Part shown: in pieces, positions 1 to 64,000 of the stretch
How positions within the stretch are numbered: the first letter of the stretch is position 1
Layout of the letters: every line of letters begins with the position of its first letter
Assembly: GCF_006440735.1 (NCBI RefSeq)
Contig: NZ_VFUA01000022.1
Span: 1 to 64,000, forward strand
Source: Mesorhizobium sp. B2-7-1
GTDB lineage: Bacteria > Pseudomonadota > Alphaproteobacteria > Rhizobiales > Rhizobiaceae
Reading direction: 5' to 3'
DNA length: 64,000 nt
Made by a program: the position numbers and the translations under genes
Notes under the pieces: model-generated
Told to the model about the DNA's origin: nothing
Database searches by the model: none
What the model saw: the letters and a program-made list of their open reading frames with translations, nothing else

Positions 1-758
1 TCTTCAATGGCCTGACCCCGATCTACACCGACTGGGGCAAGTGCATGCCGATGGCCGAAAACGTCATGGCCGCCTGCCGGGCGAACAACGCGCTGCATCT
101 CTTCCCAGGCACCGTCTATAATTACGGCTCGCCAATGCCGCAGGTGATCACCGAGCAGACGCCATTCCATGCGACCACCGAGAAGGGCCGCATCCGCTGC
201 GCCATGGAGGACCTTTTCCGCGGCGAGGCCGAAGCCGGCCGGGTGCGCACCATTGTGCTCAGGGCAGGCGACTTCTTCGGCGGCACCGGCAGCGGCTCCT
301 GGTTCGACCTCGTCGTCGCCGCCAAGATGGAGAAAGGCGTCTACACCGCGCCCGGCCCGGCCGACCTGACGCATGAATGGGCCTACCTGCCGGACTTCGC
401 CGTCGGCTTCGTCGGCCTGGCGAAGAACCTCGACAAAACGGGCTACTACGAGGCGATCAACTTCCCCGGCCACGCCATCACCGACCTCGACATGAAGGCC
501 GCGGCCGAGAAGGCGCTCGGCCGCAAGCTGAAGCTCTCCTTCATGCCCTGGTGGGTGCTGCGCGCCGGCAGCCCGTTCGTGGCCATGTGGCGCGAGATCG
601 TCTCGATGTCCTATCTGCGCTTCGAAGCGCACCGGCTGGTCTCGACGCGGCTGGAGGAGGTGATCGGCGAAATCCCGCACACCCCGCTCGACCAGGCGGT
701 GAAGGAAGCCATGCAGGATATCGGCATCGCCGTGGAGCCGTCGCGGTTGGCCGTCTGA
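1..758 (+). CDS. NAD-dependent epimerase/SDR family protein, 5' end missing
   Basis: The frame is open from base 3 to the TGA at 756-758 and has no start of its own, so the gene begins upstream of the window; the first internal ATG is at 45. The visible part is the C-terminal two thirds of an extended SDR (nucleotide-sugar-epimerase-like) protein. It has the segment FPGTVYNYG, where the active-site region of the family lies, followed by EKGRIRCAMEDLF, whose Lys may be the catalytic Lys of a variant YxxxK motif. The N-terminal Rossmann glycine motif is outside the window. The substrate cannot be told. Confidence 0.75.
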   Translation, partial: FNGLTPIYTDWGKCMPMAENVMAACRANNALHLFPGTVYNYGSPMPQVITEQTPFHATTEKGRIRCAMEDLFRGEAEAGRVRTIVLRAGDFFGGTGSGSWFDLVVAAKMEKGVYTAPGPADLTHEWAYLPDFAVGFVGLAKNLDKTGYYEAINFPGHAITDLDMKAAAEKALGRKLKLSFMPWWVLRAGSPFVAMWREIVSMSYLRFEAHRLVSTRLEEVIGEIPHTPLDQAVKEAMQDIGIAVEPSRLAV

Positions 759-917
759 TCAGATCCTGCCCATCAACAAAAGGATCAGCAGCACGATCAG
801 GACGACGCCGACGATGCCGGACGGCCCGTAGCCCCAGGAGCGCGAATGCGGCCAGGCCGGCACGGCGCCGATCAGGATCAGAACCAGGATGATTACGAGA
901 AGTGTCGTGATGGTCAT
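759..917 (-). CDS. DUF3309-type small membrane protein
   Basis: A 52-residue protein starts at the ATG whose complement is 915-917 and stops at 759-761, one base after the preceding convergent gene. It begins MTITTLLVIILVLILIGA, has a central AWPHSRSWGYGPSG turn and ends with a second hydrophobic stretch and GRI. Two short hydrophobic helices around a Trp/Tyr/Gly-rich hairpin are the layout of DUF3309 proteins, common in rhizobia. The function of that family is unknown. The gene is too short for most gene finders, but the length and motif order fit the family closely. Confidence 0.8.
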   Translation of the reverse strand: MTITTLLVIILVLILIGAVPAWPHSRSWGYGPSGIVGVVLIVLLILLLMGRI

Positions 918-955
918 GAGAAGCCCTCGCCGTTTAACCTAACTTGAGGGGACAA

Positions 956-990
956 TGCAAAAAGCCGCCCGGTTGTTCCCGGGCGGCTTT
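956..990 (-). terminator. Rho-independent terminator of the RND efflux operon
   Basis: Perfect 12-bp stem (961-972 with 979-990) and a 6-base loop. On the minus strand the stem is followed by a run of five T. It lies just beyond the pump gene's stop codon at 1015. Confidence 0.8.
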
Positions 991-1014
991 TGTCGTTGGA
1001 GTTGTGAAACCGCT

Positions 1015-4000
1015 CTATTCCGCGGCTTTCGGGAAGGCCTCCGCCGGCCCGGCGCCGACTTCCTGGGCCGGCTCGTCGGTCGTGACCTTGCCTTTGCCGC
1101 GCCGGAACAGGCGGCTGAACCAGTTGCGTCGCTGGCCGGGTTTCACCTTGGCGCGGGTAAACACCATCAGCATCGACGGCGTCACCACCAGCGTCAGCAG
1201 CGTGGCGAAGGACAGGCCGAAGACGATCGCCGAGGACAGCGATATCCACCATTGCGTCGACGGCGCGTTGATCGTCGTCTCGTGATGGAAGATTTCGAGA
1301 CCGAGCCCGAAGGCGATCGGCAGCACGCCGAGAATGGCCGACACCGCCGTCAGCACCACCGGACGGGCACGCTCGCGGCAAGTCTGCAGCACCGCGTCCA
1401 TCTTGTCCCAGCCTTCCTCGCGCAACCGGTCGTAGGTGTCGATGAGCACGATGTTGTTGTTCACCACCACGCCGGCCAGCGCGATGACGCCGATGCCCGA
1501 CATGACGATGCCGAAGGCCTCGCCTGTCAAAAGCAATCCGAGGAACACGCCGATCGTCGCCATGACCACGCAGGACAAGACAAGCCACACGCTGGTGAAC
1601 TTGTTGAACTGCGCGAGCAGCACCAGGAAGATCAGGAAGATCGCCGCGCCAAAGGCCTTGCCGAGGAAGGCGCTGGCTTCCGCGCTGTCCTCGTTGGAGC
1701 CGGCGAGCTTCCAGCGGATGCCGCTGCCGAGATCCATGTCGGCGACGGCCTTGGTGACCTGTTCCTGCACCGCCGCGACCTGCGCGCCGCCGCTGACATT
1801 GGCCTGCACCACCACGGTGCGCGCGCCGTCGATGCGGTTGAGCACGCCGACGGTCGGCTCGGGCTTGCGCACGACGAAGTTGGAGATCGGCACCGAGCCT
1901 TGCGAGGTCTGCACCCTGAGCTCGTCGAGCGTCGACAGCGTGCGCCGGTCTTCGGGCAGGCGCAGCCGGATGTCGACCGCGTCGTCGGCGCCGGCGGGCC
2001 GGTATTCCGACAGCTTGAGGCCGTTGGTCACCAGTTGCACCACCGTGCCGACCGAAGTCGGGCTGATGCCGTATTGCGCCGCCTTGGCGCGATCGACCTC
2101 GATCGCCCAGTCGACACCGGGCGGCGGCAGGCCGTCCGAAATGTCGATGACATTGGGGATCTTTGCGATGCGTGCCGCGACCGCCCGCGCCTTGTCGTCG
2201 AGTCCGGCCGGATCGACGGCCGACAGCCGGATCTGGATCGGCTTGCCGGTCGGCGGGCCGGCTTCGGGCACGCGCACTTCGACGTCGACGCCGGGAATGC
2301 CGGCCATCACGCCGCGCAGGTCGTCGAGGATCTGGTTGGCGGACTTGCGCTCGCGCCAGTCGACGAACTCGTACTGGATGACGCCAACCACGTCCTCCGG
2401 GATGTCCTGGCCGCCGCCTTGCGTCTTGCCGACGCGCGTATAGACCGACTTCACGCCTGGCCAGCCGAGCAGCCGGTTTTCCGCCGTCTTGGTCGCAGCG
2501 TCCATTTCGGCCAGCGAGAGATTGCCGCGCGCGTGCACGTAGAGTAGCCCGTAGTCCGGCTCGACACTGGGGAAGAACTCGACGCCGGCGCCATATTTCG
2601 AATAGGCGAAGCCGACGCCGACCAAAAGGGCGACGGTGAGCAGGATGACGGTGATCGGGAAGCGCACCGCCTGCTTGACCACGGCCATGTACCAGCCGTC
2701 GCGGTTGCCCTCCTCGTGATGCTCCGGCGCCTTGGCGAAGATCGCGCCCAGCGTCGGCGCGAACACCAGCGCGTAGAGCATCGAGGCCGACAGCGTCACG
2801 ATCAGCGTGATCGGCATATACTTCATGAAATCGCCGATGATGCCCGGCCAGAACAGCAGCGGCGAGAAGGCGGCGATGCGCGTCATCGTCGCCGCGATGA
2901 CCGGCCCGGCCATGCGCTTGGCCGCCAGCGCGAAGGCGTCCGCCTTCGGCATGCCCTCGCTCATGCGCCGTTCGGCGAATTCGGTGACGATGATGGCGTC
3001 GTCCACCAGCATGCCGACCGCCAGGATGAGGCTGAACAGCACGATCATGTTGATCGTGTAGCCCATCATGGCAAGCAGCAGGATGCCCATCAGGAACGAT
3101 GACGGGATGGCAAGACCGATGAGCAGCGAGGCCCGTCCCGACAGCGCGTAGAGGATGACGATGAACACCAGGATAACGGCGATCATCACATGGTTCTGCA
3201 GATCGCCCAGCAGCTGGTTGACGAAGACGGACTTGTCCTGCGTGTAGGTGACATGCATGCCTTCCGGCATCGTCTTGATGAAATTGTCCGACACCTCCCG
3301 GACATGGGTAAGCGTGTCGATCAGGTTGGCGCCGATGCGCTTCTTCACTTCGATGGCGATGGCCGGTCTGCCGTCGAGGCGGGTGACCGTCTCGGCATCC
3401 TTGAAGGTCGAGCGTATGGTCGCGATGTCCTTGGCCTGCACCACGGCATTGGGCGTGGCGACGACCGGCAGGTTGGCGACATCTTCCGGCGTCTCGATCA
3501 GCGACGGCACCTTGACCGCGTATTTGCCTTCAGAGCCCTCGAGATTGCCGGCCGCGACAAGGCTGTTGGAGGAGGCGACGCCCTGGATCACCTGGTCGAG
3601 CTGCAGCCCGTAGGAGGACAGCTTGACCGGGTCGACGACGACCTCGACGAGGTCGTCGCGCGCGCCTTGCAGCGAGCCTTCGAGCACGCCAGGCACTTCC
3701 TCGATTCGGTCGCGCAGCTCGCGCGCGGCAGCCGTCAGCACGCGCTCCGGCACGTCGCCGGAAAGTGTTACGACCAGAACCGGGAACTCCGAGACGTTGA
3801 CCTCGTTGACCGTCGGTTCCTCGGCCGCCTGCGGCAGGTCGGCCTTGGCGTCCTGCACCTTGCTGCGCGTATCCTGCAGCGCCGTCGCCAGATCGGTCTG
3901 CGGCTGGAACTCGACCAGCACGTAGCCGCCGCCCTGGAAGGCGGCCGAGCGCATCTCCTTGAGCCCCTTGAGGCTCTTGAGCTTGCTCTCCATCGGCCTC

Positions 4001-4191
4001 AGCAGCAGCCGCTCGGAATCCTCCGGCGAGATGCCCTGATAGATCAGGCTGACATACATCATCGGAATCGGAACGTCGGGCTCCGCTTCCTTCGGCGTCG
4101 ACTGATAGGCGACCCAACCCGCGACAAGCAGGAACAGCAGCGCCGATATCGTGAGGCGGGCGTTGTTGATGGCGAGTCTGACGATATCCAT
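1015..4191 (-). CDS. RND efflux transporter, inner-membrane pump subunit
   Basis: This 1058-residue protein has the usual length of an AcrB/MexB-class hydrophobe-amphiphile efflux pump, driven by the proton gradient. The N terminus MDIVRLAINNARLTISAL is the first membrane helix. It is followed by the periplasmic porter segment (PMMYVSLIYQG, SPEDSERLLLRPME) and the TM4 motif AVGMLVDDAIIVTEF, with the proton-relay Asp pair at 397-398. A second porter half and helices follow. I chose the ATG at 4191 because the longer frame adds a basic, non-conserved leader. It lies 74 bp downstream of the adaptor gene, so the two form an operon. No outer-membrane channel gene is next to it. The substrate is unknown. 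Confidence 0.92.
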   Translation of the reverse strand: MDIVRLAINNARLTISALLFLLVAGWVAYQSTPKEAEPDVPIPMMYVSLIYQGISPEDSERLLLRPMESKLKSLKGLKEMRSAAFQGGGYVLVEFQPQTDLATALQDTRSKVQDAKADLPQAAEEPTVNEVNVSEFPVLVVTLSGDVPERVLTAAARELRDRIEEVPGVLEGSLQGARDDLVEVVVDPVKLSSYGLQLDQVIQGVASSNSLVAAGNLEGSEGKYAVKVPSLIETPEDVANLPVVATPNAVVQAKDIATIRSTFKDAETVTRLDGRPAIAIEVKKRIGANLIDTLTHVREVSDNFIKTMPEGMHVTYTQDKSVFVNQLLGDLQNHVMIAVILVFIVILYALSGRASLLIGLAIPSSFLMGILLLAMMGYTINMIVLFSLILAVGMLVDDAIIVTEFAERRMSEGMPKADAFALAAKRMAGPVIAATMTRIAAFSPLLFWPGIIGDFMKYMPITLIVTLSASMLYALVFAPTLGAIFAKAPEHHEEGNRDGWYMAVVKQAVRFPITVILLTVALLVGVGFAYSKYGAGVEFFPSVEPDYGLLYVHARGNLSLAEMDAATKTAENRLLGWPGVKSVYTRVGKTQGGGQDIPEDVVGVIQYEFVDWRERKSANQILDDLRGVMAGIPGVDVEVRVPEAGPPTGKPIQIRLSAVDPAGLDDKARAVAARIAKIPNVIDISDGLPPPGVDWAIEVDRAKAAQYGISPTSVGTVVQLVTNGLKLSEYRPAGADDAVDIRLRLPEDRRTLSTLDELRVQTSQGSVPISNFVVRKPEPTVGVLNRIDGARTVVVQANVSGGAQVAAVQEQVTKAVADMDLGSGIRWKLAGSNEDSAEASAFLGKAFGAAIFLIFLVLLAQFNKFTSVWLVLSCVVMATIGVFLGLLLTGEAFGIVMSGIGVIALAGVVVNNNIVLIDTYDRLREEGWDKMDAVLQTCRERARPVVLTAVSAILGVLPIAFGLGLEIFHHETTINAPSTQWWISLSSAIVFGLSFATLLTLVVTPSMLMVFTRAKVKPGQRRNWFSRLFRRGKGKVTTDEPAQEVGAGPAEAFPKAAE

Positions 4192-4265
4192 GACTTCGGC
4201 CTGTTGTTTTCGGGCTGCGAACCGGCTGCCGCCGGGCAAGGGCCCGGCGCGCGCCGCGTCGTGCT

Positions 4266-5474
4266 TTACTGCGTGCCGGCGGTGGCTTCGCCGATCAGCT
4301 TGTTGATGGTCGCCTGGTCGGCCTCGACGGGCTTCACCAGATCGCCTTCCTTCACCAGCTCCTGGCCGGCGACGATGATGCGCGCATCTTCCGGAATGCC
4401 GCCCAGCACCAGGCCATGCGGCGTATCGTCGACGAGGTCGATCGGGAAGAAGGCCACCTTGTCGTCCTTGCCGACGGCGCGGATGCCGAGGTCGCCCTTG
4501 TCGCCCAACGTCACCACCGAGCGCGGCAGCATCACCGCGTTGGTCGGCTCGGCGCTGAGCGTGATCTCGGCCGTCATCCCGGCGGGGATGGAGCCATCGC
4601 CATTGGGGATCGCCACCTCGACACGGAAGGTGCGGGTCTGCGCCGAGGCATCGCGGCTGATATAGCGCACGGTGCCGGTGACCTTCTGGTCGTTGACCAG
4701 GCGCACATCGGCCTCGTCGCCGATCTTGACGTAGCGCAGGTCGCGCTCGCTGATCTCGCCGCGCGCGATCACCGGATCGAGCTTCAGGATCGTCGCCACC
4801 TCGCCACCCTGCATCACCGAGCTGCCGAGCTCCACCGGAATGCGGTCGATGACACCGTCGAACGGCGCCTTGACCTCGTTGCGGTCGAGCTCGGCCTGCG
4901 CGGTGTCGAGCTGCGACTGCGCCAGCGTCAGGTTGGAACGGGCGGTGTCGAGCTGCAGCTTCGGCAGATTGCCGGTCTTGGCCAGCCGCTCGGCGGCGTC
5001 GAGCTCGGCCTTGCGCTGCACCACAAGCTGCTTGGCGTTGTCGACCATCGAGATTTTTTCCTCGGCCGCGAGCATCAGCACCAGGTCGCCGGTCTTGACG
5101 TGGTCGCCCTGCTTGACCGGCAGCTTGTCGATGACGCCGTTGACGCGCGTTGCAAGCACCGCGCGCTTGTCGGCTTCGGTGAGACCCGAGATCCGTATCG
5201 CCCGCGCGAATGTCTTGCGCGGCGGCGTCACCACCGCGACAGTGCGCGGCGCGGCCTTGGGCTCGGCCTGCGCCGTGCTCGGCTTGGCGCGGTCGGGCTG
5301 CGCCGGCTTGGCGGCGTCAGCAGGCTTGTCGGTGGTGACCGACTTGTCGGTGGCAACCGACTTGTCCGCGGCGCTGCCGACGGACGAGAACTCGCCCGTC
5401 CCCATCCAGGCCGCGAACCCGATGAGCACGACAATGGCTGCAAGCTTGTGAAACCTGATCTTCGGCATCGTCAT
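4266..5474 (-). CDS. RND efflux periplasmic adaptor (membrane fusion protein)
   Basis: This 402-residue HlyD/AcrA-type adaptor joins the pump encoded downstream to an outer-membrane channel. It has an N-terminal anchor helix (about residues 11-25), then a low-complexity linker with repeated DKS-V-x-T units (about 36-75). The lipoyl/barrel-sandwich motif GDHVKTGDLVLML, a coiled-coil hairpin and the returning strand VKAPFDGVIDRIPVELGSSV follow, then the beta-barrel region. The start could be the first Met or MPKIRF two codons later. It is the first gene of the operon. A TetR-type repressor is often found beside such pairs; none is seen here. Confidence 0.9.
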   Translation of the reverse strand: MTMPKIRFHKLAAIVVLIGFAAWMGTGEFSSVGSAADKSVATDKSVTTDKPADAAKPAQPDRAKPSTAQAEPKAAPRTVAVVTPPRKTFARAIRISGLTEADKRAVLATRVNGVIDKLPVKQGDHVKTGDLVLMLAAEEKISMVDNAKQLVVQRKAELDAAERLAKTGNLPKLQLDTARSNLTLAQSQLDTAQAELDRNEVKAPFDGVIDRIPVELGSSVMQGGEVATILKLDPVIARGEISERDLRYVKIGDEADVRLVNDQKVTGTVRYISRDASAQTRTFRVEVAIPNGDGSIPAGMTAEITLSAEPTNAVMLPRSVVTLGDKGDLGIRAVGKDDKVAFFPIDLVDDTPHGLVLGGIPEDARIIVAGQELVKEGDLVKPVEADQATINKLIGEATAGTQ

Positions 5475-5822
5475 TTTTCCGTTGCAGGACCTGGCGAGGT
5501 CGGCGCTCCCGACTCGGGCGCGCGGCCGATATGGGTGCGCGCAGGGTCCAGTTCAATTTGCCGTGAACGGCGAAGCGCGCCTTCTACCTGAAAGTTGCGG
5601 CGCAATATAGTCGGAAAAGTTGCGGGAACATTGCGGCGTGCAACACTGTACCTCGACAAATGCGGGCTTTTCTGCAAGCCGGCTGGCGCTTTTGCGGGCG
5701 CGTCGACAGTTTCCCCGAGGTTACTGGCAACAGCCGTCAGCATGATGCGAAAAATCTGGCGTGGGCAGCGACTATCGCCCGGTTGGAGCGAGGTTACGCC
5801 CGCGATGCTCCGGTTGAAGCTG
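5475..5822 (-). promoter_or_regulatory. Gene-free upstream region of the efflux operon
   Basis: This 348-base gap separates the adaptor start from the stop of the aldehyde dehydrogenase gene. The promoter of the efflux operon should lie here. I see no clear -35/-10 pair, operator palindrome, small gene or terminator. Confidence 0.35.
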
Positions 5823-7244
5823 TCAAGTGATGAGGTTGAGCAACCGGAAGAGACGCTCGAACGTCCTGCCGTAAGGCGGGCGCAGCAGGCCGCCGGCGCT
5901 GAGCTTCGACTGGATGAAGATCGGCTTTTCCTTGCTGAAGGTGCGGAACCCCCATTCGCCGTGATAGGCGCCGGTGCCGCTCTCGCCGACACCGCCGAAG
6001 GGCTGCCGTTCCTGCACCAGATGCAGCATGCAGTCATTGATCGTGACGCCGCCGGATACGGTTTCCCGCATGACTTTCTGGCGGTTGGCGCTGTCGCTGC
6101 CGAACCAGTAGAGCGCCAGCGGACGCTCGCCCCGGTTCACATGCTCGATGGCCTCGTCGACCGTGCCATATTCGACGATCGGCAGCACCGGCCCGAAGAT
6201 TTCCTCGCGCATCAGCCGCAGATTCTCGCCGGCGTTGCGCACCAGCACGGGCGCCATCTTGCGGTCGGTGACGCCGAGTTTCTCATTCCCAGGATTGACC
6301 TCGGTGATGTCGGCGCCGCTGTCGCGTGCCTCGGCGACCATGTCGCCCAGCCGCCGGTGGTGCCGCTCGCTGACGATCGCCGTGTAGTCGCGATTGTCGC
6401 CGAGGCGCGGATAGAGCTTGGCGATTGCCGCGGCGAACTTGGCCGCGATCGCCGCGCCTTGGCCTTGCGGCACCATGAGATAGTCCGGCGCGATGCAGGT
6501 CTGGCCGGCATTGAGCAGCTTGCCATAGGCGACGCTGGCGACGGCGGCGTCGAGATCGCAGGACGCATCGAAGATCGCCGGCGACTTGCCGCCGAGCTCG
6601 AGCGTCATCGGCGTCAGATTGGCCGCGGCGGCCAGCGCCACCTGGCGGCCGACGGCCGTCGAGCCCGTGAACAGGAGATGGTCGAACGGCAGCGACACGA
6701 ACGCCTTGCCGACCTCCGCATCGCCGACCATCACGCTGACCTCGTCGGCGGCGAAATATTTTTCGACCAGGCTGGCGAGCAAATCCGAAAACTGCGGCGT
6801 CAGCTCCGACGGCTTGATCATAACGCGGTTGCCGGCGGCGATTGCCGCGGTCGCCGGCGCGATGGCGAGCTGGAACGGATAGTTCCACGGCGAGACGATG
6901 CCGACGACGCCGAGCGGCTGCGGCAACAGGCGGTTGCGTCCCGGCAGGAACGGCAGGCTGGTGGCGACATGCCGCTCGCGCATCCAGGCGCTCAGATGCG
7001 ACAGCGCATGCCTGATGCCGGCGCGCACGACGAACAGTTCGGCAAGCCGGGTTTCCTCAGCCGAGCGTGCCGAGAAATCGCTGTCGATCGCAGCACATAT
7101 CTCGGCCTCGTGCTTTTCGGTGAGCGCCAGCAGGCGGGTCAGCCGGTCCTTACGCATGTCGAGCGTCGGGAACGGCTCCTTCTCGAAGGCCCTGCACTGC
7201 GCTTCAAACCTGACCCCGAGAGCGTTCTGTCTGGTCTGCAGCAT
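5823..7244 (-). CDS. Coniferyl-aldehyde-type aldehyde dehydrogenase
   Basis: This 473-residue NAD(P)-dependent aldehyde dehydrogenase belongs to the short class-3/CalB group, which oxidises aromatic or fatty aldehydes to acids. Visible motifs are SPWNYPFQL (near 118), the nucleotide-binding FTGSTAVG (192-199), TLELGGKSP with general base Glu216, and GQTC with nucleophile Cys250. The start at 7244 is chosen because GGGGAGG precedes it at good spacing; the upstream 39 codons look unlike the family. It is divergent from the AraC/GyrI regulator at 7552, which could control it. Exact substrate is an inference from family resemblance. Confidence 0.85.
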   Translation of the reverse strand: MLQTRQNALGVRFEAQCRAFEKEPFPTLDMRKDRLTRLLALTEKHEAEICAAIDSDFSARSAEETRLAELFVVRAGIRHALSHLSAWMRERHVATSLPFLPGRNRLLPQPLGVVGIVSPWNYPFQLAIAPATAAIAAGNRVMIKPSELTPQFSDLLASLVEKYFAADEVSVMVGDAEVGKAFVSLPFDHLLFTGSTAVGRQVALAAAANLTPMTLELGGKSPAIFDASCDLDAAVASVAYGKLLNAGQTCIAPDYLMVPQGQGAAIAAKFAAAIAKLYPRLGDNRDYTAIVSERHHRRLGDMVAEARDSGADITEVNPGNEKLGVTDRKMAPVLVRNAGENLRLMREEIFGPVLPIVEYGTVDEAIEHVNRGERPLALYWFGSDSANRQKVMRETVSGGVTINDCMLHLVQERQPFGGVGESGTGAYHGEWGFRTFSKEKPIFIQSKLSAGGLLRPPYGRTFERLFRLLNLIT

Positions 7245-7551
7245 CGCTACCTCCCCTTTACGTTCAGGTAAGTTACATCGCCCGGACAACCGAATCCAGC
7301 ATCGCCCCGGTTCAGCAGGGGAATGCTCCGGCCATCGCCCCGATCCGGGCGCTTCGAACATGCCGTTTGGCGCCCGTCATCGACATCGGAAGCGATCGGT
7401 CCGCAAACGGCCCTTTTCGCCGGTCATATATCGATTGGGCGCGCGTGAACGGTCCTTGGCGATGGTGCGTGGCTCGTGACAAAAACCGCAAGATCGGTCG
7501 AGCGCCTCACGTCCGCGCGGCTTAGCTGGTGCTGCCACGGAGAATAAAACT
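7245..7551. promoter_or_regulatory. Divergent promoter region, aldehyde dehydrogenase and AraC regulator
   Basis: A 307-base gap between two divergent genes, so it must hold both promoters. I see no strong palindrome, no small reading frame worth calling and no RNA structure. Confidence 0.35.
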
Positions 7552-8436
7552 ATGAAGGCGGCAGTTCAAAACCACCATGCCCGGATGCGGCGGGTGCTGG
7601 ATCACATAGACCGGCATCTCGACGACGATCTGGACCTGGACGCGCTGAGCGGCGTCGCGGCCTATTCGAAATATCATTTCCACCGGCAGTTCACGGCGAC
7701 CTTCGGGCTGCCCGTGCATCGCTATGTCCAGCTCGCCCGCATGAAGCGCGCTTCATCCCGGCTGGGCTACGCGGACGCCGAAAGCGTCACGGATATAGCG
7801 ATGGATGCCGGTTACGACGCACCGGATGCGTTCGCCCGCGCCTTTCGTCAGCGGTGCGGGCAGTCGCCTTCGTCGTTCCGGAAATCTCCCGACTGGGGGT
7901 CGTGGCTGATGGCCTTCGGGCCTCTCGACAACGCGAGGAGAAAGCTCATGCAGATAATTTTCACCGATGACGACGTGACGATCCGCGACGTGCCGCCCAC
8001 CCCGGTGGCGATCATGGAACATCGCGGGGATCGGGCAACGCTCGGCGACACCATCCAGCGCTTCATCGCCTGGCGCAAGGCAGCCGGCCTGTCGCCCGAC
8101 ACGAGCCCGACCTTCAACGTCTTCCGGTCCGAAAGATGCCCCGCCGTCGCGGTCGACTACAGCATGGACATTTGCGTCGGCACCGACCAGCCGATCGCGG
8201 CGGACGACAAGCAGATGAAGGCCGGCGTGATCCCCGGCGGACGCTGCGCCGTGCTGCACTACCCCGGCAACACCAACAATCTGGAGCCGGCTGCACTCTA
8301 CCTTTATCGCGAATGGCTTCCGGCCAGCGGCGAGGAGGCGCGCGACTTCCCGATCTATTGCCGGCGACGGCTGTCCTTCCTTCCGGAACTGTCGGTGCCC
8401 GAGATCGTCATCGAACTCTTTTTGCCGCTGAAATAG
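7552..8436 (+). CDS. AraC-family regulator with GyrI-like effector domain
   Basis: This 294-residue protein places the AraC double helix-turn-helix at the N terminus. The first helix pair spans roughly residues 24-55 (LSGVAAYSKYHFHRQF), and the second follows with SVTDIAMDAGYDAPDAFARAF and the closing GQSPSSFR. Residues about 135-290 form a GyrI-like/BmrR-type ligand-binding domain, with the PPTPVAIMEHRGD strand and the EWLPASGEEARDFPIY segment. This is the SbmC/Rob-like arrangement, in which the C-terminal domain binds small hydrophobic ligands. It may regulate the divergent aldehyde dehydrogenase or itself. Confidence 0.88.
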   Translation: MKAAVQNHHARMRRVLDHIDRHLDDDLDLDALSGVAAYSKYHFHRQFTATFGLPVHRYVQLARMKRASSRLGYADAESVTDIAMDAGYDAPDAFARAFRQRCGQSPSSFRKSPDWGSWLMAFGPLDNARRKLMQIIFTDDDVTIRDVPPTPVAIMEHRGDRATLGDTIQRFIAWRKAAGLSPDTSPTFNVFRSERCPAVAVDYSMDICVGTDQPIAADDKQMKAGVIPGGRCAVLHYPGNTNNLEPAALYLYREWLPASGEEARDFPIYCRRRLSFLPELSVPEIVIELFLPLK

Positions 8437-8519
8437 CGTCGCCCTGCAACGGCGGCCTGTCTGCCCCGGTCGCAAAACGGACCGGCCGTCGTCCGCCCGG
8501 TCTCGGCCTTGCCCTGCAG

Positions 8520-9650
8520 TTAGGCGCGCCGCCGCGCGGATTCCGGCTTGACGCGCGCGGCGAGGAATTCCTTGACGCGGCGCCCGGGCGCGGGACCGCG
8601 CAGCGGCTTGAAACCGTCGTCGAGCTCGCCCGAAAGGTCGAGCGTGGCCCGCTGGCCGACGGCGTCGTAATTCTCCTCCAGCCAGTCGCTGGCCGCACTG
8701 CGGCCGAGATCGCGCAGATAGGCGATGAAAGCCCATTCGGCATTGACCTTGGACGAGGCGGAGAGGTCCTTGAACGCCTCGTCGGCATCGATGCGGTGCA
8801 TGCGGATGTCGCGATATTCGCCATGCGGCAGGCGCCCGGCCGCGATCAGTTCCTTGACGAAGGCGATCGAGCGGAATTCACGCAGCAGACCGGCGTTGAA
8901 GGTGATCTCGTCGATGCGGTTCTGGATCTCGTTGGCGCTCTTAGGCGTGCCTTCGCGCACCACTGGGTTGATCTGCACCAGGAGCACGTCCTCGGTCGCC
9001 GCCGTCTTGAAGAACGGATAGAGCGCCGGGTTGCCGCCATAGCCGCCGTCCCAATAGGGCACGCCCTTGATCTCGACCGCCTGGAACAGTTGCGGCAGGC
9101 AGGCCGAGGCCATCACCGTATCGAGGTCGATCTCGCCGTCGGAGAAGACGCGCAATTGCCCGGTCTCGACATTGGTCGCCGAGATGAACAGCTCCATCGA
9201 CTTGCAGGCGCGCACATTGTCGAAGTCGATCTCCTTCGCCACCACGTCGCGCAGCGGGTTGAGGCCGAGCGGATTGGCGACATAGGGCGAGAACACCCGC
9301 GACATCGTGTCGAAGAAGACGTAGCCGGGCGTGTTCTCGATCGACCAGTTGCCCCAGACGACGTCCCAGGGCATGCGCTGCACAGGGCTGAAACGGCCCT
9401 TCGAGGCCACCGCCCGCCAGAAATCGTCGAGCTTTTCTCGCGCGCCTTCCACGCCGCCCCGGACAAATCCGTCGGCCAGCGCCACCGCGTTCATGGCGCC
9501 CGCGCTGGTGCCGGACACCGCAGCGATATCGAGCCGCCCGTCCTCCAGCAGCCGGTCGAGCACGCCCCAGGAAAAGGCGCCGTGCGAGCCGCCGCCCTGG
9601 AGGGCGACGTTGATCTTCTTCTTTTCCTCCGCCTTGCCGTTCTTCGCCAT
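8520..9650 (-). CDS. Patatin-like phospholipase family protein
   Basis: This 376-residue protein has all parts of the patatin fold's Ser-Asp dyad. They are the oxyanion loop QGGGSHGAFSWG (about 18-29), the nucleophile elbow GTSAG with Ser49, and the DGG motif with Asp201. Such enzymes hydrolyse acyl esters of phospholipids or other lipids; the lack of a signal peptide suggests cytoplasmic or secreted-effector use. The start MAKNGKAEEKKKINVAL fits; the longer frame upstream has no family character. It stands alone between an AraC regulator and citrate synthase. The residues after about 330 are not a recognised domain. Confidence 0.87.
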   Translation of the reverse strand: MAKNGKAEEKKKINVALQGGGSHGAFSWGVLDRLLEDGRLDIAAVSGTSAGAMNAVALADGFVRGGVEGAREKLDDFWRAVASKGRFSPVQRMPWDVVWGNWSIENTPGYVFFDTMSRVFSPYVANPLGLNPLRDVVAKEIDFDNVRACKSMELFISATNVETGQLRVFSDGEIDLDTVMASACLPQLFQAVEIKGVPYWDGGYGGNPALYPFFKTAATEDVLLVQINPVVREGTPKSANEIQNRIDEITFNAGLLREFRSIAFVKELIAAGRLPHGEYRDIRMHRIDADEAFKDLSASSKVNAEWAFIAYLRDLGRSAASDWLEENYDAVGQRATLDLSGELDDGFKPLRGPAPGRRVKEFLAARVKPESARRRA

Positions 9651-9817
9651 GGCGTTCCTTGTCTCGATGCGCCGGCCTGCCCTTGCGTCATCGCGAGGGG
9701 CAGCTTCCGCCTGTCTATGTTGCAGTGCAGCATATAAGGACGAACCAAGGCAAGAACACGAACACACAAGCGTGATCATGGGATTTTCCTCGCCCCACTG
9801 GGGCGAGGAACGGCTTC

Positions 9818-10903
9818 TCAGGCCACCAGATCGGGCACGGGCCCGACATACCGCGACTGCGGCCTGATCAATCGCCCGGTGGCCTGCTGCTCGCGCGCAT
9901 GCGCGATCCAGCCGGCGACGCGGCCCGCGGCAAAGACGTTGGAGAACGCCTCCTTCGGGAAACCGACCGCTTCGAGCAGAAGCGCGGTGTAGAACTCGAC
10001 ATTGGTCTGGATCGAGCGTTGCGGCTTGGCGATGCGAAGCACCTCCAGCGCCGTCTGTTCCACCGTCTCGGCGAAGGCCAGCCGGCTTCCGGTCTCGTTG
10101 CGGGAACCGAGCTGCCGCACGACGGCCTTCAGCGCGTCGGCGCGCGGGTCGCGCACGCGGTAGATGCGATGGCCGAAACCCATGATGCGCCGGCCTTGCG
10201 CGATCTCGTTGCGCAGCCAGGCAGCGGCATCGCCGCTGGCCTCGATGGCGTCCAGCATCTCGATCACCGGCCCCGGCGCGCCGCCATGCAGCGGGCCTTT
10301 CAGCGCGCCGAGCCCGGCCAGGATCGCTGAAGTCAACCCGGCCTGTGTCGACGCAACCACCCGGGTCGCGAAAGTCGAGGCGTTGAGCCCGTGGTCGCAG
10401 ACCGTCACCAGATAGCTGTCCAAGGCCTTGGCAAGCGCCGGCGAGGCGGTGTCGGAGAGCATCCGCAGCATATCGCCGGCGTGATCGGCGTTTTCGTCGG
10501 GGGCGATCGGCGCCTCGCCCCGGCCAAGGCGCAGCAGGGCCGGCGTCAGCACCGCCGGTGCCGCGATCAGCCGAAGCGCGTCGGCAAGCCCGTCACCCTC
10601 CGGCAGGATGGCCATGCCGGCCCGCATGCCGCTGTAGATGTCGAGCGGCGCCAGGCGGGCAAGCATCGGCCGCACACGATCGAACACTTCCACCCGCGCC
10701 TTGCCGATCGCCTTCTCCAGTTCGGCATCGCCTGGAAGGTCGTCGAAGAAGCCGTCGAACAGCAGCCGTACCACCTGTGCGTAGCGCCAGCGGCCGGCGA
10801 GCTCCATCAGCGAATGGCCGCGGATGGTAAGGTGCCCGCCCACACCGTCGACATCGGAAAGCACCGTGTCGGCCGCAACAACATCATCGAGCCCATTCGC
10901 CAT
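9818..10903 (-). CDS. Citrate synthase / methylcitrate synthase family protein
   Basis: This 361-residue citrate-synthase-fold enzyme condenses acetyl-CoA (or propionyl-CoA) with oxaloacetate. The active-site positions are visible: CDHGLNAST with His171, GPLHGGAP with His206, GFGHRIYRVRDPR with His245, and the C-terminal RPQSRYVGP. It is shorter than the main TCA-cycle enzyme (about 430 residues), so it is probably a second isozyme. The start at 10903 has AAGGAG in front. It is divergent from another family member at 10993 that carries a DNA-binding-like N terminus. The pair share an 89-bp control region. Confidence 0.88.
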   Translation of the reverse strand: MANGLDDVVAADTVLSDVDGVGGHLTIRGHSLMELAGRWRYAQVVRLLFDGFFDDLPGDAELEKAIGKARVEVFDRVRPMLARLAPLDIYSGMRAGMAILPEGDGLADALRLIAAPAVLTPALLRLGRGEAPIAPDENADHAGDMLRMLSDTASPALAKALDSYLVTVCDHGLNASTFATRVVASTQAGLTSAILAGLGALKGPLHGGAPGPVIEMLDAIEASGDAAAWLRNEIAQGRRIMGFGHRIYRVRDPRADALKAVVRQLGSRNETGSRLAFAETVEQTALEVLRIAKPQRSIQTNVEFYTALLLEAVGFPKEAFSNVFAAGRVAGWIAHAREQQATGRLIRPQSRYVGPVPDLVA

Positions 10904-10920
10904 GATCGTCTCCTTGACCT

Positions 10921-10974
10921 TTTGCGCATTGCAATTAATGCTGCGCAATCAATGCATCAATCTTGATCAAGATA
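10921..10974. promoter_or_regulatory. Operator-like inverted repeats between the two citrate synthase genes
   Basis: The 89-bp divergent region holds TTGCGCA (10922-10928) facing TGCGCAA (10942-10948) around a 13-bp spacer. Next to it is the perfect 14-bp palindrome ATCTTGATCAAGAT (10960-10973). The stretch CAATTAATGCTGC (10932-10944), with its flank, is 18 of 20 identical to a site between phaR and phaA at 13113-13132. The TGC/GCA-rich character recalls PhaR-type sites. The bound protein is not known. Confidence 0.5.
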
Positions 10975-10992
10975 ATCAATGTAAGGCGGCAA

Positions 10993-12147
10993 ATGACGGA
11001 ATGGTTGACGCGGGAGCAAGCGCTGGAGCGGCTGAACGTCCGGCCGCAGACGCTTTATGCCTATGTCAGCCGCGGCCGTATCGGCATGAAGCCGGACGAC
11101 GCCGACCCGCGCCGCAGCCAGTACCGCGCCGACGACATCGCAGCCATCGCCACGCGCCGCGACCGCGGAAGGAGCCCGCAGGCGATCGCCGAAAGCGCCA
11201 TCGCCTGGGGCGAGCCGGCGATCGCCACCTCCATCTCGACGGTGCTGCATGGCCGCCTCGTCTATCGCGGCAGGGACGCGGTGGAGCTTTCGGCGACGGC
11301 GACGCTCGAGGAAACCGCCGAATTGCTGTGGGCTTCCGACCGCCCGGTGTCCTTCGCTTCGCTGACGCCGTCAGCTGCCCGGCAAAGTGGCACGCCGACC
11401 GCCTTCGCCAGGCTTTCGGCACTGGCCGCCGAAGGCTGGCCCTCGCTCGGCCGCAGGCCGGCCATGCTGCAGCAGGACGGCGCCGCCGCCACCAGCGCTC
11501 TGGCCACGGCGCTTGGCGCGACGCCGGGTTCCGACCCTGTGCATGCAAGGCTGGCGCAGGGCTGGTCGGTCGAGGGCGCTGGCGCCGACCTCATCCGCAA
11601 GGCGCTGGTGCTTTTGGCCGATCACGAGCTCAACGCCTCGACCTTCGCGGCCCGAGTCGCTGCCTCCACCGGCGCGCCGATCGCCGCCTGCCTGCTCGCC
11701 GGCCTTGCGACGCTCACCGGCCCGCGCCATGGCGGCGCGGGTGCCGCGGCGATCGCGCTGGTCGAGGATGCGGAGCGGCTGGGTCCGGACGAGGCGATCG
11801 CCCGCTGGCTGGCGCATGACCGGCCGCTGCCCGGCTTCGGCCATCCGCTCTATCCGGAAGGCGACCCGCGCGCCGAGGGCCTGTTCTCCGGTTTCAGGAT
11901 CGACGACGGGCTGCTGCGGCTGCGCAAGGCGGTTCTCGACGCGACCGGCCTGCATCCCAACATCGATTTCGCCCTGGCCGCGATGACGCGCAGCCTGCGC
12001 CTGCCGGCCGATGCGCCGTTCCGTCTGTTCGCGCTCGGCCGCAGCGTCGGCTGGACGGCGCACGCCGTCGAGCAGGTGACCAGCAACAGGCAAATCAGGC
12101 CCCGCGCCCGCTATGATGGGCCGAAAGAGGCTGACGGGCGCTTCTAA
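10993..12147 (+). CDS. Citrate synthase family protein with N-terminal helix-turn-helix
   Basis: This 384-residue protein starts with a MerR-like helix-turn-helix of about 50 residues (WLTREQALERLNVRPQTLYAYVSRGRI, then RRSQYRADDI). It continues as a citrate-synthase fold with DHELNASTF, GPRHGGAG, GFGHPLYPEGDPRA and RPRARYDGP, so the three active-site His residues are kept. Fusion of a DNA-binding domain to a citrate synthase suggests either a metabolite-sensing regulator or an enzyme that binds its own promoter region; this is inference. The start at 10993 follows AAGGCGG. It is divergently paired with the shorter paralogue at 9818-10903. Confidence 0.87.
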   Translation: MTEWLTREQALERLNVRPQTLYAYVSRGRIGMKPDDADPRRSQYRADDIAAIATRRDRGRSPQAIAESAIAWGEPAIATSISTVLHGRLVYRGRDAVELSATATLEETAELLWASDRPVSFASLTPSAARQSGTPTAFARLSALAAEGWPSLGRRPAMLQQDGAAATSALATALGATPGSDPVHARLAQGWSVEGAGADLIRKALVLLADHELNASTFAARVAASTGAPIAACLLAGLATLTGPRHGGAGAAAIALVEDAERLGPDEAIARWLAHDRPLPGFGHPLYPEGDPRAEGLFSGFRIDDGLLRLRKAVLDATGLHPNIDFALAAMTRSLRLPADAPFRLFALGRSVGWTAHAVEQVTSNRQIRPRARYDGPKEADGRF

Positions 12148-12184
12148 CGCAGACGACTGGGATTAGCCGAAACGCGTCTCAAAT

Positions 12185-12343
12185 CGTCATTCCAGGGCGA
12201 AGCAAGGAGCGAAGCGACGCGCGCAGAAACCCTGGATCCATTCTGTGACGCTAAGGCGCTGCAACGATTACAGAATTCTGCACCGTTGCGCCCTACGGCG
12301 TCGGTCACGGAATGGATCCTCGGGTCAAGCCCGAGGATGACGA
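12185..12343. repeat. Rhizobial-type intergenic palindromic repeat
   Basis: An imperfect palindromic element fills the gap between the citrate synthase gene and phaR. One end begins CGTCATTCCAGGGCGAAGC and the other ends CCCGAGGATGACG. The inner copies of GGATCCATTC (12234-12243) and GAATGGATCC (12310-12319) face each other. It resembles a repeat found many times between genes in Mesorhizobium-type genomes. It could form RNA hairpins at the 3' ends of both convergent genes. Confidence 0.6.
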
Positions 12344-12400
12344 AGGGATGGCGTTTGCGGCCAATCTCAAACGCTAGCGACTGCCACCAAACGAAGCCCG

Positions 12401-12994
12401 TCAGGACATTGTGTCCAGCTTGCGTTGCATGGCCGCGATCTGCGCCTTGAGCTCCTGCAGATCGTCGCCTTTCTCTTCCTTCTTCACTGATTCGGCAGCC
12501 GGCGTTGAATTGGAGCCCGCTGGCGGGAACGGCGTGAACATGCGCATGGCGTTCTGGAACATCTCGACATTGCGGCGCGTCTGTTCCTCGAGCGCCTTCA
12601 TCGGCGTCTTCATCATGTCGATCGGCGTCTTGCCGAAGCTGCCCTTCAGCTGCTCGCGAAACCGCTCCTGCTCCTTGGAGAAGGCGATCATCGACTGTTC
12701 GAGGAAGCTCGGCACGATCATCTGCATCTGATCGCCGTAGAAGGCTATGAGCTGCCGCAGGAACGGGATCGGCAGCATGTTCTGCCCATCCTTGTTCTCG
12801 AGCTCGAAGATGATCTGCGTCAGCACCGGATGCGTGATGTCGTCGCCGGTCTTTGCGTCCTGGACCGTGAACTCCTCGCCCTTCTTGACCATCTCGGCCA
12901 AGTCTTCGAGCGTCACATAGGTGCTTGTGCCGGTGTTGTAGAGCCGGCGATTGGCATACTTCTTGATGACGATCGGGTCGTCTTTTGCGGCCAT
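12401..12994 (-). CDS. phaR: Polyhydroxyalkanoate synthesis regulator PhaR
   Basis: This 197-residue protein opens with the conserved PHB/PHA accumulation regulator DNA-binding domain (PIVIKKYANRRLYNTGTSTY to about residue 70). Two accumulation-associated repeats follow (LRQLIAFYGDQMQMIVPSFLE, then AFSKEQERFREQ), and the tail is Gln/Lys rich. PhaR represses phasin and PHA genes and is released by binding PHB granules; the rhizobial homologue is AniA. It is divergent from phaA-phaB, and the 306-bp gap holds TGC-rich inverted repeats that it may bind. Confidence 0.95.
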   Translation of the reverse strand: MAAKDDPIVIKKYANRRLYNTGTSTYVTLEDLAEMVKKGEEFTVQDAKTGDDITHPVLTQIIFELENKDGQNMLPIPFLRQLIAFYGDQMQMIVPSFLEQSMIAFSKEQERFREQLKGSFGKTPIDMMKTPMKALEEQTRRNVEMFQNAMRMFTPFPPAGSNSTPAAESVKKEEKGDDLQELKAQIAAMQRKLDTMS

Positions 12995-13300
12995 CCGTAT
13001 CCTCCCCAGGACACCGGCACCTTTAGGAGTAAGCGGCCGGTAACGATTGCGCCCTTTAACGAGGATACGCGCAAAAGCGTCACAATTCCAAGCGGTTTGT
13101 GCACTGCGGCATCAATTAATGCTGCACAGTCATTTGCAAAATCCGCTGCATGGCCAACGTCACGTTACCGCGACTGGCGCGCGCTCTGCTTGTCGCGCAT
13201 GGCGGCCATGCCCATTTCCGGTTTGACTCGGAGTTTCGAACGGGCAAGAAAGTCCTAAAGCGATCTCGAAAATACGACACCTCGAAGTCTGGAGAAGAAA
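12995..13300. promoter_or_regulatory. Divergent phaR/phaA control region with TGC-rich repeats
   Basis: This 306-bp gap holds TGTGCA (13098-13103) facing TGCACA (13123-13128), then TTTGCAAA and CGCTGCA. The part at 13113-13132 is 18 of 20 identical to the region between the two citrate synthase genes. AGGAG-like sequence is close to phaA (TGGAGAAGAAA). No small gene is evident. PhaR autoregulation is the simplest reading, from established knowledge of PhaR in PHB producers. Confidence 0.5.
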
Positions 13301-14485
13301 ATGTCCGCTTCCAATTCAATCGTCGTCGCCAGCGCCGCCCGCACCGCGGTCGGCTCCTTCAACGGCAGTTTCGCCGCGACGCCGGCGCATGAGCTCGGCG
13401 CCGTCGTCATCAGGGAACTGCTGGCGCGAGCGAACGTCGACGCGGCGGAAGTCGACGAGGTCATCCTCGGCCAGGTGCTGACCGCCGCTCAAGGCCAGAA
13501 CCCGGCTCGCCAGGCCTCGATCAATGCCGGCCTGCCGAAGGAGACCACGGCCTGGGGCCTCAACCAGGTTTGCGGCTCGGGCCTGCGCGCCATCGCGCTC
13601 GGCATGCAGCAGATCGCCACCGGCGACGCCAAGGTGATCATCGCCGGCGGCCAGGAGTCGATGTCGCTGTCGCCGCATGCCGAGCATCTGCGCGCCGGCG
13701 TTAAGATGGGCGACTACAAGATGATCGACACCATGATCAAGGACGGCCTGTGGGATGCCTTCAACGGCTACCACATGGGCAACACCGCCGAGAATGTCGC
13801 CCGCCAGTTCCAGATCACCCGCGAAAGCCAGGACGAGTTCGCGCTGGCCTCGCAGAACAAGGCCGAGGCCGCGCAGAAGGCCGGCAGGTTCAAGGACGAG
13901 ATCGTCGCCTTCACCATCAAGGGCAAGAAGGGCGACACCATCGTCGACCAGGACGAGTATATCCGTCACGGCGCGACGCTCGACGCCATGACCAAGCTGA
14001 AACCCGCTTTCGACAAGGACGGCACGGTCACCGCCGCCAACGCGTCCGGCATCAACGACGGCGCGGGCGGCGCGCTGCTGATGACCGAGGCCGAGGCTGC
14101 AAGGCGCGGCATCACCCCGCTGGTGCGCATCGCCTCCTGGGCGACCGCCGGCGTCGATCCGTCTATCATGGGCACGGGGCCTATTCCGGCCTCGAAGCGG
14201 GCGTTGGAAAAGGCCGGCTGGTCGGTCAAGGATCTCGATCTCGTCGAGGCCAACGAGGCCTTCGCCGCGCAGGCCTGTGCCGTCAACAAGGGCATGGGCT
14301 GGGATCCCGCGATCGTCAACGTCAATGGCGGCGCCATCGCCATCGGCCATCCGATCGGCGCTTCGGGCGCCCGCGTCTTCAACACGCTGGTCTACGAGAT
14401 GCGCCGCCGCGGCGCCAAGAAGGGCCTCGCCACGCTGTGCATCGGCGGCGGCATGGGCGTCGCCATGTGCGTGGAAGCGCTCTGA
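13301..14485 (+). CDS. phaA: Acetyl-CoA acetyltransferase (beta-ketothiolase)
   Basis: This 394-residue thiolase condenses two acetyl-CoA to acetoacetyl-CoA, the first step of PHB synthesis. The acyl-accepting Cys91 sits in NQVCGSGLRAI, His350 in AIGHPIGASGAR, and the second catalytic Cys380 in LCIGGGMGV. Length and motifs match biosynthetic thiolase II (PhaA/PhbA). It is followed after 124 bp by the acetoacetyl-CoA reductase gene, with a long hairpin in the gap. PHA synthase is not in the window, as is usual in rhizobia, where phaC is elsewhere. Confidence 0.95.
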   Translation: MSASNSIVVASAARTAVGSFNGSFAATPAHELGAVVIRELLARANVDAAEVDEVILGQVLTAAQGQNPARQASINAGLPKETTAWGLNQVCGSGLRAIALGMQQIATGDAKVIIAGGQESMSLSPHAEHLRAGVKMGDYKMIDTMIKDGLWDAFNGYHMGNTAENVARQFQITRESQDEFALASQNKAEAAQKAGRFKDEIVAFTIKGKKGDTIVDQDEYIRHGATLDAMTKLKPAFDKDGTVTAANASGINDGAGGALLMTEAEAARRGITPLVRIASWATAGVDPSIMGTGPIPASKRALEKAGWSVKDLDLVEANEAFAAQACAVNKGMGWDPAIVNVNGGAIAIGHPIGASGARVFNTLVYEMRRRGAKKGLATLCIGGGMGVAMCVEAL

Positions 14486-14498
14486 AAGAGAAGTGAGT

Positions 14499-14587
14499 AG
14501 TGAATAGGGAGTAGCGAATAGGGAAGAACGGCGTCGGCTTGGCGGGACATTAGGTCCCTACTCGCTATTCGCTACTCCCTATTCACT
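14499..14587 (+). repeat. Perfect 23-bp inverted repeat between phaA and phaB
   Basis: Arms at 14499-14521 and 14565-14587 are exact reverse complements and enclose a 43-base loop. Each arm also carries internal AATAGGGAGTAGCGAATA-type direct repeats, a sequence style found between genes in Mesorhizobium. Transcribed, it would make a strong hairpin in the phaA-phaB message and could stabilise or attenuate it. It has no T run, so it is not a standard terminator. Confidence 0.8.
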
Positions 14588-14609
14588 CCCGACCAAAGGG
14601 AGGGAATGC

Positions 14610-15335
14610 ATGACCAAGGTAGCAATCGTCACCGGCGGATCGCGCGGCATTGGTGCTGCGATATCGGTCGCCTTGAAGAACGCCGGCTATTCGGTCGCGG
14701 CGAACTATGCCGGCAATGACGAGGCGGCGCAGAAATTCAAGGCTGAGACCGGCATCCCGGTCTACAAATGGTCCGTCGCCGACTACGAGGCCTGCGCCGC
14801 CGGCATCAAGCAGATCGAGGCCGATCTCGGTCCGGTCTCCGTGCTGGTCAACAATGCCGGCATTACCCGCGACGCCATGTTCCACAAGATGACGCCGGCG
14901 CAGTGGAGGGAAGTGGTCGACACCAACCTGTCCGGCGTCTTCAACATGACGCATCCTTTGTGGAGCGGCATGCGCGACCGCAAGTTCGGCCGCGTCATCA
15001 CCATTTCCTCGATCAACGGCCAGAAAGGCCAGGCCGGCCAGGTCAACTACTCCGCCGCCAAGGCCGGCGACATCGGCTTCAGTAAGGCTCTTGCCCAGGA
15101 AGGTGCTCGCGCGGGCATTACCGTCAACGTCATCTGCCCCGGCTATATCGCGACCGAAATGGTCAAGGCGATCGACGAGAAGGTGCTCAACGAGCGCATC
15201 ATCCCGCAGATCCCGGTCGGCCGCCTCGGCGAACCGGAAGAGATCGCGCGCTGCGTCGTCTTCCTGGCCTCCGACGAAGCCGGCTTCATCACCGGCTCGA
15301 CCATCACCGCCAATGGCGGCCAGTACTTCGCCTGA
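14610..15335 (+). CDS. phaB: Acetoacetyl-CoA reductase
   Basis: This 241-residue short-chain dehydrogenase reduces acetoacetyl-CoA to (R)-3-hydroxybutyryl-CoA with NADPH, the second PHB step. It has the cofactor motif GGSRGIG (9-15), NNAG at 81-84, the catalytic Ser in TISSING (about 134), Tyr147 and Lys151 in YSAAK, and the PhaB-typical end FITGSTITANGGQY. AAAGGGAGG precedes the ATG. It is read with phaA and is followed by a strong terminator. Confidence 0.95.
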   Translation: MTKVAIVTGGSRGIGAAISVALKNAGYSVAANYAGNDEAAQKFKAETGIPVYKWSVADYEACAAGIKQIEADLGPVSVLVNNAGITRDAMFHKMTPAQWREVVDTNLSGVFNMTHPLWSGMRDRKFGRVITISSINGQKGQAGQVNYSAAKAGDIGFSKALAQEGARAGITVNVICPGYIATEMVKAIDEKVLNERIIPQIPVGRLGEPEEIARCVVFLASDEAGFITGSTITANGGQYFA

Positions 15336-15352
15336 TACCCCAACAAGGCCAA

Positions 15353-15385
15353 GGCGGCTCCGGCAACGGAGCCGCCTTTTTGATC
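15353..15385 (+). terminator. Rho-independent terminator after phaB
   Basis: The stem GGCGGCTCCG, loop GCAA and CGGAGCCGCC are followed by TTTTT. It lies 17 bases after the phaB stop. Confidence 0.9.
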
Positions 15386-16034
15386 CGCCGGCAAGGCCGG
15401 CGCGACACCTTGCCTCAATTCGGCACGCAAAGGTTAACGGCGGTAGTCGCCCTTGTGCGTAACTCCTCCAACAAGCTGTGAATCCTCGGTGGGCAAGCTG
15501 TGGATAACACCATATCTAGGGGTGAACAAACCAGGAAACTTCGCGCATCTCTGATTCGTCGCCGATTCGTTCTGGCTTTGGCCGAAAAGTTAACGACGAA
15601 GGGCGAAAGCGTTACCCAATTCGTTAAAAGCGATTAAGAAAAGTCAACAATTTCATAACCTTGAGAGCGACCCTCAGGTCGGCCTCGATGGTTCCCCGGC
15701 AAAAGTTAACACTGACTCGGGTTCACTGGAGGCTAGGCATGAATCGGGCCAATTCCCAGATTCAGCATGTGGTGCGACTCGACGTAAAAAAATCCACATA
15801 TAGCCGTGAACAAAACCTGAATCAGAGCGAGTCAGCGATTCGTCGCTGATTCGTTCCAGACTCGTTCCAGCCGTTAACAAGCAGCCGATTTTGAACGCTC
15901 CGCCGACTCGACCTGCCCCCCAAAGGAACATTCCGCTTTCGCTTCCCGCCCGAAGTCCCTATGTGTCGCCTGTCACACGCGGCGGCATCGCCGTGCTTCA
16001 GACTACAAGCGGCAGAAACCTTATTTCCGAGCCG
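15386..16034. promoter_or_regulatory. Gene-free region dense in GANTC sites with DnaA-box-like and GTTAAC motifs
   Basis: About 650 bases without a credible gene. I count 13 GANTC (CcrM methylation) sites between 15480 and 15909, five of them within 15819-15863. A perfect DnaA box (TTATCCACA on the minus strand) is at 15499-15507. A degenerate copy lies 20 bases upstream, and a 7-of-9 match is at 15790-15798. GTTAAC occurs four times. An imperfect direct repeat of about 65 bases links 15507-15575 with 15793-15861. It is the upstream region of the helicase gene and may be a cell-cycle-controlled promoter or a replication-linked site. Confidence 0.5.
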
Positions 16035-19000
16035 ATGAACATCCAGCCGAAACATTCCCAGCCGCTGATCCTCTCGGGCCGCGACGTGACGGCCGTGCTG
16101 GGTCCTACCAACACCGGCAAGACCCATCTCGCCATCGAGCGCATGGTCGCGCATGAGACAGGCATCATCGGCCTGCCGCTGAGGCTGCTCGCCCGCGAGG
16201 TTTATGCCCGGGTCTGCGAGAAGGTCGGCGCCCACAAGGTGGCGCTGATCACCGGCGAGGAGAAGATCGTGCCTGCCGGCGCAAGATATTCGGTCTGCAC
16301 CGTCGAGGCGATGCCGCGCGAAACCGACGCCGCCTTCGTCGCCATCGACGAGGTGCAGCTCGCCGGCGATCTCGAGCGCGGCCACATCTTCACCGACCGC
16401 ATCCTGCATCTGCGCGGCCGCCAGGAGACGCTGCTTCTTGGCGCCGCCACCATGCATGGCATCCTGCAGCGCCTGCTGAAGGGCGTGTCGGTGGTGACGC
16501 GGCCGCGGCTGTCGCACCTTGCCTATGCCGGCTCGAAGAAGCTCACCCGGCTGCCGCGGCGCACGGCGATCGTCGCCTTCTCCGCCGACGAGGTCTACGC
16601 GATCGCCGAGCTGATCCGTCGGCAGCAGGGCGGCGCCGCCGTCGTGCTCGGCGCGCTTTCGCCGCGCACCCGCAATGCGCAGGTGGAGATCTTCCAGTCC
16701 GGCGACGTCGACTATCTCATCGCCACCGACGCCATCGGCATGGGACTGAACCTCGACCTCGACCATGTCGCCTTCGCCCAGAACCGCAAATTCGACGGTT
16801 ACCAATATCGCAACCTGACCGCTGCCGAGCTTGGCCAGATCGCCGGCCGCGCCGGCCGCCACCTGCGCGACGGCACGTTCGGCGTCACCGGCCAGGTCGA
16901 CCCGTTCGACGAGGATCTGATCGCCAAGATCGAGGGGCATGACTTCGACCCGGTGAAGGTGCTGCAATGGCGCACCGCCGATTTCGACTTTTCCAGCCTC
17001 GATGCGCTGAAGCGCTCGATCGAGACCAATGCGCCGGTCGAGGGGCTGACCCGCGCGCTGCCGGCCGTGGATGCGCAGGCGCTGGAGCATCTGTCGCGCG
17101 ACGGCGACATCCGCGCTTTGGCCTCCGGCAAGGAGCGCGTGGCGCTGCTCTGGGAAGCCTGTGCGCTGCCTGACTACCGCAAGATCGCGCCGGCCCAGCA
17201 TGCCGACCTCATCGCCTCGATCTATATGGACCTTGCGCGCCATGGCCATGTCGATGAGAATTACATGGCCGAGCAGGTGCGGCGCGCCGACACGACGGAA
17301 GGCGATATCGACACGCTGTCGCACCGGATCGCGCAGATCCGCACCTGGACTTTCGTCTCCAACCGACCGGGCTGGCTGGCCGATCAGCTACACTGGCAGG
17401 AAAAGACGCGCGAAATCGAAGACAGATTGTCGGATGCGCTGCATGAGCGGTTGACGAAACGCTTCGTAGACCGCAGGACTTCCGTCCTCATGCGGCGCCT
17501 TAGAGAAAATACCATGCCTGAAGCCGAAATCAGTCCAACCGGAACCGTCCTCGTCGAGGGCCATCATGTCGGCGAATTGCAAGGGTTCCGCTTCACCGCC
17601 GACCAAAGCGCCGGCGGCGAGGACGCCAAAGCGGTGCGCACAGCTGCCCAGAAGGCGCTCGCAGCCGAGTTCGAGGCGCGCGCCGAGCGCTTTGCCGCCT
17701 GCGCCAATGGCGACCTGGCTTTGGGCTCGGACGGCGTCCTGCGCTGGATCGGCGCGCCGATCGGCACGCTGGTCGCCGGCGACGAGGCGCTGAAGCCGCG
17801 CCTTGTCCTGCTTGCCGACGAGCAGCTGACCGGCCCGGCCCGCGACAAGGTCGCGGCGCGCGCCGAGCGTTTCGTCAATTTCCAGGTCGAACAGCTTTTG
17901 AAGCCGCTGGTCGATTTGAAGAACGCCGACCAGCTCACCGGCATCGCGCGCGGCATCGCCTTCCAACTGGTCGAGCATTTCGGCCTGATCAATCGCCGTG
18001 ACATCGCGGAGGAGATGAAGTCGCTCGACCAGGAGGGCCGCGCCGCACTTCGCCGCCTCGGCGTGCGCTTCGGCGCCTACCATGTCTTCGTGCCGGCGTT
18101 GATCAAGCCTGCGCCGGCCGGTCTGGTGACCTTGCTCTGGGCGCTGAAGAACGACGGCAAGGACAAGCCGGGCTTCGGCGACGTGGTGCATGCGCTCGCC
18201 TCCGGCCGCACCTCGGTGGTCATCGACCCGGCCTTCGACAAGACCTTCTACAAGCTCGCCGGCTATCGCAATCTCGGCCGCCGCGCCGTGCGCATCGATA
18301 TCCTCGAGCGGCTTGCCGACCTCATCCGCCCGGCGACCAACTGGAAGCCCGGCCTCGGCCAGCGTCCGGACGGCGCCTATGACGGCCATGCCTTCATGGT
18401 GACGCCACCGATGATGTCGATCCTCGGCGCCACCGCCGACGACATGGAAGAGATCCTCAAAGGTCTCGGCTATCGCGCCGAGCCGAAGCCCGCCGCCGAA
18501 GTGAAGGCGAAGCTCGAAGCCCAGGACAACGCCGCCCGCGAAGCGGCCGAGGCCAAGCTCGCCGCCGAAGAGGCGGCCCGCGCCGCGCAGGCGGCGGCTG
18601 AAGTTGCGACGACGGACACGATTGCTGAGACACCGGCCGAGGGTTCGGAGCCGGCCGCCGTTGAAGCTGTCGCCGAAGCTTCGGCTGAAGCCGTCGTGGA
18701 AGCGGCAGCCGAACCTGCCGCGGAAGAGCCGGCAGAAGTTCCGGCCGAGGTCACGGAAGAAGCTCCCGTTGTGGAGGACACTGCGGCGGTGGACACCACG
18801 GCAGCGCCCGAGTCGGCTGAAAGCGCCGACGCCCTTCCCTCCCCCTCCTCAGTGGAAGAGGTCGCGGCGCAAGGCGACGCAGGCGATAGCGCCGACCATG
18901 CAGAGAGCACTGATACCGCCGGCGCTCCCCCCGCCCCGGCGCTGCGCGCTGACCCTCCGCACGAGGGTGAAGGTAGCGAAGCCGCTGCCGGCGAAACCCC

Positions 19001-19499
19001 GACGGAGGCTGAGGAACCAAAGCCCGTACTCCTGTGGCGCCAGGCGCGTTTCGACCACCAGCGTCCGCGCCATCGCCAGGACAACCGCCGTGACAATCGC
19101 CCGCGTGGTGGACAACCCGCGCGCGACGGCCAGGCAGGCGCCGCAAGCGGCCAGCCCGGCGATCGTCCGGCCCATGAAGGCCGCCGCGAGCAACGCAGCG
19201 ACGGTGCGGGCAAGCCGCGCTTCGACCGCTCGAAATACAAGCCGAGGCCGGAGACGGGCGACCGCCGCGAGGGTGGTGAACGGCGCGAAGGCAGGCCGCA
19301 AGGCGAGCGCCCGGATCGCCACGAGGGGGCCCGCCGCGAGGGCCGGCCCGACTGGAAGGGCAACAGGCAGGACGGCAAGGCTAACCAGGGTGGCAAGCCG
19401 GCGTTCCAGGGCAAGCCGCGCGAAGAGCGCCCGCAGCGCTTCGATCCGGATTCGCCCTTCGCCAAGCTTGCCGCCTTGCGCGACCAGCTGAAGAAGTAG
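16035..19499 (+). CDS. SUV3-like ATP-dependent RNA/DNA helicase
   Basis: This 1154-residue superfamily-2 helicase resembles mitochondrial SUV3. Motif I LGPTNTGKTH is at about 22-31, motif II AIDEVQLAGD follows, and motif VI is QIAGRAGRH. A C-terminal SUV3 domain follows. From about residue 815 the protein is an Ala/Glu-rich charged stretch, and the last 150 residues are Arg/Gly/Gln/Asp-rich and probably disordered, which suits RNA binding. I chose MNIQPKHSQP; a frame open further upstream overlaps the GANTC-rich region and has no family character. It heads a helicase, S4 protein, ferredoxin, CarD series common in Rhizobiales. Confidence 0.9.
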   Translation: MNIQPKHSQPLILSGRDVTAVLGPTNTGKTHLAIERMVAHETGIIGLPLRLLAREVYARVCEKVGAHKVALITGEEKIVPAGARYSVCTVEAMPRETDAAFVAIDEVQLAGDLERGHIFTDRILHLRGRQETLLLGAATMHGILQRLLKGVSVVTRPRLSHLAYAGSKKLTRLPRRTAIVAFSADEVYAIAELIRRQQGGAAVVLGALSPRTRNAQVEIFQSGDVDYLIATDAIGMGLNLDLDHVAFAQNRKFDGYQYRNLTAAELGQIAGRAGRHLRDGTFGVTGQVDPFDEDLIAKIEGHDFDPVKVLQWRTADFDFSSLDALKRSIETNAPVEGLTRALPAVDAQALEHLSRDGDIRALASGKERVALLWEACALPDYRKIAPAQHADLIASIYMDLARHGHVDENYMAEQVRRADTTEGDIDTLSHRIAQIRTWTFVSNRPGWLADQLHWQEKTREIEDRLSDALHERLTKRFVDRRTSVLMRRLRENTMPEAEISPTGTVLVEGHHVGELQGFRFTADQSAGGEDAKAVRTAAQKALAAEFEARAERFAACANGDLALGSDGVLRWIGAPIGTLVAGDEALKPRLVLLADEQLTGPARDKVAARAERFVNFQVEQLLKPLVDLKNADQLTGIARGIAFQLVEHFGLINRRDIAEEMKSLDQEGRAALRRLGVRFGAYHVFVPALIKPAPAGLVTLLWALKNDGKDKPGFGDVVHALASGRTSVVIDPAFDKTFYKLAGYRNLGRRAVRIDILERLADLIRPATNWKPGLGQRPDGAYDGHAFMVTPPMMSILGATADDMEEILKGLGYRAEPKPAAEVKAKLEAQDNAAREAAEAKLAAEEAARAAQAAAEVATTDTIAETPAEGSEPAAVEAVAEASAEAVVEAAAEPAAEEPAEVPAEVTEEAPVVEDTAAVDTTAAPESAESADALPSPSSVEEVAAQGDAGDSADHAESTDTAGAPPAPALRADPPHEGEGSEAAAGETPTEAEEPKPVLLWRQARFDHQRPRHRQDNRRDNRPRGGQPARDGQAGAASGQPGDRPAHEGRREQRSDGAGKPRFDRSKYKPRPETGDRREGGERREGRPQGERPDRHEGARREGRPDWKGNRQDGKANQGGKPAFQGKPREERPQRFDPDSPFAKLAALRDQLKK
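18832..18976. repeat. Possible palindromic repeat inside the helicase reading frame
   Basis: The segment starts with CCCTTCCCTCCCCCTCC and ends with CCCTCCGCACGAGGGTGAAGG, the two ends being roughly inverted. The inner part CCCCGGCGCTGCGCGCTGACC also looks like rhizobial palindromic elements. It translates in frame to a linker-like stretch (PSPSSVEEVAAQGD to ALRADPPHEGEG) in the disordered tail. Assignment rests on resemblance only. Confidence 0.4.
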
Positions 19500-19503
19500 G
19501 CTA

Positions 19504-19573
19504 GAGCATGATCCCGAACCGAAGGACCGCGTCAGCGAAAAGTGGGAACCGGTTTTCGGGCGAGATCATGCTC
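19504..19573. repeat. Rhizobiales GAGCATGATC-type palindromic repeat
   Basis: The 10-bp arms GAGCATGATC (19504-19513) and GATCATGCTC (19564-19573) are perfect reverse complements. They enclose CCCGAA and TTCGGG and the typical AAAAGTGGGAACCGGTTTTC core. This repeat is widespread in Rhizobiales genomes, usually just after stop codons, as here. Confidence 0.8.
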
Positions 19574-19590
19574 CAACAGAGCTAGCCGCG

Positions 19591-19977
19591 ATGGTTGGAG
19601 AAGGCCGCCAGCGCATCGACAAATGGCTGTTCTTCTCGCGCGCGGTGAAATCGCGGTCCCTGGCGGCGAAAATCGCCGTCGCCGGGCGCGTCCGCATCAA
19701 TCGCGACAAAGCAGCGCAGGCCTCGGATATGGTGAAGCCCGGCGACGTGCTGACCATCACCTTGGAAGGCCGTATCCTCGTCTGGAAAGTCTTGAACTGC
19801 GGCACGCGGCGAGGCCCGGCCGAGGAGGCGCGGCTGCTTTATGAGGACATGTCGCCGGCGCCGACACCCAAAGGCGAGGCCGTTCCGGACGCCATTCCGG
19901 CCTTGCGCGAGGCCGGCAGCGGTCGCCCGACCAAACGCGAGCGCCGGCAGACCGACCGGCTGCTCGGCGACGATTGA
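19591..19977 (+). CDS. S4-domain RNA-binding protein (Hsp15-like)
   Basis: This 128-residue protein has an S4 domain at residues 7-60 (RIDKWLFFSRAVKSRSLAAK, then GRVRINRDKAAQASDMVKPGD). That is the heat-shock protein 15 type, which in E. coli binds free 50S subunits carrying nascent chains. The tail is basic and probably disordered (RPTKRERRQTDR). It lies between the helicase and fdxA genes on the same strand. Weak Shine-Dalgarno sequence; the start is chosen because the S4 domain follows at once. Confidence 0.88.
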   Translation: MVGEGRQRIDKWLFFSRAVKSRSLAAKIAVAGRVRINRDKAAQASDMVKPGDVLTITLEGRILVWKVLNCGTRRGPAEEARLLYEDMSPAPTPKGEAVPDAIPALREAGSGRPTKRERRQTDRLLGDD

Positions 19978-20124
19978 GATTATAAGGGACCCTCGGCGCA
20001 GCGAACCGCGACAATTCGTTTCCGCAACGCCGGCCCGGCCAGCAAGCCCTGCCCTTGCAAGCGGCGGGCAAAGGCGTTACCTCAGCCAAAAAGCCCAGCA
20101 AAATGGGACGTTCCGGAGCCTGCA

Positions 20125-20463
20125 ATGACCTATGTCGTGACCGACAATTGCATCAAATGCAAATACATGGACTGCATCGAGGTCTGTCCGGTCGACTGTT
20201 TCTACGAAGGCGAGAACATGCTCGTCATCCACCCCGACGAGTGCATCGACTGCGGCGTCTGTGAGCCCGAATGCCCGGCCGACGCGATCAAGCCGGACAC
20301 CGAGGGCGGTCTCGACAAATGGTTGCAGGTCAATTCCGAATATGCCGAGAAATGGCCCAACATCACCGCCAAGAAAGAGCCGCCGGCTGACGCCAAGACC
20401 TTCGACGGCGAGACCGGAAAGTTCGAGAAATATTTCTCTGCGGAGCCCGGCGAAGGCGATTGA
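20125..20463 (+). CDS. fdxA: 7Fe ferredoxin FdxA
   Basis: This 112-residue ferredoxin has two cluster sites. The first, [17 protein letters not shown] (Cys 9, 12, 17, 21 and 25), is the arrangement of a 3Fe-4S plus shared 4Fe-4S ferredoxin; the second, [11 protein letters not shown], has Cys 40, 43, 46 and 50. The C-terminal extension of about 50 residues ([18 protein letters not shown]) is typical of the alphaproteobacterial FdxA family. It transfers electrons in the cytoplasm; the partners are not known. The neighbouring S4, fdxA and carD order is conserved in Rhizobiales. Confidence 0.95.
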
Positions 20464-20837
20464 CATAATCGCAGATAGCGCCAGCGTGACGCGGCGTAAC
20501 ATGGCCGATACAATTACTGTCTTGACAGGAAGCGGTGTCGCTCGGCGTTAGCGAACGCAGCAAAACCTTGATTCTTCCGACTTTTTGTGTTACATCAGCG
20601 AAACATGCCGGTGACACAACGTCGATTTATGGCGCTAACGCCCCAAATCACTGAAAGGTGAGCTTCTCAAACCCGAACCAGAGCAATCTGGGACAGGCGG
20701 CCGCATTCGTGCGCTTTGCTGGTCTCGGCTTTTCCGGTGGGTTCACCTGTTGTGCGGCTAATGATCGGCCACCGCCGGTCACACGAGTTCAGCCGGCGCC
20801 GCCATGCCGGCGCTACAACCAAGGAGTTCAGGGCGTA
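20464..20837 (+). promoter_or_regulatory. Gene-free carD upstream region
   Basis: A 374-base gap holds the carD promoter. TTGACA occurs at 20522-20527, and the short inverted repeat GCGTT-AGCG-AACGC is at 20545-20558. A frame open into carD from 20658 has no conserved character and is not called. No RNA structure is obvious. Confidence 0.35.
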
Positions 20838-21419
20838 ATGGCAACGATCACCCCGCAGAAGAAGTCCACCGCGGCCCGTCACGGTTTCAAGACCGGCGAG
20901 TTCATCGTCTACCCGGCGCATGGCGTCGGCCAGATCGTGGCGATCGACGAGCAGGAAGTGGCAGGCCACAAGCTGGAACTGTTCGTCATCGACTTTCAGA
21001 AGGACAAGATGCGGCTCAAGGTGCCGGTCGCCAAGGCGACCTCGATCGGCATGCGCAAGCTGTCGGAAGAAGACTATGTCGACCGCGCGCTGAAGGTCGT
21101 GCAGGGCCGCGCCCGCGTCAAGCGCACCATGTGGTCGCGCCGTGCCCAGGAATATGACGCCAAGATCAATTCCGGCGACCTGATCTCGATCTCGGAAGTG
21201 GTGCGCGACCTCTATCGCGCCGACAACCAGCCGGAGCAGTCCTATTCCGAGCGTCAGCTCTATGAAGCCGCGCTCGACCGCATGGCCCGCGAGATCGCCG
21301 CTGTGAACCGCATGTCGGAGACCGAGGCAGTGCGCCTCATCGAGGTCAACCTCAACAAGGGTCCGAAGCGCGGCGCCAAGGCCGACAACGAAGAATCCGA
21401 ACAGGAAGAAGCTGCCTGA
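20838..21419 (+). CDS. carD: CarD-family transcriptional regulator
   Basis: This 193-residue protein has the CarD/CdnL N-terminal Tudor-like domain that contacts RNA polymerase beta (FKTGEFIVYPAHGVGQIVAIDEQ at about 17-40), then the helical DNA-binding part. The helical part is rich in Arg/Lys (LKVVQGRARVKRTMWSRRAQEY) and ends in an acidic tail. CarD stabilises open promoter complexes, notably at rRNA promoters. The ATG at 20838 has AAGGAG 12 bases upstream. It closes the series that starts with the helicase and is followed by a terminator. Confidence 0.93.
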   Translation: MATITPQKKSTAARHGFKTGEFIVYPAHGVGQIVAIDEQEVAGHKLELFVIDFQKDKMRLKVPVAKATSIGMRKLSEEDYVDRALKVVQGRARVKRTMWSRRAQEYDAKINSGDLISISEVVRDLYRADNQPEQSYSERQLYEAALDRMAREIAAVNRMSETEAVRLIEVNLNKGPKRGAKADNEESEQEEAA

Positions 21420-21441
21420 GCTTTTTCGCTCCAAGCGTATG

Positions 21442-21469
21442 AAAAACCCGGCCTCGCGCCGGGTTTTTT
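21442..21469 (+). terminator. Rho-independent terminator after carD
   Basis: The stem CCCGGC / GCCGGG with flanking AAAA and TTTTTT lies 23 bases after the carD stop. The A and T runs could let it work from both sides. Confidence 0.88.
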
Positions 21470-21486
21470 GTCTCTGGTGCCCAACT

Positions 21487-22263
21487 CTACGCCCCGCCGC
21501 CGGCTTCCTTCTGCGCCTCCTCCTGCCTGAGCGAGGCAATGAAGCGTTTGGTCCGCTCGCGCTCCGGATTGTCGAACACGACCGAGGCCGGGCCTTTCTC
21601 GACGATCGAGCCGGCATCGAGGAAGACGACCTCCTGCGCGATCTTGGAGGCGAGCCGCAGGTCATGCGTGGCCATCACCATGGTCGTACCTTCGCGGGCA
21701 AGCTGCCCGAGCACGTCGACCACTTCCTGCGCCAGCTCCGGATCGAGCGCCGAGGTCGGCTCGTCGCAAAGCAGCACGCGCGGCGACGGCGCCAGCGCCC
21801 GGGCGATCGCCACGCGCTGCTGCTCGCCGCCCGACAGCGTCGCCGGCCAGGCATCCGCCTTGTGCGCCATGCCGACCTTTTCGAGCAGCGCCATCGCCCG
21901 CTCGCGCGCTCTTGGCTCGGGCCATTTCAGCACCGTCACCAGCCCTTCCATGACATTCTCGATCGCCGTGCGGTGCGGAAAGAGCTGGAAATTCTGGAAC
22001 ACCATGCCGGTCTGCAGGCGGATGCGCTGGATGTCCTTGGTCGGGACCTTGCCGCCCGGATGGAACGCAAGCGTCTCGTCGCCGATGCGCAACGATCCGG
22101 ACGTCGGGATCTCCAGGAGGTTGATGCAGCGCAAGAGCGTGCTTTTGCCGCCGCCGGAAGGACCGACCAGCGCGGTCACGGAGCCCTCGGCAAGGCTGAC
22201 GGTGACGCCTTTCAGCACCAGATTGTCGCCGAAGCGCTTTTCGATGTCGGTGAGGCCGATCAT
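21487..22263 (-). CDS. Polar amino-acid ABC transporter, ATP-binding protein
   Basis: This 258-residue ATPase powers the uptake system whose permease overlaps it by 4 bases upstream. It has Walker A GPSGGGKST (34-42), Q-loop VFQNFQLFPHRT, signature LSGGEQQRVAIARAL and Walker B LLCDEPTSALDPE. It belongs to the PAAT family (GlnQ/HisP/TcyN-like). The C terminus ends Gly/Ala-rich after KRFIASLRQEEAQ. Together with the permease and binding protein it resembles the E. coli TcyJLN (cystine) set, but substrate calls within this family are unreliable. Confidence 0.92.
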   Translation of the reverse strand: MIGLTDIEKRFGDNLVLKGVTVSLAEGSVTALVGPSGGGKSTLLRCINLLEIPTSGSLRIGDETLAFHPGGKVPTKDIQRIRLQTGMVFQNFQLFPHRTAIENVMEGLVTVLKWPEPRARERAMALLEKVGMAHKADAWPATLSGGEQQRVAIARALAPSPRVLLCDEPTSALDPELAQEVVDVLGQLAREGTTMVMATHDLRLASKIAQEVVFLDAGSIVEKGPASVVFDNPERERTKRFIASLRQEEAQKEAGGGA

Positions 22264-22940
22264 GAATTGGCCTCCAGGAACCCGCCATAGCGGTTGAGCC
22301 GCACCTCCAGCCGCGCCTGCAGCGCCGACAGCACCGAGCTCAGCGCGAGATAGAGCGCCGCCGCCTCGACATAGAGGATCAGCGGCTCATAGGTGGTGGC
22401 GACGATGCGCTGCGCGGCCTGGAACATCTCGGGCACGGTGATCGCCGCCGCCAGCGAGGTATCCTTGACCAGCGAGATGAAGGTGTTGGAGAGCGGCGGC
22501 ACCGCGACGCGGCCCGCCTGCGGCAGGATCGTGCGCCGCATCGCCTGGCTCCAGGTCATGCCGATCGAATAGGAAGCCTCCCACTGCCCCTTCGGCACCG
22601 AGCCGATGACGGCGCGGATGATCTCCGACGTGTAGGCGCCGATGTTGAGCGTGAAGCCGATCAGCGCGGCCGGAAAGGCATCGAGCAGGATGCCGACCGA
22701 CGGCAGGCCGTAGAAGATCAGGAACAACTGAACGAGCAGCGGCGTGCCGCGAAAGATCCAGACATAGAAGCGCACCAGCGCGACCAGCGGCTTCGGCCCG
22801 AACAGCCGGATCAGCGCCGTCGCAAGCCCGGCGATGAGCCCGAGCGCGAAGGACAGGAGCGTCAGCGGCACGGTGAAGATCAACGCCGCCCATAACAGCG
22901 TAGGCAACGATTCCAGCATCAATTGCAGCCAGTGCGGCAC
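22260..22940 (-). CDS. Polar amino-acid ABC transporter, permease
   Basis: This 226-residue inner-membrane protein has about five membrane helices (first TLLWAALIFTVPLTLLSFALG). The EAA loop reads EASYSIGMTWSQAMRRTILPQA, which contacts the ATPase, and FRGTPLLVQLFL is a His/Glu permease family hallmark. Its stop overlaps the ATPase start (ATGA). It is the only permease, so it may act as a homodimer. It lies downstream of a terminator-like hairpin separating it from the binding-protein gene. Confidence 0.92.
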   Translation of the reverse strand: MPHWLQLMLESLPTLLWAALIFTVPLTLLSFALGLIAGLATALIRLFGPKPLVALVRFYVWIFRGTPLLVQLFLIFYGLPSVGILLDAFPAALIGFTLNIGAYTSEIIRAVIGSVPKGQWEASYSIGMTWSQAMRRTILPQAGRVAVPPLSNTFISLVKDTSLAAAITVPEMFQAAQRIVATTYEPLILYVEAAALYLALSSVLSALQARLEVRLNRYGGFLEANS

Positions 22941-23046
22941 GGAGCGCTTCTCCCTTCCAGATACGGCGGCGCGTTCCCCCGTATGAACTGACTATCACGC
23001 AAAAACCGGCGAGCCGTCAAAGACGCCGGCGCATGAATATCGTGCA

Positions 23047-23083
23047 AAAAATGGCGGGCCGTCTTTGACGACCCGCCATTTTT
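23047..23083 (-). terminator. Terminator/attenuator after the binding-protein gene
   Basis: Perfect 12-bp stem AAAAATGGCGGG / CCCGCCATTTTT (23047-23058 with 23072-23083) lies between the binding-protein stop and the permease start. On the minus strand it is followed by T-rich sequence. It would give more binding protein than permease from one message. Confidence 0.8.
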
Positions 23084-23102
23084 AGAACGAAGGACGATTG
23101 CC

Positions 23103-23876
23103 TTACTTCGAAACGTCCTGGCCGAAATATTTGTCGGCGATCTTCTGGTAGGTGCCGTCGGCCTTGATGTCGGCCAGCGCCTTGTTGATGGCGGCGACCA
23201 GTTCCGGATCGCCCTTGCGCACGATGACGCCGGAATAGTCGGCATTCTCTTCCTGCGCGGCGATCTTCACATTGGCGTCCGGCTTGTGCTTCTTGAAATC
23301 GAGGAAGGACAGGCTGTCGTTGATCGTGGCGTCGGCGCGGCCGGTGAGCAGCAGCTGGATCGACTGGTCGAAGCCGTCGGTGCCGACGAGCTCGGCGCCG
23401 TTGGATTCGGCGAGCTTGCCGAAATTGGAGGTCAGCGACTGCGCCGACTTCTTGCCCTTGAGGTCGGCGAAGGTCTTGATGTCGGTGTTGTCGCCGCGCA
23501 CGATCAGCACCGCCTTCGAGGCGATGTAGGGATCGGAGAAATCATATTTGGCCTTGCGCGCATCGGTGATGCCGACCTCGTTGATGACGGCGTCGTAGCG
23601 GTTGGCGTCGAGGCCGGCGATCAGCCCGTCCCACTTGCCCTCGAGGAACTCGACCTTGACGCCGAGCTTGTCGCCGATGGCCTTGGCGATCTCGACGTCG
23701 AAGCCGACCAGCGCGTTGGATTCGTCGTGATAGGTGAAGGGCGCGTAGGTGCCTTCGGTGCCGACCTTGAGCACGCCGGCCTGCTTGATCTGGTCGAGAT
23801 TGGCGCCGGCATGGCCGGCGGTGACCGCCAGAACCTGCAGCGTTCCGGCGACAAGAAGCGACTTAAGCCATTTCAT
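23103..23876 (-). CDS. Polar amino-acid ABC transporter, periplasmic binding protein
   Basis: This 257-residue protein has a signal peptide (KWLKSLLVAGTLQVLAVTAGHA) and then the SBP family 3 fold (VLKVGTEGTYAPFTYHDE, LVGFDVEIAKAIGDKLG, WDGLIAGLDANRYDAVINEVGIT). The sequence is close to FliY/TcyJ-like cystine or cysteine binders. The start at 23876 is chosen because the signal peptide follows; a longer frame adds 32 non-conserved residues. It is the first gene of the operon and is separated from the permease by the hairpin at 23047. Confidence 0.92.
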   Translation of the reverse strand: MKWLKSLLVAGTLQVLAVTAGHAGANLDQIKQAGVLKVGTEGTYAPFTYHDESNALVGFDVEIAKAIGDKLGVKVEFLEGKWDGLIAGLDANRYDAVINEVGITDARKAKYDFSDPYIASKAVLIVRGDNTDIKTFADLKGKKSAQSLTSNFGKLAESNGAELVGTDGFDQSIQLLLTGRADATINDSLSFLDFKKHKPDANVKIAAQEENADYSGVIVRKGDPELVAAINKALADIKADGTYQKIADKYFGQDVSK

Positions 23877-23958
23877 TTTTATGTGATCCCGTTTTGACCG
23901 GTGCCCCCGGCGCGATTGTGAGACCCGGAAACTGACAGATAGAAGGTCGCTAAATAAG

Positions 23959-23999
23959 GAACCAGATTTCAAAAATCGTCTCTACCAGAAATCTGGTTC
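23959..23999. promoter_or_regulatory. Perfect 12-bp inverted repeat between divergent transporter and rpoH2
   Basis: GAACCAGATTTC (23959-23970) and GAAATCTGGTTC (23988-23999) enclose 17 bases. It lies in the 302-bp gap between two divergent genes, about 83 bases before the binding-protein start, so an operator is more likely than a terminator. A T-run is lacking on either side. The rest of the gap shows nothing recognisable. Confidence 0.5.
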
Positions 24000-24178
24000 T
24001 CAAATCAGCTCGAGAATCCGCCAAACGGCTTTTCCCGGCCAATAACAAAATGTTCCCGTCGGCAACATCTGCCCCCCGCGGGCGGCGGAACCATCCATAC
24101 GCCTGACACGTTGCATGGCTGTTGTAGGGCGCGGCGGCGTCTTTTCAACCGTACCAATCACCGCCAACAGGAGCCGGC

Positions 24179-25042
24179 ATGATCCAGGACGCGGCAGGAC
24201 GGACACTGGTCCGGGCGGCAATGAGGGCTCCCTATCTCGAGCGCGACGAGGAGCACGTCCTTGCGCTCCGCTGGAAGGAAGAGAACGATCAGCACGCGCT
24301 GCACCGGATCACCGTCGCCCATATGCGGCTGGTGATCTCCATGGCCTCGAAATTCCGACACTACGGCCTGCCGCTCGGCGATCTGATCCAGGAAGGCCAT
24401 GTCGGCCTGCTCGAGGCCGCGGCGCGTTTCGAGCCCGCGCGGGAAGTACGCTTTTCCACATACGCCACCTGGTGGATCCGCGCCTCCATGCAGGACTACA
24501 TCTTGCGCAACTGGTCGATCGTGCGCGGCGGCACCAGCTCGGCGCAGAAGGCGCTGTTCTTCAATCTGCGCCGTTTACGCGCACGGCTGGCCAACGGCGC
24601 CGAGCCGCTCTCCAATGCCACGCTCTACCGCGAGGTCTCGGCCGCGCTCGGCGTTCCGGAAGCCGACGTGGCGATGATGGATTCACGCCTGTCCTCACCC
24701 GACAGCTCGCTCAATGCGCCTTTGGCCGACGAGAACGGCGCCGCCGAGCGGATGGACTTCCTGGTCTCGGAGGATCCGCTTCCCGACGAGATCGTCGGCG
24801 AAAGGATCGATGTCCAGCGCCGTGCCGTCTGGCTGAAGAGCGCGCTCGGCGCGCTCAACCCCCGCGAGCTCCGCATCATCGAGGAGCGCAGGCTTAGCGA
24901 CGACGGCGCCACGCTGGAATCGCTCGGCGAACAGCTCGGCATCTCCAAGGAGCGCGTCCGTCAGATCGAAGCCCGCGCCATGGAAAAGCTGAAGCTGGCA
25001 CTGGTGAAGCAGAATCCGGAATTTTTGGCGGAAGCCGCCTGA
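24179..25042 (+). CDS. RNA polymerase sigma-32 factor, RpoH2 type
   Basis: This 287-residue sigma factor has region 2 DLIQEGHVGLLEAAARFEP and YATWWIRASMQDYILRNWSIV, and the RpoH-box-like GTSSAQKALFFNLRRLRARL. Region 4 ends with an HTH (LESLGEQLGISKERVRQIEARAMEKLKLAL). Rhizobia carry two or more RpoH paralogues. The DDGATLESLGEQLGIS end and the position apart from heat-shock genes suit RpoH2, which acts in oxidative/general stress under RpoE. AGGAG precedes the ATG. The assignment to RpoH2 rather than RpoH1 is inference. Confidence 0.82.
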   Translation: MIQDAAGRTLVRAAMRAPYLERDEEHVLALRWKEENDQHALHRITVAHMRLVISMASKFRHYGLPLGDLIQEGHVGLLEAAARFEPAREVRFSTYATWWIRASMQDYILRNWSIVRGGTSSAQKALFFNLRRLRARLANGAEPLSNATLYREVSAALGVPEADVAMMDSRLSSPDSSLNAPLADENGAAERMDFLVSEDPLPDEIVGERIDVQRRAVWLKSALGALNPRELRIIEERRLSDDGATLESLGEQLGISKERVRQIEARAMEKLKLALVKQNPEFLAEAA

Positions 25043-25209
25043 AGTTAATGCGTGCAAAAATCAAGGATAAGAAATTTATTAAATAAGAATATGTCGCCGT
25101 CGGGCAAATTTCCTCGATAATACCTATGATTTGTGAGCTCTTTAACAGACCATCGCGCCCCAATCGGCCTTTTTGACACCTCCAGATCACAACATATGGG
25201 GGATTTGCC

Positions 25210-27180
25210 ATGCTGCGATGCTGCGTGCTCCTTGCAGCCTTGATCCTCGTGGGCTTCACGACATTCGAGGCGCGCGCCGATCGAAGAGTTGCCCTTGTCA
25301 TCGGCAATTCCGAATACCGCGAAATCCCGGCCCTCAAGAACCCGGACAAGGACGCCGACGATGTGTCGAAGACATTCCGGCTGGCCGGCTTCGAGGTGTT
25401 CACCGCCAAGGACCTGACCAGGCTTCAGTTCGAGGAGCGGTTCCGCAACTACCTGGCGGCCGCCGACGGCGCCGACCTGGCGGTCGTCTACTATTCGGGG
25501 CACGGCTTCCAGATCGGCGGCGAGAATTTCCTGATCCCAGTCGATGCGTCGCTGAAGGACGCGGCCGACATGGAAGTCCAGGCCATCAAGGTCAACGACA
25601 TATTGCGGCAGCTGCGCTCGAGATCGAAGATCCAGATGATCATCCTCGATGCCTGTCGCAACAACCCTTTCCCGCGCAAGGACTATTGGCTGCGCGACCA
25701 GTTGATCGTCGCCGGCGACAGCGGACTTGCGCAGGTAACGGGTTCGCAGAACACGCTGATTGCCTTTGCCACCGAACCGGGCGCCGTCGCCTATGACGGC
25801 GCCGGCGACCTCAGTCCGTTCTCGTCGTCCTTTTCCCGCCGCGCCCTGGCTCCGGACCAGGAGATAAGCTCGGTCATGGCGGCCGTGCGCCGCGATGTGG
25901 TCAAGGCCACCAACGGCAAGCAGGTCCCGTGGGAGAACTCCTCGCTGATCGACGATGTCGTGCTGATGCGCGGGGCGGAGCAACCAGCACCGTCGCCGCC
26001 CGCCGCGCAGCAGGACCAGCAGGCAACCGAGCGCGGAATCCAGGTTGCCGATGCCGCCGAAGCGATTGGAAGTCGCGACATCCGCATCCCGGTCGGCGTC
26101 GGCCCGGTTCCGCTGAAACTGGATCTTCCGGCCAAGGATGCCGGGGTCAGCCTCGAGCTTGCGAACTACCCGGCGACCGGGACGCTGTCCCTGCCCGATC
26201 GCGTGCTTTCGCCGCAATCGAGCCTGATGGCCGCCGAGGTCGATAAATTGCGCTACGAGCCGCAGATCGGCTCGTCCGCTCCCATCGAGGTCGGCTTCCA
26301 GATCCGCGTCGGCAACGCCGCAAAGCAGGCGACGATGAAGCTGTCGCCGGACGTCGATCCTTGCGACCAGGCTGCCGGCGAACCGCTCGACCTGCAGGGC
26401 GTCGTCCCGGGCCGGTTGCCGAACGAGATCGGCGGCGGGGCTCTCGAGGCCTGCGAGGCGGCGGTGAAGGCCTATCCCGACATTGCGCGCTTCCGTTACG
26501 AACTGGGGCGGGTGCTGCTGGCGTCGGGCAGGGTCGACGAGGCCAGGCAGGCGATCCAGGAGGCCGCGGACAAGGGACATATCCGCGCCCTCTTCGCGCT
26601 CGGCTCCATCGCCCCGTCCGGAACAGGGACGGCTGTCGAGACATCGAAGGCGACCGACCTCTATTCGAAGGCGTCGGACAAGGGAGACCCCTACGCCATG
26701 GCCGCCTGGGGACGCGCTTTGTTCAATGGCCTCGGCGTCGAGCGCGATACCGGCAAGGGACTGGACCTCCTGCTCCAGGCAGCGGCCATGGGACATGTCG
26801 ATGCCATGAAGGAGCTTGCTCTGATCTTCAAGGAAGGCCGCAACGGCGTGCCCGCCGACCCGGCACGCGCCCTGGCTTTCCTCAAAGCGGGCATGGAGCG
26901 GCAGGACGCGTACTCGATGGGCATTCTCGGTCTTCCCACGCGCAGCACGCCCGTGGTCATGGCGTGCAAGGTACCGCCGAAGGTCATCACGAAGATAAAG
27001 GTGATCCGCGTGCCCGTGTCGAAACCGAAGACCATCACACGGACAATTCCGGGAGCACCAAAGGTCAAGCCGATACCGACCGAAACCGGGAGAACATCCT
27101 GGACTGGCGGCGCCAGCCACGCCAGCGATGGCAATACCGGCGGTGGTGACGGTGGCGACACCGGTAGTGACGGCTTGTGA
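25210..27180 (+). CDS. Secreted caspase-family (C14) protein with Sel1-like repeats
   Basis: This 656-residue protein starts with a signal peptide (LRCCVLLAALILVGFTTFEARA). A caspase-fold domain (about 25-255) follows, with His98 in VVYYSGHGFQ and Cys149 in ILDACRNNPF, so the catalytic dyad is complete. Residues about 455-570 hold Sel1/TPR-like repeats (LYSKASDKGDPYAMAAWGRAL, then LLQAAAMGHVDAMKELAL). The tail is Lys/Val/Pro then Gly/Thr/Ser rich. Such bacterial orthocaspases cleave after basic residues in known cases; substrates here are unknown. It has no partner gene in view; RpoH2 lies upstream on the same strand 167 bp away. Confidence 0.85.
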   Translation: MLRCCVLLAALILVGFTTFEARADRRVALVIGNSEYREIPALKNPDKDADDVSKTFRLAGFEVFTAKDLTRLQFEERFRNYLAAADGADLAVVYYSGHGFQIGGENFLIPVDASLKDAADMEVQAIKVNDILRQLRSRSKIQMIILDACRNNPFPRKDYWLRDQLIVAGDSGLAQVTGSQNTLIAFATEPGAVAYDGAGDLSPFSSSFSRRALAPDQEISSVMAAVRRDVVKATNGKQVPWENSSLIDDVVLMRGAEQPAPSPPAAQQDQQATERGIQVADAAEAIGSRDIRIPVGVGPVPLKLDLPAKDAGVSLELANYPATGTLSLPDRVLSPQSSLMAAEVDKLRYEPQIGSSAPIEVGFQIRVGNAAKQATMKLSPDVDPCDQAAGEPLDLQGVVPGRLPNEIGGGALEACEAAVKAYPDIARFRYELGRVLLASGRVDEARQAIQEAADKGHIRALFALGSIAPSGTGTAVETSKATDLYSKASDKGDPYAMAAWGRALFNGLGVERDTGKGLDLLLQAAAMGHVDAMKELALIFKEGRNGVPADPARALAFLKAGMERQDAYSMGILGLPTRSTPVVMACKVPPKVITKIKVIRVPVSKPKTITRTIPGAPKVKPIPTETGRTSWTGGASHASDGNTGGGDGGDTGSDGL

Positions 27181-27245
27181 AGACAACGGCCCCCGGCCCG
27201 GGCGATAGTTCAGATCGCCCACGGCGCCGGGTTGGCCCCGAGTCT

Positions 27246-28712
27246 CTATTTGTCGGTGACGATCTTGACCTTGTCGCCGGCCGATACGCTGGCACCGGGC
27301 GACATGGCGTTGAGCACCCGGAACAGGTCGAGCTTGCGGTCGACGCCGACCATTTGCGCGGCGAGCGAGCCCATGGTCTGCCCTGCCTGGACGGTGACGA
27401 CGCGGATATGCAGCGGCTTCAGCGCCGCCTTCTCGGCAGGGCTCAGCACGCGGAAGGAACCGCTGACCGAGCGCGCGACCGGGTCCAACGCGGTGCTGGC
27501 CGAGGGCGCGGCCGTCAGCAGCCTGTAGACCTGCCCGCCGGCGCGGATCACGGCGATGTCGAACTGCCAGCCTTGCGCGCTGGCATGCGCCATCGCCGCC
27601 TCGTTGCCATTGACCGTTTCCTGGCGCACGCTGGCGTCCTCGAGACCCGCCACCCAGCCGCTGCGGATGTAATCGGTGAGCGATACGGACTTGTTGATAG
27701 CCACGCCGTCGAAACGGACGGCGATGTCGCCAGGCCCGGTCGCGGTGACCGCGGCCGCCGTATTGTCGATGACGAAGCCGTCCGGCACCGTGAAGGAGAC
27801 GCCGAGATTGGGGTGCATGAAGGTCTGGCCGCGCACATAGCCTTCTTCAGGCGTGTCGCCGTAGAGCAGCCCGTCTATGCCGGCCAGAAATGCGTCGCGG
27901 TCGCGCGTGCCTACGCCGGGCGGGCCGAAATTGCGCGCAAGGCGCTGCGCCAGCTCGATGCGCTGGGGCGTGTTGGGGTGCGTCGCCAGGAAGTCGAGGC
28001 TGGCGTCGGTGGCGCCGCTGACCGAGCGGAAATCGGTATAGGCCGACATCGACTGCAGGAAGCGGCCGGCGGCATAGGGATCATAGCCCGCCTCGCCGAT
28101 CGACTTGATGCCGATGGCGTCGGCCTGCAGTTCCTGGTTGCGCGAGAATTGCGCCAGCCTCAGCTTGCCGCGGATCAGTGCCGCCTTGGCGGTCGGACTG
28201 TCGCCGAGCACATCGGAAACAACCTTGGTCGCCAGGCCCTCCTCCGCTTCGAGCTGCTGCCGCTGCAGGCCATGATTGGCGGTGACGTGACCCATCTCAT
28301 GCGCGATGACGGCGGCAAGCTCGGAGGAATCGTTGGCCAGCGCCAGCAGGCCGCGCGTCACATAGAGATAGCCGCCCGGCAGCGCGAAGGCGTTGACGTT
28401 GGGCGAGTTCAGGATGGTGATGCGATAGGTCTGGGTCGGGTTCGCCGACACCACCGTCAGATTGCCGACGACCTTGGCCACCATGCGTTCGAGCCTGGGA
28501 TCGGAATATTCGCCGCCATAGGTGGCGAGAATCCGCGGATGCTGCGCCTTCGCCATGTCGGCGAGCTTGGCGTTGGCGACGACATTGTCGACGGTGATCG
28601 GCTTGTCGGAAGGCTGGAAGCCCGATTCCTGCACGTCCGGCGGCGTGAACATCTGGCAGCTGGCCAGCGCCACGACGCTTGCCAGCGCGAAAAATCGTGC
28701 CAGCGGCCTCAT
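27246..28712 (-). CDS. M48 family metalloprotease lipoprotein with LysM
   Basis: This 488-residue protein has a lipoprotein signal (ALASVVALASC, Cys19) and the zinc motif HEMGH (138-142), with the downstream Glu in NQELQADAIG. It resembles BepA/LoiP-type envelope quality-control proteases. The C-terminal 55 residues form a LysM-like peptidoglycan-binding module (VQAGQTMGSLAAQM and DKVKIVTDK). Its gene runs towards the caspase gene. It probably acts in the periplasm on outer-membrane proteins; this is inferred from family. The start is the only good one, given the lipoprotein signal. Confidence 0.9.
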   Translation of the reverse strand: MRPLARFFALASVVALASCQMFTPPDVQESGFQPSDKPITVDNVVANAKLADMAKAQHPRILATYGGEYSDPRLERMVAKVVGNLTVVSANPTQTYRITILNSPNVNAFALPGGYLYVTRGLLALANDSSELAAVIAHEMGHVTANHGLQRQQLEAEEGLATKVVSDVLGDSPTAKAALIRGKLRLAQFSRNQELQADAIGIKSIGEAGYDPYAAGRFLQSMSAYTDFRSVSGATDASLDFLATHPNTPQRIELAQRLARNFGPPGVGTRDRDAFLAGIDGLLYGDTPEEGYVRGQTFMHPNLGVSFTVPDGFVIDNTAAAVTATGPGDIAVRFDGVAINKSVSLTDYIRSGWVAGLEDASVRQETVNGNEAAMAHASAQGWQFDIAVIRAGGQVYRLLTAAPSASTALDPVARSVSGSFRVLSPAEKAALKPLHIRVVTVQAGQTMGSLAAQMVGVDRKLDLFRVLNAMSPGASVSAGDKVKIVTDK

Positions 28713-28864
28713 CCAAACCCTCTCAGCGCCGGTCGACAGATCGGCTTCCTTTCGAAATCTTTCGGCAAATCACGGCCCAGCCGGACCAGCATGGCGGACC
28801 TAGCCACACTCCCCCGGACAAGGCAAGCAAACGCCGGATCACCCGTTGCCGGTTTGGCCGTAAA

Positions 28865-29647
28865 TTATGTCCGCTTCCGGGCAATATGTTGTGATCCGGC
28901 AACGGTGCCGCCTCGATCGCCGATATAGCGCCGGAAGGCGTCCGGTCCAGACCGATCGAAGAAATCCTCGGCCGGGCCCGTCGCCGCGATCGTGCCTTCA
29001 TCGAGAAATGCGACGTCCTGGCCGATGCGGCGCGCATCTTCGGGCTGATGCGTGACGAAAAGCACCGTCATCTTGCGCTCGGCATGGATGCCGGCGACAA
29101 GGTCGAGCATGTCGTCGCGCAGCGCCGGGCCGAGCGACGCGAAAGGTTCGTCGAGCAGCAGAACGGGCCGGTCGCGCAGCAGCACCCGCGCCAGCGCCAC
29201 GCGTTGCCGCTCGCCGCCGGAAAGCTCGCGCGGCAGCCGCTTTTCCTTGCCGGCAAGACCGACACGCGCCAGTGCCTCGGCGACGGCAATACGATCGGCA
29301 TCGCCGAGCTTGAGCGACGGCGAGCGGCCGAGCCCGACATTGGCTTCGACGGAAAGATGCGCAAACAAATTGTTTTCCTGGAACACCATCGACACCGGCC
29401 GCGCCGAAGGCGGCGCGGTGCCGAGATCGGTGCCGCCGATCAGCACCTTGCCTGCATCGGGCACCTCGAAGCCGGCTATCAGATTGAGCAGCGTCGACTT
29501 GCCGGAGCCGCTCGGCCCCATGATGGCTGTGATCCTGCCGTCGGCGAATTCGGCATCGAAGCGGAAGGACGCCTCGCCATAGCTGAACGAGACGCCATCC
29601 AGCCGGACAGCCAGGCCTTTCTGCGCGGTGCCGTTGCTCGTCGTCAT
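28865..29647 (-). CDS. thiQ: Thiamine ABC transporter ATP-binding protein
   Basis: This 260-residue ATPase has Walker [12 protein letters not shown]-loop [12 protein letters not shown], signature [16 protein letters not shown] and Walker [15 protein letters not shown], as in ThiQ. The start overlaps the thiP stop (ATGA), so it is the last gene of thiB-thiP-thiQ. It energises import of thiamine, TMP or TPP through ThiP. Confidence 0.93.
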
Positions 29648-31263
29648 GACTTTCCTTCCCGCCCGAGCCAGTCGGCGGCGACCACCAGCATCAGGCAGAC
29701 GAGGCCGAGCAGCAAGGCAAGCCCCGCGGCGTCGGCTGTCCGGTAGCTGCCCATGCGCGCCAAAAGCAGATAGGGCAAGGTCTGCACGGAATCGCTCCCG
29801 AACAGCGCGATCACGCCGAGATCGCCGAGCGACAGCGCCATGGCGAAGGCGAAGCCGGTGGCCAAGGGCCGCCTGAGCGACGGCCAGTCGATCAGGCTGA
29901 GCCGGTTCCAGCCGGATATGCCGAGCGCCAGGCAAAGCCGCTCGTGACGCTCGCTCGCCGCGTCATAGGCCGGGCGAATGGCGCGGATCGCGAAGGGCAT
30001 CGCCATCACCGCGTTGACGGCAACGACCATGACCGGCGCGATGGCAAAGACATCGGTGACATGGCGCAGCGCCAGGAACCAGCCGGCGCCAAGCACGATC
30101 GGCGGCACGACGAGCACGAAGCCGGCGCCGGTGTCGGCGGCATGTTCGAGCAGGCCCATCGCGCCACCTGCCCGGCGCCGCAGGGACAGCGCGCGCCGCG
30201 CCGCGATCAGCGCCAGCGACAACGTCACGCTGAGCAGCGCCGCAAGCAGCGCGAGGCCCGCGCTGGTGAGCGTCGCGCGGCGCACCGCCTCCTCACCCGC
30301 CAGCCGGCCGAGATCGGCCTCCAGACCTGAAAGCACGGTCGCCAGCATCGGTCCCGCAACGAACAGCAGGGCAAGCGCGATGAGGCCGGCGTTCAGCGCA
30401 CTCTCCATTCGGCCCGCCGAAAGGTAGCGGCGCGGCGCCACCGGAAGATTGGCGTCGCCGACCGTGTTGGCGCCGAGCCGCGTCAGCGCGACGACCACGA
30501 TGAAGGTGAGCGCGATCTGCAGCAGCGTCAGCACCACGGCGCGGGCCGGATCGAAATCGAACCGCAGCGCCTGGTAGATGGCGACCTCCAGCGTCGTCGC
30601 GGCCGGACCGCCGCCCAGCGTCAGCACGATGGTGAAGGACGTGATGCAGAGCATGAAGACCAGCCCGGCGATCCCCGGCAGGGCCGCGCGCAGCACCGGC
30701 CATTCGATCAGCCGGAAGGCCGGCCGGGCACCCATGCCGAGCTGGCTCGCCAGCCGCCACTGGTCGGTGGGAATGGTGCCCAGCGCCTCCAGGAACAGGC
30801 GCGTCGCCAGGGGCAGGTTGAAGAAGACATGGGCGACCAGGATGCCGGAGAGACCGTAGATCCCTGGCCACTCCCCGCCGCCAAGCCCGGCGAAGACGCC
30901 GGCAAAATATCCCGCCCGACCGTAGAGCGCCAATATGCCGAGCGCGGCGACAATCGCCGGCAATGCCAGCGGCACGGTGAACAATTGCAGAATCAGGCGG
31001 CGTCCGGGAAAGGCCGGATGCCTCGACAGAGCACGCGCCACCAGCAGCGCGGGGCCGACCGATAGGAGCGTCGAGAGAGCCGCTTGCCACAGTGTGAAGC
31101 GAGCGACGCGGAAGAGGTAGCTGTCGAAGGCGGCGACAGCGCCGGAGAGATCCTGCGCGCCTTCGACGGCGAGACCGGCGAAGGCGCCGCCGATGAGCAA
31201 GGCGATGGCCGCAAGCGCGACGGCGCCGGCAGTGATGCGGGAGTCAGAGGGCGCGTGTCGCAC
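29644..31263 (-). CDS. thiP: Thiamine/thiamine pyrophosphate ABC transporter permease
   Basis: This 539-residue fused permease has about 12 membrane helices in two halves, as in ThiP. Each half has an EAA-type loop ([20 protein letters not shown] and [14 protein letters not shown]...). The only start that fits is GTG at 31263; the frame closes with a TAG at 31285 just upstream. Its stop overlaps the thiQ start. It is preceded by a 224-bp gap holding an inverted repeat, after thiB. Confidence 0.92.
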
Positions 31264-31307
31264 GCTGCGCCATTTGAGTTCGAGCTAACGAGCGCCGAGT
31301 TCCTTCG

Positions 31308-31465
31308 CCCCCCTCTCTGGCCTGCCGGCCATCTCCCCCTCTAGGGGGGAGATCAGACGTCACTCGGGCTTTCGCCAATCTCCAATGCCGCAGGATTGAG
31401 CAAGGCGCCAAAGCTGCCAATCTCCCCCCTTGAGGGGGAGATGTCCGGCAGGACAGAGAGGGGGG
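31308..31465. repeat. Long inverted repeat between thiB and thiP
   Basis: Arms 31308-31341 and 31432-31465 (34 bases) match at 32 positions and enclose further G- and C-rich inverted repeats such as CCCCCTCTAGGGGGG. The CTGCCGGACATCTCCCCC style is a known rhizobial intergenic palindrome. Being inside the thiB-thiP message, it may lower expression of thiP-thiQ relative to thiB. Confidence 0.8.
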
Positions 31466-31487
31466 CCTTGGCGCAAGCATTACAGCC

Positions 31488-32498
31488 CTACTTGCTCATC
31501 ACCGCCAGCCACTCACCCACCCAGGCCTTGCGGTTGGCGGCGACTTCCTCCGGGCTGAACAGCAGGGCCTTGGTCGGCTTGACCAGCTTGTCGAAGGCCG
31601 GGTTGAGCGGCTTATCGGTCTTGCCGGCCGGGAACATCCAGTTGGTCTCCGGAATGACGTCCTGGAATTTCGGCCCGGTCATGAAGGCAATGAATTTTTG
31701 CGCCAGCGGGTTCTTCGCGCCCGTCGTGGTGATGCCGGCGACTTCGATCTGCAGGTATTCGCCCTCCTCGAAGGAGGCCGCCTGGTAGCGCTCGGTGTTC
31801 TCGGCCACCATGTGGTAGGCCGGCGAGGTGGTGTAGGAGAGCACCATCGGCGCCTCGCCCTTGGTGAACAGGCCATAGGCCTCGCTCCAGCCTGGCGTCA
31901 CCGTCAGCACCTTCGTCTTGAGCTTGGCCCAGGCCTCGGGCGCCTTGTCGCCATAGACCGACTTCACCCACAAAAGCAGCCCGAGGCCGGGCGTCGAGGT
32001 GCGCGGATCCTGGATGACGATCTTGTCCGTGCCGGCGCCCTCGACCAGCTCCTTCAAGCTCTTCGGCGGGTTTTTCAGTTTCTCCGTGTCGTACACAACG
32101 GCGAAATAGCCGTAGTCAAACGGGACAAAGGTATCGTCGCTCCAGCCGCCGGGCACGTTGATGCCGGAGACTTCGCCATGCGGCGCGAACAAGCCGCTCG
32201 CCTTGGCGTCGGCGGTCAGGTTGGTGTCGAGGCCGAGCACGATGTCGGCCTTGGTGCCGGCGCCCTCGAGCTTGACGCGGTTGAGCAGCGCGACGCCATC
32301 GGCCACCGAGACGAATTCGAGATCGCAGCCGCATTCGGCCTCGAACTCCTTCTTGACGGCCGGCCCAGGCCCCCAATCGGCGGTGAAGCTCTCATAGGTA
32401 TAGACGGTGAGCTTGTCTTTCGCCTCGGCAGGCACGACGCCTGCCAGAAGCGACACGAGACCGGTAGCGAGAATGAGATTGGACAGCATTGCGCGCAT
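31488..32498 (-). CDS. thiB: Thiamine ABC transporter periplasmic binding protein
   Basis: This 336-residue protein has a signal peptide ending AGVVPAEA, then [20 protein letters not shown], a hallmark of ThiB/TbpA. It binds thiamine and its phosphates in the periplasm and hands them to ThiPQ. The ATG at 32498 follows AAGGAGG. The message begins with a TPP riboswitch, so it is shut off by TPP. Length agrees with the family (about 330). Confidence 0.95.
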
Positions 32499-32551
32499 CG
32501 GCGCCTCCTTCGTTCGAGTGACAAGGAATTGAGGCGCCGGATGGTCCGAAA

Positions 32552-32646
32552 CGTCTAATCCCTCCGCCGGTACAAACCGGATCAGGTTCAGCGGGTTGGC
32601 TTGATCGCCTCTCAGCCGGATCACGTCCGGCACCCCGTTAGAGCGT
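32552..32646 (-). promoter_or_regulatory. TPP riboswitch (THI element) upstream of thiBPQ
   Basis: Read on the minus strand, it has GGGGTGCC, CTGAGAGG, ACCCGCTGAACCTGATC and the closing GGCGGAGGGATTAGA, all conserved parts of the TPP aptamer. It sits 54 bases before the thiB start. In alphaproteobacteria the usual mode is translation control by hiding the ribosome site. It is divergent from the thiamine diphosphokinase gene. Confidence 0.96.
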
Positions 32647-32780
32647 TTCGACAGATAGGCCCGGCCGAAGCGGCGTGCAAGCGGAAGTTTGCCGGGCAGC
32701 TAATGTTCCGGGGCGGGCGCCACCGAAGCGCGGGCCGTCCGGCTTCCGTTTCGCCTGGAGGGCTGGTAAGGGCCACGGCC

Positions 32781-33425
32781 ATGGGCACATTCACCATCCT
32801 GCTTGGCGGCGAACTTATCCGCACGCCCCGGCTCGAACACCAGATCGAGGGTTCGCGCGTCATCGCCGCCGATGCCGGCATCGGCCATGCCCGCATGCTT
32901 GGCCTCATGCCGGAACTTTGGGTCGGCGATTTCGATTCGGTGCCGGCGAACCTGCCGGATGACCTCGCCGCCGTTCCGCGAAAGATCTTTCCGGCAGAGA
33001 AGGACATGACCGACGGCGAGCTCGCCATCGCGGAAGCGCTCCGGCGCGGCGCCACCAGCCTGGTTCTGGCCGGCGCCTTCGGCGGCAAGCGCGCCGACCA
33101 TGCTTTCCTGCACCTGGCGCTCGCCGTGCGGCTGGCCGAGGCGGGCACGCAAGTTCTGCTGACCAGCGGCGCGCAGGAAGGCATTCCCGTTTTGCCGGGC
33201 AAAGCCGGCTTCGACTATGAGGACGGCACCTTGTTTTCGGTGCTCGGCTTCTCAGAGCTCGCCGGCCTGACGGTCACCGGCGCCAAGTGGCCGCTCGACC
33301 GCGTCGAGGTGGCGTTCGGCTCCTCGCTCACTATATCAAACGAGGTCAAGGGGCAGCTTGGCATCGCGCTGGAACGCGGCCGGGCGCTGCTCCTGGCCCA
33401 CCCCTATCCTCTTCCTGAAAGCTGA
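32781..33425 (+). CDS. Thiamine diphosphokinase
   Basis: This 214-residue enzyme makes TPP from thiamine and ATP. It has the catalytic motif WVGDFDS (47-53), the acidic KDMTDGELA pair and the C-terminal thiamine-binding region. Related to ThiN/TPK1. It is divergently placed from the thiamine transporter, so uptake and activation are side by side. The start MGTFTILLGG is chosen because the TPK fold begins there. AAGG-like sequence precedes the ATG (GGTAAGGGCCACGGCC). Confidence 0.9.
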   Translation: MGTFTILLGGELIRTPRLEHQIEGSRVIAADAGIGHARMLGLMPELWVGDFDSVPANLPDDLAAVPRKIFPAEKDMTDGELAIAEALRRGATSLVLAGAFGGKRADHAFLHLALAVRLAEAGTQVLLTSGAQEGIPVLPGKAGFDYEDGTLFSVLGFSELAGLTVTGAKWPLDRVEVAFGSSLTISNEVKGQLGIALERGRALLLAHPYPLPES

Positions 33426-33435
33426 CATTCCAGAC

Positions 33436-35250
33436 ATGGCGCCGCCACTCCTCAATCTCGACGGCATTAAACTGACCTTCGGCGGCACGCCGCTGCTCGA
33501 CGGCGCGGCGCTCAGCGCGTCCGCCGGCGAGAAGATCGCGCTGGTCGGCCGCAACGGCTCGGGCAAGTCGACCTTGCTCAAGATCGCCGCCGGCATGATA
33601 GAGCCGCAGGACGGCGAGGTGTTCCGCCAGCCTTCGGCCACGGTCCGCTACCTGCCGCAGATGCCTGACATGGATGGCTTCGCCGACGTGCGCTCCTATG
33701 TCGAGGCCGGCCTCGGCCCGGCCGACGATCCGCACCGCGCGACCTATCTGATGGAACATCTCGGGCTGACCGGCGAGGAGCGGCCGAACGACTTGTCCGG
33801 CGGCGAGGCGCGCCGCGCCGCCCTTGCCCGCGTCATGGCGCCCGAACCCGATATCCTGCTGCTCGACGAGCCGACCAACCATCTCGATCTTTCTGTGATC
33901 GAGTGGCTGGAAGAAGAGCTTGCCCGCACCTCTTCGGCGGTGATCCTGATCTCGCACGACCGCCGCTTTCTCGAGCGCGTCACGCGCGCCACCGTCTGGC
34001 TCGACCGCGGCCAGACCCGGCGGCTGGACAAGGGCTTTGCCCATTTCGAGGAATGGCGCGACCAGGTGCTGGAGGAGGAAGAGCGCGAGCAGCACAAGCT
34101 CGGCCGCCAGATCGTGCGCGAGGAGCATTGGCTGCGCTATGGCGTGACCGCCAGGCGCAAGCGCAACATGCGCCGCCTCGGCGAGTTGCAGACGATGCGC
34201 CAGCGCTTTCGCAGCCATCGCGGCGCCGAAGGCACCGCCACCATGGTGGCGAGCGACGCCACCGAATCCGGCAAGCTGGTGATCGAGGCCAAGGGCATCG
34301 ACAAGAGCTTTGGCGACCTCACCGTGGTCAAGGGTTTCTCGACGCGTATCCAGCGCGGCGACCGCGTCGGCCTGGTCGGCCCGAACGGCGCCGGCAAGAC
34401 GACGCTTTTGAAGATGCTGACCGGCGAGCTGGCGCCGGATGCCGGCACCGTACGGCTCGGCGTCAATCTGGAGATCGCGACGCTCGACCAGAAGCGCGAG
34501 GCGGTCGACCCGCAGGAGACGCTGGCGCATTACCTGACCGACGGCCGCGGCGAGAACCTCGTCGTCAATGGCGAACAGCGCCACGTCGTCTCCTACATGA
34601 AGGATTTCCTGTTCAAGCCGGAGCAGGCGCGCACGCCGGTGCGCGAGCTTTCCGGCGGCGAGCGCGCGCGGCTGTTGCTGGCGCGCGTGCTGGCGCGGCC
34701 GGCGAACCTGCTGGTGCTCGACGAGCCGACCAACGATCTCGATATGGAGACGCTGGAACTGCTTCAGGAACTGGTCGCCGGCTTTGCCGGAACCGTGATC
34801 CTGGTCAGCCACGACCGCGATTTCCTCGACCGCACCGTCACCAGCGTGATCGCGCCGGACGGCAGCGCACGCTGGATCGAATATGCCGGCGGCTATTCCG
34901 ACATGCTGGCGCAACGCGGCGGCTCCAAGCTGGAGGACCGCAAGGCGAGGTCGAAGACTGAGGCGGGCGAGGCTGCGCCGAAAGCCGAACTAGTCGCGCC
35001 CAAGGGTCCGGCGAAGAAACTCTCCTTCAAGCAGAAATTCGCATTGGACTCGCTGCCGAAGAAGATCGATGCGGTGACCGCCTCGATCGCCAGGCTTGAG
35101 AACAACATCGCCGACCCCGCCTTCTACGAACGCGACCCGGCCTCGTTCCAGAAGACCATCGCCGCGCTCGACAAGGAGCGCACGACGCTTGCAGCACTCG
35201 AGGAAGAGTGGCTGGAGTTGGAAATGCTGCGCGAGGAGATGGAGGGGTGA
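33436..35250 (+). CDS. ABC-F family ATPase, Uup-like
   Basis: This 604-residue protein has two nucleotide-binding domains and no membrane helices. NBD1 has GRNGSGKST and signature LSGGEARRAALARVM, NBD2 has GPNGAGKTT and LSGGERARLLLARVL, and the Walker B segments are LLLDEPTNHLD and LVLDEPTNDLD. The linker between them and the C-terminal coiled coil (LDSLPKKIDAVTASIARLENNI) are those of Uup-type ABC-F proteins, which act on ribosomes or DNA structure rather than transport. It starts 10 bp after the thiamine diphosphokinase stop. Confidence 0.92.
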   Translation: MAPPLLNLDGIKLTFGGTPLLDGAALSASAGEKIALVGRNGSGKSTLLKIAAGMIEPQDGEVFRQPSATVRYLPQMPDMDGFADVRSYVEAGLGPADDPHRATYLMEHLGLTGEERPNDLSGGEARRAALARVMAPEPDILLLDEPTNHLDLSVIEWLEEELARTSSAVILISHDRRFLERVTRATVWLDRGQTRRLDKGFAHFEEWRDQVLEEEEREQHKLGRQIVREEHWLRYGVTARRKRNMRRLGELQTMRQRFRSHRGAEGTATMVASDATESGKLVIEAKGIDKSFGDLTVVKGFSTRIQRGDRVGLVGPNGAGKTTLLKMLTGELAPDAGTVRLGVNLEIATLDQKREAVDPQETLAHYLTDGRGENLVVNGEQRHVVSYMKDFLFKPEQARTPVRELSGGERARLLLARVLARPANLLVLDEPTNDLDMETLELLQELVAGFAGTVILVSHDRDFLDRTVTSVIAPDGSARWIEYAGGYSDMLAQRGGSKLEDRKARSKTEAGEAAPKAELVAPKGPAKKLSFKQKFALDSLPKKIDAVTASIARLENNIADPAFYERDPASFQKTIAALDKERTTLAALEEEWLELEMLREEMEG

Positions 35251-35305
35251 CTGGTTTGCCCGCATGCAGATATGCGCTTATCCTATGCGCATAAAGAGGT
35301 ATGCC

Positions 35306-35548
35306 ATGCTCCGATCAACGACAAAACCACAACGCAAATCGGTCAACACCTCGATTGATTCCAGACTGATCGAGGAGGCCAAGGCATTAGGCATCAACAT
35401 GTCCCGTGCTGCCGAGCAGGGAATCGCGAAGGCAATTTCTGCCGAAAAGACGCGCCGCTGGCAGGAGGAGAATAAGGAAGCGCTCGAAAGCTCGAACGAA
35501 GACGTCAAGCGCAACGGCCTGCCTTTGGCCAAGCACCGGCTGTTTTGA
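35306..35548 (+). CDS. ccdA: CcdA-type antitoxin
   Basis: This 80-residue protein fits CcdA: an N-terminal ribbon-helix-helix (RKSVNTSIDSRLIEEAKALGINMSR) that binds DNA, and a C-terminal toxin-binding arm ending LPLAKHRLF. It neutralises CcdB, a gyrase poison. The ATG at 35306 is preferred over the in-frame 35285 because the ribbon strand follows and AGAGG precedes it. Its stop overlaps the ATG of a ccdB remnant (TGATG). With the toxin broken, the antitoxin may be free to decay or to act as an orphan. Confidence 0.88.
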   Translation: MLRSTTKPQRKSVNTSIDSRLIEEAKALGINMSRAAEQGIAKAISAEKTRRWQEENKEALESSNEDVKRNGLPLAKHRLF

Positions 35549-35822
35549 TGGCCCGCTATGATTTCTACCAGAACCTGGGAAGCGGCGGTTACTGGAGCAC
35601 CTCGATACCAACGTCGTCGTTCCGCTTCTGCCGCCCGACATTGCACCGTTACCGGCCCGTAGGCTGAACCCAATCTTCAGAATCGATGGCAGAGACCATG
35701 TAATGGTCACTCAATTCATTTCAGCTGTGACGGCTTCCGAACTGCGGACGGCAGAAGGAAGTCTTGCGAGACACCATGACGAGATCGTCGCGGCGCTTGA
35801 TATGCTGTTCCAGGGTTTCTAA
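35548..35822 (+). pseudogene. ccdB: ccdB toxin gene broken by an internal deletion/frameshift
   Basis: The start MARYDFYQNLGSGGY is that of a CcdB toxin, but the frame then goes wrong and stops at 35665. In the next frame from 35592 the family resumes (LEHLDTNVVVPLLPPDIAP, RRLNPIFRIDGRDHVM, ending ALDMLFQGF) to the TAA at 35820. The usual segment of about eight residues between GGY and the LEHL region is missing, so a small deletion that is not a multiple of three is the best explanation. No intact toxin of about 100 residues can be made without frameshifting. Confidence 0.88.
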
Positions 35823-35838
35823 ACCGGCGAAACCGTCC

Positions 35839-37632
35839 TCAACCCGACGTCTTTGCCGCCCAGGCCTTCAGCGCCTCGTCGAACACCTTCTCGCCCGGGA
35901 TGCCCTTTTCCATGGTGAGCAGCGCGCGGCGTCCGGTCTTGTAGACCACCGGTACGTCGATCCAGTCCTGGCCCCGAAGCAGCGTCAGGTTGGCGTCCTG
36001 GTCGGCCTTGTTGTCGTTGAGCGCGACGAGGAAGAAGCCGTCGCCGATCTTGGCCGGGAGGCCGATCAGCGGGCTGCCGGCGTCCTGCTCCGAGCTCTTC
36101 ATGGCGATGCGCAGAAGGCCGTCGACGCCTCCGCCGTCGAAGTCTTTCGGCGTCAGGAAGATCATCTCGATGATGTGGCTGGCCGGCAGCGTCTGGTCGG
36201 TGTTGCGCCGGATCGTCATGCGCAGCTGGATATTCTTGCCGGGAATCGTCGCCTCGGCGCGGATCGCCGGCTCCGGCGGCAGGTCGCCGCCGGGCGATTC
36301 CTGCACCAGCGACCAGACGATGCTGCCGGGCTCGGCCGTGCCTTGCTGAGTGCTGGTGCGCTCCTCATAGAAGATCGCTTTCTGCCCGACCGGCACGGTC
36401 GCCTCGGCTGTCGCTGGCGCCGGCGCAGCCGGTGTCGCAGCTGCGGCTGGCGGTGTTGTCCCGGCAGCGGGCGGCGTGGCCGCATCAGCCGCCGGCGGTG
36501 CGGTTCCGGCCGCGGGCGGCGTCGGATTGGCCGCGTCGGCCGCAGGTGCCGCTCCCGCCGCGGGCGCTTCGGGCGTTTGCGTGGCCGCGGCGGGCGGGGT
36601 CGTTGCTGGCGCCGCCAGCGGCCGCGAGGTCAGCGCCGCGACGGATTCACCCTCGCCGATCGTCGCCTGTCCGCCGGCCGGACCGGGATCGGTCTCCTTG
36701 CCCTCGGGCGACAAGCGTTGCGTGAACTTGGTCGTGTCCGCGGACCCACCGGCAGCAGCCGGGGCCGGCGCCGCCGACGTCTCGGTCGCCGGCTTGTCTG
36801 GGGCCGGCTTGACCAGCGGCTCGGTCGAGACCGTCTTATTGCCGCTGCCGCCAAGACCGAAGAGTGAGCCGAACGCATTCTTGTTCAGCCATATGCCGTA
36901 GCCGCCGCCGGCCAGCACCAACAGCGCGATGACGGCGGCGATCAAGCCGCCATAGCCGCGCTTGCGCGCCTGCCGCTGTGGTCGCAGACGCTGGAAGGTA
37001 TCGGCCGCCGGTTGCTCGTCATTGGCAAAGACGTCGCTGCCGTCATCGGCATCGGCGGCGTCCATGCTTGCAAGGCCGACATCGTCCTCGCGCGGCGAAG
37101 GCATCTGCGGTGGCGGGGCCTTCTGCCACGCGGGCTCCGCCTTTGGCGCAGTCTGCCAACCAGGCTCCGTCCTGGCCGTGGTCTTCCAGGCTGGCTCGGC
37201 TACCGCAGGATTTTGCGGCGCGGGGCCCGCCTTCGGCGTGCTTTGCCAACTCGGTTCCGTCCTGGCGGGCGCCGCCGGCTTGAACGGTTCGGATTTGAAC
37301 GGATCCGGCTTGGCGGGCACGGGCGCCGCCGGCTGGCGGGAATGGCTCGGCTGGTTCTTGTTGCGGTCGATGGAGGAGAAAATATGCTCCAGCTCCGCCA
37401 GCGGATCCTCGGCCGGAGCGCGTTTGACATAGTCGCGCTCGACGCTGGAAATGGCATCCTCCAGCGAGCGCTTCTGCTTGCTGACGACGTCGGGGGCGAG
37501 CGGCGGGGAATACTCGGCGAGCGTCTTCGCCAGCACCGCGCGGGCACCATCGTATATCTGCTTGCGCACCTCGAACGAAGGATCGCCCTTCTTGTCGAGC
37601 TGCTTTTTCAGAACACTAACGAAATCTGCCAT
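35839..37632 (-). CDS. Proline/alanine-rich one-pass membrane protein, unknown function
   Basis: This 597-residue protein is of a type seen in rhizobia and I do not recognise a named domain. Order: a charged N-terminal helical domain (MADFVSVLKKQLDKKGDPSF to about 90), then Trp-bearing repeats (EPSWQST, EPAWKTT, EPGWQTA, EPAWQKA) at about 130-180. A basic patch RPQRQARKRGYG leads into one membrane helix (about 230-250), then a long Ala/Pro/Thr linker. A folded C-terminal domain of about 190 residues (VGQKAIFYEERTST onward) ends the protein. The topology suggests cytoplasmic N and periplasmic C. It lies 70 bp downstream of purA on the same strand. Confidence 0.8.
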   Translation of the reverse strand: MADFVSVLKKQLDKKGDPSFEVRKQIYDGARAVLAKTLAEYSPPLAPDVVSKQKRSLEDAISSVERDYVKRAPAEDPLAELEHIFSSIDRNKNQPSHSRQPAAPVPAKPDPFKSEPFKPAAPARTEPSWQSTPKAGPAPQNPAVAEPAWKTTARTEPGWQTAPKAEPAWQKAPPPQMPSPREDDVGLASMDAADADDGSDVFANDEQPAADTFQRLRPQRQARKRGYGGLIAAVIALLVLAGGGYGIWLNKNAFGSLFGLGGSGNKTVSTEPLVKPAPDKPATETSAAPAPAAAGGSADTTKFTQRLSPEGKETDPGPAGGQATIGEGESVAALTSRPLAAPATTPPAAATQTPEAPAAGAAPAADAANPTPPAAGTAPPAADAATPPAAGTTPPAAAATPAAPAPATAEATVPVGQKAIFYEERTSTQQGTAEPGSIVWSLVQESPGGDLPPEPAIRAEATIPGKNIQLRMTIRRNTDQTLPASHIIEMIFLTPKDFDGGGVDGLLRIAMKSSEQDAGSPLIGLPAKIGDGFFLVALNDNKADQDANLTLLRGQDWIDVPVVYKTGRRALLTMEKGIPGEKVFDEALKAWAAKTSG

Positions 37633-37702
37633 GCGTCAGGTGACCTGCATTCTTTTCCCGCCCGGCCGCAAATCAGCCGTAGCGCCGGGAAGGGCTGTGA
37701 AA

Positions 37703-39001
<1,299 letters not shown>

Positions 39002-39301
39002 GTTCTTTTCCCTTGAAATGCCGCGCGGGCGGCCTGAAACGACAGCCTCTATAGCGTCAAGCGCCGGCCGGCGCGACCCTTTCTTTGCCGCCGAAACCAT
39101 CCTTGGCGCGATCCCCCAAAAACGGATACAGGCTTTCGCAAAAGACTATGTTCCAGCCAAGTATCGGATCAAATGGCGCTGCCGGCGTGACGTCCCGCCT
39201 GATCCAGGCACAACAAATTCCGGCTTTCGCATCATTTACTTGCCGCCGCCGCCGCTCTAGGCCGGCCTGAACCCTCGAATACCTGCAGGGCCGGATTCTC
39301 C
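39002..39301. promoter_or_regulatory. Gene-free divergent region of purA and the EamA transporter
   Basis: A 300-base divergent gap. No palindrome, RNA leader or small gene is recognisable. Confidence 0.3.
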
Positions 39302-40201
39302 ATGCACCGAGCCGCCTATCTGTTCCTTCTGTCGACCATGCTCTTGTGGGGCGGCAATTCGGTGGCGGGCAAGCTTGCCGTCGGCCATGTCTCGCCAATG
39401 ACGCTGGTGTTCCTGCGCTGGGTCATGGCGGTGCTGATCCTGCTGCCCGTCGGCTGGCGGACGCTGCGCGAGGATTGGCCCGAGGTGCGCAGCCACTGGC
39501 GGCTGCTTGCCGGCCTCGGCGCCTGCGGCTTCACCATCTTCAACGTCATCTTCTACACGGCGCTCAACTACACCACCGCCATCAACGTTTCGATCGAGCA
39601 GGCGGCCATCCCGATCGTCATCATCCTTGCCAATTTCATGTTCTTCCGGCTGCGCGTGCAGCCTCTGCAGATCGTCGGCGTCGCGCTTACCATCGTCGGC
39701 GTCGCGCTGACCGCCAGCCATGGCGAGCTCGGCCAGTTGCTGAAGCTCGATCTCAATTTCGGCGACGCCATCATGCTCGTCGCGGTGCTTTGCTACAGCC
39801 TCTATTCGGTGGGACTGCGCCTCAAGCCGCTAATCCGCTGGCAGAGTTTCATGCTGGCGCTTTCGATCGCCGCGCTGCTGACATCCGTGCCCTTCTTTGT
39901 CTGGGAGATCGTGGCCGGCCGCGTCATCGTGCCGGATGCGCATGGATGGGCGCTCACGCTTTATACGGCGCTTGGCGCTTCGGTCGTCTCGCAGGTCCTC
40001 TACATCAAGGGTAACGAATTGATCGGCGCCAACCGCGCCGGCCTGTTCATCAACCTGGTGCCGATCTTCGGCACGCTGCTTTCGGTGCTGATCGTCGGCG
40101 AGCGGTTTCAGACCTATCAGGCTTTCGCGCTGGCGCTTGTCCTCGGCGGCATTGCTCTTGCCGAATACAGCGGCAGCAGAGCAGCGCTGCAGACTGGATG
40201 A
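39302..40201 (+). CDS. EamA/DMT-family transporter
   Basis: This 299-residue inner-membrane protein has ten predicted helices in two EamA halves (first half MLLWGGNSVAGKLAVGHVSP, second half DAIMLVAVLCYSLYSVG). Such drug/metabolite transporters export amino acids or other small metabolites. Substrate cannot be read from sequence. Single gene unit; downstream lies an SH3 protein. Confidence 0.9.
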   Translation: MHRAAYLFLLSTMLLWGGNSVAGKLAVGHVSPMTLVFLRWVMAVLILLPVGWRTLREDWPEVRSHWRLLAGLGACGFTIFNVIFYTALNYTTAINVSIEQAAIPIVIILANFMFFRLRVQPLQIVGVALTIVGVALTASHGELGQLLKLDLNFGDAIMLVAVLCYSLYSVGLRLKPLIRWQSFMLALSIAALLTSVPFFVWEIVAGRVIVPDAHGWALTLYTALGASVVSQVLYIKGNELIGANRAGLFINLVPIFGTLLSVLIVGERFQTYQAFALALVLGGIALAEYSGSRAALQTG

Positions 40202-40363
40202 TATCTGTCGCATCATAAGCCAAGCAGTCATTAGAAACGGCTATCCCATTAAGGATATTGATATTTTCGCTCTACCAGAGACTGCGGCGGCATTGACTCT
40301 CTCAACTTTCAGCGGACAAATGCCGCAACCGCGTTGCTATTTTCATCGACCAGAGAGGGGACC

Positions 40364-40789
40364 ATGAATTTCCGGATTTTTTTGGCGCTGATCGGCGCTT
40401 TCGTCGGCCTTGCCGCCCTTTCAGCACCGGCGTCGGCGGCCACCGTCGCCCACACCACGACGTCGCTGAACGTCCGCAGCGGCCCGGGCGGGCATTATGC
40501 CAGGATCGCGACCTTGCCGGCCGGCCACAGGGTCGAGCTCTACCATTGCGAGGACAGCTGGTGCTCGATCCGCGCCGCCGGTATCCATGGCTGGGCGAGC
40601 GCGAGCTATCTCGAACGCTCCCACGTCGTGCGGCCGGTGATCGTGCAGCCGCAAATCGTCATTCGCCCGCCGCATTACCGTCCGCATAGGCCGCACTGGT
40701 CGCATAAGCCGCACCGGCCGCGCCCGCCCAAGCCGCCAAGGCCTCACAAGCCGCAATGCAAGATCGCGCCCGGCTTCCCCTGCAAGTGA
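40364..40789 (+). CDS. Secreted SH3b-domain protein with His/Pro-rich tail
   Basis: This 141-residue protein has a signal peptide (MNFRIFLALIGAFVGLAALS...ASA). A bacterial SH3 domain follows at about 28-85 (TSLNVRSGPGGHYARIATLPAG, LYHCEDSWCSIRAAGIHGWAS). The C-terminal 55 residues are built of HRPH/HKPH/PPKPP units. SH3b domains often bind peptidoglycan. The His-rich tail could bind metal; this is inferred. It has AGAGAGGGGACC before the ATG. Two Cys pairs (CEDSWC, CKIAPGFPC) may form disulfides. Confidence 0.85.
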   Translation: MNFRIFLALIGAFVGLAALSAPASAATVAHTTTSLNVRSGPGGHYARIATLPAGHRVELYHCEDSWCSIRAAGIHGWASASYLERSHVVRPVIVQPQIVIRPPHYRPHRPHWSHKPHRPRPPKPPRPHKPQCKIAPGFPCK

Positions 40790-40812
40790 GCTCGATCAAG
40801 GCCTGACGAATT

Positions 40813-40847
40813 GAAACGCCCCGCTGCTGACGCAGGCGGGGCGTTTC
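40813..40847. terminator. Bidirectional terminator between the SH3 gene and serA
   Basis: GAAACGCCCCGC (40813-40824) pairs with GCGGGGCGTTTC (40836-40847). It lies between convergent genes; T-rich sequence follows on the plus side and A/T-rich sequence on the minus side. Confidence 0.75.
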
Positions 40848-40868
40848 GATTTCAATCGACCAGTACGT

Positions 40869-42470
40869 TCACTCGCCGCCGACGTCGAAGCGAAGCCGCT
40901 TCGCCGAGTCGATCGACTTGTGGGCGCGCACCTGCTCCAGCACTTTTTCCGGGAAGGGCGCGTCGAGATAAAGCAGCGCGATCGCGTCGCCGCCCGGCCG
41001 GTTGCGGCCGAGCTGGAAGTTGGCGATGTTGACGCCGTTCTCGCCGCACACGGTGCCGAGAAGGCCGATGATGCCCGGCGCGTCGGCATTGGTCGTGTAG
41101 AGCATGTGCTGGCCGACCTCGGCATCGAGATTGATGCCCTTGATCTGGATGAAGCGCGGCTTGCCGTCGGAGAAGCAGGTGCCGGCGATCGAGCGTGTCC
41201 TGTGCTCGGTCGTGACGGTGAGCTTGATGTAGCCGTCGAATACGCCCGACTTGTCGCGCTTGACCTCGGCGACGATGATGCCGCGCTCCTTCACCATGAT
41301 CGGCGCCGACACCATGTTGACGTCCGAGACCTGCGGCCTGATCAGGCCGGCAAGGGCAGCGCTCACCAGCGCGCGCGTATTCATCGTCGCGGTCGAGCCG
41401 TCGAACAGGATCTCGACCTCCTTGATCGGATCCTCGGTGACCTGCCCGACAAAGGCGCCGAGCACTTCGGCAAGCTTGACGAAGGGTTTCAGCCGCGGCG
41501 CCTCCTCGGCGGTGATCGAAGGCATGTTGATGGCGTTGGAGACCGCACCCTTGATCAGATAGTCGCTCATCTGCTCGGCGACCTGCAGCGCGACATTCTC
41601 CTGCGCCTCGGTGGTCGAGGCGCCGAGATGCGGCGTGGCCACGACATTCTCCATGCCGAACAGCTCATTCTGCTCGGCCGGCTCGACCTCGAAAACGTCG
41701 ACGCCGGCGCCGCCCACCTTGCCGCTCTTCAGCGCCGCGACCAGATCGGCCTCGACGACCAGCCCGCCGCGGGCGCAATTGATGATGCGCACGCCGTCCT
41801 TCATCTTGGCGATCGCGGCCGCATCGATGATGCTGCGCGTCTTGTCGGTCAGCGGCGTGTGCAAGGTGATGAAATCGGCGCGGGCGAAGAGCTCGTCGAG
41901 CTCGACCTTCTGGACGCCGAGCTCCTCGGCGCGGCTGTCCGACAGGAACGGATCGAAGGCGATCACATGCATCTTCAGGCCGACGCCGCGCGTGGCGACG
42001 ATCGAGCCGATATTGCCGCAGCCGATCACGCCCAGCGTCTTGCTGGTGATCTCGACGCCCATGAAGCGGTTCTTTTCCCACTTGCCGGCATGGGTCGAGG
42101 CATTGGCCTCCGGTATCTGTCGCGCCAGCGCGAAGATCATCGCCACCGCGTGCTCGGCGGTAGTGATCGAGTTGCCGAAGGGCGTGTTCATCACGATGAT
42201 ACCCTTGCGGCTGGCGGCCGGGATATCGACATTGTCGACGCCGATACCGGCGCGGCCGACGACCTTGAGCTTGCCGGCGGCATTGATCAGCTTCTCGGTG
42301 ACCTTGGTCGCCGAGCGGATGGCGAGGCCGTCATACTGGCCGATCACTTCGAGCAGCTTTTCCTTGTCCTTGCCGAGATCGGGCAAGTAGTCGACGTCGA
42401 TGCCGCGATCCTTGAAGATCTGCACGGCGGTGGTGGAAAGTTTATCCGAAACGAGAACGCGGGGCGCCAT
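40869..42470 (-). CDS. serA: D-3-phosphoglycerate dehydrogenase
   Basis: This 533-residue long-form PGDH oxidises 3-phosphoglycerate for serine synthesis. The NAD motif is GVIGCGNIGSIVA; the catalytic-region segments are CARGGLVVEADL with Arg, the EVEPAEQNELF Glu and the ATPHLGASTTEAQEN His. It has the intervening ASB domain and a C-terminal ACT domain (about 450-533), which suits feedback by serine. AAGGAGG lies before the ATG at 42470. It follows serC on the same strand. Confidence 0.96.
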   Translation of the reverse strand: MAPRVLVSDKLSTTAVQIFKDRGIDVDYLPDLGKDKEKLLEVIGQYDGLAIRSATKVTEKLINAAGKLKVVGRAGIGVDNVDIPAASRKGIIVMNTPFGNSITTAEHAVAMIFALARQIPEANASTHAGKWEKNRFMGVEITSKTLGVIGCGNIGSIVATRGVGLKMHVIAFDPFLSDSRAEELGVQKVELDELFARADFITLHTPLTDKTRSIIDAAAIAKMKDGVRIINCARGGLVVEADLVAALKSGKVGGAGVDVFEVEPAEQNELFGMENVVATPHLGASTTEAQENVALQVAEQMSDYLIKGAVSNAINMPSITAEEAPRLKPFVKLAEVLGAFVGQVTEDPIKEVEILFDGSTATMNTRALVSAALAGLIRPQVSDVNMVSAPIMVKERGIIVAEVKRDKSGVFDGYIKLTVTTEHRTRSIAGTCFSDGKPRFIQIKGINLDAEVGQHMLYTTNADAPGIIGLLGTVCGENGVNIANFQLGRNRPGGDAIALLYLDAPFPEKVLEQVRAHKSIDSAKRLRFDVGGE

Positions 42471-42509
42471 CACGGCCTCCTTGAAGGGGATTGGATGTGT
42501 CGGAAAATG

Positions 42510-42530
42510 GTGGCGGCCGGAGGCCGCCAC
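42510..42530 (-). promoter_or_regulatory. Hairpin between serC and serA
   Basis: Perfect 9-bp stem GTGGCGGCC / GGCCGCCAC with a 3-base loop sits in the 65-bp serC-serA gap. No good T run follows on the minus strand, so it may stabilise the serC message or attenuate rather than end it. Confidence 0.5.
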
Positions 42531-42535
42531 GGATT

Positions 42536-43711
42536 TCAGGCCGCTGCCTTGAGCGACGCCTTCTGCGTGGCGAAGGCCCAGTCGAGCCAGGGCAGCAGCG
42601 CTTCGAGATCGGCGGTCTCGACGGTGGCGCCGCACCAGATGCGCAGGCCGGGCGGCGCATCGCGATAGGAACCGATGTCGTAGGCGACGCCTTCCTTGTC
42701 GAGCGAAGACACGATGCCCTTGGCGAAGGTCGCCTGTCCGTCGGCATCGAGCGCCGCCACGTCAGGGTCGGTGAAGGAAAGGCACACGGACGTGTTCGAG
42801 CGCGTCGCCGGATCGACGGCGAGATGGCCGAGCCACGCCGACTTGCCGGCGAACCGGTCGAGCACCGCGGCATTGGCGTCCGCGCGGGCGATCAGCGCCT
42901 CGAGCCCGCCGATCGACTTCGCCCAGCGGAGCGCGTCGAGATAATCCTCGACGCAAAGCATCGACGGCGTGTTGATGGTCTCGCCCTTGAAGATGCCTTC
43001 GATCAGCTTGCCGCCCGAGGTCAGGCGGAAGATCTTCGGCAGCGGCCAGGTCGGCTTGTAAGTCTCCAGCCGCTCGACCGCACGCGGGCTGAGGATCAGC
43101 ATGCCATGCGCCCCCTCGCCGCCCAGCGCCTTCTGCCAGGAGAAGGTCACGACATCGAGCTTTTCGAAATCGAGCCGTTGCGCGAAGGCGGCCGAGGTCG
43201 CGTCGCAGATGGTCAGGCCCTTGCGGTTTGCGGGAATGAAATCACCGTTCGGCACGCGCACGCCCGAGGTCGTGCCGTTCCAGGTGAAGACGACGTCGCG
43301 GTCGAAGTCGACCTGCGTCAGGTCGGGCAACTGGCCGTAGCCGGCCTCGAACTTGCGCATGTCGGCGAGCTTGAGCTGCTTGACGACATCGGTCACCCAG
43401 CCGGAGCCGAAGCTCTCCCAGGCGACCATGTCGACGCCGCGCTCGCCGAGCAGCGACCACAGCGCCATCTCGACCGCGCCGGTGTCCGACGCCGGCACGA
43501 TGCCGATGCGGTAGTTCGCTGGAACCTTGAGAATTTCGCGCGTCAGCTCGATAGCCTGCTCGAGCTTGCTCTTGCCGATCTTGGCGCGATGGGAGCGTCC
43601 GAGCGCGGCGGCTTTGAGCGCCTCGACCGACCAGCCGGGGCGTTTTGCGCAGGGACCTGAAGAGAAATTGGGGTTTGCCGGACGGAGTCCGGGCTTGGTA
43701 AGCGTCGTCAT
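42536..43711 (-). CDS. serC: Phosphoserine aminotransferase
   Basis: This 391-residue class V aminotransferase makes phosphoserine from phosphohydroxypyruvate and glutamate. The PLP Lys is in [14 protein letters not shown], and [13 protein letters not shown] is at the N terminus as in alphaproteobacterial SerC. It is followed by serA, so both serine steps are in one operon. The start at 43711 has AAGGAT in a leader hairpin loop (see the leader feature). Confidence 0.95.
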
Positions 43712-43714
43712 CGT

Positions 43715-43775
43715 GGTCTATCCTTCCAGATAGTGGCCCCTCGTTGGGGAGGGGTGGCCCACGGACGGCGATATG
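43715..43775 (-). promoter_or_regulatory. serC leader RNA motif candidate
   Basis: On the minus strand the leader shows CCCCTC-CCCAAC-GAGGGG extended by GGCC pairs, then TATC-TGGAAG-GATA, placing the ribosome site GGAAGGAT in the second loop, immediately before the serC ATG. The position and shape match the serC RNA motif described upstream of serC in alphaproteobacteria. The ligand of that motif is not known. Match judged by eye. Confidence 0.6.
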
Positions 43776-43857
43776 CGCTTAGACCTTCGGCGTCAAGAAC
43801 AAAGTTTTTGTCGCTGTCAGGATATTCCCTATGACTGGTGCTCGATCCGAAACGAAA

Positions 43858-43883
43858 ACGGCGGGCCCCTCAGGATCCGCCGT
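43858..43883 (-). terminator. Rho-independent terminator after the first Omp25/31-like gene
   Basis: ACGGCGG (43858-43864) pairs with CCGCCGT (43877-43883); T-rich sequence TTTCGTTTCGG follows on the minus strand. It is 24 bases past the stop codon. Confidence 0.7.
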
Positions 43884-43906
43884 GGAAACCTCTCAGCCTG
43901 CGTGGC

Positions 43907-44692
43907 TCACCAGAGATCGTAACGCAGGCCAAGCTTGATCTGATGGTTGCTGATGCCTTTGTGGACAGGGAAGGAATTCAGGCTTCCGGCGGTCACATAT
44001 TCGGCATCCGGCGCGGAGAAATACTGATAGCCGAGATCGATCAGGACATTCTTGGAGACCTGGTAGGCAAGGCCGGCGTTCAATGTGTATGCCAGCGAAT
44101 ATTTTGTTTTGCTGCTGCGCTGAGAGAAGTCGTCGCTTGCATCGCCGTTGTCGGTGAAATAGTTCGCCGAAAGGCTGTATTTGCTTTGAACGATGCCGAC
44201 ACCTGCGCCGATATAGGGCGTGACGCCGACATATGTTCCAAGGTCGACATAGCCGTTCAATATGCCTGAGAAGGCATAGTTCTTGAGGCTTCCGTCTCCC
44301 ACGGTCGCCGTTGCCGGCCCTACCACGGTCGCTGTGTCATCATAGCTGAAGCTGGCTTTGTTGCCGGGCAGGTAGCCAAGGTTGAGATCGGCGCGGAGAT
44401 AGTCGTTGAAATGATACCCGAAGCCGACGCTCGCGAAATAGGCGTCCTCGCTCTCGCCGAAGTTTTCGCTGGCGATCGTCGACGGGAAGGTGAAATCCCC
44501 GTTTTTGAAGCTCTTCTGCGCCAGATAGGAGACATCGCCGCGCAGGTACCAGCCCGAGCCGACCTCGACCGGCTGGTAGTCCGGCGCCTGGTCGGCATAG
44601 ACCGGCGGATCGTAGTCCGCCGCCAGCGCCGGCGTCATCGGCAACAGGATGGTTGCGGCAAGCGCTGACGCGATACGCGATCTGGATGTCAT
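43907..44692 (-). CDS. Omp25/31-like outer-membrane beta-barrel protein
   Basis: This 261-residue protein has a signal peptide (SRIASALAATILLPMTPALA), a short Pro/Tyr linker and then an eight-strand-type barrel. SGWYLRGDVSYLAQ is the family's first strand, GVTPYIGAGVG and LIDLGYQYF are inner strands, and the C-terminal QIKLGLRYDLW ends in the aromatic needed for Bam assembly. Related to Brucella Omp25/Omp31 porin-like family. The start at 44692 puts the signal peptide first. It is followed after 201 bp upstream by a second barrel gene on the same strand. Confidence 0.9.
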   Translation of the reverse strand: MTSRSRIASALAATILLPMTPALAADYDPPVYADQAPDYQPVEVGSGWYLRGDVSYLAQKSFKNGDFTFPSTIASENFGESEDAYFASVGFGYHFNDYLRADLNLGYLPGNKASFSYDDTATVVGPATATVGDGSLKNYAFSGILNGYVDLGTYVGVTPYIGAGVGIVQSKYSLSANYFTDNGDASDDFSQRSSKTKYSLAYTLNAGLAYQVSKNVLIDLGYQYFSAPDAEYVTAGSLNSFPVHKGISNHQIKLGLRYDLW

Positions 44693-44753
44693 GGTCCCCG
44701 GCTCCCGAGATTGGCGCAGCCGCGAACGCGGGCGCCGTTTCAAGGAGCCATTG

Positions 44754-44781
44754 TTAACCATAGTGGTTAAGTGGCGGTTAA
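44754..44781 (-). promoter_or_regulatory. TTAACCA/TGGTTAA palindrome and CtrA-like half-consensus site
   Basis: TTAACCA-TAG-TGGTTAA (44754-44770) is a perfect inverted repeat, and TTAA-N7-TTAA is at 44767-44781. The latter fits the CtrA consensus TTAA-N7-TTAAC except for the last base on this strand. It is 62-89 bases before the barrel gene start. Confidence 0.5.
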
Positions 44782-44841
44782 GGATAACAGCCGGTTACCG
44801 AATTGATTTCGATCGATATTTACCGACGCCGCATAAATGAA

Positions 44842-44868
44842 AACCGCCCGGCTGGCGCCGGGCGGCTG
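44842..44868 (-). terminator. Rho-independent terminator after the second Omp25/31-like gene
   Basis: The stem CCGCCCGGC / GCCGGGCGG has TTTTCATTT following on the minus strand. It is 26 bases past the barrel stop codon. Confidence 0.85.
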
Positions 44869-44893
44869 ACGAATTTCGGGATAATGAAGGCAA

Positions 44894-45739
44894 TTACTTG
44901 GTGTAGATCGGTTCCGGTTCCGGCTGGTAGGCCACCGGCGCGGCGCAGCCATTGTTGCCGCCGAACTGGTAGCGCAGGCCGCCGCGCACCTCGTGGGTGT
45001 TGATGCCGCGATCGAAGCCCGGTCCGGCGCTGCTCGCATCCCAGTCGAACATGCGGCCGCCCTGGATGTGGCTGAAGCGGTAGCCGGCGTCGAGGATCAC
45101 CTTGTCGGTCAGGCAGTAGGAAGCGCCGGCCATGAGAGCGTAGGCAAAGCGCCAGTTGGAGGAGCCCGGATTGGTCTCGGTGGTGTTCGGATCGTGGACC
45201 GTGTCCCACTTGACGTGAGCGCCGCCGATGCCGGCGCCGACATAGGGCGTGATGCCATGCCAGGTGCCGATATCGACATAGGCATTGGCCAACAGCAGCA
45301 GCGCGCTCATCTTCGACACTTCGGTCGAGGTCGAGACGAGATCAGAGGTCTGGCCGTTGAAGTTCGAGCTGAACCAGTAATCGGCGGTCACGTCCGTGCG
45401 GAAGTAGTCGTTGATCTTGTAGCCGACACCGCCACCGAGCGAGAAGCCGCCCTTCAGCTTGCCGAAATCGAAACTCTTGCTGCCCGGTTCGACCGCGCAC
45501 CCAACCCCGCAGGGGCCCGGAACGATGGCGTAAGTCATGTAGTCGATGCCGCGCACGGTCGACTTGTGATAGTCGATGTCGCCGCGGATATACCAGCCGC
45601 CGACATCGATCGGCTGCTGTTCGACGACCGGAGGCGGCGCCTCTTCGATTTGCGGTTCGGGGAGGTCGGCCGCGAAGAGCGGTCCGGCCAAGCCCGCGAA
45701 CAGCGCGGCAAGCAATGCCATTCTTGCTGTCTTGAACAT
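44894..45739 (-). CDS. Omp25/31-like outer-membrane beta-barrel protein
   Basis: This 281-residue protein has a signal peptide (ARMALLAALFAGLAGPLFA), a Pro/Glu/Val linker and a barrel (GGWYIRGDIDYHKS, GGGVGYKINDYFRTDVTADYW, GITPYVGAGIGG, ILDAGYRFSHI, RGGLRYQF). Two Cys (GPCGVGC) in a surface loop may be disulfide-bonded. The C terminus runs on with a 25-residue tail past the expected terminal strand, which is less usual for a barrel. The start at 45739 follows GGGGTGAC. A perfect CtrA-type site is 79 bp upstream. Confidence 0.88.
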   Translation of the reverse strand: MFKTARMALLAALFAGLAGPLFAADLPEPQIEEAPPPVVEQQPIDVGGWYIRGDIDYHKSTVRGIDYMTYAIVPGPCGVGCAVEPGSKSFDFGKLKGGFSLGGGVGYKINDYFRTDVTADYWFSSNFNGQTSDLVSTSTEVSKMSALLLLANAYVDIGTWHGITPYVGAGIGGAHVKWDTVHDPNTTETNPGSSNWRFAYALMAGASYCLTDKVILDAGYRFSHIQGGRMFDWDASSAGPGFDRGINTHEVRGGLRYQFGGNNGCAAPVAYQPEPEPIYTK

Positions 45740-45817
45740 TCTGTCACCCCTAAGAAGCCTCGGGACGACATCGCCCGAAGTTGATTGACCTCGGGTTTGG
45801 ATAATGAATTGCAAAGG

Positions 45818-45833
45818 TTAAAAGCCGTTTAAC
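45818..45833 (-). promoter_or_regulatory. CtrA-type binding site upstream of the barrel gene
   Basis: TTAA-AAGCCGT-TTAAC matches the CtrA consensus TTAA-N7-TTAAC without mismatch. It is also within the 7-bp inverted repeat GGTTAAA/TTTAACC. It lies 79-94 bases before the start codon. CtrA is known to bind the omp25 promoter in Brucella. Confidence 0.6.
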
Positions 45834-45904
45834 CGTACTGATTAACCACGAATCTATACAATTTTAGATGGAACGCCGTTGTCCGACGGCCCGTCCGGCA
45901 ACGA

Positions 45905-45929
45905 AAAAGCCCGCCTTGCGGCGGGCTTG
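45905..45929 (-). terminator. Rho-independent terminator after glmM
   Basis: AAGCCCGCC-TTGC-GGCGGGCTT with TTTTTCGTT following on the minus strand, 29 bases past the glmM stop. Confidence 0.85.
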
Positions 45930-45957
45930 AAGACGTTGCGTAACGCCGGCGACGGGA

Positions 45958-47310
<1,353 letters not shown>

Positions 47311-47683
47311 GTGCCTTACAGTCCCCGTCGGTTTTTCAGCCGCCCGTATTGCCACAATTGGGCCGCATCCGATCATCAAATTTCATGATTATATATTACC
47401 AATCCTTAGAAAATCATTGTCGCGGGCGATGCAAATGATCCTAGGGCCTAACACATCTTCTCGCTGTGGGGCTAGTATGCCTGCCAGGGGGCAGCTTTTC
47501 GTCATGCATTCGCACGGAGAACCTCGGCGGCGTAGCAGCGAACCGGCAAGCAATTCATCACCTTATCGGGAGCAACACACTTTGTGACGGCGCCCGTGCC
47601 GGAAGCATCTGGCGCAACCGGACATTGAGCGTTATTGATTTGGCATAGGGACACTTATTGGCGGCAGCAAGGGAGAAAACGCC
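47311..47683. promoter_or_regulatory. Gene-free divergent region before glmM and the secreted repeat gene
   Basis: A 373-base gap, with a relatively AT-rich part near 47383-47420 (TTATATATTACC). No RNA leader, palindrome or small gene is convincing. Confidence 0.3.
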
Positions 47684-48364
47684 ATGCTTATTCATAGACT
47701 TGCAGCTTTGACGGGGATCGCCGTCGCAACCTTGTTCCTGGCGGCGCCGGCCAACGCGCTGACCATGGCCGAGTGCAGCACCAAGTATAACGCGGCCAAG
47801 GATGCGGGAACGCTTTCCGGCCAGACCTGGAACCAGTTCCGCAAGGCGCAGTGCGGCAGCGACGCTTCCGCCGCGACCGACACCAAGGCCGCCACTGATG
47901 CCAAGGCGGCGACCGATACGAAGGCCGCCGACACCAAGCCTGCCAAGAAGACGAAGGCGGCCGCCGCCACTACCGACGACGCGGCCAAGGGCCTGAGCTC
48001 CAAGGAATGCAGCGCCAAATACCAGGCTGCAAAAGCTGGCGGCACGCTGAAGGGCATGAAGTGGAACGACTTCCGCAAGGCCGAGTGCGGCGCCGGCGCC
48101 GACGATGACGACACCGTGCCGGCTCCGACGGAAGCGACCTACACCAGCGAACCGGCCAAGCCGAGCGTCGCCGCGCCGAAGGGCGTGAGCTTCCCGAAGG
48201 CGATTTCGCCGAAATTCGCCACCGAGACCCCGGCCAAGGGCCGCATGCATACCTGCCTCGAGCAGTACTACGCCAACAAGGATGCCAACACGCTGAACGG
48301 CCTGAAGTGGATCCAGAAGGGCGGCGGCTTCTATAGCCTGTGCAATGCCAAGCTGAAGAGCTGA
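47684..48364 (+). CDS. Secreted protein with three Cys-Tyr-Lys-Trp repeat modules
   Basis: This 226-residue protein has a signal peptide (RLAALTGIAVATLFLAAPANA) and then three copies of the pattern C-x3-Y-x3-K-x3-T-L-x-G-x2-W ending in Cys. They are at about residues 31-58, 107-133 and 193-222, the third closing IQKGGGFYSLC. Between them lie Ala/Lys/Thr/Asp-rich linkers with DTKAATDAKAATDTKA repeats. I do not recognise a named family. A smaller paralogue follows 239 bp downstream. Each module has two Cys and may form one disulfide. Probably periplasmic or exported. Confidence 0.8.
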   Translation: MLIHRLAALTGIAVATLFLAAPANALTMAECSTKYNAAKDAGTLSGQTWNQFRKAQCGSDASAATDTKAATDAKAATDTKAADTKPAKKTKAAAATTDDAAKGLSSKECSAKYQAAKAGGTLKGMKWNDFRKAECGAGADDDDTVPAPTEATYTSEPAKPSVAAPKGVSFPKAISPKFATETPAKGRMHTCLEQYYANKDANTLNGLKWIQKGGGFYSLCNAKLKS

Positions 48365-48384
48365 TCGCCTAATTATTCGAAGAG

Positions 48385-48420
48385 AAAAGGCCCGCGCATC
48401 GCAAGATGCGCGGGCCTTTT
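48385..48420 (+). terminator. Rho-independent terminator after the three-module gene
   Basis: AAAAGGCCCGCGCATC pairs exactly with GATGCGCGGGCCTTTT around GCAA. It is 20 bases past the stop and works for the plus strand; the A run makes it look symmetrical. Confidence 0.9.
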
Positions 48421-48603
48421 GTTGCGCGCGAAAACGCCGCGGCCTTGCCCGCATCTGCATATCGCGGGACTTGTCGGCATCATCGATTCGCCCACACTCC
48501 CACCACTAGGCCTATCGGTAGTTTGCAAAGATTCTTGTTGAACATATAGGGAACAAACAGTATACAAAAAGACATCGAACTTATTATCAATCAGGAGGGT
48601 CTT

Positions 48604-49062
48604 ATGTTCAGTTTGAAATTGGCGGCGTTGGCTGTGACGGCATTGGTCTCTTGGAATGCCACGCCTGCAAGCGCACTAACGATGAAGGAATGCGGCGAGA
48701 CCTATCGGACAGCCAAGGAAGGCGGCACTCTGAACGGCATGGACTGGGCCGCTTTCCGCAAGGAGAAATGCGCGACGTCCGCCGCGGAGAGTGTCAGCGC
48801 GGATACGGTCAAAACCGAGGAGCAGCAGAAAAAGGAAACCAGTGCGGCGGTCGCCCCCACTGTAGCGCCGGCGGGTGTGACATTCCCGACTATCCTCGCC
48901 GCCGAGTTCAAGACCGAAAAACCCGCGAAGGCCCGGATGAAGACCTGCCTGCAGGGTTACCACGACAACAAGGAGGCGGGTACGTTGAACGGCCTTCGCT
49001 GGATCCAGAAGGGCGGCGGTTACTACAGCCTCTGCAATGCGCGGCTGAAAGCTGAATCATAA
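48604..49062 (+). CDS. Secreted protein with two Cys-Tyr-Lys-Trp repeat modules
   Basis: This 152-residue paralogue of the preceding gene product has a signal peptide (MFSLKLAALAVTALVSWNATPASA). The mature start is LTMKEC, matching LTMAEC of its neighbour. Module one (C-GETY-RTAK-EGGTLNG) is at about 30-56 and ends FRKEKC. Module two is near 119-148 and ends WIQKGGGYYSLC. The middle is a Val/Ala/Glu linker. AGGAGGG precedes the ATG. It has its own 239-bp upstream region, so it may be regulated apart from its neighbour. Unknown function. Confidence 0.82.
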   Translation: MFSLKLAALAVTALVSWNATPASALTMKECGETYRTAKEGGTLNGMDWAAFRKEKCATSAAESVSADTVKTEEQQKKETSAAVAPTVAPAGVTFPTILAAEFKTEKPAKARMKTCLQGYHDNKEAGTLNGLRWIQKGGGYYSLCNARLKAES

Positions 49063-49205
49063 AAATCGAATACGGCGGATAGAGCCGTTCACCGTTTTTC
49101 CCGCAGACGTTGAGCCATCATTCTCGGCCGTGTCCGAGGATCAGCGGTCGGGCGATAGCTGGGCGTCGGGGACGAGGGAAGTCTTGCCTTGTCTCCAATT
49201 GCCAA

Positions 49206-49237
49206 ACAAAAACGCCGCGGACCAAGCCGCGGCGTTT
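49206..49237 (-). terminator. Rho-independent terminator after ftsH
   Basis: AACGCCGCGG (49211-49220) and CCGCGGCGTT (49227-49236) form the stem; TTTTTGTTTGG follows on the minus strand. Confidence 0.85.
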
Positions 49238-49263
49238 CTCGATCAGTCTCCCGCGCACCAACC

Positions 49264-51198
<1,935 letters not shown>

Positions 51199-51302
51199 CT
51201 ATTGTCCCGTTGGGGTCCGCGCACGGACCCGCGATGATGGAGAAGCTTGGGCCTAACATAGGGAGAGCGCCTCCCCTTGCCAAGCAGAACAGCACGTATC
51301 GG

Positions 51303-52697
51303 TTAAGCTTTCGCCCACCCTCGCCCGCCATCATGGCCGTGGAATGGCGGCGCCGGCAACGGCGGCGCGCCGACAAGCGCCGCCACGGCGGCAGCCGGCT
51401 CGAGGTCGAAGGACGGCAGGAAGCGCGCAAAAGGGGCCACCGCCGGAACGATCGAGACCGATTGCAAGCCGGCATTGCCGCCAGCAAAACCAAGGCGTTC
51501 GGCGCCGGACCACAGCGAAGGTTCCGCGGCAAGCGCCGCGCGTGACAGGCTTGGTGGAATATCTTCGCTCAAGGGCGCTTGCCGAGCGGCAGCGGACCCA
51601 AGCGGCGCGATCACCAAGCCGCCCGGCCAGTCTTTCAAATTGATGCGTGCGTCCAAAGTGACGCGCCGCCGGCCATCCCAAAGCTCTTCGTCTACCAGTG
51701 GCGCGGGCGCGGGCAGGTTGCGGTTTTCGCGGCGAAGGAAAATGCCGGTTCGCCGCGCATCGACCACCGTCCGCGACAATGTGGCGCAAAGCGGCGCCGA
51801 TCGCAGTCGGGAAAACAGCGCGGCGCAGCGCGCCTCGTCGGCGACAAAGGACGTGCCGCCGACCGCGGCCAAAAGGATGCGGAGCGCATAGATGGCCGCC
51901 TCGCCATCCGCATGCGCGGAGAATTCGCGATCCAGGCGAATGAGGCCCGGAACCGGTCTGCCGGCAAAGGCGTCGATGAGCACGGCGGCGCGGTGGCCGA
52001 TGTCGTGGCGCTCACCGGCCGCCTGTCCTGCTTTCGCCAGCGCTTCGGCGATACGCTGTTCGCCCTCGCCGTGCGCGAGCTTTGCCCGCACGCGCGGCCG
52101 CTCGAAGCGGGCATCTTCATTGGTCGGGTCCTCGATCCAGCCAATGTCGCGAGCCCGCAGCATCTCGCGCAGCGCCGCGCGCCTTATGCCGAGTAGCGGC
52201 CGCACGATCCATGTTCGCCAGTCGTGCAGCGTGGCGGGCGCTATGCCGGCGAGGCCCCGGCCTTCATCGTCGCGCGCCTGCCGCATCAGCACCGTCTCGG
52301 CCTGGTCGTCGGCGGTGTGGCCGGTCAGGATCAGCTTGATGCCTTCGGCATCGGCCGCTTCGGCAAGCAGCCTGTAGCGCGCCTCGCGCGCGGCGGCCGG
52401 CAGACCGGTCGCGGGCTTGTCGCCGTGCCAGGCGAGAATGCGATGCGCGATGCCGCGCTCGGCGCAGAAACGGGCAACCTGCCGCGCCTCGACGGCCGAA
52501 CCTGGCCTTAGGCCATGATCGACGGTCACCGCGAGCAGCCTGGCGCCCGATGCGGTCCGATCGAAGTAATCCTTGAGGAGAATAAGCAGGGCGGTCGAGT
52601 CGCTGCCGCCGGACACGGCTGCAACGGCGCCGGTCGAAAAGTCTAGGTCGGAGAAAAGGTGGTCTGAAAAGTGAGCTTTGGTATCGGGCGTCAGCAC
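51303..52697 (-). CDS. tilS: tRNA(Ile)-lysidine synthase
   Basis: This 464-residue PP-loop ATPase makes lysidine at the wobble C of the tRNA-Ile reading AUA. PP-loop SGGSDS is at 29-34, with [14 protein letters not shown] and the family segment RPLLGIRR. Its start overlaps the cpoB stop by 7 bases, and it precedes ftsH. The C-terminal half is weakly conserved and ends without a clear TilS C-terminal domain. Confidence 0.92.
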
Positions 52698-53827
52698 GCC
52701 GCCAGCGCCTTTTCCTGCTTGATGCGTTCCTTGAGCGCGCCGGAAACGTCGGGATAGCGCTTGCCGATCTCGCTGAAGGTGGCGCAGGCCACGTCGTTTT
52801 GCTTCAGGCCGACCAGCGAAACGCCGAGCTTGAGCAGCATGTCGGGCGCCTTCTTGGCCTTCGGGTATTCCTTGCTGGCGGCGAGGAAGATCTCGGCCGC
52901 GTCACGGTATTTCTGCTGGCCGAGCAGCGACTCGCCCAGCCAGTAATGCGCATCCGCCGCCTTGGCGTCCTTGGGGAAGCGCGAAATATGATCGCGAAAA
53001 CCCTGTTCGGCGGTCGGGTAATCGCCCGACAGGATGAACTGGTAGGAGTTGCGGTAGAGCTCGTCGGGATCGTTGGTCGACGGCAGGGCGGCGACTTGCG
53101 TGTCGCCGGCCTTGTTCTTCTTGGCCGGCGTCTCGGCGGAAGGAGCGTTTGCGGTGGCCGCCGGGGCTTCCGCCGGCGCGCTGGCCTGCGAACCGGTCTC
53201 GGCATTGACGACATTGCCGTTCTTGTCGACGGTGATGGTGCCGAAATCCTTCGGCGGCGCGCCGGTGATCAGCTTGCCGGGATCGCCGGTCTGCGATTCC
53301 ACGATGACGTCGCCGACGCTCTTGCCGCCGCCATTTTGCCCGCCCGCGTCGGCCGGCGCCTGCGTCGCCGGGGCCTGGGCGACGCTGTTGTCGGTGCCGG
53401 CATCGCCGAGATTGGTGTTGCCGTCATTGCCGTTCCCGTCCTGGGGCGCGGCCTCCGATTTCTTCTGCCCGGCCGGCTTGGCGCCGCCTTGCGAACCACC
53501 TTCGAGCTGCTGGAAGCGGAACTCGTTGTCTTCCTGCTGCTTGCGCATCTGTTCCTGCATCTGCAGGATCTGGAAGTTGAGCTCCTCGATCTTGCCGTTC
53601 ATCTGGCGAAGCTGGTCCTCCAGCCCCGTCATGCCGCCGCTGCTGTCCTGGGCGAGCTGCGCCTGCTCCGGCTTCTTCTTGTCGCCGAAGATGCCGAGCG
53701 TCGGCAGATGGAAGGTGAACCCGGCGTCGGAGGCCCGCGCGGCGCTGTCGGCCGAGGCGGCAAGGCTCGGGAGGCTTGATACGAGCAGCAGCGCAAGCGT
53801 GCCGCTCAGGACCGTTCTGAAATGCAT
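52691..53827 (-). CDS. cpoB: Cell division coordinator CpoB (YbgF)
   Basis: This 378-residue periplasmic protein has a signal peptide ([20 protein letters not shown]). A coiled coil for trimerisation follows ([20 protein letters not shown], about 68-105), then a long Gly/Ala/Asn linker. Three C-terminal TPRs span from about 255 ([21 protein letters not shown]) to the end. CpoB links Tol-Pal to peptidoglycan synthesis during division. It is the last gene of the tol-pal set and overlaps tilS. The linker is long compared with E. coli CpoB (about 260 residues). Confidence 0.93.
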
Positions 53828-53952
53828 TCTGTCTCTCGCGGTGGGTGTTGGCCTGATGCGCCTTTCCAAATCAAACAGTGGGAGGAAGCGCCCTCGCGCT
53901 CATAGCAGGACGCGAGACTTCGGCCAAATTTTGTTTCAAGCCGTTGCAAATG

Positions 53953-53984
53953 AAAAAGGCGGCCCTGAGGCCGCCTTTCATTTT
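53953..53984 (-). terminator. Terminator between pal and cpoB
   Basis: AAAGGCGGCC and GGCCGCCTTT pair exactly around CTGA (53955-53964 with 53969-53978), with TTTCATTTGC on the minus strand. It would reduce read-through from pal into cpoB. Confidence 0.85.
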
Positions 53985-54037
53985 GGGATGTTGTATTTTT
54001 GCCGCCGGGGCCGCCTGGCGCCCTTGGCGAAAATCGA

Positions 54038-54544
54038 TCAGGAGCCGGCGCCGGAAAGCGTGGTGACGGCGCGGCGGTTCTGCGACCAGCAGGAGATGTC
54101 GTCGCAGACCGCGACCGGACGCTCCTTGCCGTAGGAAATCGTCTTCAGGCGACTGGCGGGGACGCCCTTGGAAACCAGGAAGTCGCGCGTGGCGGCGGCG
54201 CGGCGGGCGCCCAGCGCCAGATTGTACTCACGCGTGCCGCGTTCGTCGGCATGGCCTTCGATGACGATCGCATACTGGCGATACTGGTTGAGCCACTGCG
54301 CCTGGCGCCCCAGCGTGGTCTGCGCATCGGCGCGGATCGACGCGGAATCGGTATCGAAGAAGATGCGGTCGCCGATGTTGACGGTGAAGTCCTGCGCCGA
54401 GCCTGGCGTCGCGGCGCCGGCACCGTTGAGGCCGAGATCGGCCGCGCTGTTCGGGGTCTTCTTCGACGCGCAGCCGGTGATGGCGAGAGCCGCCACGAGC
54501 GCGATCATCGCCGGGTTTCTGGTAAGTGCTGCGATACGGCCCAT
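54038..54544 (-). CDS. pal: Peptidoglycan-associated lipoprotein Pal
   Basis: This 168-residue lipoprotein has the lipobox LAITGC (Cys25) and an OmpA-like C-terminal domain. The domain has FFDTDSASIRADAQTTLGRQ, then IEGHADERGTREYNLALGARRA, which binds peptidoglycan. It ties the outer membrane to the wall and binds TolB. The start at 54544 places the lipobox at normal distance; a longer frame adds 13 residues. Here a four-helix-bundle gene lies between it and tolB. Confidence 0.95.
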   Translation of the reverse strand: MGRIAALTRNPAMIALVAALAITGCASKKTPNSAADLGLNGAGAATPGSAQDFTVNIGDRIFFDTDSASIRADAQTTLGRQAQWLNQYRQYAIVIEGHADERGTREYNLALGARRAAATRDFLVSKGVPASRLKTISYGKERPVAVCDDISCWSQNRRAVTTLSGAGS

Positions 54545-54725
54545 GCCGCCTCTCCTTCGCATATAAGTGATTTCGTTGATCACCCAGTAACCACGTTTGG
54601 GTTAACCGGCATTCAAGAAACACGGTTAATGTTTGGTTTCGAGCCGCCGTCCTCGGCCGTTTTTGTCGGGCTCACATTGCGTGCGGACCGTAGGCGGAAA
54701 TGCGGCCAAAACATGAAAAAAAGAG

Positions 54726-54757
54726 GAATTGAGGAACTGAAGAACTGAGGAACTGAA
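54726..54757. repeat. Four tandem 8-bp units at the 3' end of the S23 cassette
   Basis: The units read GAATTGAG, GAACTGAA, GAACTGAG, GAACTGAA without gaps. They start 11 bases beyond the end of the S23 gene and are repeated in inverted orientation at the other end (55145-55174). Confidence 0.85.
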
Positions 54758-54767
54758 GAAAAGGGGA

Positions 54768-55145
54768 TCAAGCCAGCTTCTCTCGAAGACTCACGAGCAT
54801 CCCATGGATTTGGGCATAGGACTGTCGCCAAGCGTCGAGTTGGGGCCGTGAGATGTATTGAAGGTCAAACGCGTAAGATATCCACGTCTCCGCTTCGCTG
54901 CATGATCCAATCGCCATCGAAACGAAGCGAGCGAATTCAGCTTTGGAGTGGCTTTGCTTGGCAAATCCCTCAGCCAGATTGGCACATATGCCTTTACTCG
55001 AGCGACGCAATTGATCAGCTAGCGCGTATTGCTCAATTTTTGGAAAAGTAAGGGTGGCTCTATGCACATCGAGAGAGACTGCGTAAGCGCGTTTGTAGAC
55101 TTCCAAGTCTCGCCCGCGCTCAACGAAGCGCCCTGGCTTCTCCAT
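54768..55145 (-). CDS. Four-helix bundle (S23 / 23S rRNA-intervening-sequence-type) protein
   Basis: This 125-residue protein fits the S23/Avd-like family, with DLEVYKRAYAVSLDVHRAT, FPKIEQYALADQLRRSSKGI, CANLAEGFAKQSHSKAEFARF and GSCSEAETWISYAFDLQYI marking the four helices. Relatives sit in rRNA intervening sequences or beside retroelements, and their role is mostly unknown. The gene lies between tolB and pal and is flanked by inverted copies of 8-bp-unit repeats, so it looks like an inserted cassette. The start is 26 bp after the tolB stop; GGGGA precedes the ATG. Confidence 0.9.
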   Translation of the reverse strand: MEKPGRFVERGRDLEVYKRAYAVSLDVHRATLTFPKIEQYALADQLRRSSKGICANLAEGFAKQSHSKAEFARFVSMAIGSCSEAETWISYAFDLQYISRPQLDAWRQSYAQIHGMLVSLREKLA

Positions 55146-55174
55146 TCCCCAGTTCCCGAGTTCTTCAGTTCCTA
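55145..55174. repeat. Inverted counterpart of the 8-bp units at the tolB end
   Basis: Read on the minus strand, the tolB stop TAG is followed at once by GAACTGAA, GAACTCGG, GAACTGGG and then GAATGG, which holds the S23 start codon. The period and sequence match the units at 54726-54757 in inverse orientation. Confidence 0.8.
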
Positions 55175-56485
55175 CTCAAGAAGCGGCGACCAAGCCGGAT
55201 CCGAAGCGTAGTTCGCGGTCGGGATCTGCTGCTCGTTGCGGCCGGTGAGATCGACCGAGATCAGCTTGGGTCCACCGCCGGCGTCGCGGAAGAACATCAG
55301 CACGCGGCCGTTCGGCGCCCAGGTCGGGCCCTCCTGCTGGAAGCCGGAGGACAGGATGCGCTCGCCCGAGCCGTCGGTCTTCATGACGCCGATCTGGAAT
55401 TCGCCGCCGCTCTGCTTGGTGAAGGCGATGAGGTCGCCGCGCGGCGACCAGACCGGCGTCGAATAGACGCCGTCGCCGAAGGAGATGCGGTGCGGGTTGG
55501 AGCCGTCCGCGCCCATGACGTAGATCTGCGAGCGGCCGCTGCCGCCGCCGCGGTCGGAGGTGAAGACGACCTGCGAGCCATCCGGCGAATAGGAGGGCGA
55601 GGTGTCGATGGCGGTCGAATCGGTCAGCCGCGTGGTCGACCGGCTCCTCAGGTCCATCGCGAAGATGTTGGAATTGCCGTCGTCGCGCAGCAGGCTCATG
55701 ATCACCTTCTGGCCATCGGGCGAAAAGCGCGGCGCGAACGTCATGCCCGGGAAATTGCCGACCAGCTCGCGCTGCCCGGTTTCGATCTGCAGGAGATACA
55801 CTTTCGGCTGTCCGCTCTCATAGGACATATAGGTGATTTCCTGCCGGTTCGGCGAGAAGCGCGGCGTCAGGACGATAGCGCGGCCGTCGGACAGATAGCG
55901 CACATTGGCGCCGTCCTGGTCCATGATGGCGAGGCGCTTCTTGCGCGCGTTCTTGGCGCCGGATTCGTCGACGAAGACGACGCGGGTATCGAAATAGCCT
56001 TTCTCGCCGGTGATCTTCTCATAGATCGCATCGGCGATGATGTGCGCGACACGGCGTTGATTGGCGTCGTTGGCGAAAAACTGCTCGCCGGCCAGCTGCG
56101 TGTTGCCAAAGATATCCCACAGCCGGTACTGGGCGCGGATGCGGCCATCCGCCTCCTTGCTCACGCTGCCGGTGACCAGCGCCTGCGCATTGATGACTTT
56201 CCAGTCGTCGAAACGGGGCTGGGCATCCGGATTCGTGATCTTTTCGACGAAGGCGGCCTTGTCGATCGGCGCGAACAGTCCTGACCGTTTCAGATCGGCG
56301 GCTACGATTTCCGATATCTGTGGCCCAAGTCCTCCCTGAAAGTCGGGGATGGCGATCGGCATCGGCTCGACATTGCCTTTGTTGACGTTGAGCTCGAGGG
56401 TTGCCCGAGCAGGCAAGGTGGCGACGGAAATTATGCCTACCGCCATTGCGGCGACCATCAGGAGCGGCTTGAGGATGGATTTCAT
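55172..56485 (-). CDS. tolB: Tol-Pal system beta-propeller protein TolB
   Basis: This 437-residue periplasmic protein has a signal peptide ([22 protein letters not shown]), an N-terminal alpha/beta domain that meets TolA, and a six-blade propeller ([61 protein letters not shown], then DPAWSPLLE). It binds Pal at the outer membrane. Stop lies at the edge of the repeat that bounds the S23 gene. Confidence 0.95.
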
Positions 56486-56524
56486 GTCTTCTCGCTTCTC
56501 TTGCTGATTTTTTGGGTGCTCAGG

Positions 56525-57679
56525 CTACAGGCCAAGCATCGCCCTTGGATCGAAGTTGACGCGAACGTCGGACCAGATGTCTTGCTTGCCGGCGGGAACC
56601 TGCAGCCCGGCGACATCGCATTTCTGCACGGCGCGAACCGCGCTGGCGTCGAATTGAGGGTTGCCGCTGGACTTTTCGACGGTCGGGCGGCCCTCCAGCT
56701 TGCCGGAGGCGTTCAGGTTGAAACGGATGACCACGGTGAAGTCCTCGGATCCTTCGAGGCCGACCGGTAGCGTCCAGCAACCACCGAGCTGGTCCTCCAG
56801 CGCTCCTTGCTCCGACCTGGAGAGCTTCTGGCCCTGATCCTTTTCGCCGCCGAGCGAGGCCTGCTGGGTCGAGCGCTTGGCGCCGCCGCCGGATGGCTTC
56901 TGCTTGTCGAGCAGGGCCGTTATCTCGTCGGCGTTGAACTGCTTCTCGTCCGATTTCTTCTTGGAAGACGCTTCCTTTACCGGCTTGTCGGCGTCCTTGC
57001 GATCCGGCGCCTTGGCGCTCTCGGCCTGGGCCGGCTGCGGCTTCGGCCGCGCTTCCGGCGCGGGTGCTGAATCCGGCAGCTTCGCCTCATCCGTGGGCTG
57101 ATCCTGCGAGATCGCCTCGGCCACCGCGTCCGGCTTCACCTCTTCCTTCGGGATAGCGGCGGTTGTGTCCTTCGGCGGAGTCGGCGCCGGTTGCTTGGCC
57201 GGCGTCGGCTTGGGCTCCGTCTGCTTGACCGGCTCGGGCTTGACCTCTTCCTTCGGCGTCGGCGTCGGCGCGACCTCGGTCGCCGGGGTCGGCTTCGGCT
57301 TCTCCTGCGGCTTCGGCACGTCCTCGACCGCCGGCTTCTCGACCGGCGTCGGCGCGGGCGGCGGCGCCGCCGTCTTGTCGACTGGCTTCGGCTTGGCTTC
57401 GTCCGTCACCGGCTTGTCGGTGTCGACGGTGTTCTCGCCGACTTTCTGGGCATCGGGAACGACATCCGGGCGCTTCGTCGGAACAGGCGCCGGCTTGTCA
57501 TGCATCACCGACTTCTTGTCGCCCTGCAGCGTCTGTGCGATCGCCTCCATCGGCACGATGTCGACCGCCACCGACTCCACGTCGGAGGCAGGCATCGCCG
57601 GCGGCGACGACAGCGTGAACAGCCCGAAGGCCAGCGCCACCGCGTGCAAGATCACCGAAGAGGTGAGACCGGTCCGCAT
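56525..57679 (-). CDS. tolA: Tol-Pal envelope protein TolA
   Basis: This 384-residue protein has one N-terminal helix (SSVILHAVALAFGLFTLSS), a long Lys/Pro/Ala/Glu-rich middle domain (about 70-290) and the compact C-terminal domain. In the C-terminal domain, QLGGCWTLPVGLEGSEDFTVV and SAVRAVQKC hold two Cys that may pair. It carries energy from TolQR across the periplasm to TolB-Pal. Length is close to E. coli TolA (421), with a Pro-rich rather than Ala/Lys helical middle. Confidence 0.92.
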   Translation of the reverse strand: MRTGLTSSVILHAVALAFGLFTLSSPPAMPASDVESVAVDIVPMEAIAQTLQGDKKSVMHDKPAPVPTKRPDVVPDAQKVGENTVDTDKPVTDEAKPKPVDKTAAPPPAPTPVEKPAVEDVPKPQEKPKPTPATEVAPTPTPKEEVKPEPVKQTEPKPTPAKQPAPTPPKDTTAAIPKEEVKPDAVAEAISQDQPTDEAKLPDSAPAPEARPKPQPAQAESAKAPDRKDADKPVKEASSKKKSDEKQFNADEITALLDKQKPSGGGAKRSTQQASLGGEKDQGQKLSRSEQGALEDQLGGCWTLPVGLEGSEDFTVVIRFNLNASGKLEGRPTVEKSSGNPQFDASAVRAVQKCDVAGLQVPAGKQDIWSDVRVNFDPRAMLGL

Positions 57680-57686
57680 TTGGCGT

Positions 57687-58148
57687 CTACTGATCCTGTT
57701 CCTGCAGCGAGACCAGGCCGATATTCTTATAGCCGGCCGCCGAAATGCGGGCCATGACCTTCATCGCCGTGCCGTAATCCGTCGACTTGTCGCCGCGGAT
57801 GAAGATGCGCTCGTCATAGCCGGTCTTTGAAATCGCCTGCAGCTTGGCCACCAATTCGTCGATCGGGATCTCGGTCTCCTGCAAGAAAATCTTGCCCGCG
57901 GCGTCGATCGAAACGGTTATCGGCTGCGTGTCGACATTCATCGCCTTGGCCTGCGTGTCCGGCAGGTCGATCGGCACGCCGACGGTGAGCAGCGGCGCCG
58001 CGACCATGAAGATGATCAACAGCACCAGCATCACGTCGACCATCGGCGTGACGTTGATTTCAGACATCAGGGCATGGTGACGGCCACGGCGCCTATGGCC
58101 GCGCCCACCTCGCCCCGAGCCACCTGCGCCAGCAGCAGACATCCCCAT
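57687..58148 (-). CDS. tolR: Tol-Pal proton-channel subunit TolR
   Basis: This 153-residue protein has a basic N-terminal tail (Gly/Arg/His rich), one helix holding the essential Asp in INVTPMVDVMLVLLIIFMVA, and a periplasmic domain. It is a partner of TolQ in the proton-driven motor. The Gly/Arg-rich tail of about 27 residues before the helix is longer than in E. coli. The gene lies between tolQ and tolA with gaps of 7-9 bp. Confidence 0.94.
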   Translation of the reverse strand: MGMSAAGAGGSGRGGRGHRRRGRHHALMSEINVTPMVDVMLVLLIIFMVAAPLLTVGVPIDLPDTQAKAMNVDTQPITVSIDAAGKIFLQETEIPIDELVAKLQAISKTGYDERIFIRGDKSTDYGTAMKVMARISAAGYKNIGLVSLQEQDQ

Positions 58149-58157
58149 GATCGTTCC

Positions 58158-58868
58158 TCAGGCCTTCTGCGCTACTTTTTCATCGATTTGGCGCGAGAGT
58201 ATGGCGGAGAACTCGTCCGAGAACCCTTCCATGCGCACGCCGAGTTTGTTCGCGTCCGATGACAGCTTGTTGTAGGCGATGACCGCCGGAATGGCCGCGA
58301 GCAGGCCGATCGCGGTCGCGAGCAGCGCTTCCGCGATGCCGGGCGCCACCACCGACAGGCTGGTGTTCTTCGAGGCGGCGATCGCCTGGAACGACGTCAT
58401 GATGCCGATGACGGTGCCGAACAGCCCGATGAAGGGCGCGGCCGAGCCGGTGGTGGCGAGGAAGCCGAGGCGGCCCTCCAGCCTTTCCATCTCACGTGTC
58501 AGCGCCAGGTCCATGGCCTTGTCGATGCGGGTCTGGAGCGCCAGCGGCGATTTCGCGCCCTTTTCGAAGCTCTTCTTCCATTCGCGCATGGCGGCGACGA
58601 AGATCGCGCCCATGCCGGTGGTCTTGCGGTCGGCCAGCGTGCGGTAGAGGTCTTCAAGCGACTGCCCGGACCAGAATATCTGTTCGAAGCGGTTCAGCGC
58701 CAACTTCATCCGGCTATAGGCGACGAGCTTGTCGATGATGATCGCCCAGGTCCAGATCGACGCGCAGAGCAGGCCGATCATGACCAGCTTGACCACCCAG
58801 CCGGCCTGCATGAACAGCGCCCAGATCGACAGATGCGCGCCCGGGTCGGCGAGTGCGATGTTTTCCAT
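58158..58868 (-). CDS. tolQ: Tol-Pal proton-channel subunit TolQ
   Basis: This 236-residue ExbB/TolQ-type protein has three helices (first AGWVVKLVMIGLLCASIWTWAII, then FLATTGSAAPFIGLFGTVIGIM and ALLATAIGLLAAIPAVIAYN). The conserved Thr/Pro and Glu positions of the channel are in TGSAAPFIGLFGTV and VAPGIAEALLATAIG. First of the tol genes in order after ybgC, with a 314-bp gap between. Confidence 0.95.
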   Translation of the reverse strand: MENIALADPGAHLSIWALFMQAGWVVKLVMIGLLCASIWTWAIIIDKLVAYSRMKLALNRFEQIFWSGQSLEDLYRTLADRKTTGMGAIFVAAMREWKKSFEKGAKSPLALQTRIDKAMDLALTREMERLEGRLGFLATTGSAAPFIGLFGTVIGIMTSFQAIAASKNTSLSVVAPGIAEALLATAIGLLAAIPAVIAYNKLSSDANKLGVRMEGFSDEFSAILSRQIDEKVAQKA

Positions 58869-59182
58869 GACTTAAGTCCTTAAGGTTTTCCGGGCATCGC
58901 TGGCGGCTGGCCCATGAGCATTCCTTTGGTCCGATCGCGCGAAGCTTGAAGCTTGCGGGATAAGCCCCGAATGCACCGTTTCGCGGCCTTTTCGAGGCAA
59001 ATATTGGTGAAAGGAAGGCGCACGGATTGCGCCAATCTTCGCCAATTCCTTCATGAACCGTTATGGTTAAGGATGGGTTAGGACGTAAGGCGCGGCGCAT
59101 TGCCGCGCATGGCCAGGGCTAGCGGGCGAGGTGCGATGCAAAGGCAAGCTGAGATTCTGGTCAGGCCGGCCTCACCCGAATA
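58869..59182 (-). promoter_or_regulatory. Gene-free ybgC-tolQ gap, probable tolQ promoter
   Basis: A 314-base gap in what is often a tightly packed operon. Near the tolQ start there are two CTTAAG palindromes 8 bp apart (58872-58885) and AAGGA. No hairpin or small gene is clear. Confidence 0.3.
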
Positions 59183-59653
59183 TCAGCTTGCCCGAGGCAT
59201 AAAAGCCGCAATCCATTCCTTCGGAAAGCGCTTCGGCCGGCCGCTTTCGCCGACGATCGCCGCTTCGACTTTCGCCTCGACCAGCACATCGCCGCCGCGC
59301 TTCAATTGCTGGCCCATGAAGATGCGGGCGCCGGAAATATCGTCGGTGCGCGTGTCGATGGTGAGGATATCGTCCATGCGCGCCGGCGAACGGAAGTCGA
59401 TCTCCATGCGCCGCACCACCCAGACGATGCGCTCGCCATGCTTGCCGTCCAGGAGCTCGGTGTGATGGACGCCGGTCAGCCTCAGATAGTCGGAGCGGCC
59501 GCGCTCGAGGAATTCGAGATAGCGCGCATGGTAGACGACGCCGGAGAAATCGGTGTCGGCATAGTAGACCCTGGCCATCAGCCGATGGCCGAAATCCGTC
59601 AGCGCGCCGGAAAGCCCGGCGCTGAGCGCCGCCGATTCACCATGATCGTCCAT
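59183..59653 (-). CDS. ybgC: Tol-Pal-associated acyl-CoA thioesterase YbgC
   Basis: This 156-residue hot-dog-fold thioesterase has the catalytic Asp in VYYADTDFSGVVYHARYLEF and VRRMEIDFRSPARMDD. It hydrolyses short acyl-CoA or acts in lipid metabolism near the Tol complex. The start at 59653 agrees with the family; a much longer open frame upstream runs antisense to the GH5 gene and is not coding. Confidence 0.94.
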   Translation of the reverse strand: MDDHGESAALSAGLSGALTDFGHRLMARVYYADTDFSGVVYHARYLEFLERGRSDYLRLTGVHHTELLDGKHGERIVWVVRRMEIDFRSPARMDDILTIDTRTDDISGARIFMGQQLKRGGDVLVEAKVEAAIVGESGRPKRFPKEWIAAFMPRAS

Positions 59654-59785
59654 CGCGCTTTCCTTTTTCGGCCCAGAAAGGCACCTAAGGCCCGCGGGCT
59701 TTAGGCATTTTTCTGTGCGTGTCGTTGTCCCAAAAACCGCTGCACACTTTTCGGCGACACGCACTGTTTCTCGCGCGGGAACGGG

Positions 59786-61036
59786 ATGGCACTGTTGGGC
59801 ACGATGATCAAGACCTTGCTGGCGGCGCTGCTTGCGTTTGCCGCTTTGCCGTTGCCGGCCGGGGCGGCGACGTTCTCGATGAAACGCGGCCTCAATCTCG
59901 ACCAGTGGGTGACCTGGCCGGCCGAGGACAAATGGGGCGACCGCCAAGCAATCCTGCCCTATCCGGAGTGGCGCAAATTCCTCAAGGAGGACGACCTCAA
60001 GGCGCTCAAGGATGCCGGCCTCGACTTCCTGCGCATGCCGGTCGATCCCGCGCCCTTTCTCTCGGAGCAGACCACGGCCCTTCGCGACGGCCTCTATGCC
60101 AGCGTGCTGGACTCGGCGCGCATGATCAACCGCGCCGGGCTCAAGGTGATCGTCGACCTGCATCTGATCCCCGCAGGCGGCAACCGCAAGATCGGCATGG
60201 GGCAGGTGATGGACGATCCGGCCGTCTTCGACGCCTATGCCGAGTTGGTGCGCAACATGGCGCGGACGCTGGCCAAGGAAGACCCCAATCAGGTCGCGCT
60301 GGAGCTGATGAACGAGCCGATCGTCGATTGCGACGCGAACCGCACCAATGTTTGGCCCGACCGCCAGAAGAAGCTTTTCGCGGCTGCGCGCGCCTCGGCC
60401 ACCAGGCTCACGCTCATATTGACCGGCGGCTGCTATTCGAACGCGGAGTCGCTGTCCAGGATCGATCCCAAAACCATCGCGGATGACAACATCATCTGGA
60501 CCTTTCACTCCTACGATCCATTCCTTCTGACGCATCAGGGCGCGACCTGGGCCGGCGATTTCATCCAATACGTCACCGGCCTGCCCTATCCGCTGACGGC
60601 CGTTCCGAAAGCGCAACTGGACATGACGCTGGACACGATCCGCGACCGGATCAGGGCCGAGGCGCCCTGGGCGCGACGGAGCGGCCTGCTCAGCTATCTC
60701 GACGAGCAGGTCGCGGCCCTGGATACCCCCGAGAAGCTGCTCGGCGTGATGGATCAAGCGTTCGCGACGGTCGACGCCTGGGCGAAGGCCAACGGCGTCA
60801 AACCGCAGGACATCACGCTCGGCGAATTCGGCATGATCCGCAAGGAATATGGCAACGGCTTCGTCATGCCGGCCGCATACCGCGCCGCCTATGCGCGCGA
60901 CATGATCGCCCGCGCCGAGGCGCATGGCTTTTCCTGGTCGGTCTGGAGCTATGGCGGCGCCTTCGGCATCGTCGACGCCTTCGACGGCGAGAAGGCCGAG
61001 CCGGACGTGATGGATATGATCAGGTCGCTGCGCTAA
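59786..61036 (+). CDS. Secreted GH5-family glycoside hydrolase (cellulase-like)
   Basis: This 416-residue protein has a signal peptide (IKTLLAALLAFAALPLPAGAA) and the GH5 barrel. The acid/base is Glu177 in ALELMNEP and the nucleophile is Glu347 in ITLGEFGM; WTFHSYDPF holds the conserved His/Tyr. Also typical are RGLNLDQWVTW at the start of the barrel and SVWSYGG at the end. It probably cuts beta-1,4-glucan or a related glycan in the periplasm or outside. The start may be this ATG or one at 59804. Not part of the tol operon. Confidence 0.85.
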   Translation: MALLGTMIKTLLAALLAFAALPLPAGAATFSMKRGLNLDQWVTWPAEDKWGDRQAILPYPEWRKFLKEDDLKALKDAGLDFLRMPVDPAPFLSEQTTALRDGLYASVLDSARMINRAGLKVIVDLHLIPAGGNRKIGMGQVMDDPAVFDAYAELVRNMARTLAKEDPNQVALELMNEPIVDCDANRTNVWPDRQKKLFAAARASATRLTLILTGGCYSNAESLSRIDPKTIADDNIIWTFHSYDPFLLTHQGATWAGDFIQYVTGLPYPLTAVPKAQLDMTLDTIRDRIRAEAPWARRSGLLSYLDEQVAALDTPEKLLGVMDQAFATVDAWAKANGVKPQDITLGEFGMIRKEYGNGFVMPAAYRAAYARDMIARAEAHGFSWSVWSYGGAFGIVDAFDGEKAEPDVMDMIRSLR

Positions 61037-61074
61037 GCAGCGGTTTGCCGTCTCGATGACCGATTTGACCGCCG

Positions 61075-61992
61075 TCAGGCGCTGTCGGCCGACCCAAGGT
61101 CGATCTGCAGGATCTCCGGCCGCACCCCGAAACGTATCGGGGCGATGCTGAAGCCCAGCCCTCCCGAAACGATCAGGTTGCGGTCGTTCTCGACGACGTG
61201 GCCGTAGGCGTAGCGGTTGCCATAGGCCGAAGGCACGACCGGCGAATAGCCGAACAGCCGCACCTGTCCGCCATGCGTGTGCCCGGACAGCGTCAGCGAG
61301 ACCCGCCATGGAACCTTCGTGAAAATATCAGGCTCATGCGCAAGCAGGATGATCGGCTCGCTGCCTTGCACCTTGGCCAAGGTGCCATCGAGGTCGTCGA
61401 AGCCTTGGAAGCTGTCGCGGCCCTTGGCCTTGTTGGGCAGCAGCGCAAGCTGATCGGCGAGCCCTGCGATCCAAAAGCCCCGGCCCTCCTTTTCCAGGCG
61501 CACGACGTCGTTTTCCATGACAGGAATACCGACATGTTCCAAAGCCTTGCGCGAGATCGTCGGGCCGGCCTCCGCGCGCTGCGCCAGGCTATCGGTCCAC
61601 CAATCGTGGTTGCCGAGGATCGAGAACACGCCGAGCGGCGCCTTGAGCCCGGATAGCGCGTCGGCCCATTCCGCGACCTGCACCCAGCCCGTCACAATTT
61701 TGGTTCCGGCGGTATAGTCGCCGAGCAGGACGATGACATCCGGCTGCAGCGCATTGGCCTCTTCGGCAAGTGCCGCGATCCGTTCGGGCGTCATCCAGGG
61801 CCGGCAGGCATGGATGTCGGCCAGCGCCACGACGCGCAATTTGAGCTCCGTCGGCCAGTGCGGCGGCGTCAGCGTGTAGCGCTTCACATGGGTCAGCAGC
61901 ATCGGCTCGATGCCGACCGCATAGGCGCCGAGCGACACCATGGCGAAGGCCGAGCCGCCAACAAGGCGCAGGAAGGCGCGTCTGGTGATCAT
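61075..61992 (-). CDS. Tat-exported metallophosphoesterase
   Basis: This 305-residue calcineurin-like phosphoesterase starts with a twin-arginine signal (ITRRAFLRLVGGSAF). All metal motifs are present: ALADIHA (Asp59, His61), LLGDYT, GNHDWW, LLAHEPD and SGHTHGGQ. It resembles YkuE/YaeI-type UDP-sugar or lipid pyrophosphatases. Acts in the periplasm after export in folded, metal-loaded form. The gene is convergent with the GH5 gene. Confidence 0.9.
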   Translation of the reverse strand: MITRRAFLRLVGGSAFAMVSLGAYAVGIEPMLLTHVKRYTLTPPHWPTELKLRVVALADIHACRPWMTPERIAALAEEANALQPDVIVLLGDYTAGTKIVTGWVQVAEWADALSGLKAPLGVFSILGNHDWWTDSLAQRAEAGPTISRKALEHVGIPVMENDVVRLEKEGRGFWIAGLADQLALLPNKAKGRDSFQGFDDLDGTLAKVQGSEPIILLAHEPDIFTKVPWRVSLTLSGHTHGGQVRLFGYSPVVPSAYGNRYAYGHVVENDRNLIVSGGLGFSIAPIRFGVRPEILQIDLGSADSA

Positions 61993-62127
61993 AGGTCAGC
62001 CCCAAGCCCTTGGTATTCCATCCAACAAGCCTGGCTTAAAGGCGGCAATTGCGCCCTCAGCTAGGCCGAGGCGCGCAGATTCTGCGCAGACCGGCCGTTG
62101 CGCGGCCGAACGGCGAACAAATCTGCG

Positions 62128-63165
62128 TTACTCTTCCTGGAAGAGGCTGATCTGCTGCTGGGCGATGTCCTTCGGCGGATCGAGCCCGAGATGCCGCCAG
62201 GCATTGGCGGTGAGCACGCGGCCGCGCGGCGTGCGCTGGATGAAGCCCTGCTGGATGAGATAAGGCTCGATGATGTCCTCGATGGCGTCGCGCGGCTCGG
62301 AGAGCCCGGCCGCGATCGTCTCGATGCCGACCGGCCCGCCGCCGAAATTGCGCGCGATCATCGACAGATAGCGGCGGTCGAGCGCATCGAGGCCGAGCGC
62401 GTCGACCTCGAGCCTGGTCAGCGCCTCGTCGGCGATCTTCCTGTCGACATGATCTGCGCCGGCGACGCTGGCGAAGTCGCGCACCCGGCGCAACAGCCGG
62501 CCGGCAATGCGCGGCGTGCCGCGTGCGCGGCGCGCGATCTCCACCGCGCCGTCGTCGCCGAGCGGCATCGACAGGATGCGGGCGCCGCGGCGAACGATCA
62601 GCTCCAGCTCCTCGACCGTGTAGAAATTGAGCCGCACCGGAATGCCGAACCGGTCGCGAAGCGGATTGGTCAGGAGCCCGAGCCTCGTCGTCGCCGCGAC
62701 CAGGGTGAAACGGGCAAGGTCGATCTTGACCGAGCGCGCCGCCGGCCCCTCGCCGATGATGAGGTCGAGCTGGAAGTCCTCCATCGCCGGATAGAGGATT
62801 TCCTCGACCGCCGGATTGAGGCGATGGATCTCGTCGATGAAGAGCACGTCGCGCTCCTCGAGATTGGTGAGCAGCGCGGCGAGATCGCCGGCCTTCGCGA
62901 TGACCGGGCCGGAGGTCGAGCGGAAATTGACGCCGAGCTCGCGCGCCATGATCTGCGCCAGCGTCGTCTTGCCGAGACCCGGCGGGCCGACGAACAGCAC
63001 GTGGTCGAGCGCCTCGCCGCGGCCCTTGGCGGCATCGACGAAGACCTTGAGATTGGCGCGCACCGCGGCCTGGCCGACGAACTCGTCGAGCGACTGTGGC
63101 CGCAGCGTCTGGTCGGCATCCTCGCCACGCTTATCGGGGGCAATGAGGCGGGGCGAAAGGCTCAT
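62128..63165 (-). CDS. ruvB: Holliday junction branch migration DNA helicase RuvB
   Basis: This 345-residue AAA motor has Walker [12 protein letters not shown] (near 61-71), Walker [10 protein letters not shown] and the arginine-finger region of the family, and a winged-helix end. It drives branch migration with RuvA. It is 43 bp downstream of ruvA and shows the order ruvC, ruvA, ruvB. Confidence 0.96.
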
Positions 63166-63208
63166 GCCGCCTTCCTTGCATAGGACCGACGGCGGGACAA
63201 GCGCGGCC

Positions 63209-63829
63209 TCACCGCGCCAGTTCCTTCAGGCCGAAGCGGATCAGCTTGGACGCATCCGCGCCCTCACCGGCCGATTTCAGCGCGGCCGCAACCGCATTCG
63301 CCGCGATGTCGCGCGAATAGCCAAGATTGACGAGCGCGGAGACGGCGTCGGTGATCGGCGCGGCCGCGACGCCTTCGCCGAGCTCCTGCTTGAGGCCGAT
63401 CGTGCCGGTGGCCTCACCCGCATAGGCCGGTGCCTTGCTGCGCAATTCGGTGACGATGCGCTCGGCCACTTTCTTGCCGACGCCGGGAGCGCGGGAAACC
63501 ATGGCGATGTCGCGCAGCGCGATCGCATTGGCGAGATCGGCCGGCGCCAGCGTCGACAGGATAGCCAGCGCCACCTTGGCGCCGACACCCTGCACATTGT
63601 TCATCAGCAGCCGGAACCACTCGCGCTCCAGTCCGCTCTGGAAGCCATAGAGCCGGATCATGTCCTCGCGCACATAGGTCTCGATGAACAGCACCACCGC
63701 CTCGCCAGGCGACGGCAGCGCGGCAAGCGTGCGCGCCGAGCAATGCGCCACATAGCCGACGCCGTGCACGTCGATGAGACAGCTATCCTCGTCGATCTCG
63801 TCCAGAGTGCCCTTCAGCTTGCCGATCAT
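63209..63829 (-). CDS. ruvA: Holliday junction DNA helicase RuvA
   Basis: This 206-residue protein has the N-terminal OB fold ([26 protein letters not shown]), the two helix-hairpin-helix motifs ([27 protein letters not shown]) and the C-terminal RuvB-binding domain. It binds four-way junctions. The start at 63829 is the family start. It is 10 bp from the ruvC stop. Confidence 0.96.
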
Positions 63830-63839
63830 GATTGTCCCC

Positions 63840-64000
63840 TCACGCCAGCGCCGCCATGCGATAGGCCGCGCTCGGGCGGTGATGCGCGTGGCAGATGGCG
63901 ATGGCAAGGGCGTCGGCGGCGTCGTCCGTGTCGAAGATCGCCTTCGGCATCAGCACCTTGACCATCATATGGATCTGCTTCTTCTCGCCGTGGCCGACGC
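63840..64000 (-). CDS. ruvC: Holliday junction resolvase RuvC, 5' part missing
   Basis: The frame is open to the window edge and ends at 63840. The visible 53 residues contain [37 protein letters not shown] and RMAALA, as in the C-terminal third of RuvC. The final catalytic Asp lies in DAADALA. The first motifs are outside the window. Confidence 0.93.

Follow-up and report, generated by a model that had tools for sequence, protein, structure and literature searches.

The region considered here is the gap between a phaB-like gene, which ends at 15335, and the ATG (16035) of a SUV3-like helicase gene (16035 to 19499, plus strand), i.e., positions 15336 to 16034 of the window, the whole stretch of 64,000 nucleotides that was analysed. 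It belongs to a genome of 7.03 Mb in 231 contigs, whose nearest named relatives are mostly Mesorhizobium. The helicase contains the Pfam domains DEXQc_Suv3 and Helicase_C, and, among solved structures, its best matches are Suv3 helicases. Next to the phaB-like gene, a hairpin followed by a T-run (15351 to 15378, plus strand) is, judged by its sequence, the probable phaB terminator and lies outside the control element. No conserved small reading frame was detected in the gap, and a hidden small protein was rejected because the best of 10 frames of at least 20 aa has a similar frame in 24 of 46 relatives. In Rfam, nothing in the gap reached the gathering score, and a known RNA was rejected as well, given two weak sub-threshold matches only.

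The most conspicuous feature of the gap is its content of GANTC sites. A recount confirmed the 13 sites listed in the initial annotation between 15480 and 15909 (site starts 15480 to 15905), including five within 15819 to 15863 (site starts 15819 to 15859). The chance expectation had been put at one or two sites, which was too low; dinucleotide shuffles of 15386 to 16034 gave a mean of 2.84 and a maximum of 10, but 13 is still far above chance (at least 13 in 0 of 3000 shuffles). Across the whole 64-kb window, 85 sites (1.33/kb) were observed vs. a mean of 326 in 20 shuffles, and a scan of its full length found at most 4 per 500 bp clear of the block. It thus appears that GANTC is generally scarce and concentrated in this gap. 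Similar density in many ordinary gaps, which had been named as a possible objection, was not encountered in the 800 kb sampled from G091, a relative with a complete genome: among 40 stretches of 20 kb, some of which were placed to take in hemE and the helicase locus, two 500-bp windows reached 8 sites, one in the helicase gap (11) and the other in the murB-ddlB gap (10). The latter (L140, 18951 to 19450), between murB-like and ddlB-like genes, is the sole other cluster of such density in the 800 kb sampled and precedes ddlB of the division cluster.

The block also contains an imperfect direct repeat, which is 63 nt long (73% identical, 284 bp apart) and not 65 bp as first described. Its copies correspond to two plus-strand modules, A (15521 to 15595) and B (15805 to 15879), which match a profile built from 33 copies, window included, with E values of 2.4e-18 and 1.5e-19, respectively. 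Both consist of GTGAACAAA (15522 to 15530 in A, 15806 to 15814 in B), 31 bp on GATTCGTCG-N2-GATTCGTTC, and then TTAA. In module A, GATTCGTCGCCGATTCGTTC occupies 15553 to 15572, with two GANTC 11 bp apart (15553 to 15568), and GTTAAC 15589 to 15594. Module B has the extras GAATC, GAGTC, and the box GTTC-CAGACTC-GTTC (15853 to 15867, plus strand), a predicted LexA (SOS) box of the alphaproteobacterial type whose spacer includes a GANTC; the five GANTC of the module, starting at 15819, 15829, 15837, 15848, and 15859, follow each other in steps of 10, 8, 11, and 11 bp, and the GTTAAC of module B lies at 15873 to 15878. GTTC-N7-GTTC, which had been overlooked before, is the most constant element of the block and equals the alphaproteobacterial LexA motif given in published descriptions (PMC3323433; PMC12700426). 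By sequence, all 8 lexA loci examined have a box of this type at a distance of 60-160 bp from the LexA domain, including that of the own genome, where it reads GAACACAACTGGAAC (L253). Just one further perfect LexA-type box exists in the window, GAACATATAGGGAAC at 48540 to 48554, 64 bp before a frame at 48604 to 49062.

Conservation in the genus was assessed in an alignment of 47 rows, comprising the window and those 46 of 80 loci (the best 80 of 558 helicase relatives, confirmed) in which the upstream gene's end could be located with a gap shorter than 900 bp; the other 34, with a longer gap or no upstream-gene end, were inspected separately. The LexA-type box is present in 47 of 47 rows. The same holds for the plus-strand GAAC half-site of module B (15808 to 15811), which lies 45 bp before the box start and is followed 11 bp on by the GAAT of GAATC (15819 to 15823). 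In module A, the plus-strand GAAC (15524 to 15527) is kept in 46 rows and the GTTC 45 bp after it (15569-15572) in all 47. With regard to GANTC, the sites at 15759, 15819, 15837, and 15859 occur in 47 of 47 rows, 15848 in 46, and 15829 in 45; these six sites (45-47 of 47, as also for the array of module B) indicate that the core of the array is under selection. The site at 15759 is held by a plus-strand GATTCAGCAT element upstream of module B (15759 to 15768; 45/47). The two sites of module A are kept in 37 (15553) and 40 (15564) rows and 15776 in 35, while those at 15480, 15714, 15741, and 15905 are kept in just 10, 4, 12, and 1. These site-by-site counts show that the features first listed are a mixture of conserved and accidental parts. 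Loss of the sites in close relatives that retain the gap, the other objection foreseen, occurs in few cases: no module was detected close to the helicase in 3 of these 80 nearest loci, namely L105 and L110, which have none, and L098, where one module is still present 1.4 kb upstream of the helicase.

The remaining features have fared unevenly. The perfect DnaA box TGTGGATAA (15499 to 15507, minus strand) is present, the only one in the window, but is not conserved (11 of 47 rows); a DnaA titration site was rejected for this reason, and the same count speaks against an oriC, in which DnaA boxes would be conserved. The 7-of-9 box at 15790 to 15798 was verified and reads AAATCCACA, and a degenerate copy does exist, 22 bp and not 20 bp from the perfect box. 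In one genus genome (G037), the DnaA domain family matched 19 times, mostly with one identical score; these are probably copies of a mobile-element ATPase. All four GTTAAC, possible CtrA half-sites, were found again (15433 to 15438 and starting at 15589, 15705, and 15873) and are kept in 35, 38, 31, and 12 rows, and the TTAA at 15590 and 15874 in 45 and 47. The single TTAA-N6-TTAA (15624), described as near CtrA spacing, exists but is kept in 14 rows, and a full CtrA site (TTAA-N7-TTAA) does not occur in the block.

Conservation extends well beyond the genus. As a DNA query, module B matched 166 of 247 family genomes and 75 of 109 genera, own genus included. A total of 147 helicase upstream regions, each up to 1.1 kb, were compared (the window, L032-L111, and 66 further loci, L169-L234). 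Of these, 131 carry GTTC-N7-GTTC or its complement, in comparison with 1-8 for GTTC pairs at gaps of 3-6 and 8-12. In 127 of these 131 loci, a GAAC precedes the box by exactly 45 bp (next offset, 7), and in L228, L229, and L233 both half-sites are full boxes, 45 bp apart. The repeated GTGAACAAA had been considered as a DnaA-box variant, which was rejected since its fixed distance of 45 bp to the GTTC box is better explained by LexA half-sites. Among the loci with a box, GANTC at -34, -24, -16, -5, and +6 from it is found in 99, 100, 107, 106, and 104 of the 108 nearer loci and in 8, 13, 22, 7, and 9 of the 23 outer ones; other offsets average 1.27 (nearer) and 0.21 (outer), with -94 and -77 also kept. 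The best-kept GANTC outside the genus sample is therefore the plus-strand GATTC 16 bp before the box (15837 to 15841; 107/108 nearer and 22/23 outer loci).

The outer set consists of 37 loci, i.e., 17 from family genomes without a DNA match (20 of 81 were queried and 17 loci obtained) and 20 from chosen genomes of the order. A LexA-type box was detected in 23 and a cluster (at least 5 GANTC per 300 bp) in 13; 10 have the GTTC-N7-GTTC box and lack the cluster, and 14 have neither. Over all 147 loci, the cluster accompanies 118 of 131 boxes and 0 of the 16 box-less loci, which include L098, whose module lies beyond the 1.1 kb examined. As these loci are related sequences, tree-aware contrasts were needed: in 8 independent contrasts the array followed the box the same way 3.6 times on average and the opposite way 0 times (p 0.125, not significant). 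Extra modules were also observed. Six loci have three modules; a third copy upstream of the helicase was noted in L097, L093, L181, L183, and L192, and in another family (L259, G222:C1:4254412-4255484) five module-like profile matches follow each other upstream of the helicase.

In addition, the distance between the modules is constrained. In the 102 loci with two or more modules, the distance between the last two is 270-276 bp in 50 and 280-286 bp in 45; the seven deviating rows measure 241 (twice), 247, 259, 261, 292, and 525 bp, and five of them belong to one clade with extra modules. The two classes (95/102 loci) correspond to 26 or 27 turns of 10.5 bp. Because two such close length classes fit several periods in a Rayleigh test, a count on the helicase tree was used instead, on which the spacing class changes 10 times (about half of the inner branches are poorly supported). 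For pairs below 70% identity, the net difference in module spacing is 0-2 bp in 1535, 9-13 bp in 1877, 3-8 bp in 255, and larger in the rest. The module-to-ATG stretch varies freely in the same two-module loci, from 112 to 306 bp (mean gaps 70 vs. 22), and is longer elsewhere. In six pairs inspected, the large indels between modules lie in unconserved spacer and not in the 11-bp repeats. Whole-turn spacing of A and B is the pattern expected if bound proteins need to be oriented towards each other, as happens in DNA loops, and the two modules may perhaps be joined by looping.

Within the genus genomes searched, the arrangement occurs at this place only. In 11 of 11 genus genomes, the strong matches of the module profile (threshold, E below 0.04) are the two copies in this gap (22 matches), and the next-best match has an E of 0.0475. 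Other places, in G137 and G306, were rejected; their matches are weak (best E ~0.001), with no cluster of 5 GANTC per 300 bp. At L256 (G137:C1:3895903-3896671), ~177 kb from the helicase, three weak matches stand in a row with few GANTC, perhaps by chance.

The downstream partner of the array is constant. The helicase directly follows the module in 29 of the 29 best family loci, 26 of which are from other genera, and in further genera and families the array likewise stands before this SUV3-like helicase. The upstream neighbour changes, being an aquaporin gene in L080, and phaB is absent from several outer loci. The sequence CTTTCGC ... TATGTG (15936 to 15965, plus strand), which is the likely helicase core promoter, is conserved in the genus alignment; by this assignment, the LexA-type box lies ~70-110 bp upstream of the promoter and not on it.

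The position of the locus relative to the origin was also considered. hemE marks oriC in Rhizobiales, and in G091 it lies at 0.91 Mb, with the helicase locus at 1.37 Mb. GC skew in the 40 stretches of this one complete relative is positive in 17 of 20 between 0.86 and 3.9 Mb vs. 11 of 20 elsewhere, a signal that is weak overall; a stretch at 1.45 Mb is negative, but from 1.625 Mb the values are positive once more, which places the locus away from the lasting skew switch. The hemE gaps of L122, L113, and L120 (~1080-1450) contain several DnaA-box-like sequences and short GANTC runs and are likely oriC. The initial annotation had refrained from claiming a chromosome origin, and both the skew and the separate hemE box cluster make one unlikely.

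The source genome encodes a CcrM-type RAMA-domain protein, GcrA, and LexA. Both the RAMA and the GcrA family were found in 38 of 38 genomes tested, and a missing CcrM or GcrA was thus rejected as the cause of array loss. Published work places GANTC in several contexts. The form preferred by GcrA is YGAKTCK (PMC8725594; PMC7987155), which 7 of the 13 sites match. In a Rhizobiales relative, GcrA ChIP peaks are 4.4- and 4.7-fold richer in GANTC, and GcrA targets include lexA and uvrA, with lexA induction being independent of GcrA (PMC6813329). On the other hand, no GANTC enrichment was reported in cell-cycle gene promoters of Ensifer (PMC8725594), which calls for caution on single GANTC as control sites. 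It was also reported that LexA boxes of Caulobacterales can overlap GANTC; the overlap was read as incidental, and the conservation of the overlapping GANTC was ascribed to LexA occupancy (PMC7987155). A repressor, MucR, shields GANTC from CcrM (PMC5172544). None of the titles and opening abstracts listed by searches of the open-access literature describes a LexA/GANTC array before a SUV3-like helicase.

The conserved core of the array, the steady helicase with its changing upstream neighbour, and the CcrM-type and GcrA genes together make a replication-timed control region reasonable. The cell-cycle-controlled helicase promoter proposed initially retains these supports but loses the DnaA box and the CtrA-like spacing, which few relatives keep. 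We consider the chance roughly even that the block is a composite LexA/CcrM-GcrA upstream control region of the helicase gene, a reading in which damage response and replication timing would come together at this gene. In its favour are the excess of the N7 box over other gap lengths, the GAAC at 45 bp, the fixed GANTC offsets, the identity of the motif with that at lexA, the GcrA and RAMA genes together with the GcrA-preferred sites, the constant downstream helicase, the whole-turn module spacing, the confinement of the module to this gap in the genus genomes searched, and the position of the other dense GANTC gap before ddlB. Briefly, each module would combine inverted LexA-type half-sites (GAAC, and GTTC 45 bp on) with CcrM GANTC sites, module B offering a full GTTC-N7-GTTC SOS box with one GANTC in the spacer. 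In undamaged cells, LexA would most likely occupy the modules, perhaps bridging A and B; fork passage and late CcrM activity would alter the methylation of the array, where LexA, GcrA with sigma-70, and CcrM would compete. Helicase expression may then answer jointly to DNA damage and replication timing. In a stronger version, which is unlikely, LexA complexes would bridge ~273 or 284 bp under the gating of operator-embedded GANTC methylation, and each fork would reset an SOS-sensitive helicase switch. The position of the box off the likely core promoter, the variable module-to-ATG distance, and the intervening frames of L098 and L103 count against the composite region, as do the 14 of 37 outer loci without box and array, the p of 0.125 in the contrasts, and the reading of the Caulobacterales overlap as incidental.

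Some of these points would suit a chromosomal site that does not serve transcription, at which LexA and/or a reader of methylated GANTC would mark, sequester, or organise the chromosome or titrate a regulator, with the helicase being a stable neighbour. In L103 (~9069-9280) a module is kept though a cupin-type gene separates it from the helicase, and in L098 (~8465-8590) though a frame without Pfam match does so, with an aquaporin-type frame on the other side. The spacing held between modules beside a widely varying box-to-ATG distance, and the loci with three modules or with the five profile matches before the G222 helicase, are consistent with such a site too. However, the upstream neighbour is variable whereas the helicase follows in all 29 of the best family loci. 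A logic of chromosome position was rejected because the distance to hemE is inconstant (from 206 to 991 kb over 12 genus genomes, with the closer of two matches taken for G009). This explanation is rather unlikely.

LexA boxes usually overlap promoters, and -10-like AT-rich stretches adjoin GTGAACAAA in both modules, as would be expected if the modules carried promoters for non-coding or antisense RNA under LexA and GcrA control. This is improbable given the lack of a gathering-score Rfam match and of a conserved frame in the gap, and no conserved promoter was identified by eye at the modules. It is more doubtful still that the helicase promoter is purely a GcrA/CcrM cell-cycle promoter whose GTTC boxes are an extended GcrA or other recognition sequence. 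The dense methylation array, its YGAKTCK sites, and the GANTC-rich GcrA peaks of the Rhizobiales relative (PMC6813329) would agree with it; nevertheless, the box occurs without a cluster in the 10 outer loci mentioned and the cluster in 0 of the 14 without a box, and GTTC-N7-GTTC equals the motif at lexA. An origin of replication or its remnant is hardly credible, for although DnaA-box-like sequences occur together with GANTC and repABC loci are reported to be GANTC-rich too (PMC11514494), the G091 skew is positive on both sides of the locus, hemE has its own box cluster, and few relatives keep the perfect DnaA box.

CcrM methylation and the LexA response, both of them global systems in alphaproteobacteria, have mostly been studied apart. 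Selection has kept a LexA-type box and GANTC in one fixed geometry across several families and, in the genus genomes searched, at a single place before a relative of mitochondrial SUV3. The locus is thereby a compact case for whether methylation gates LexA and whether alphaproteobacterial LexA complexes loop, and it raises the question of why an RNA helicase would be controlled by damage and replication. A methylation-gated LexA bridge, if true, would be a physical junction of the DNA-damage response, replication timing, and RNA processing.

In comparison with known systems, the block and alphaproteobacterial LexA operators have the exact GTTC-N7-GTTC motif in common. Ordinary operators occur singly and at the promoter, whereas here inverted half-site pairs 45 bp apart are arranged in two modules that precede the likely core promoter and are interleaved with GANTC. 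In lac, ara, and gal, paired operators stand in helical phase, and the whole-turn distance suggests that a similar loop may form here; no helically phased operator pair for alphaproteobacterial LexA came up in searches of the open-access literature. The GcrA/CcrM promoters of Caulobacter (mipZ, podJ, and ftsZ) likewise have methylatable upstream GANTC, several of the YGAKTCK type, but those described have one to a few sites (PMC3667746), in contrast to 13 here, in 10-11 bp steps and with LexA boxes. At hypomethylated GANTC promoters shielded by MucR, the bound repressor can keep CcrM away (PMC5172544), which provides a model for LexA at this locus, although the repressor there is MucR and shielding by LexA is a prediction. 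Finally, ruvC and imuA of Caulobacterales also have a conserved GTTC-N7-GTTC overlapping GANTC, which was described as easily arising and with no regulatory effect (PMC7987155), whereas here the overlap belongs to a fixed array with a set geometry at a single locus.
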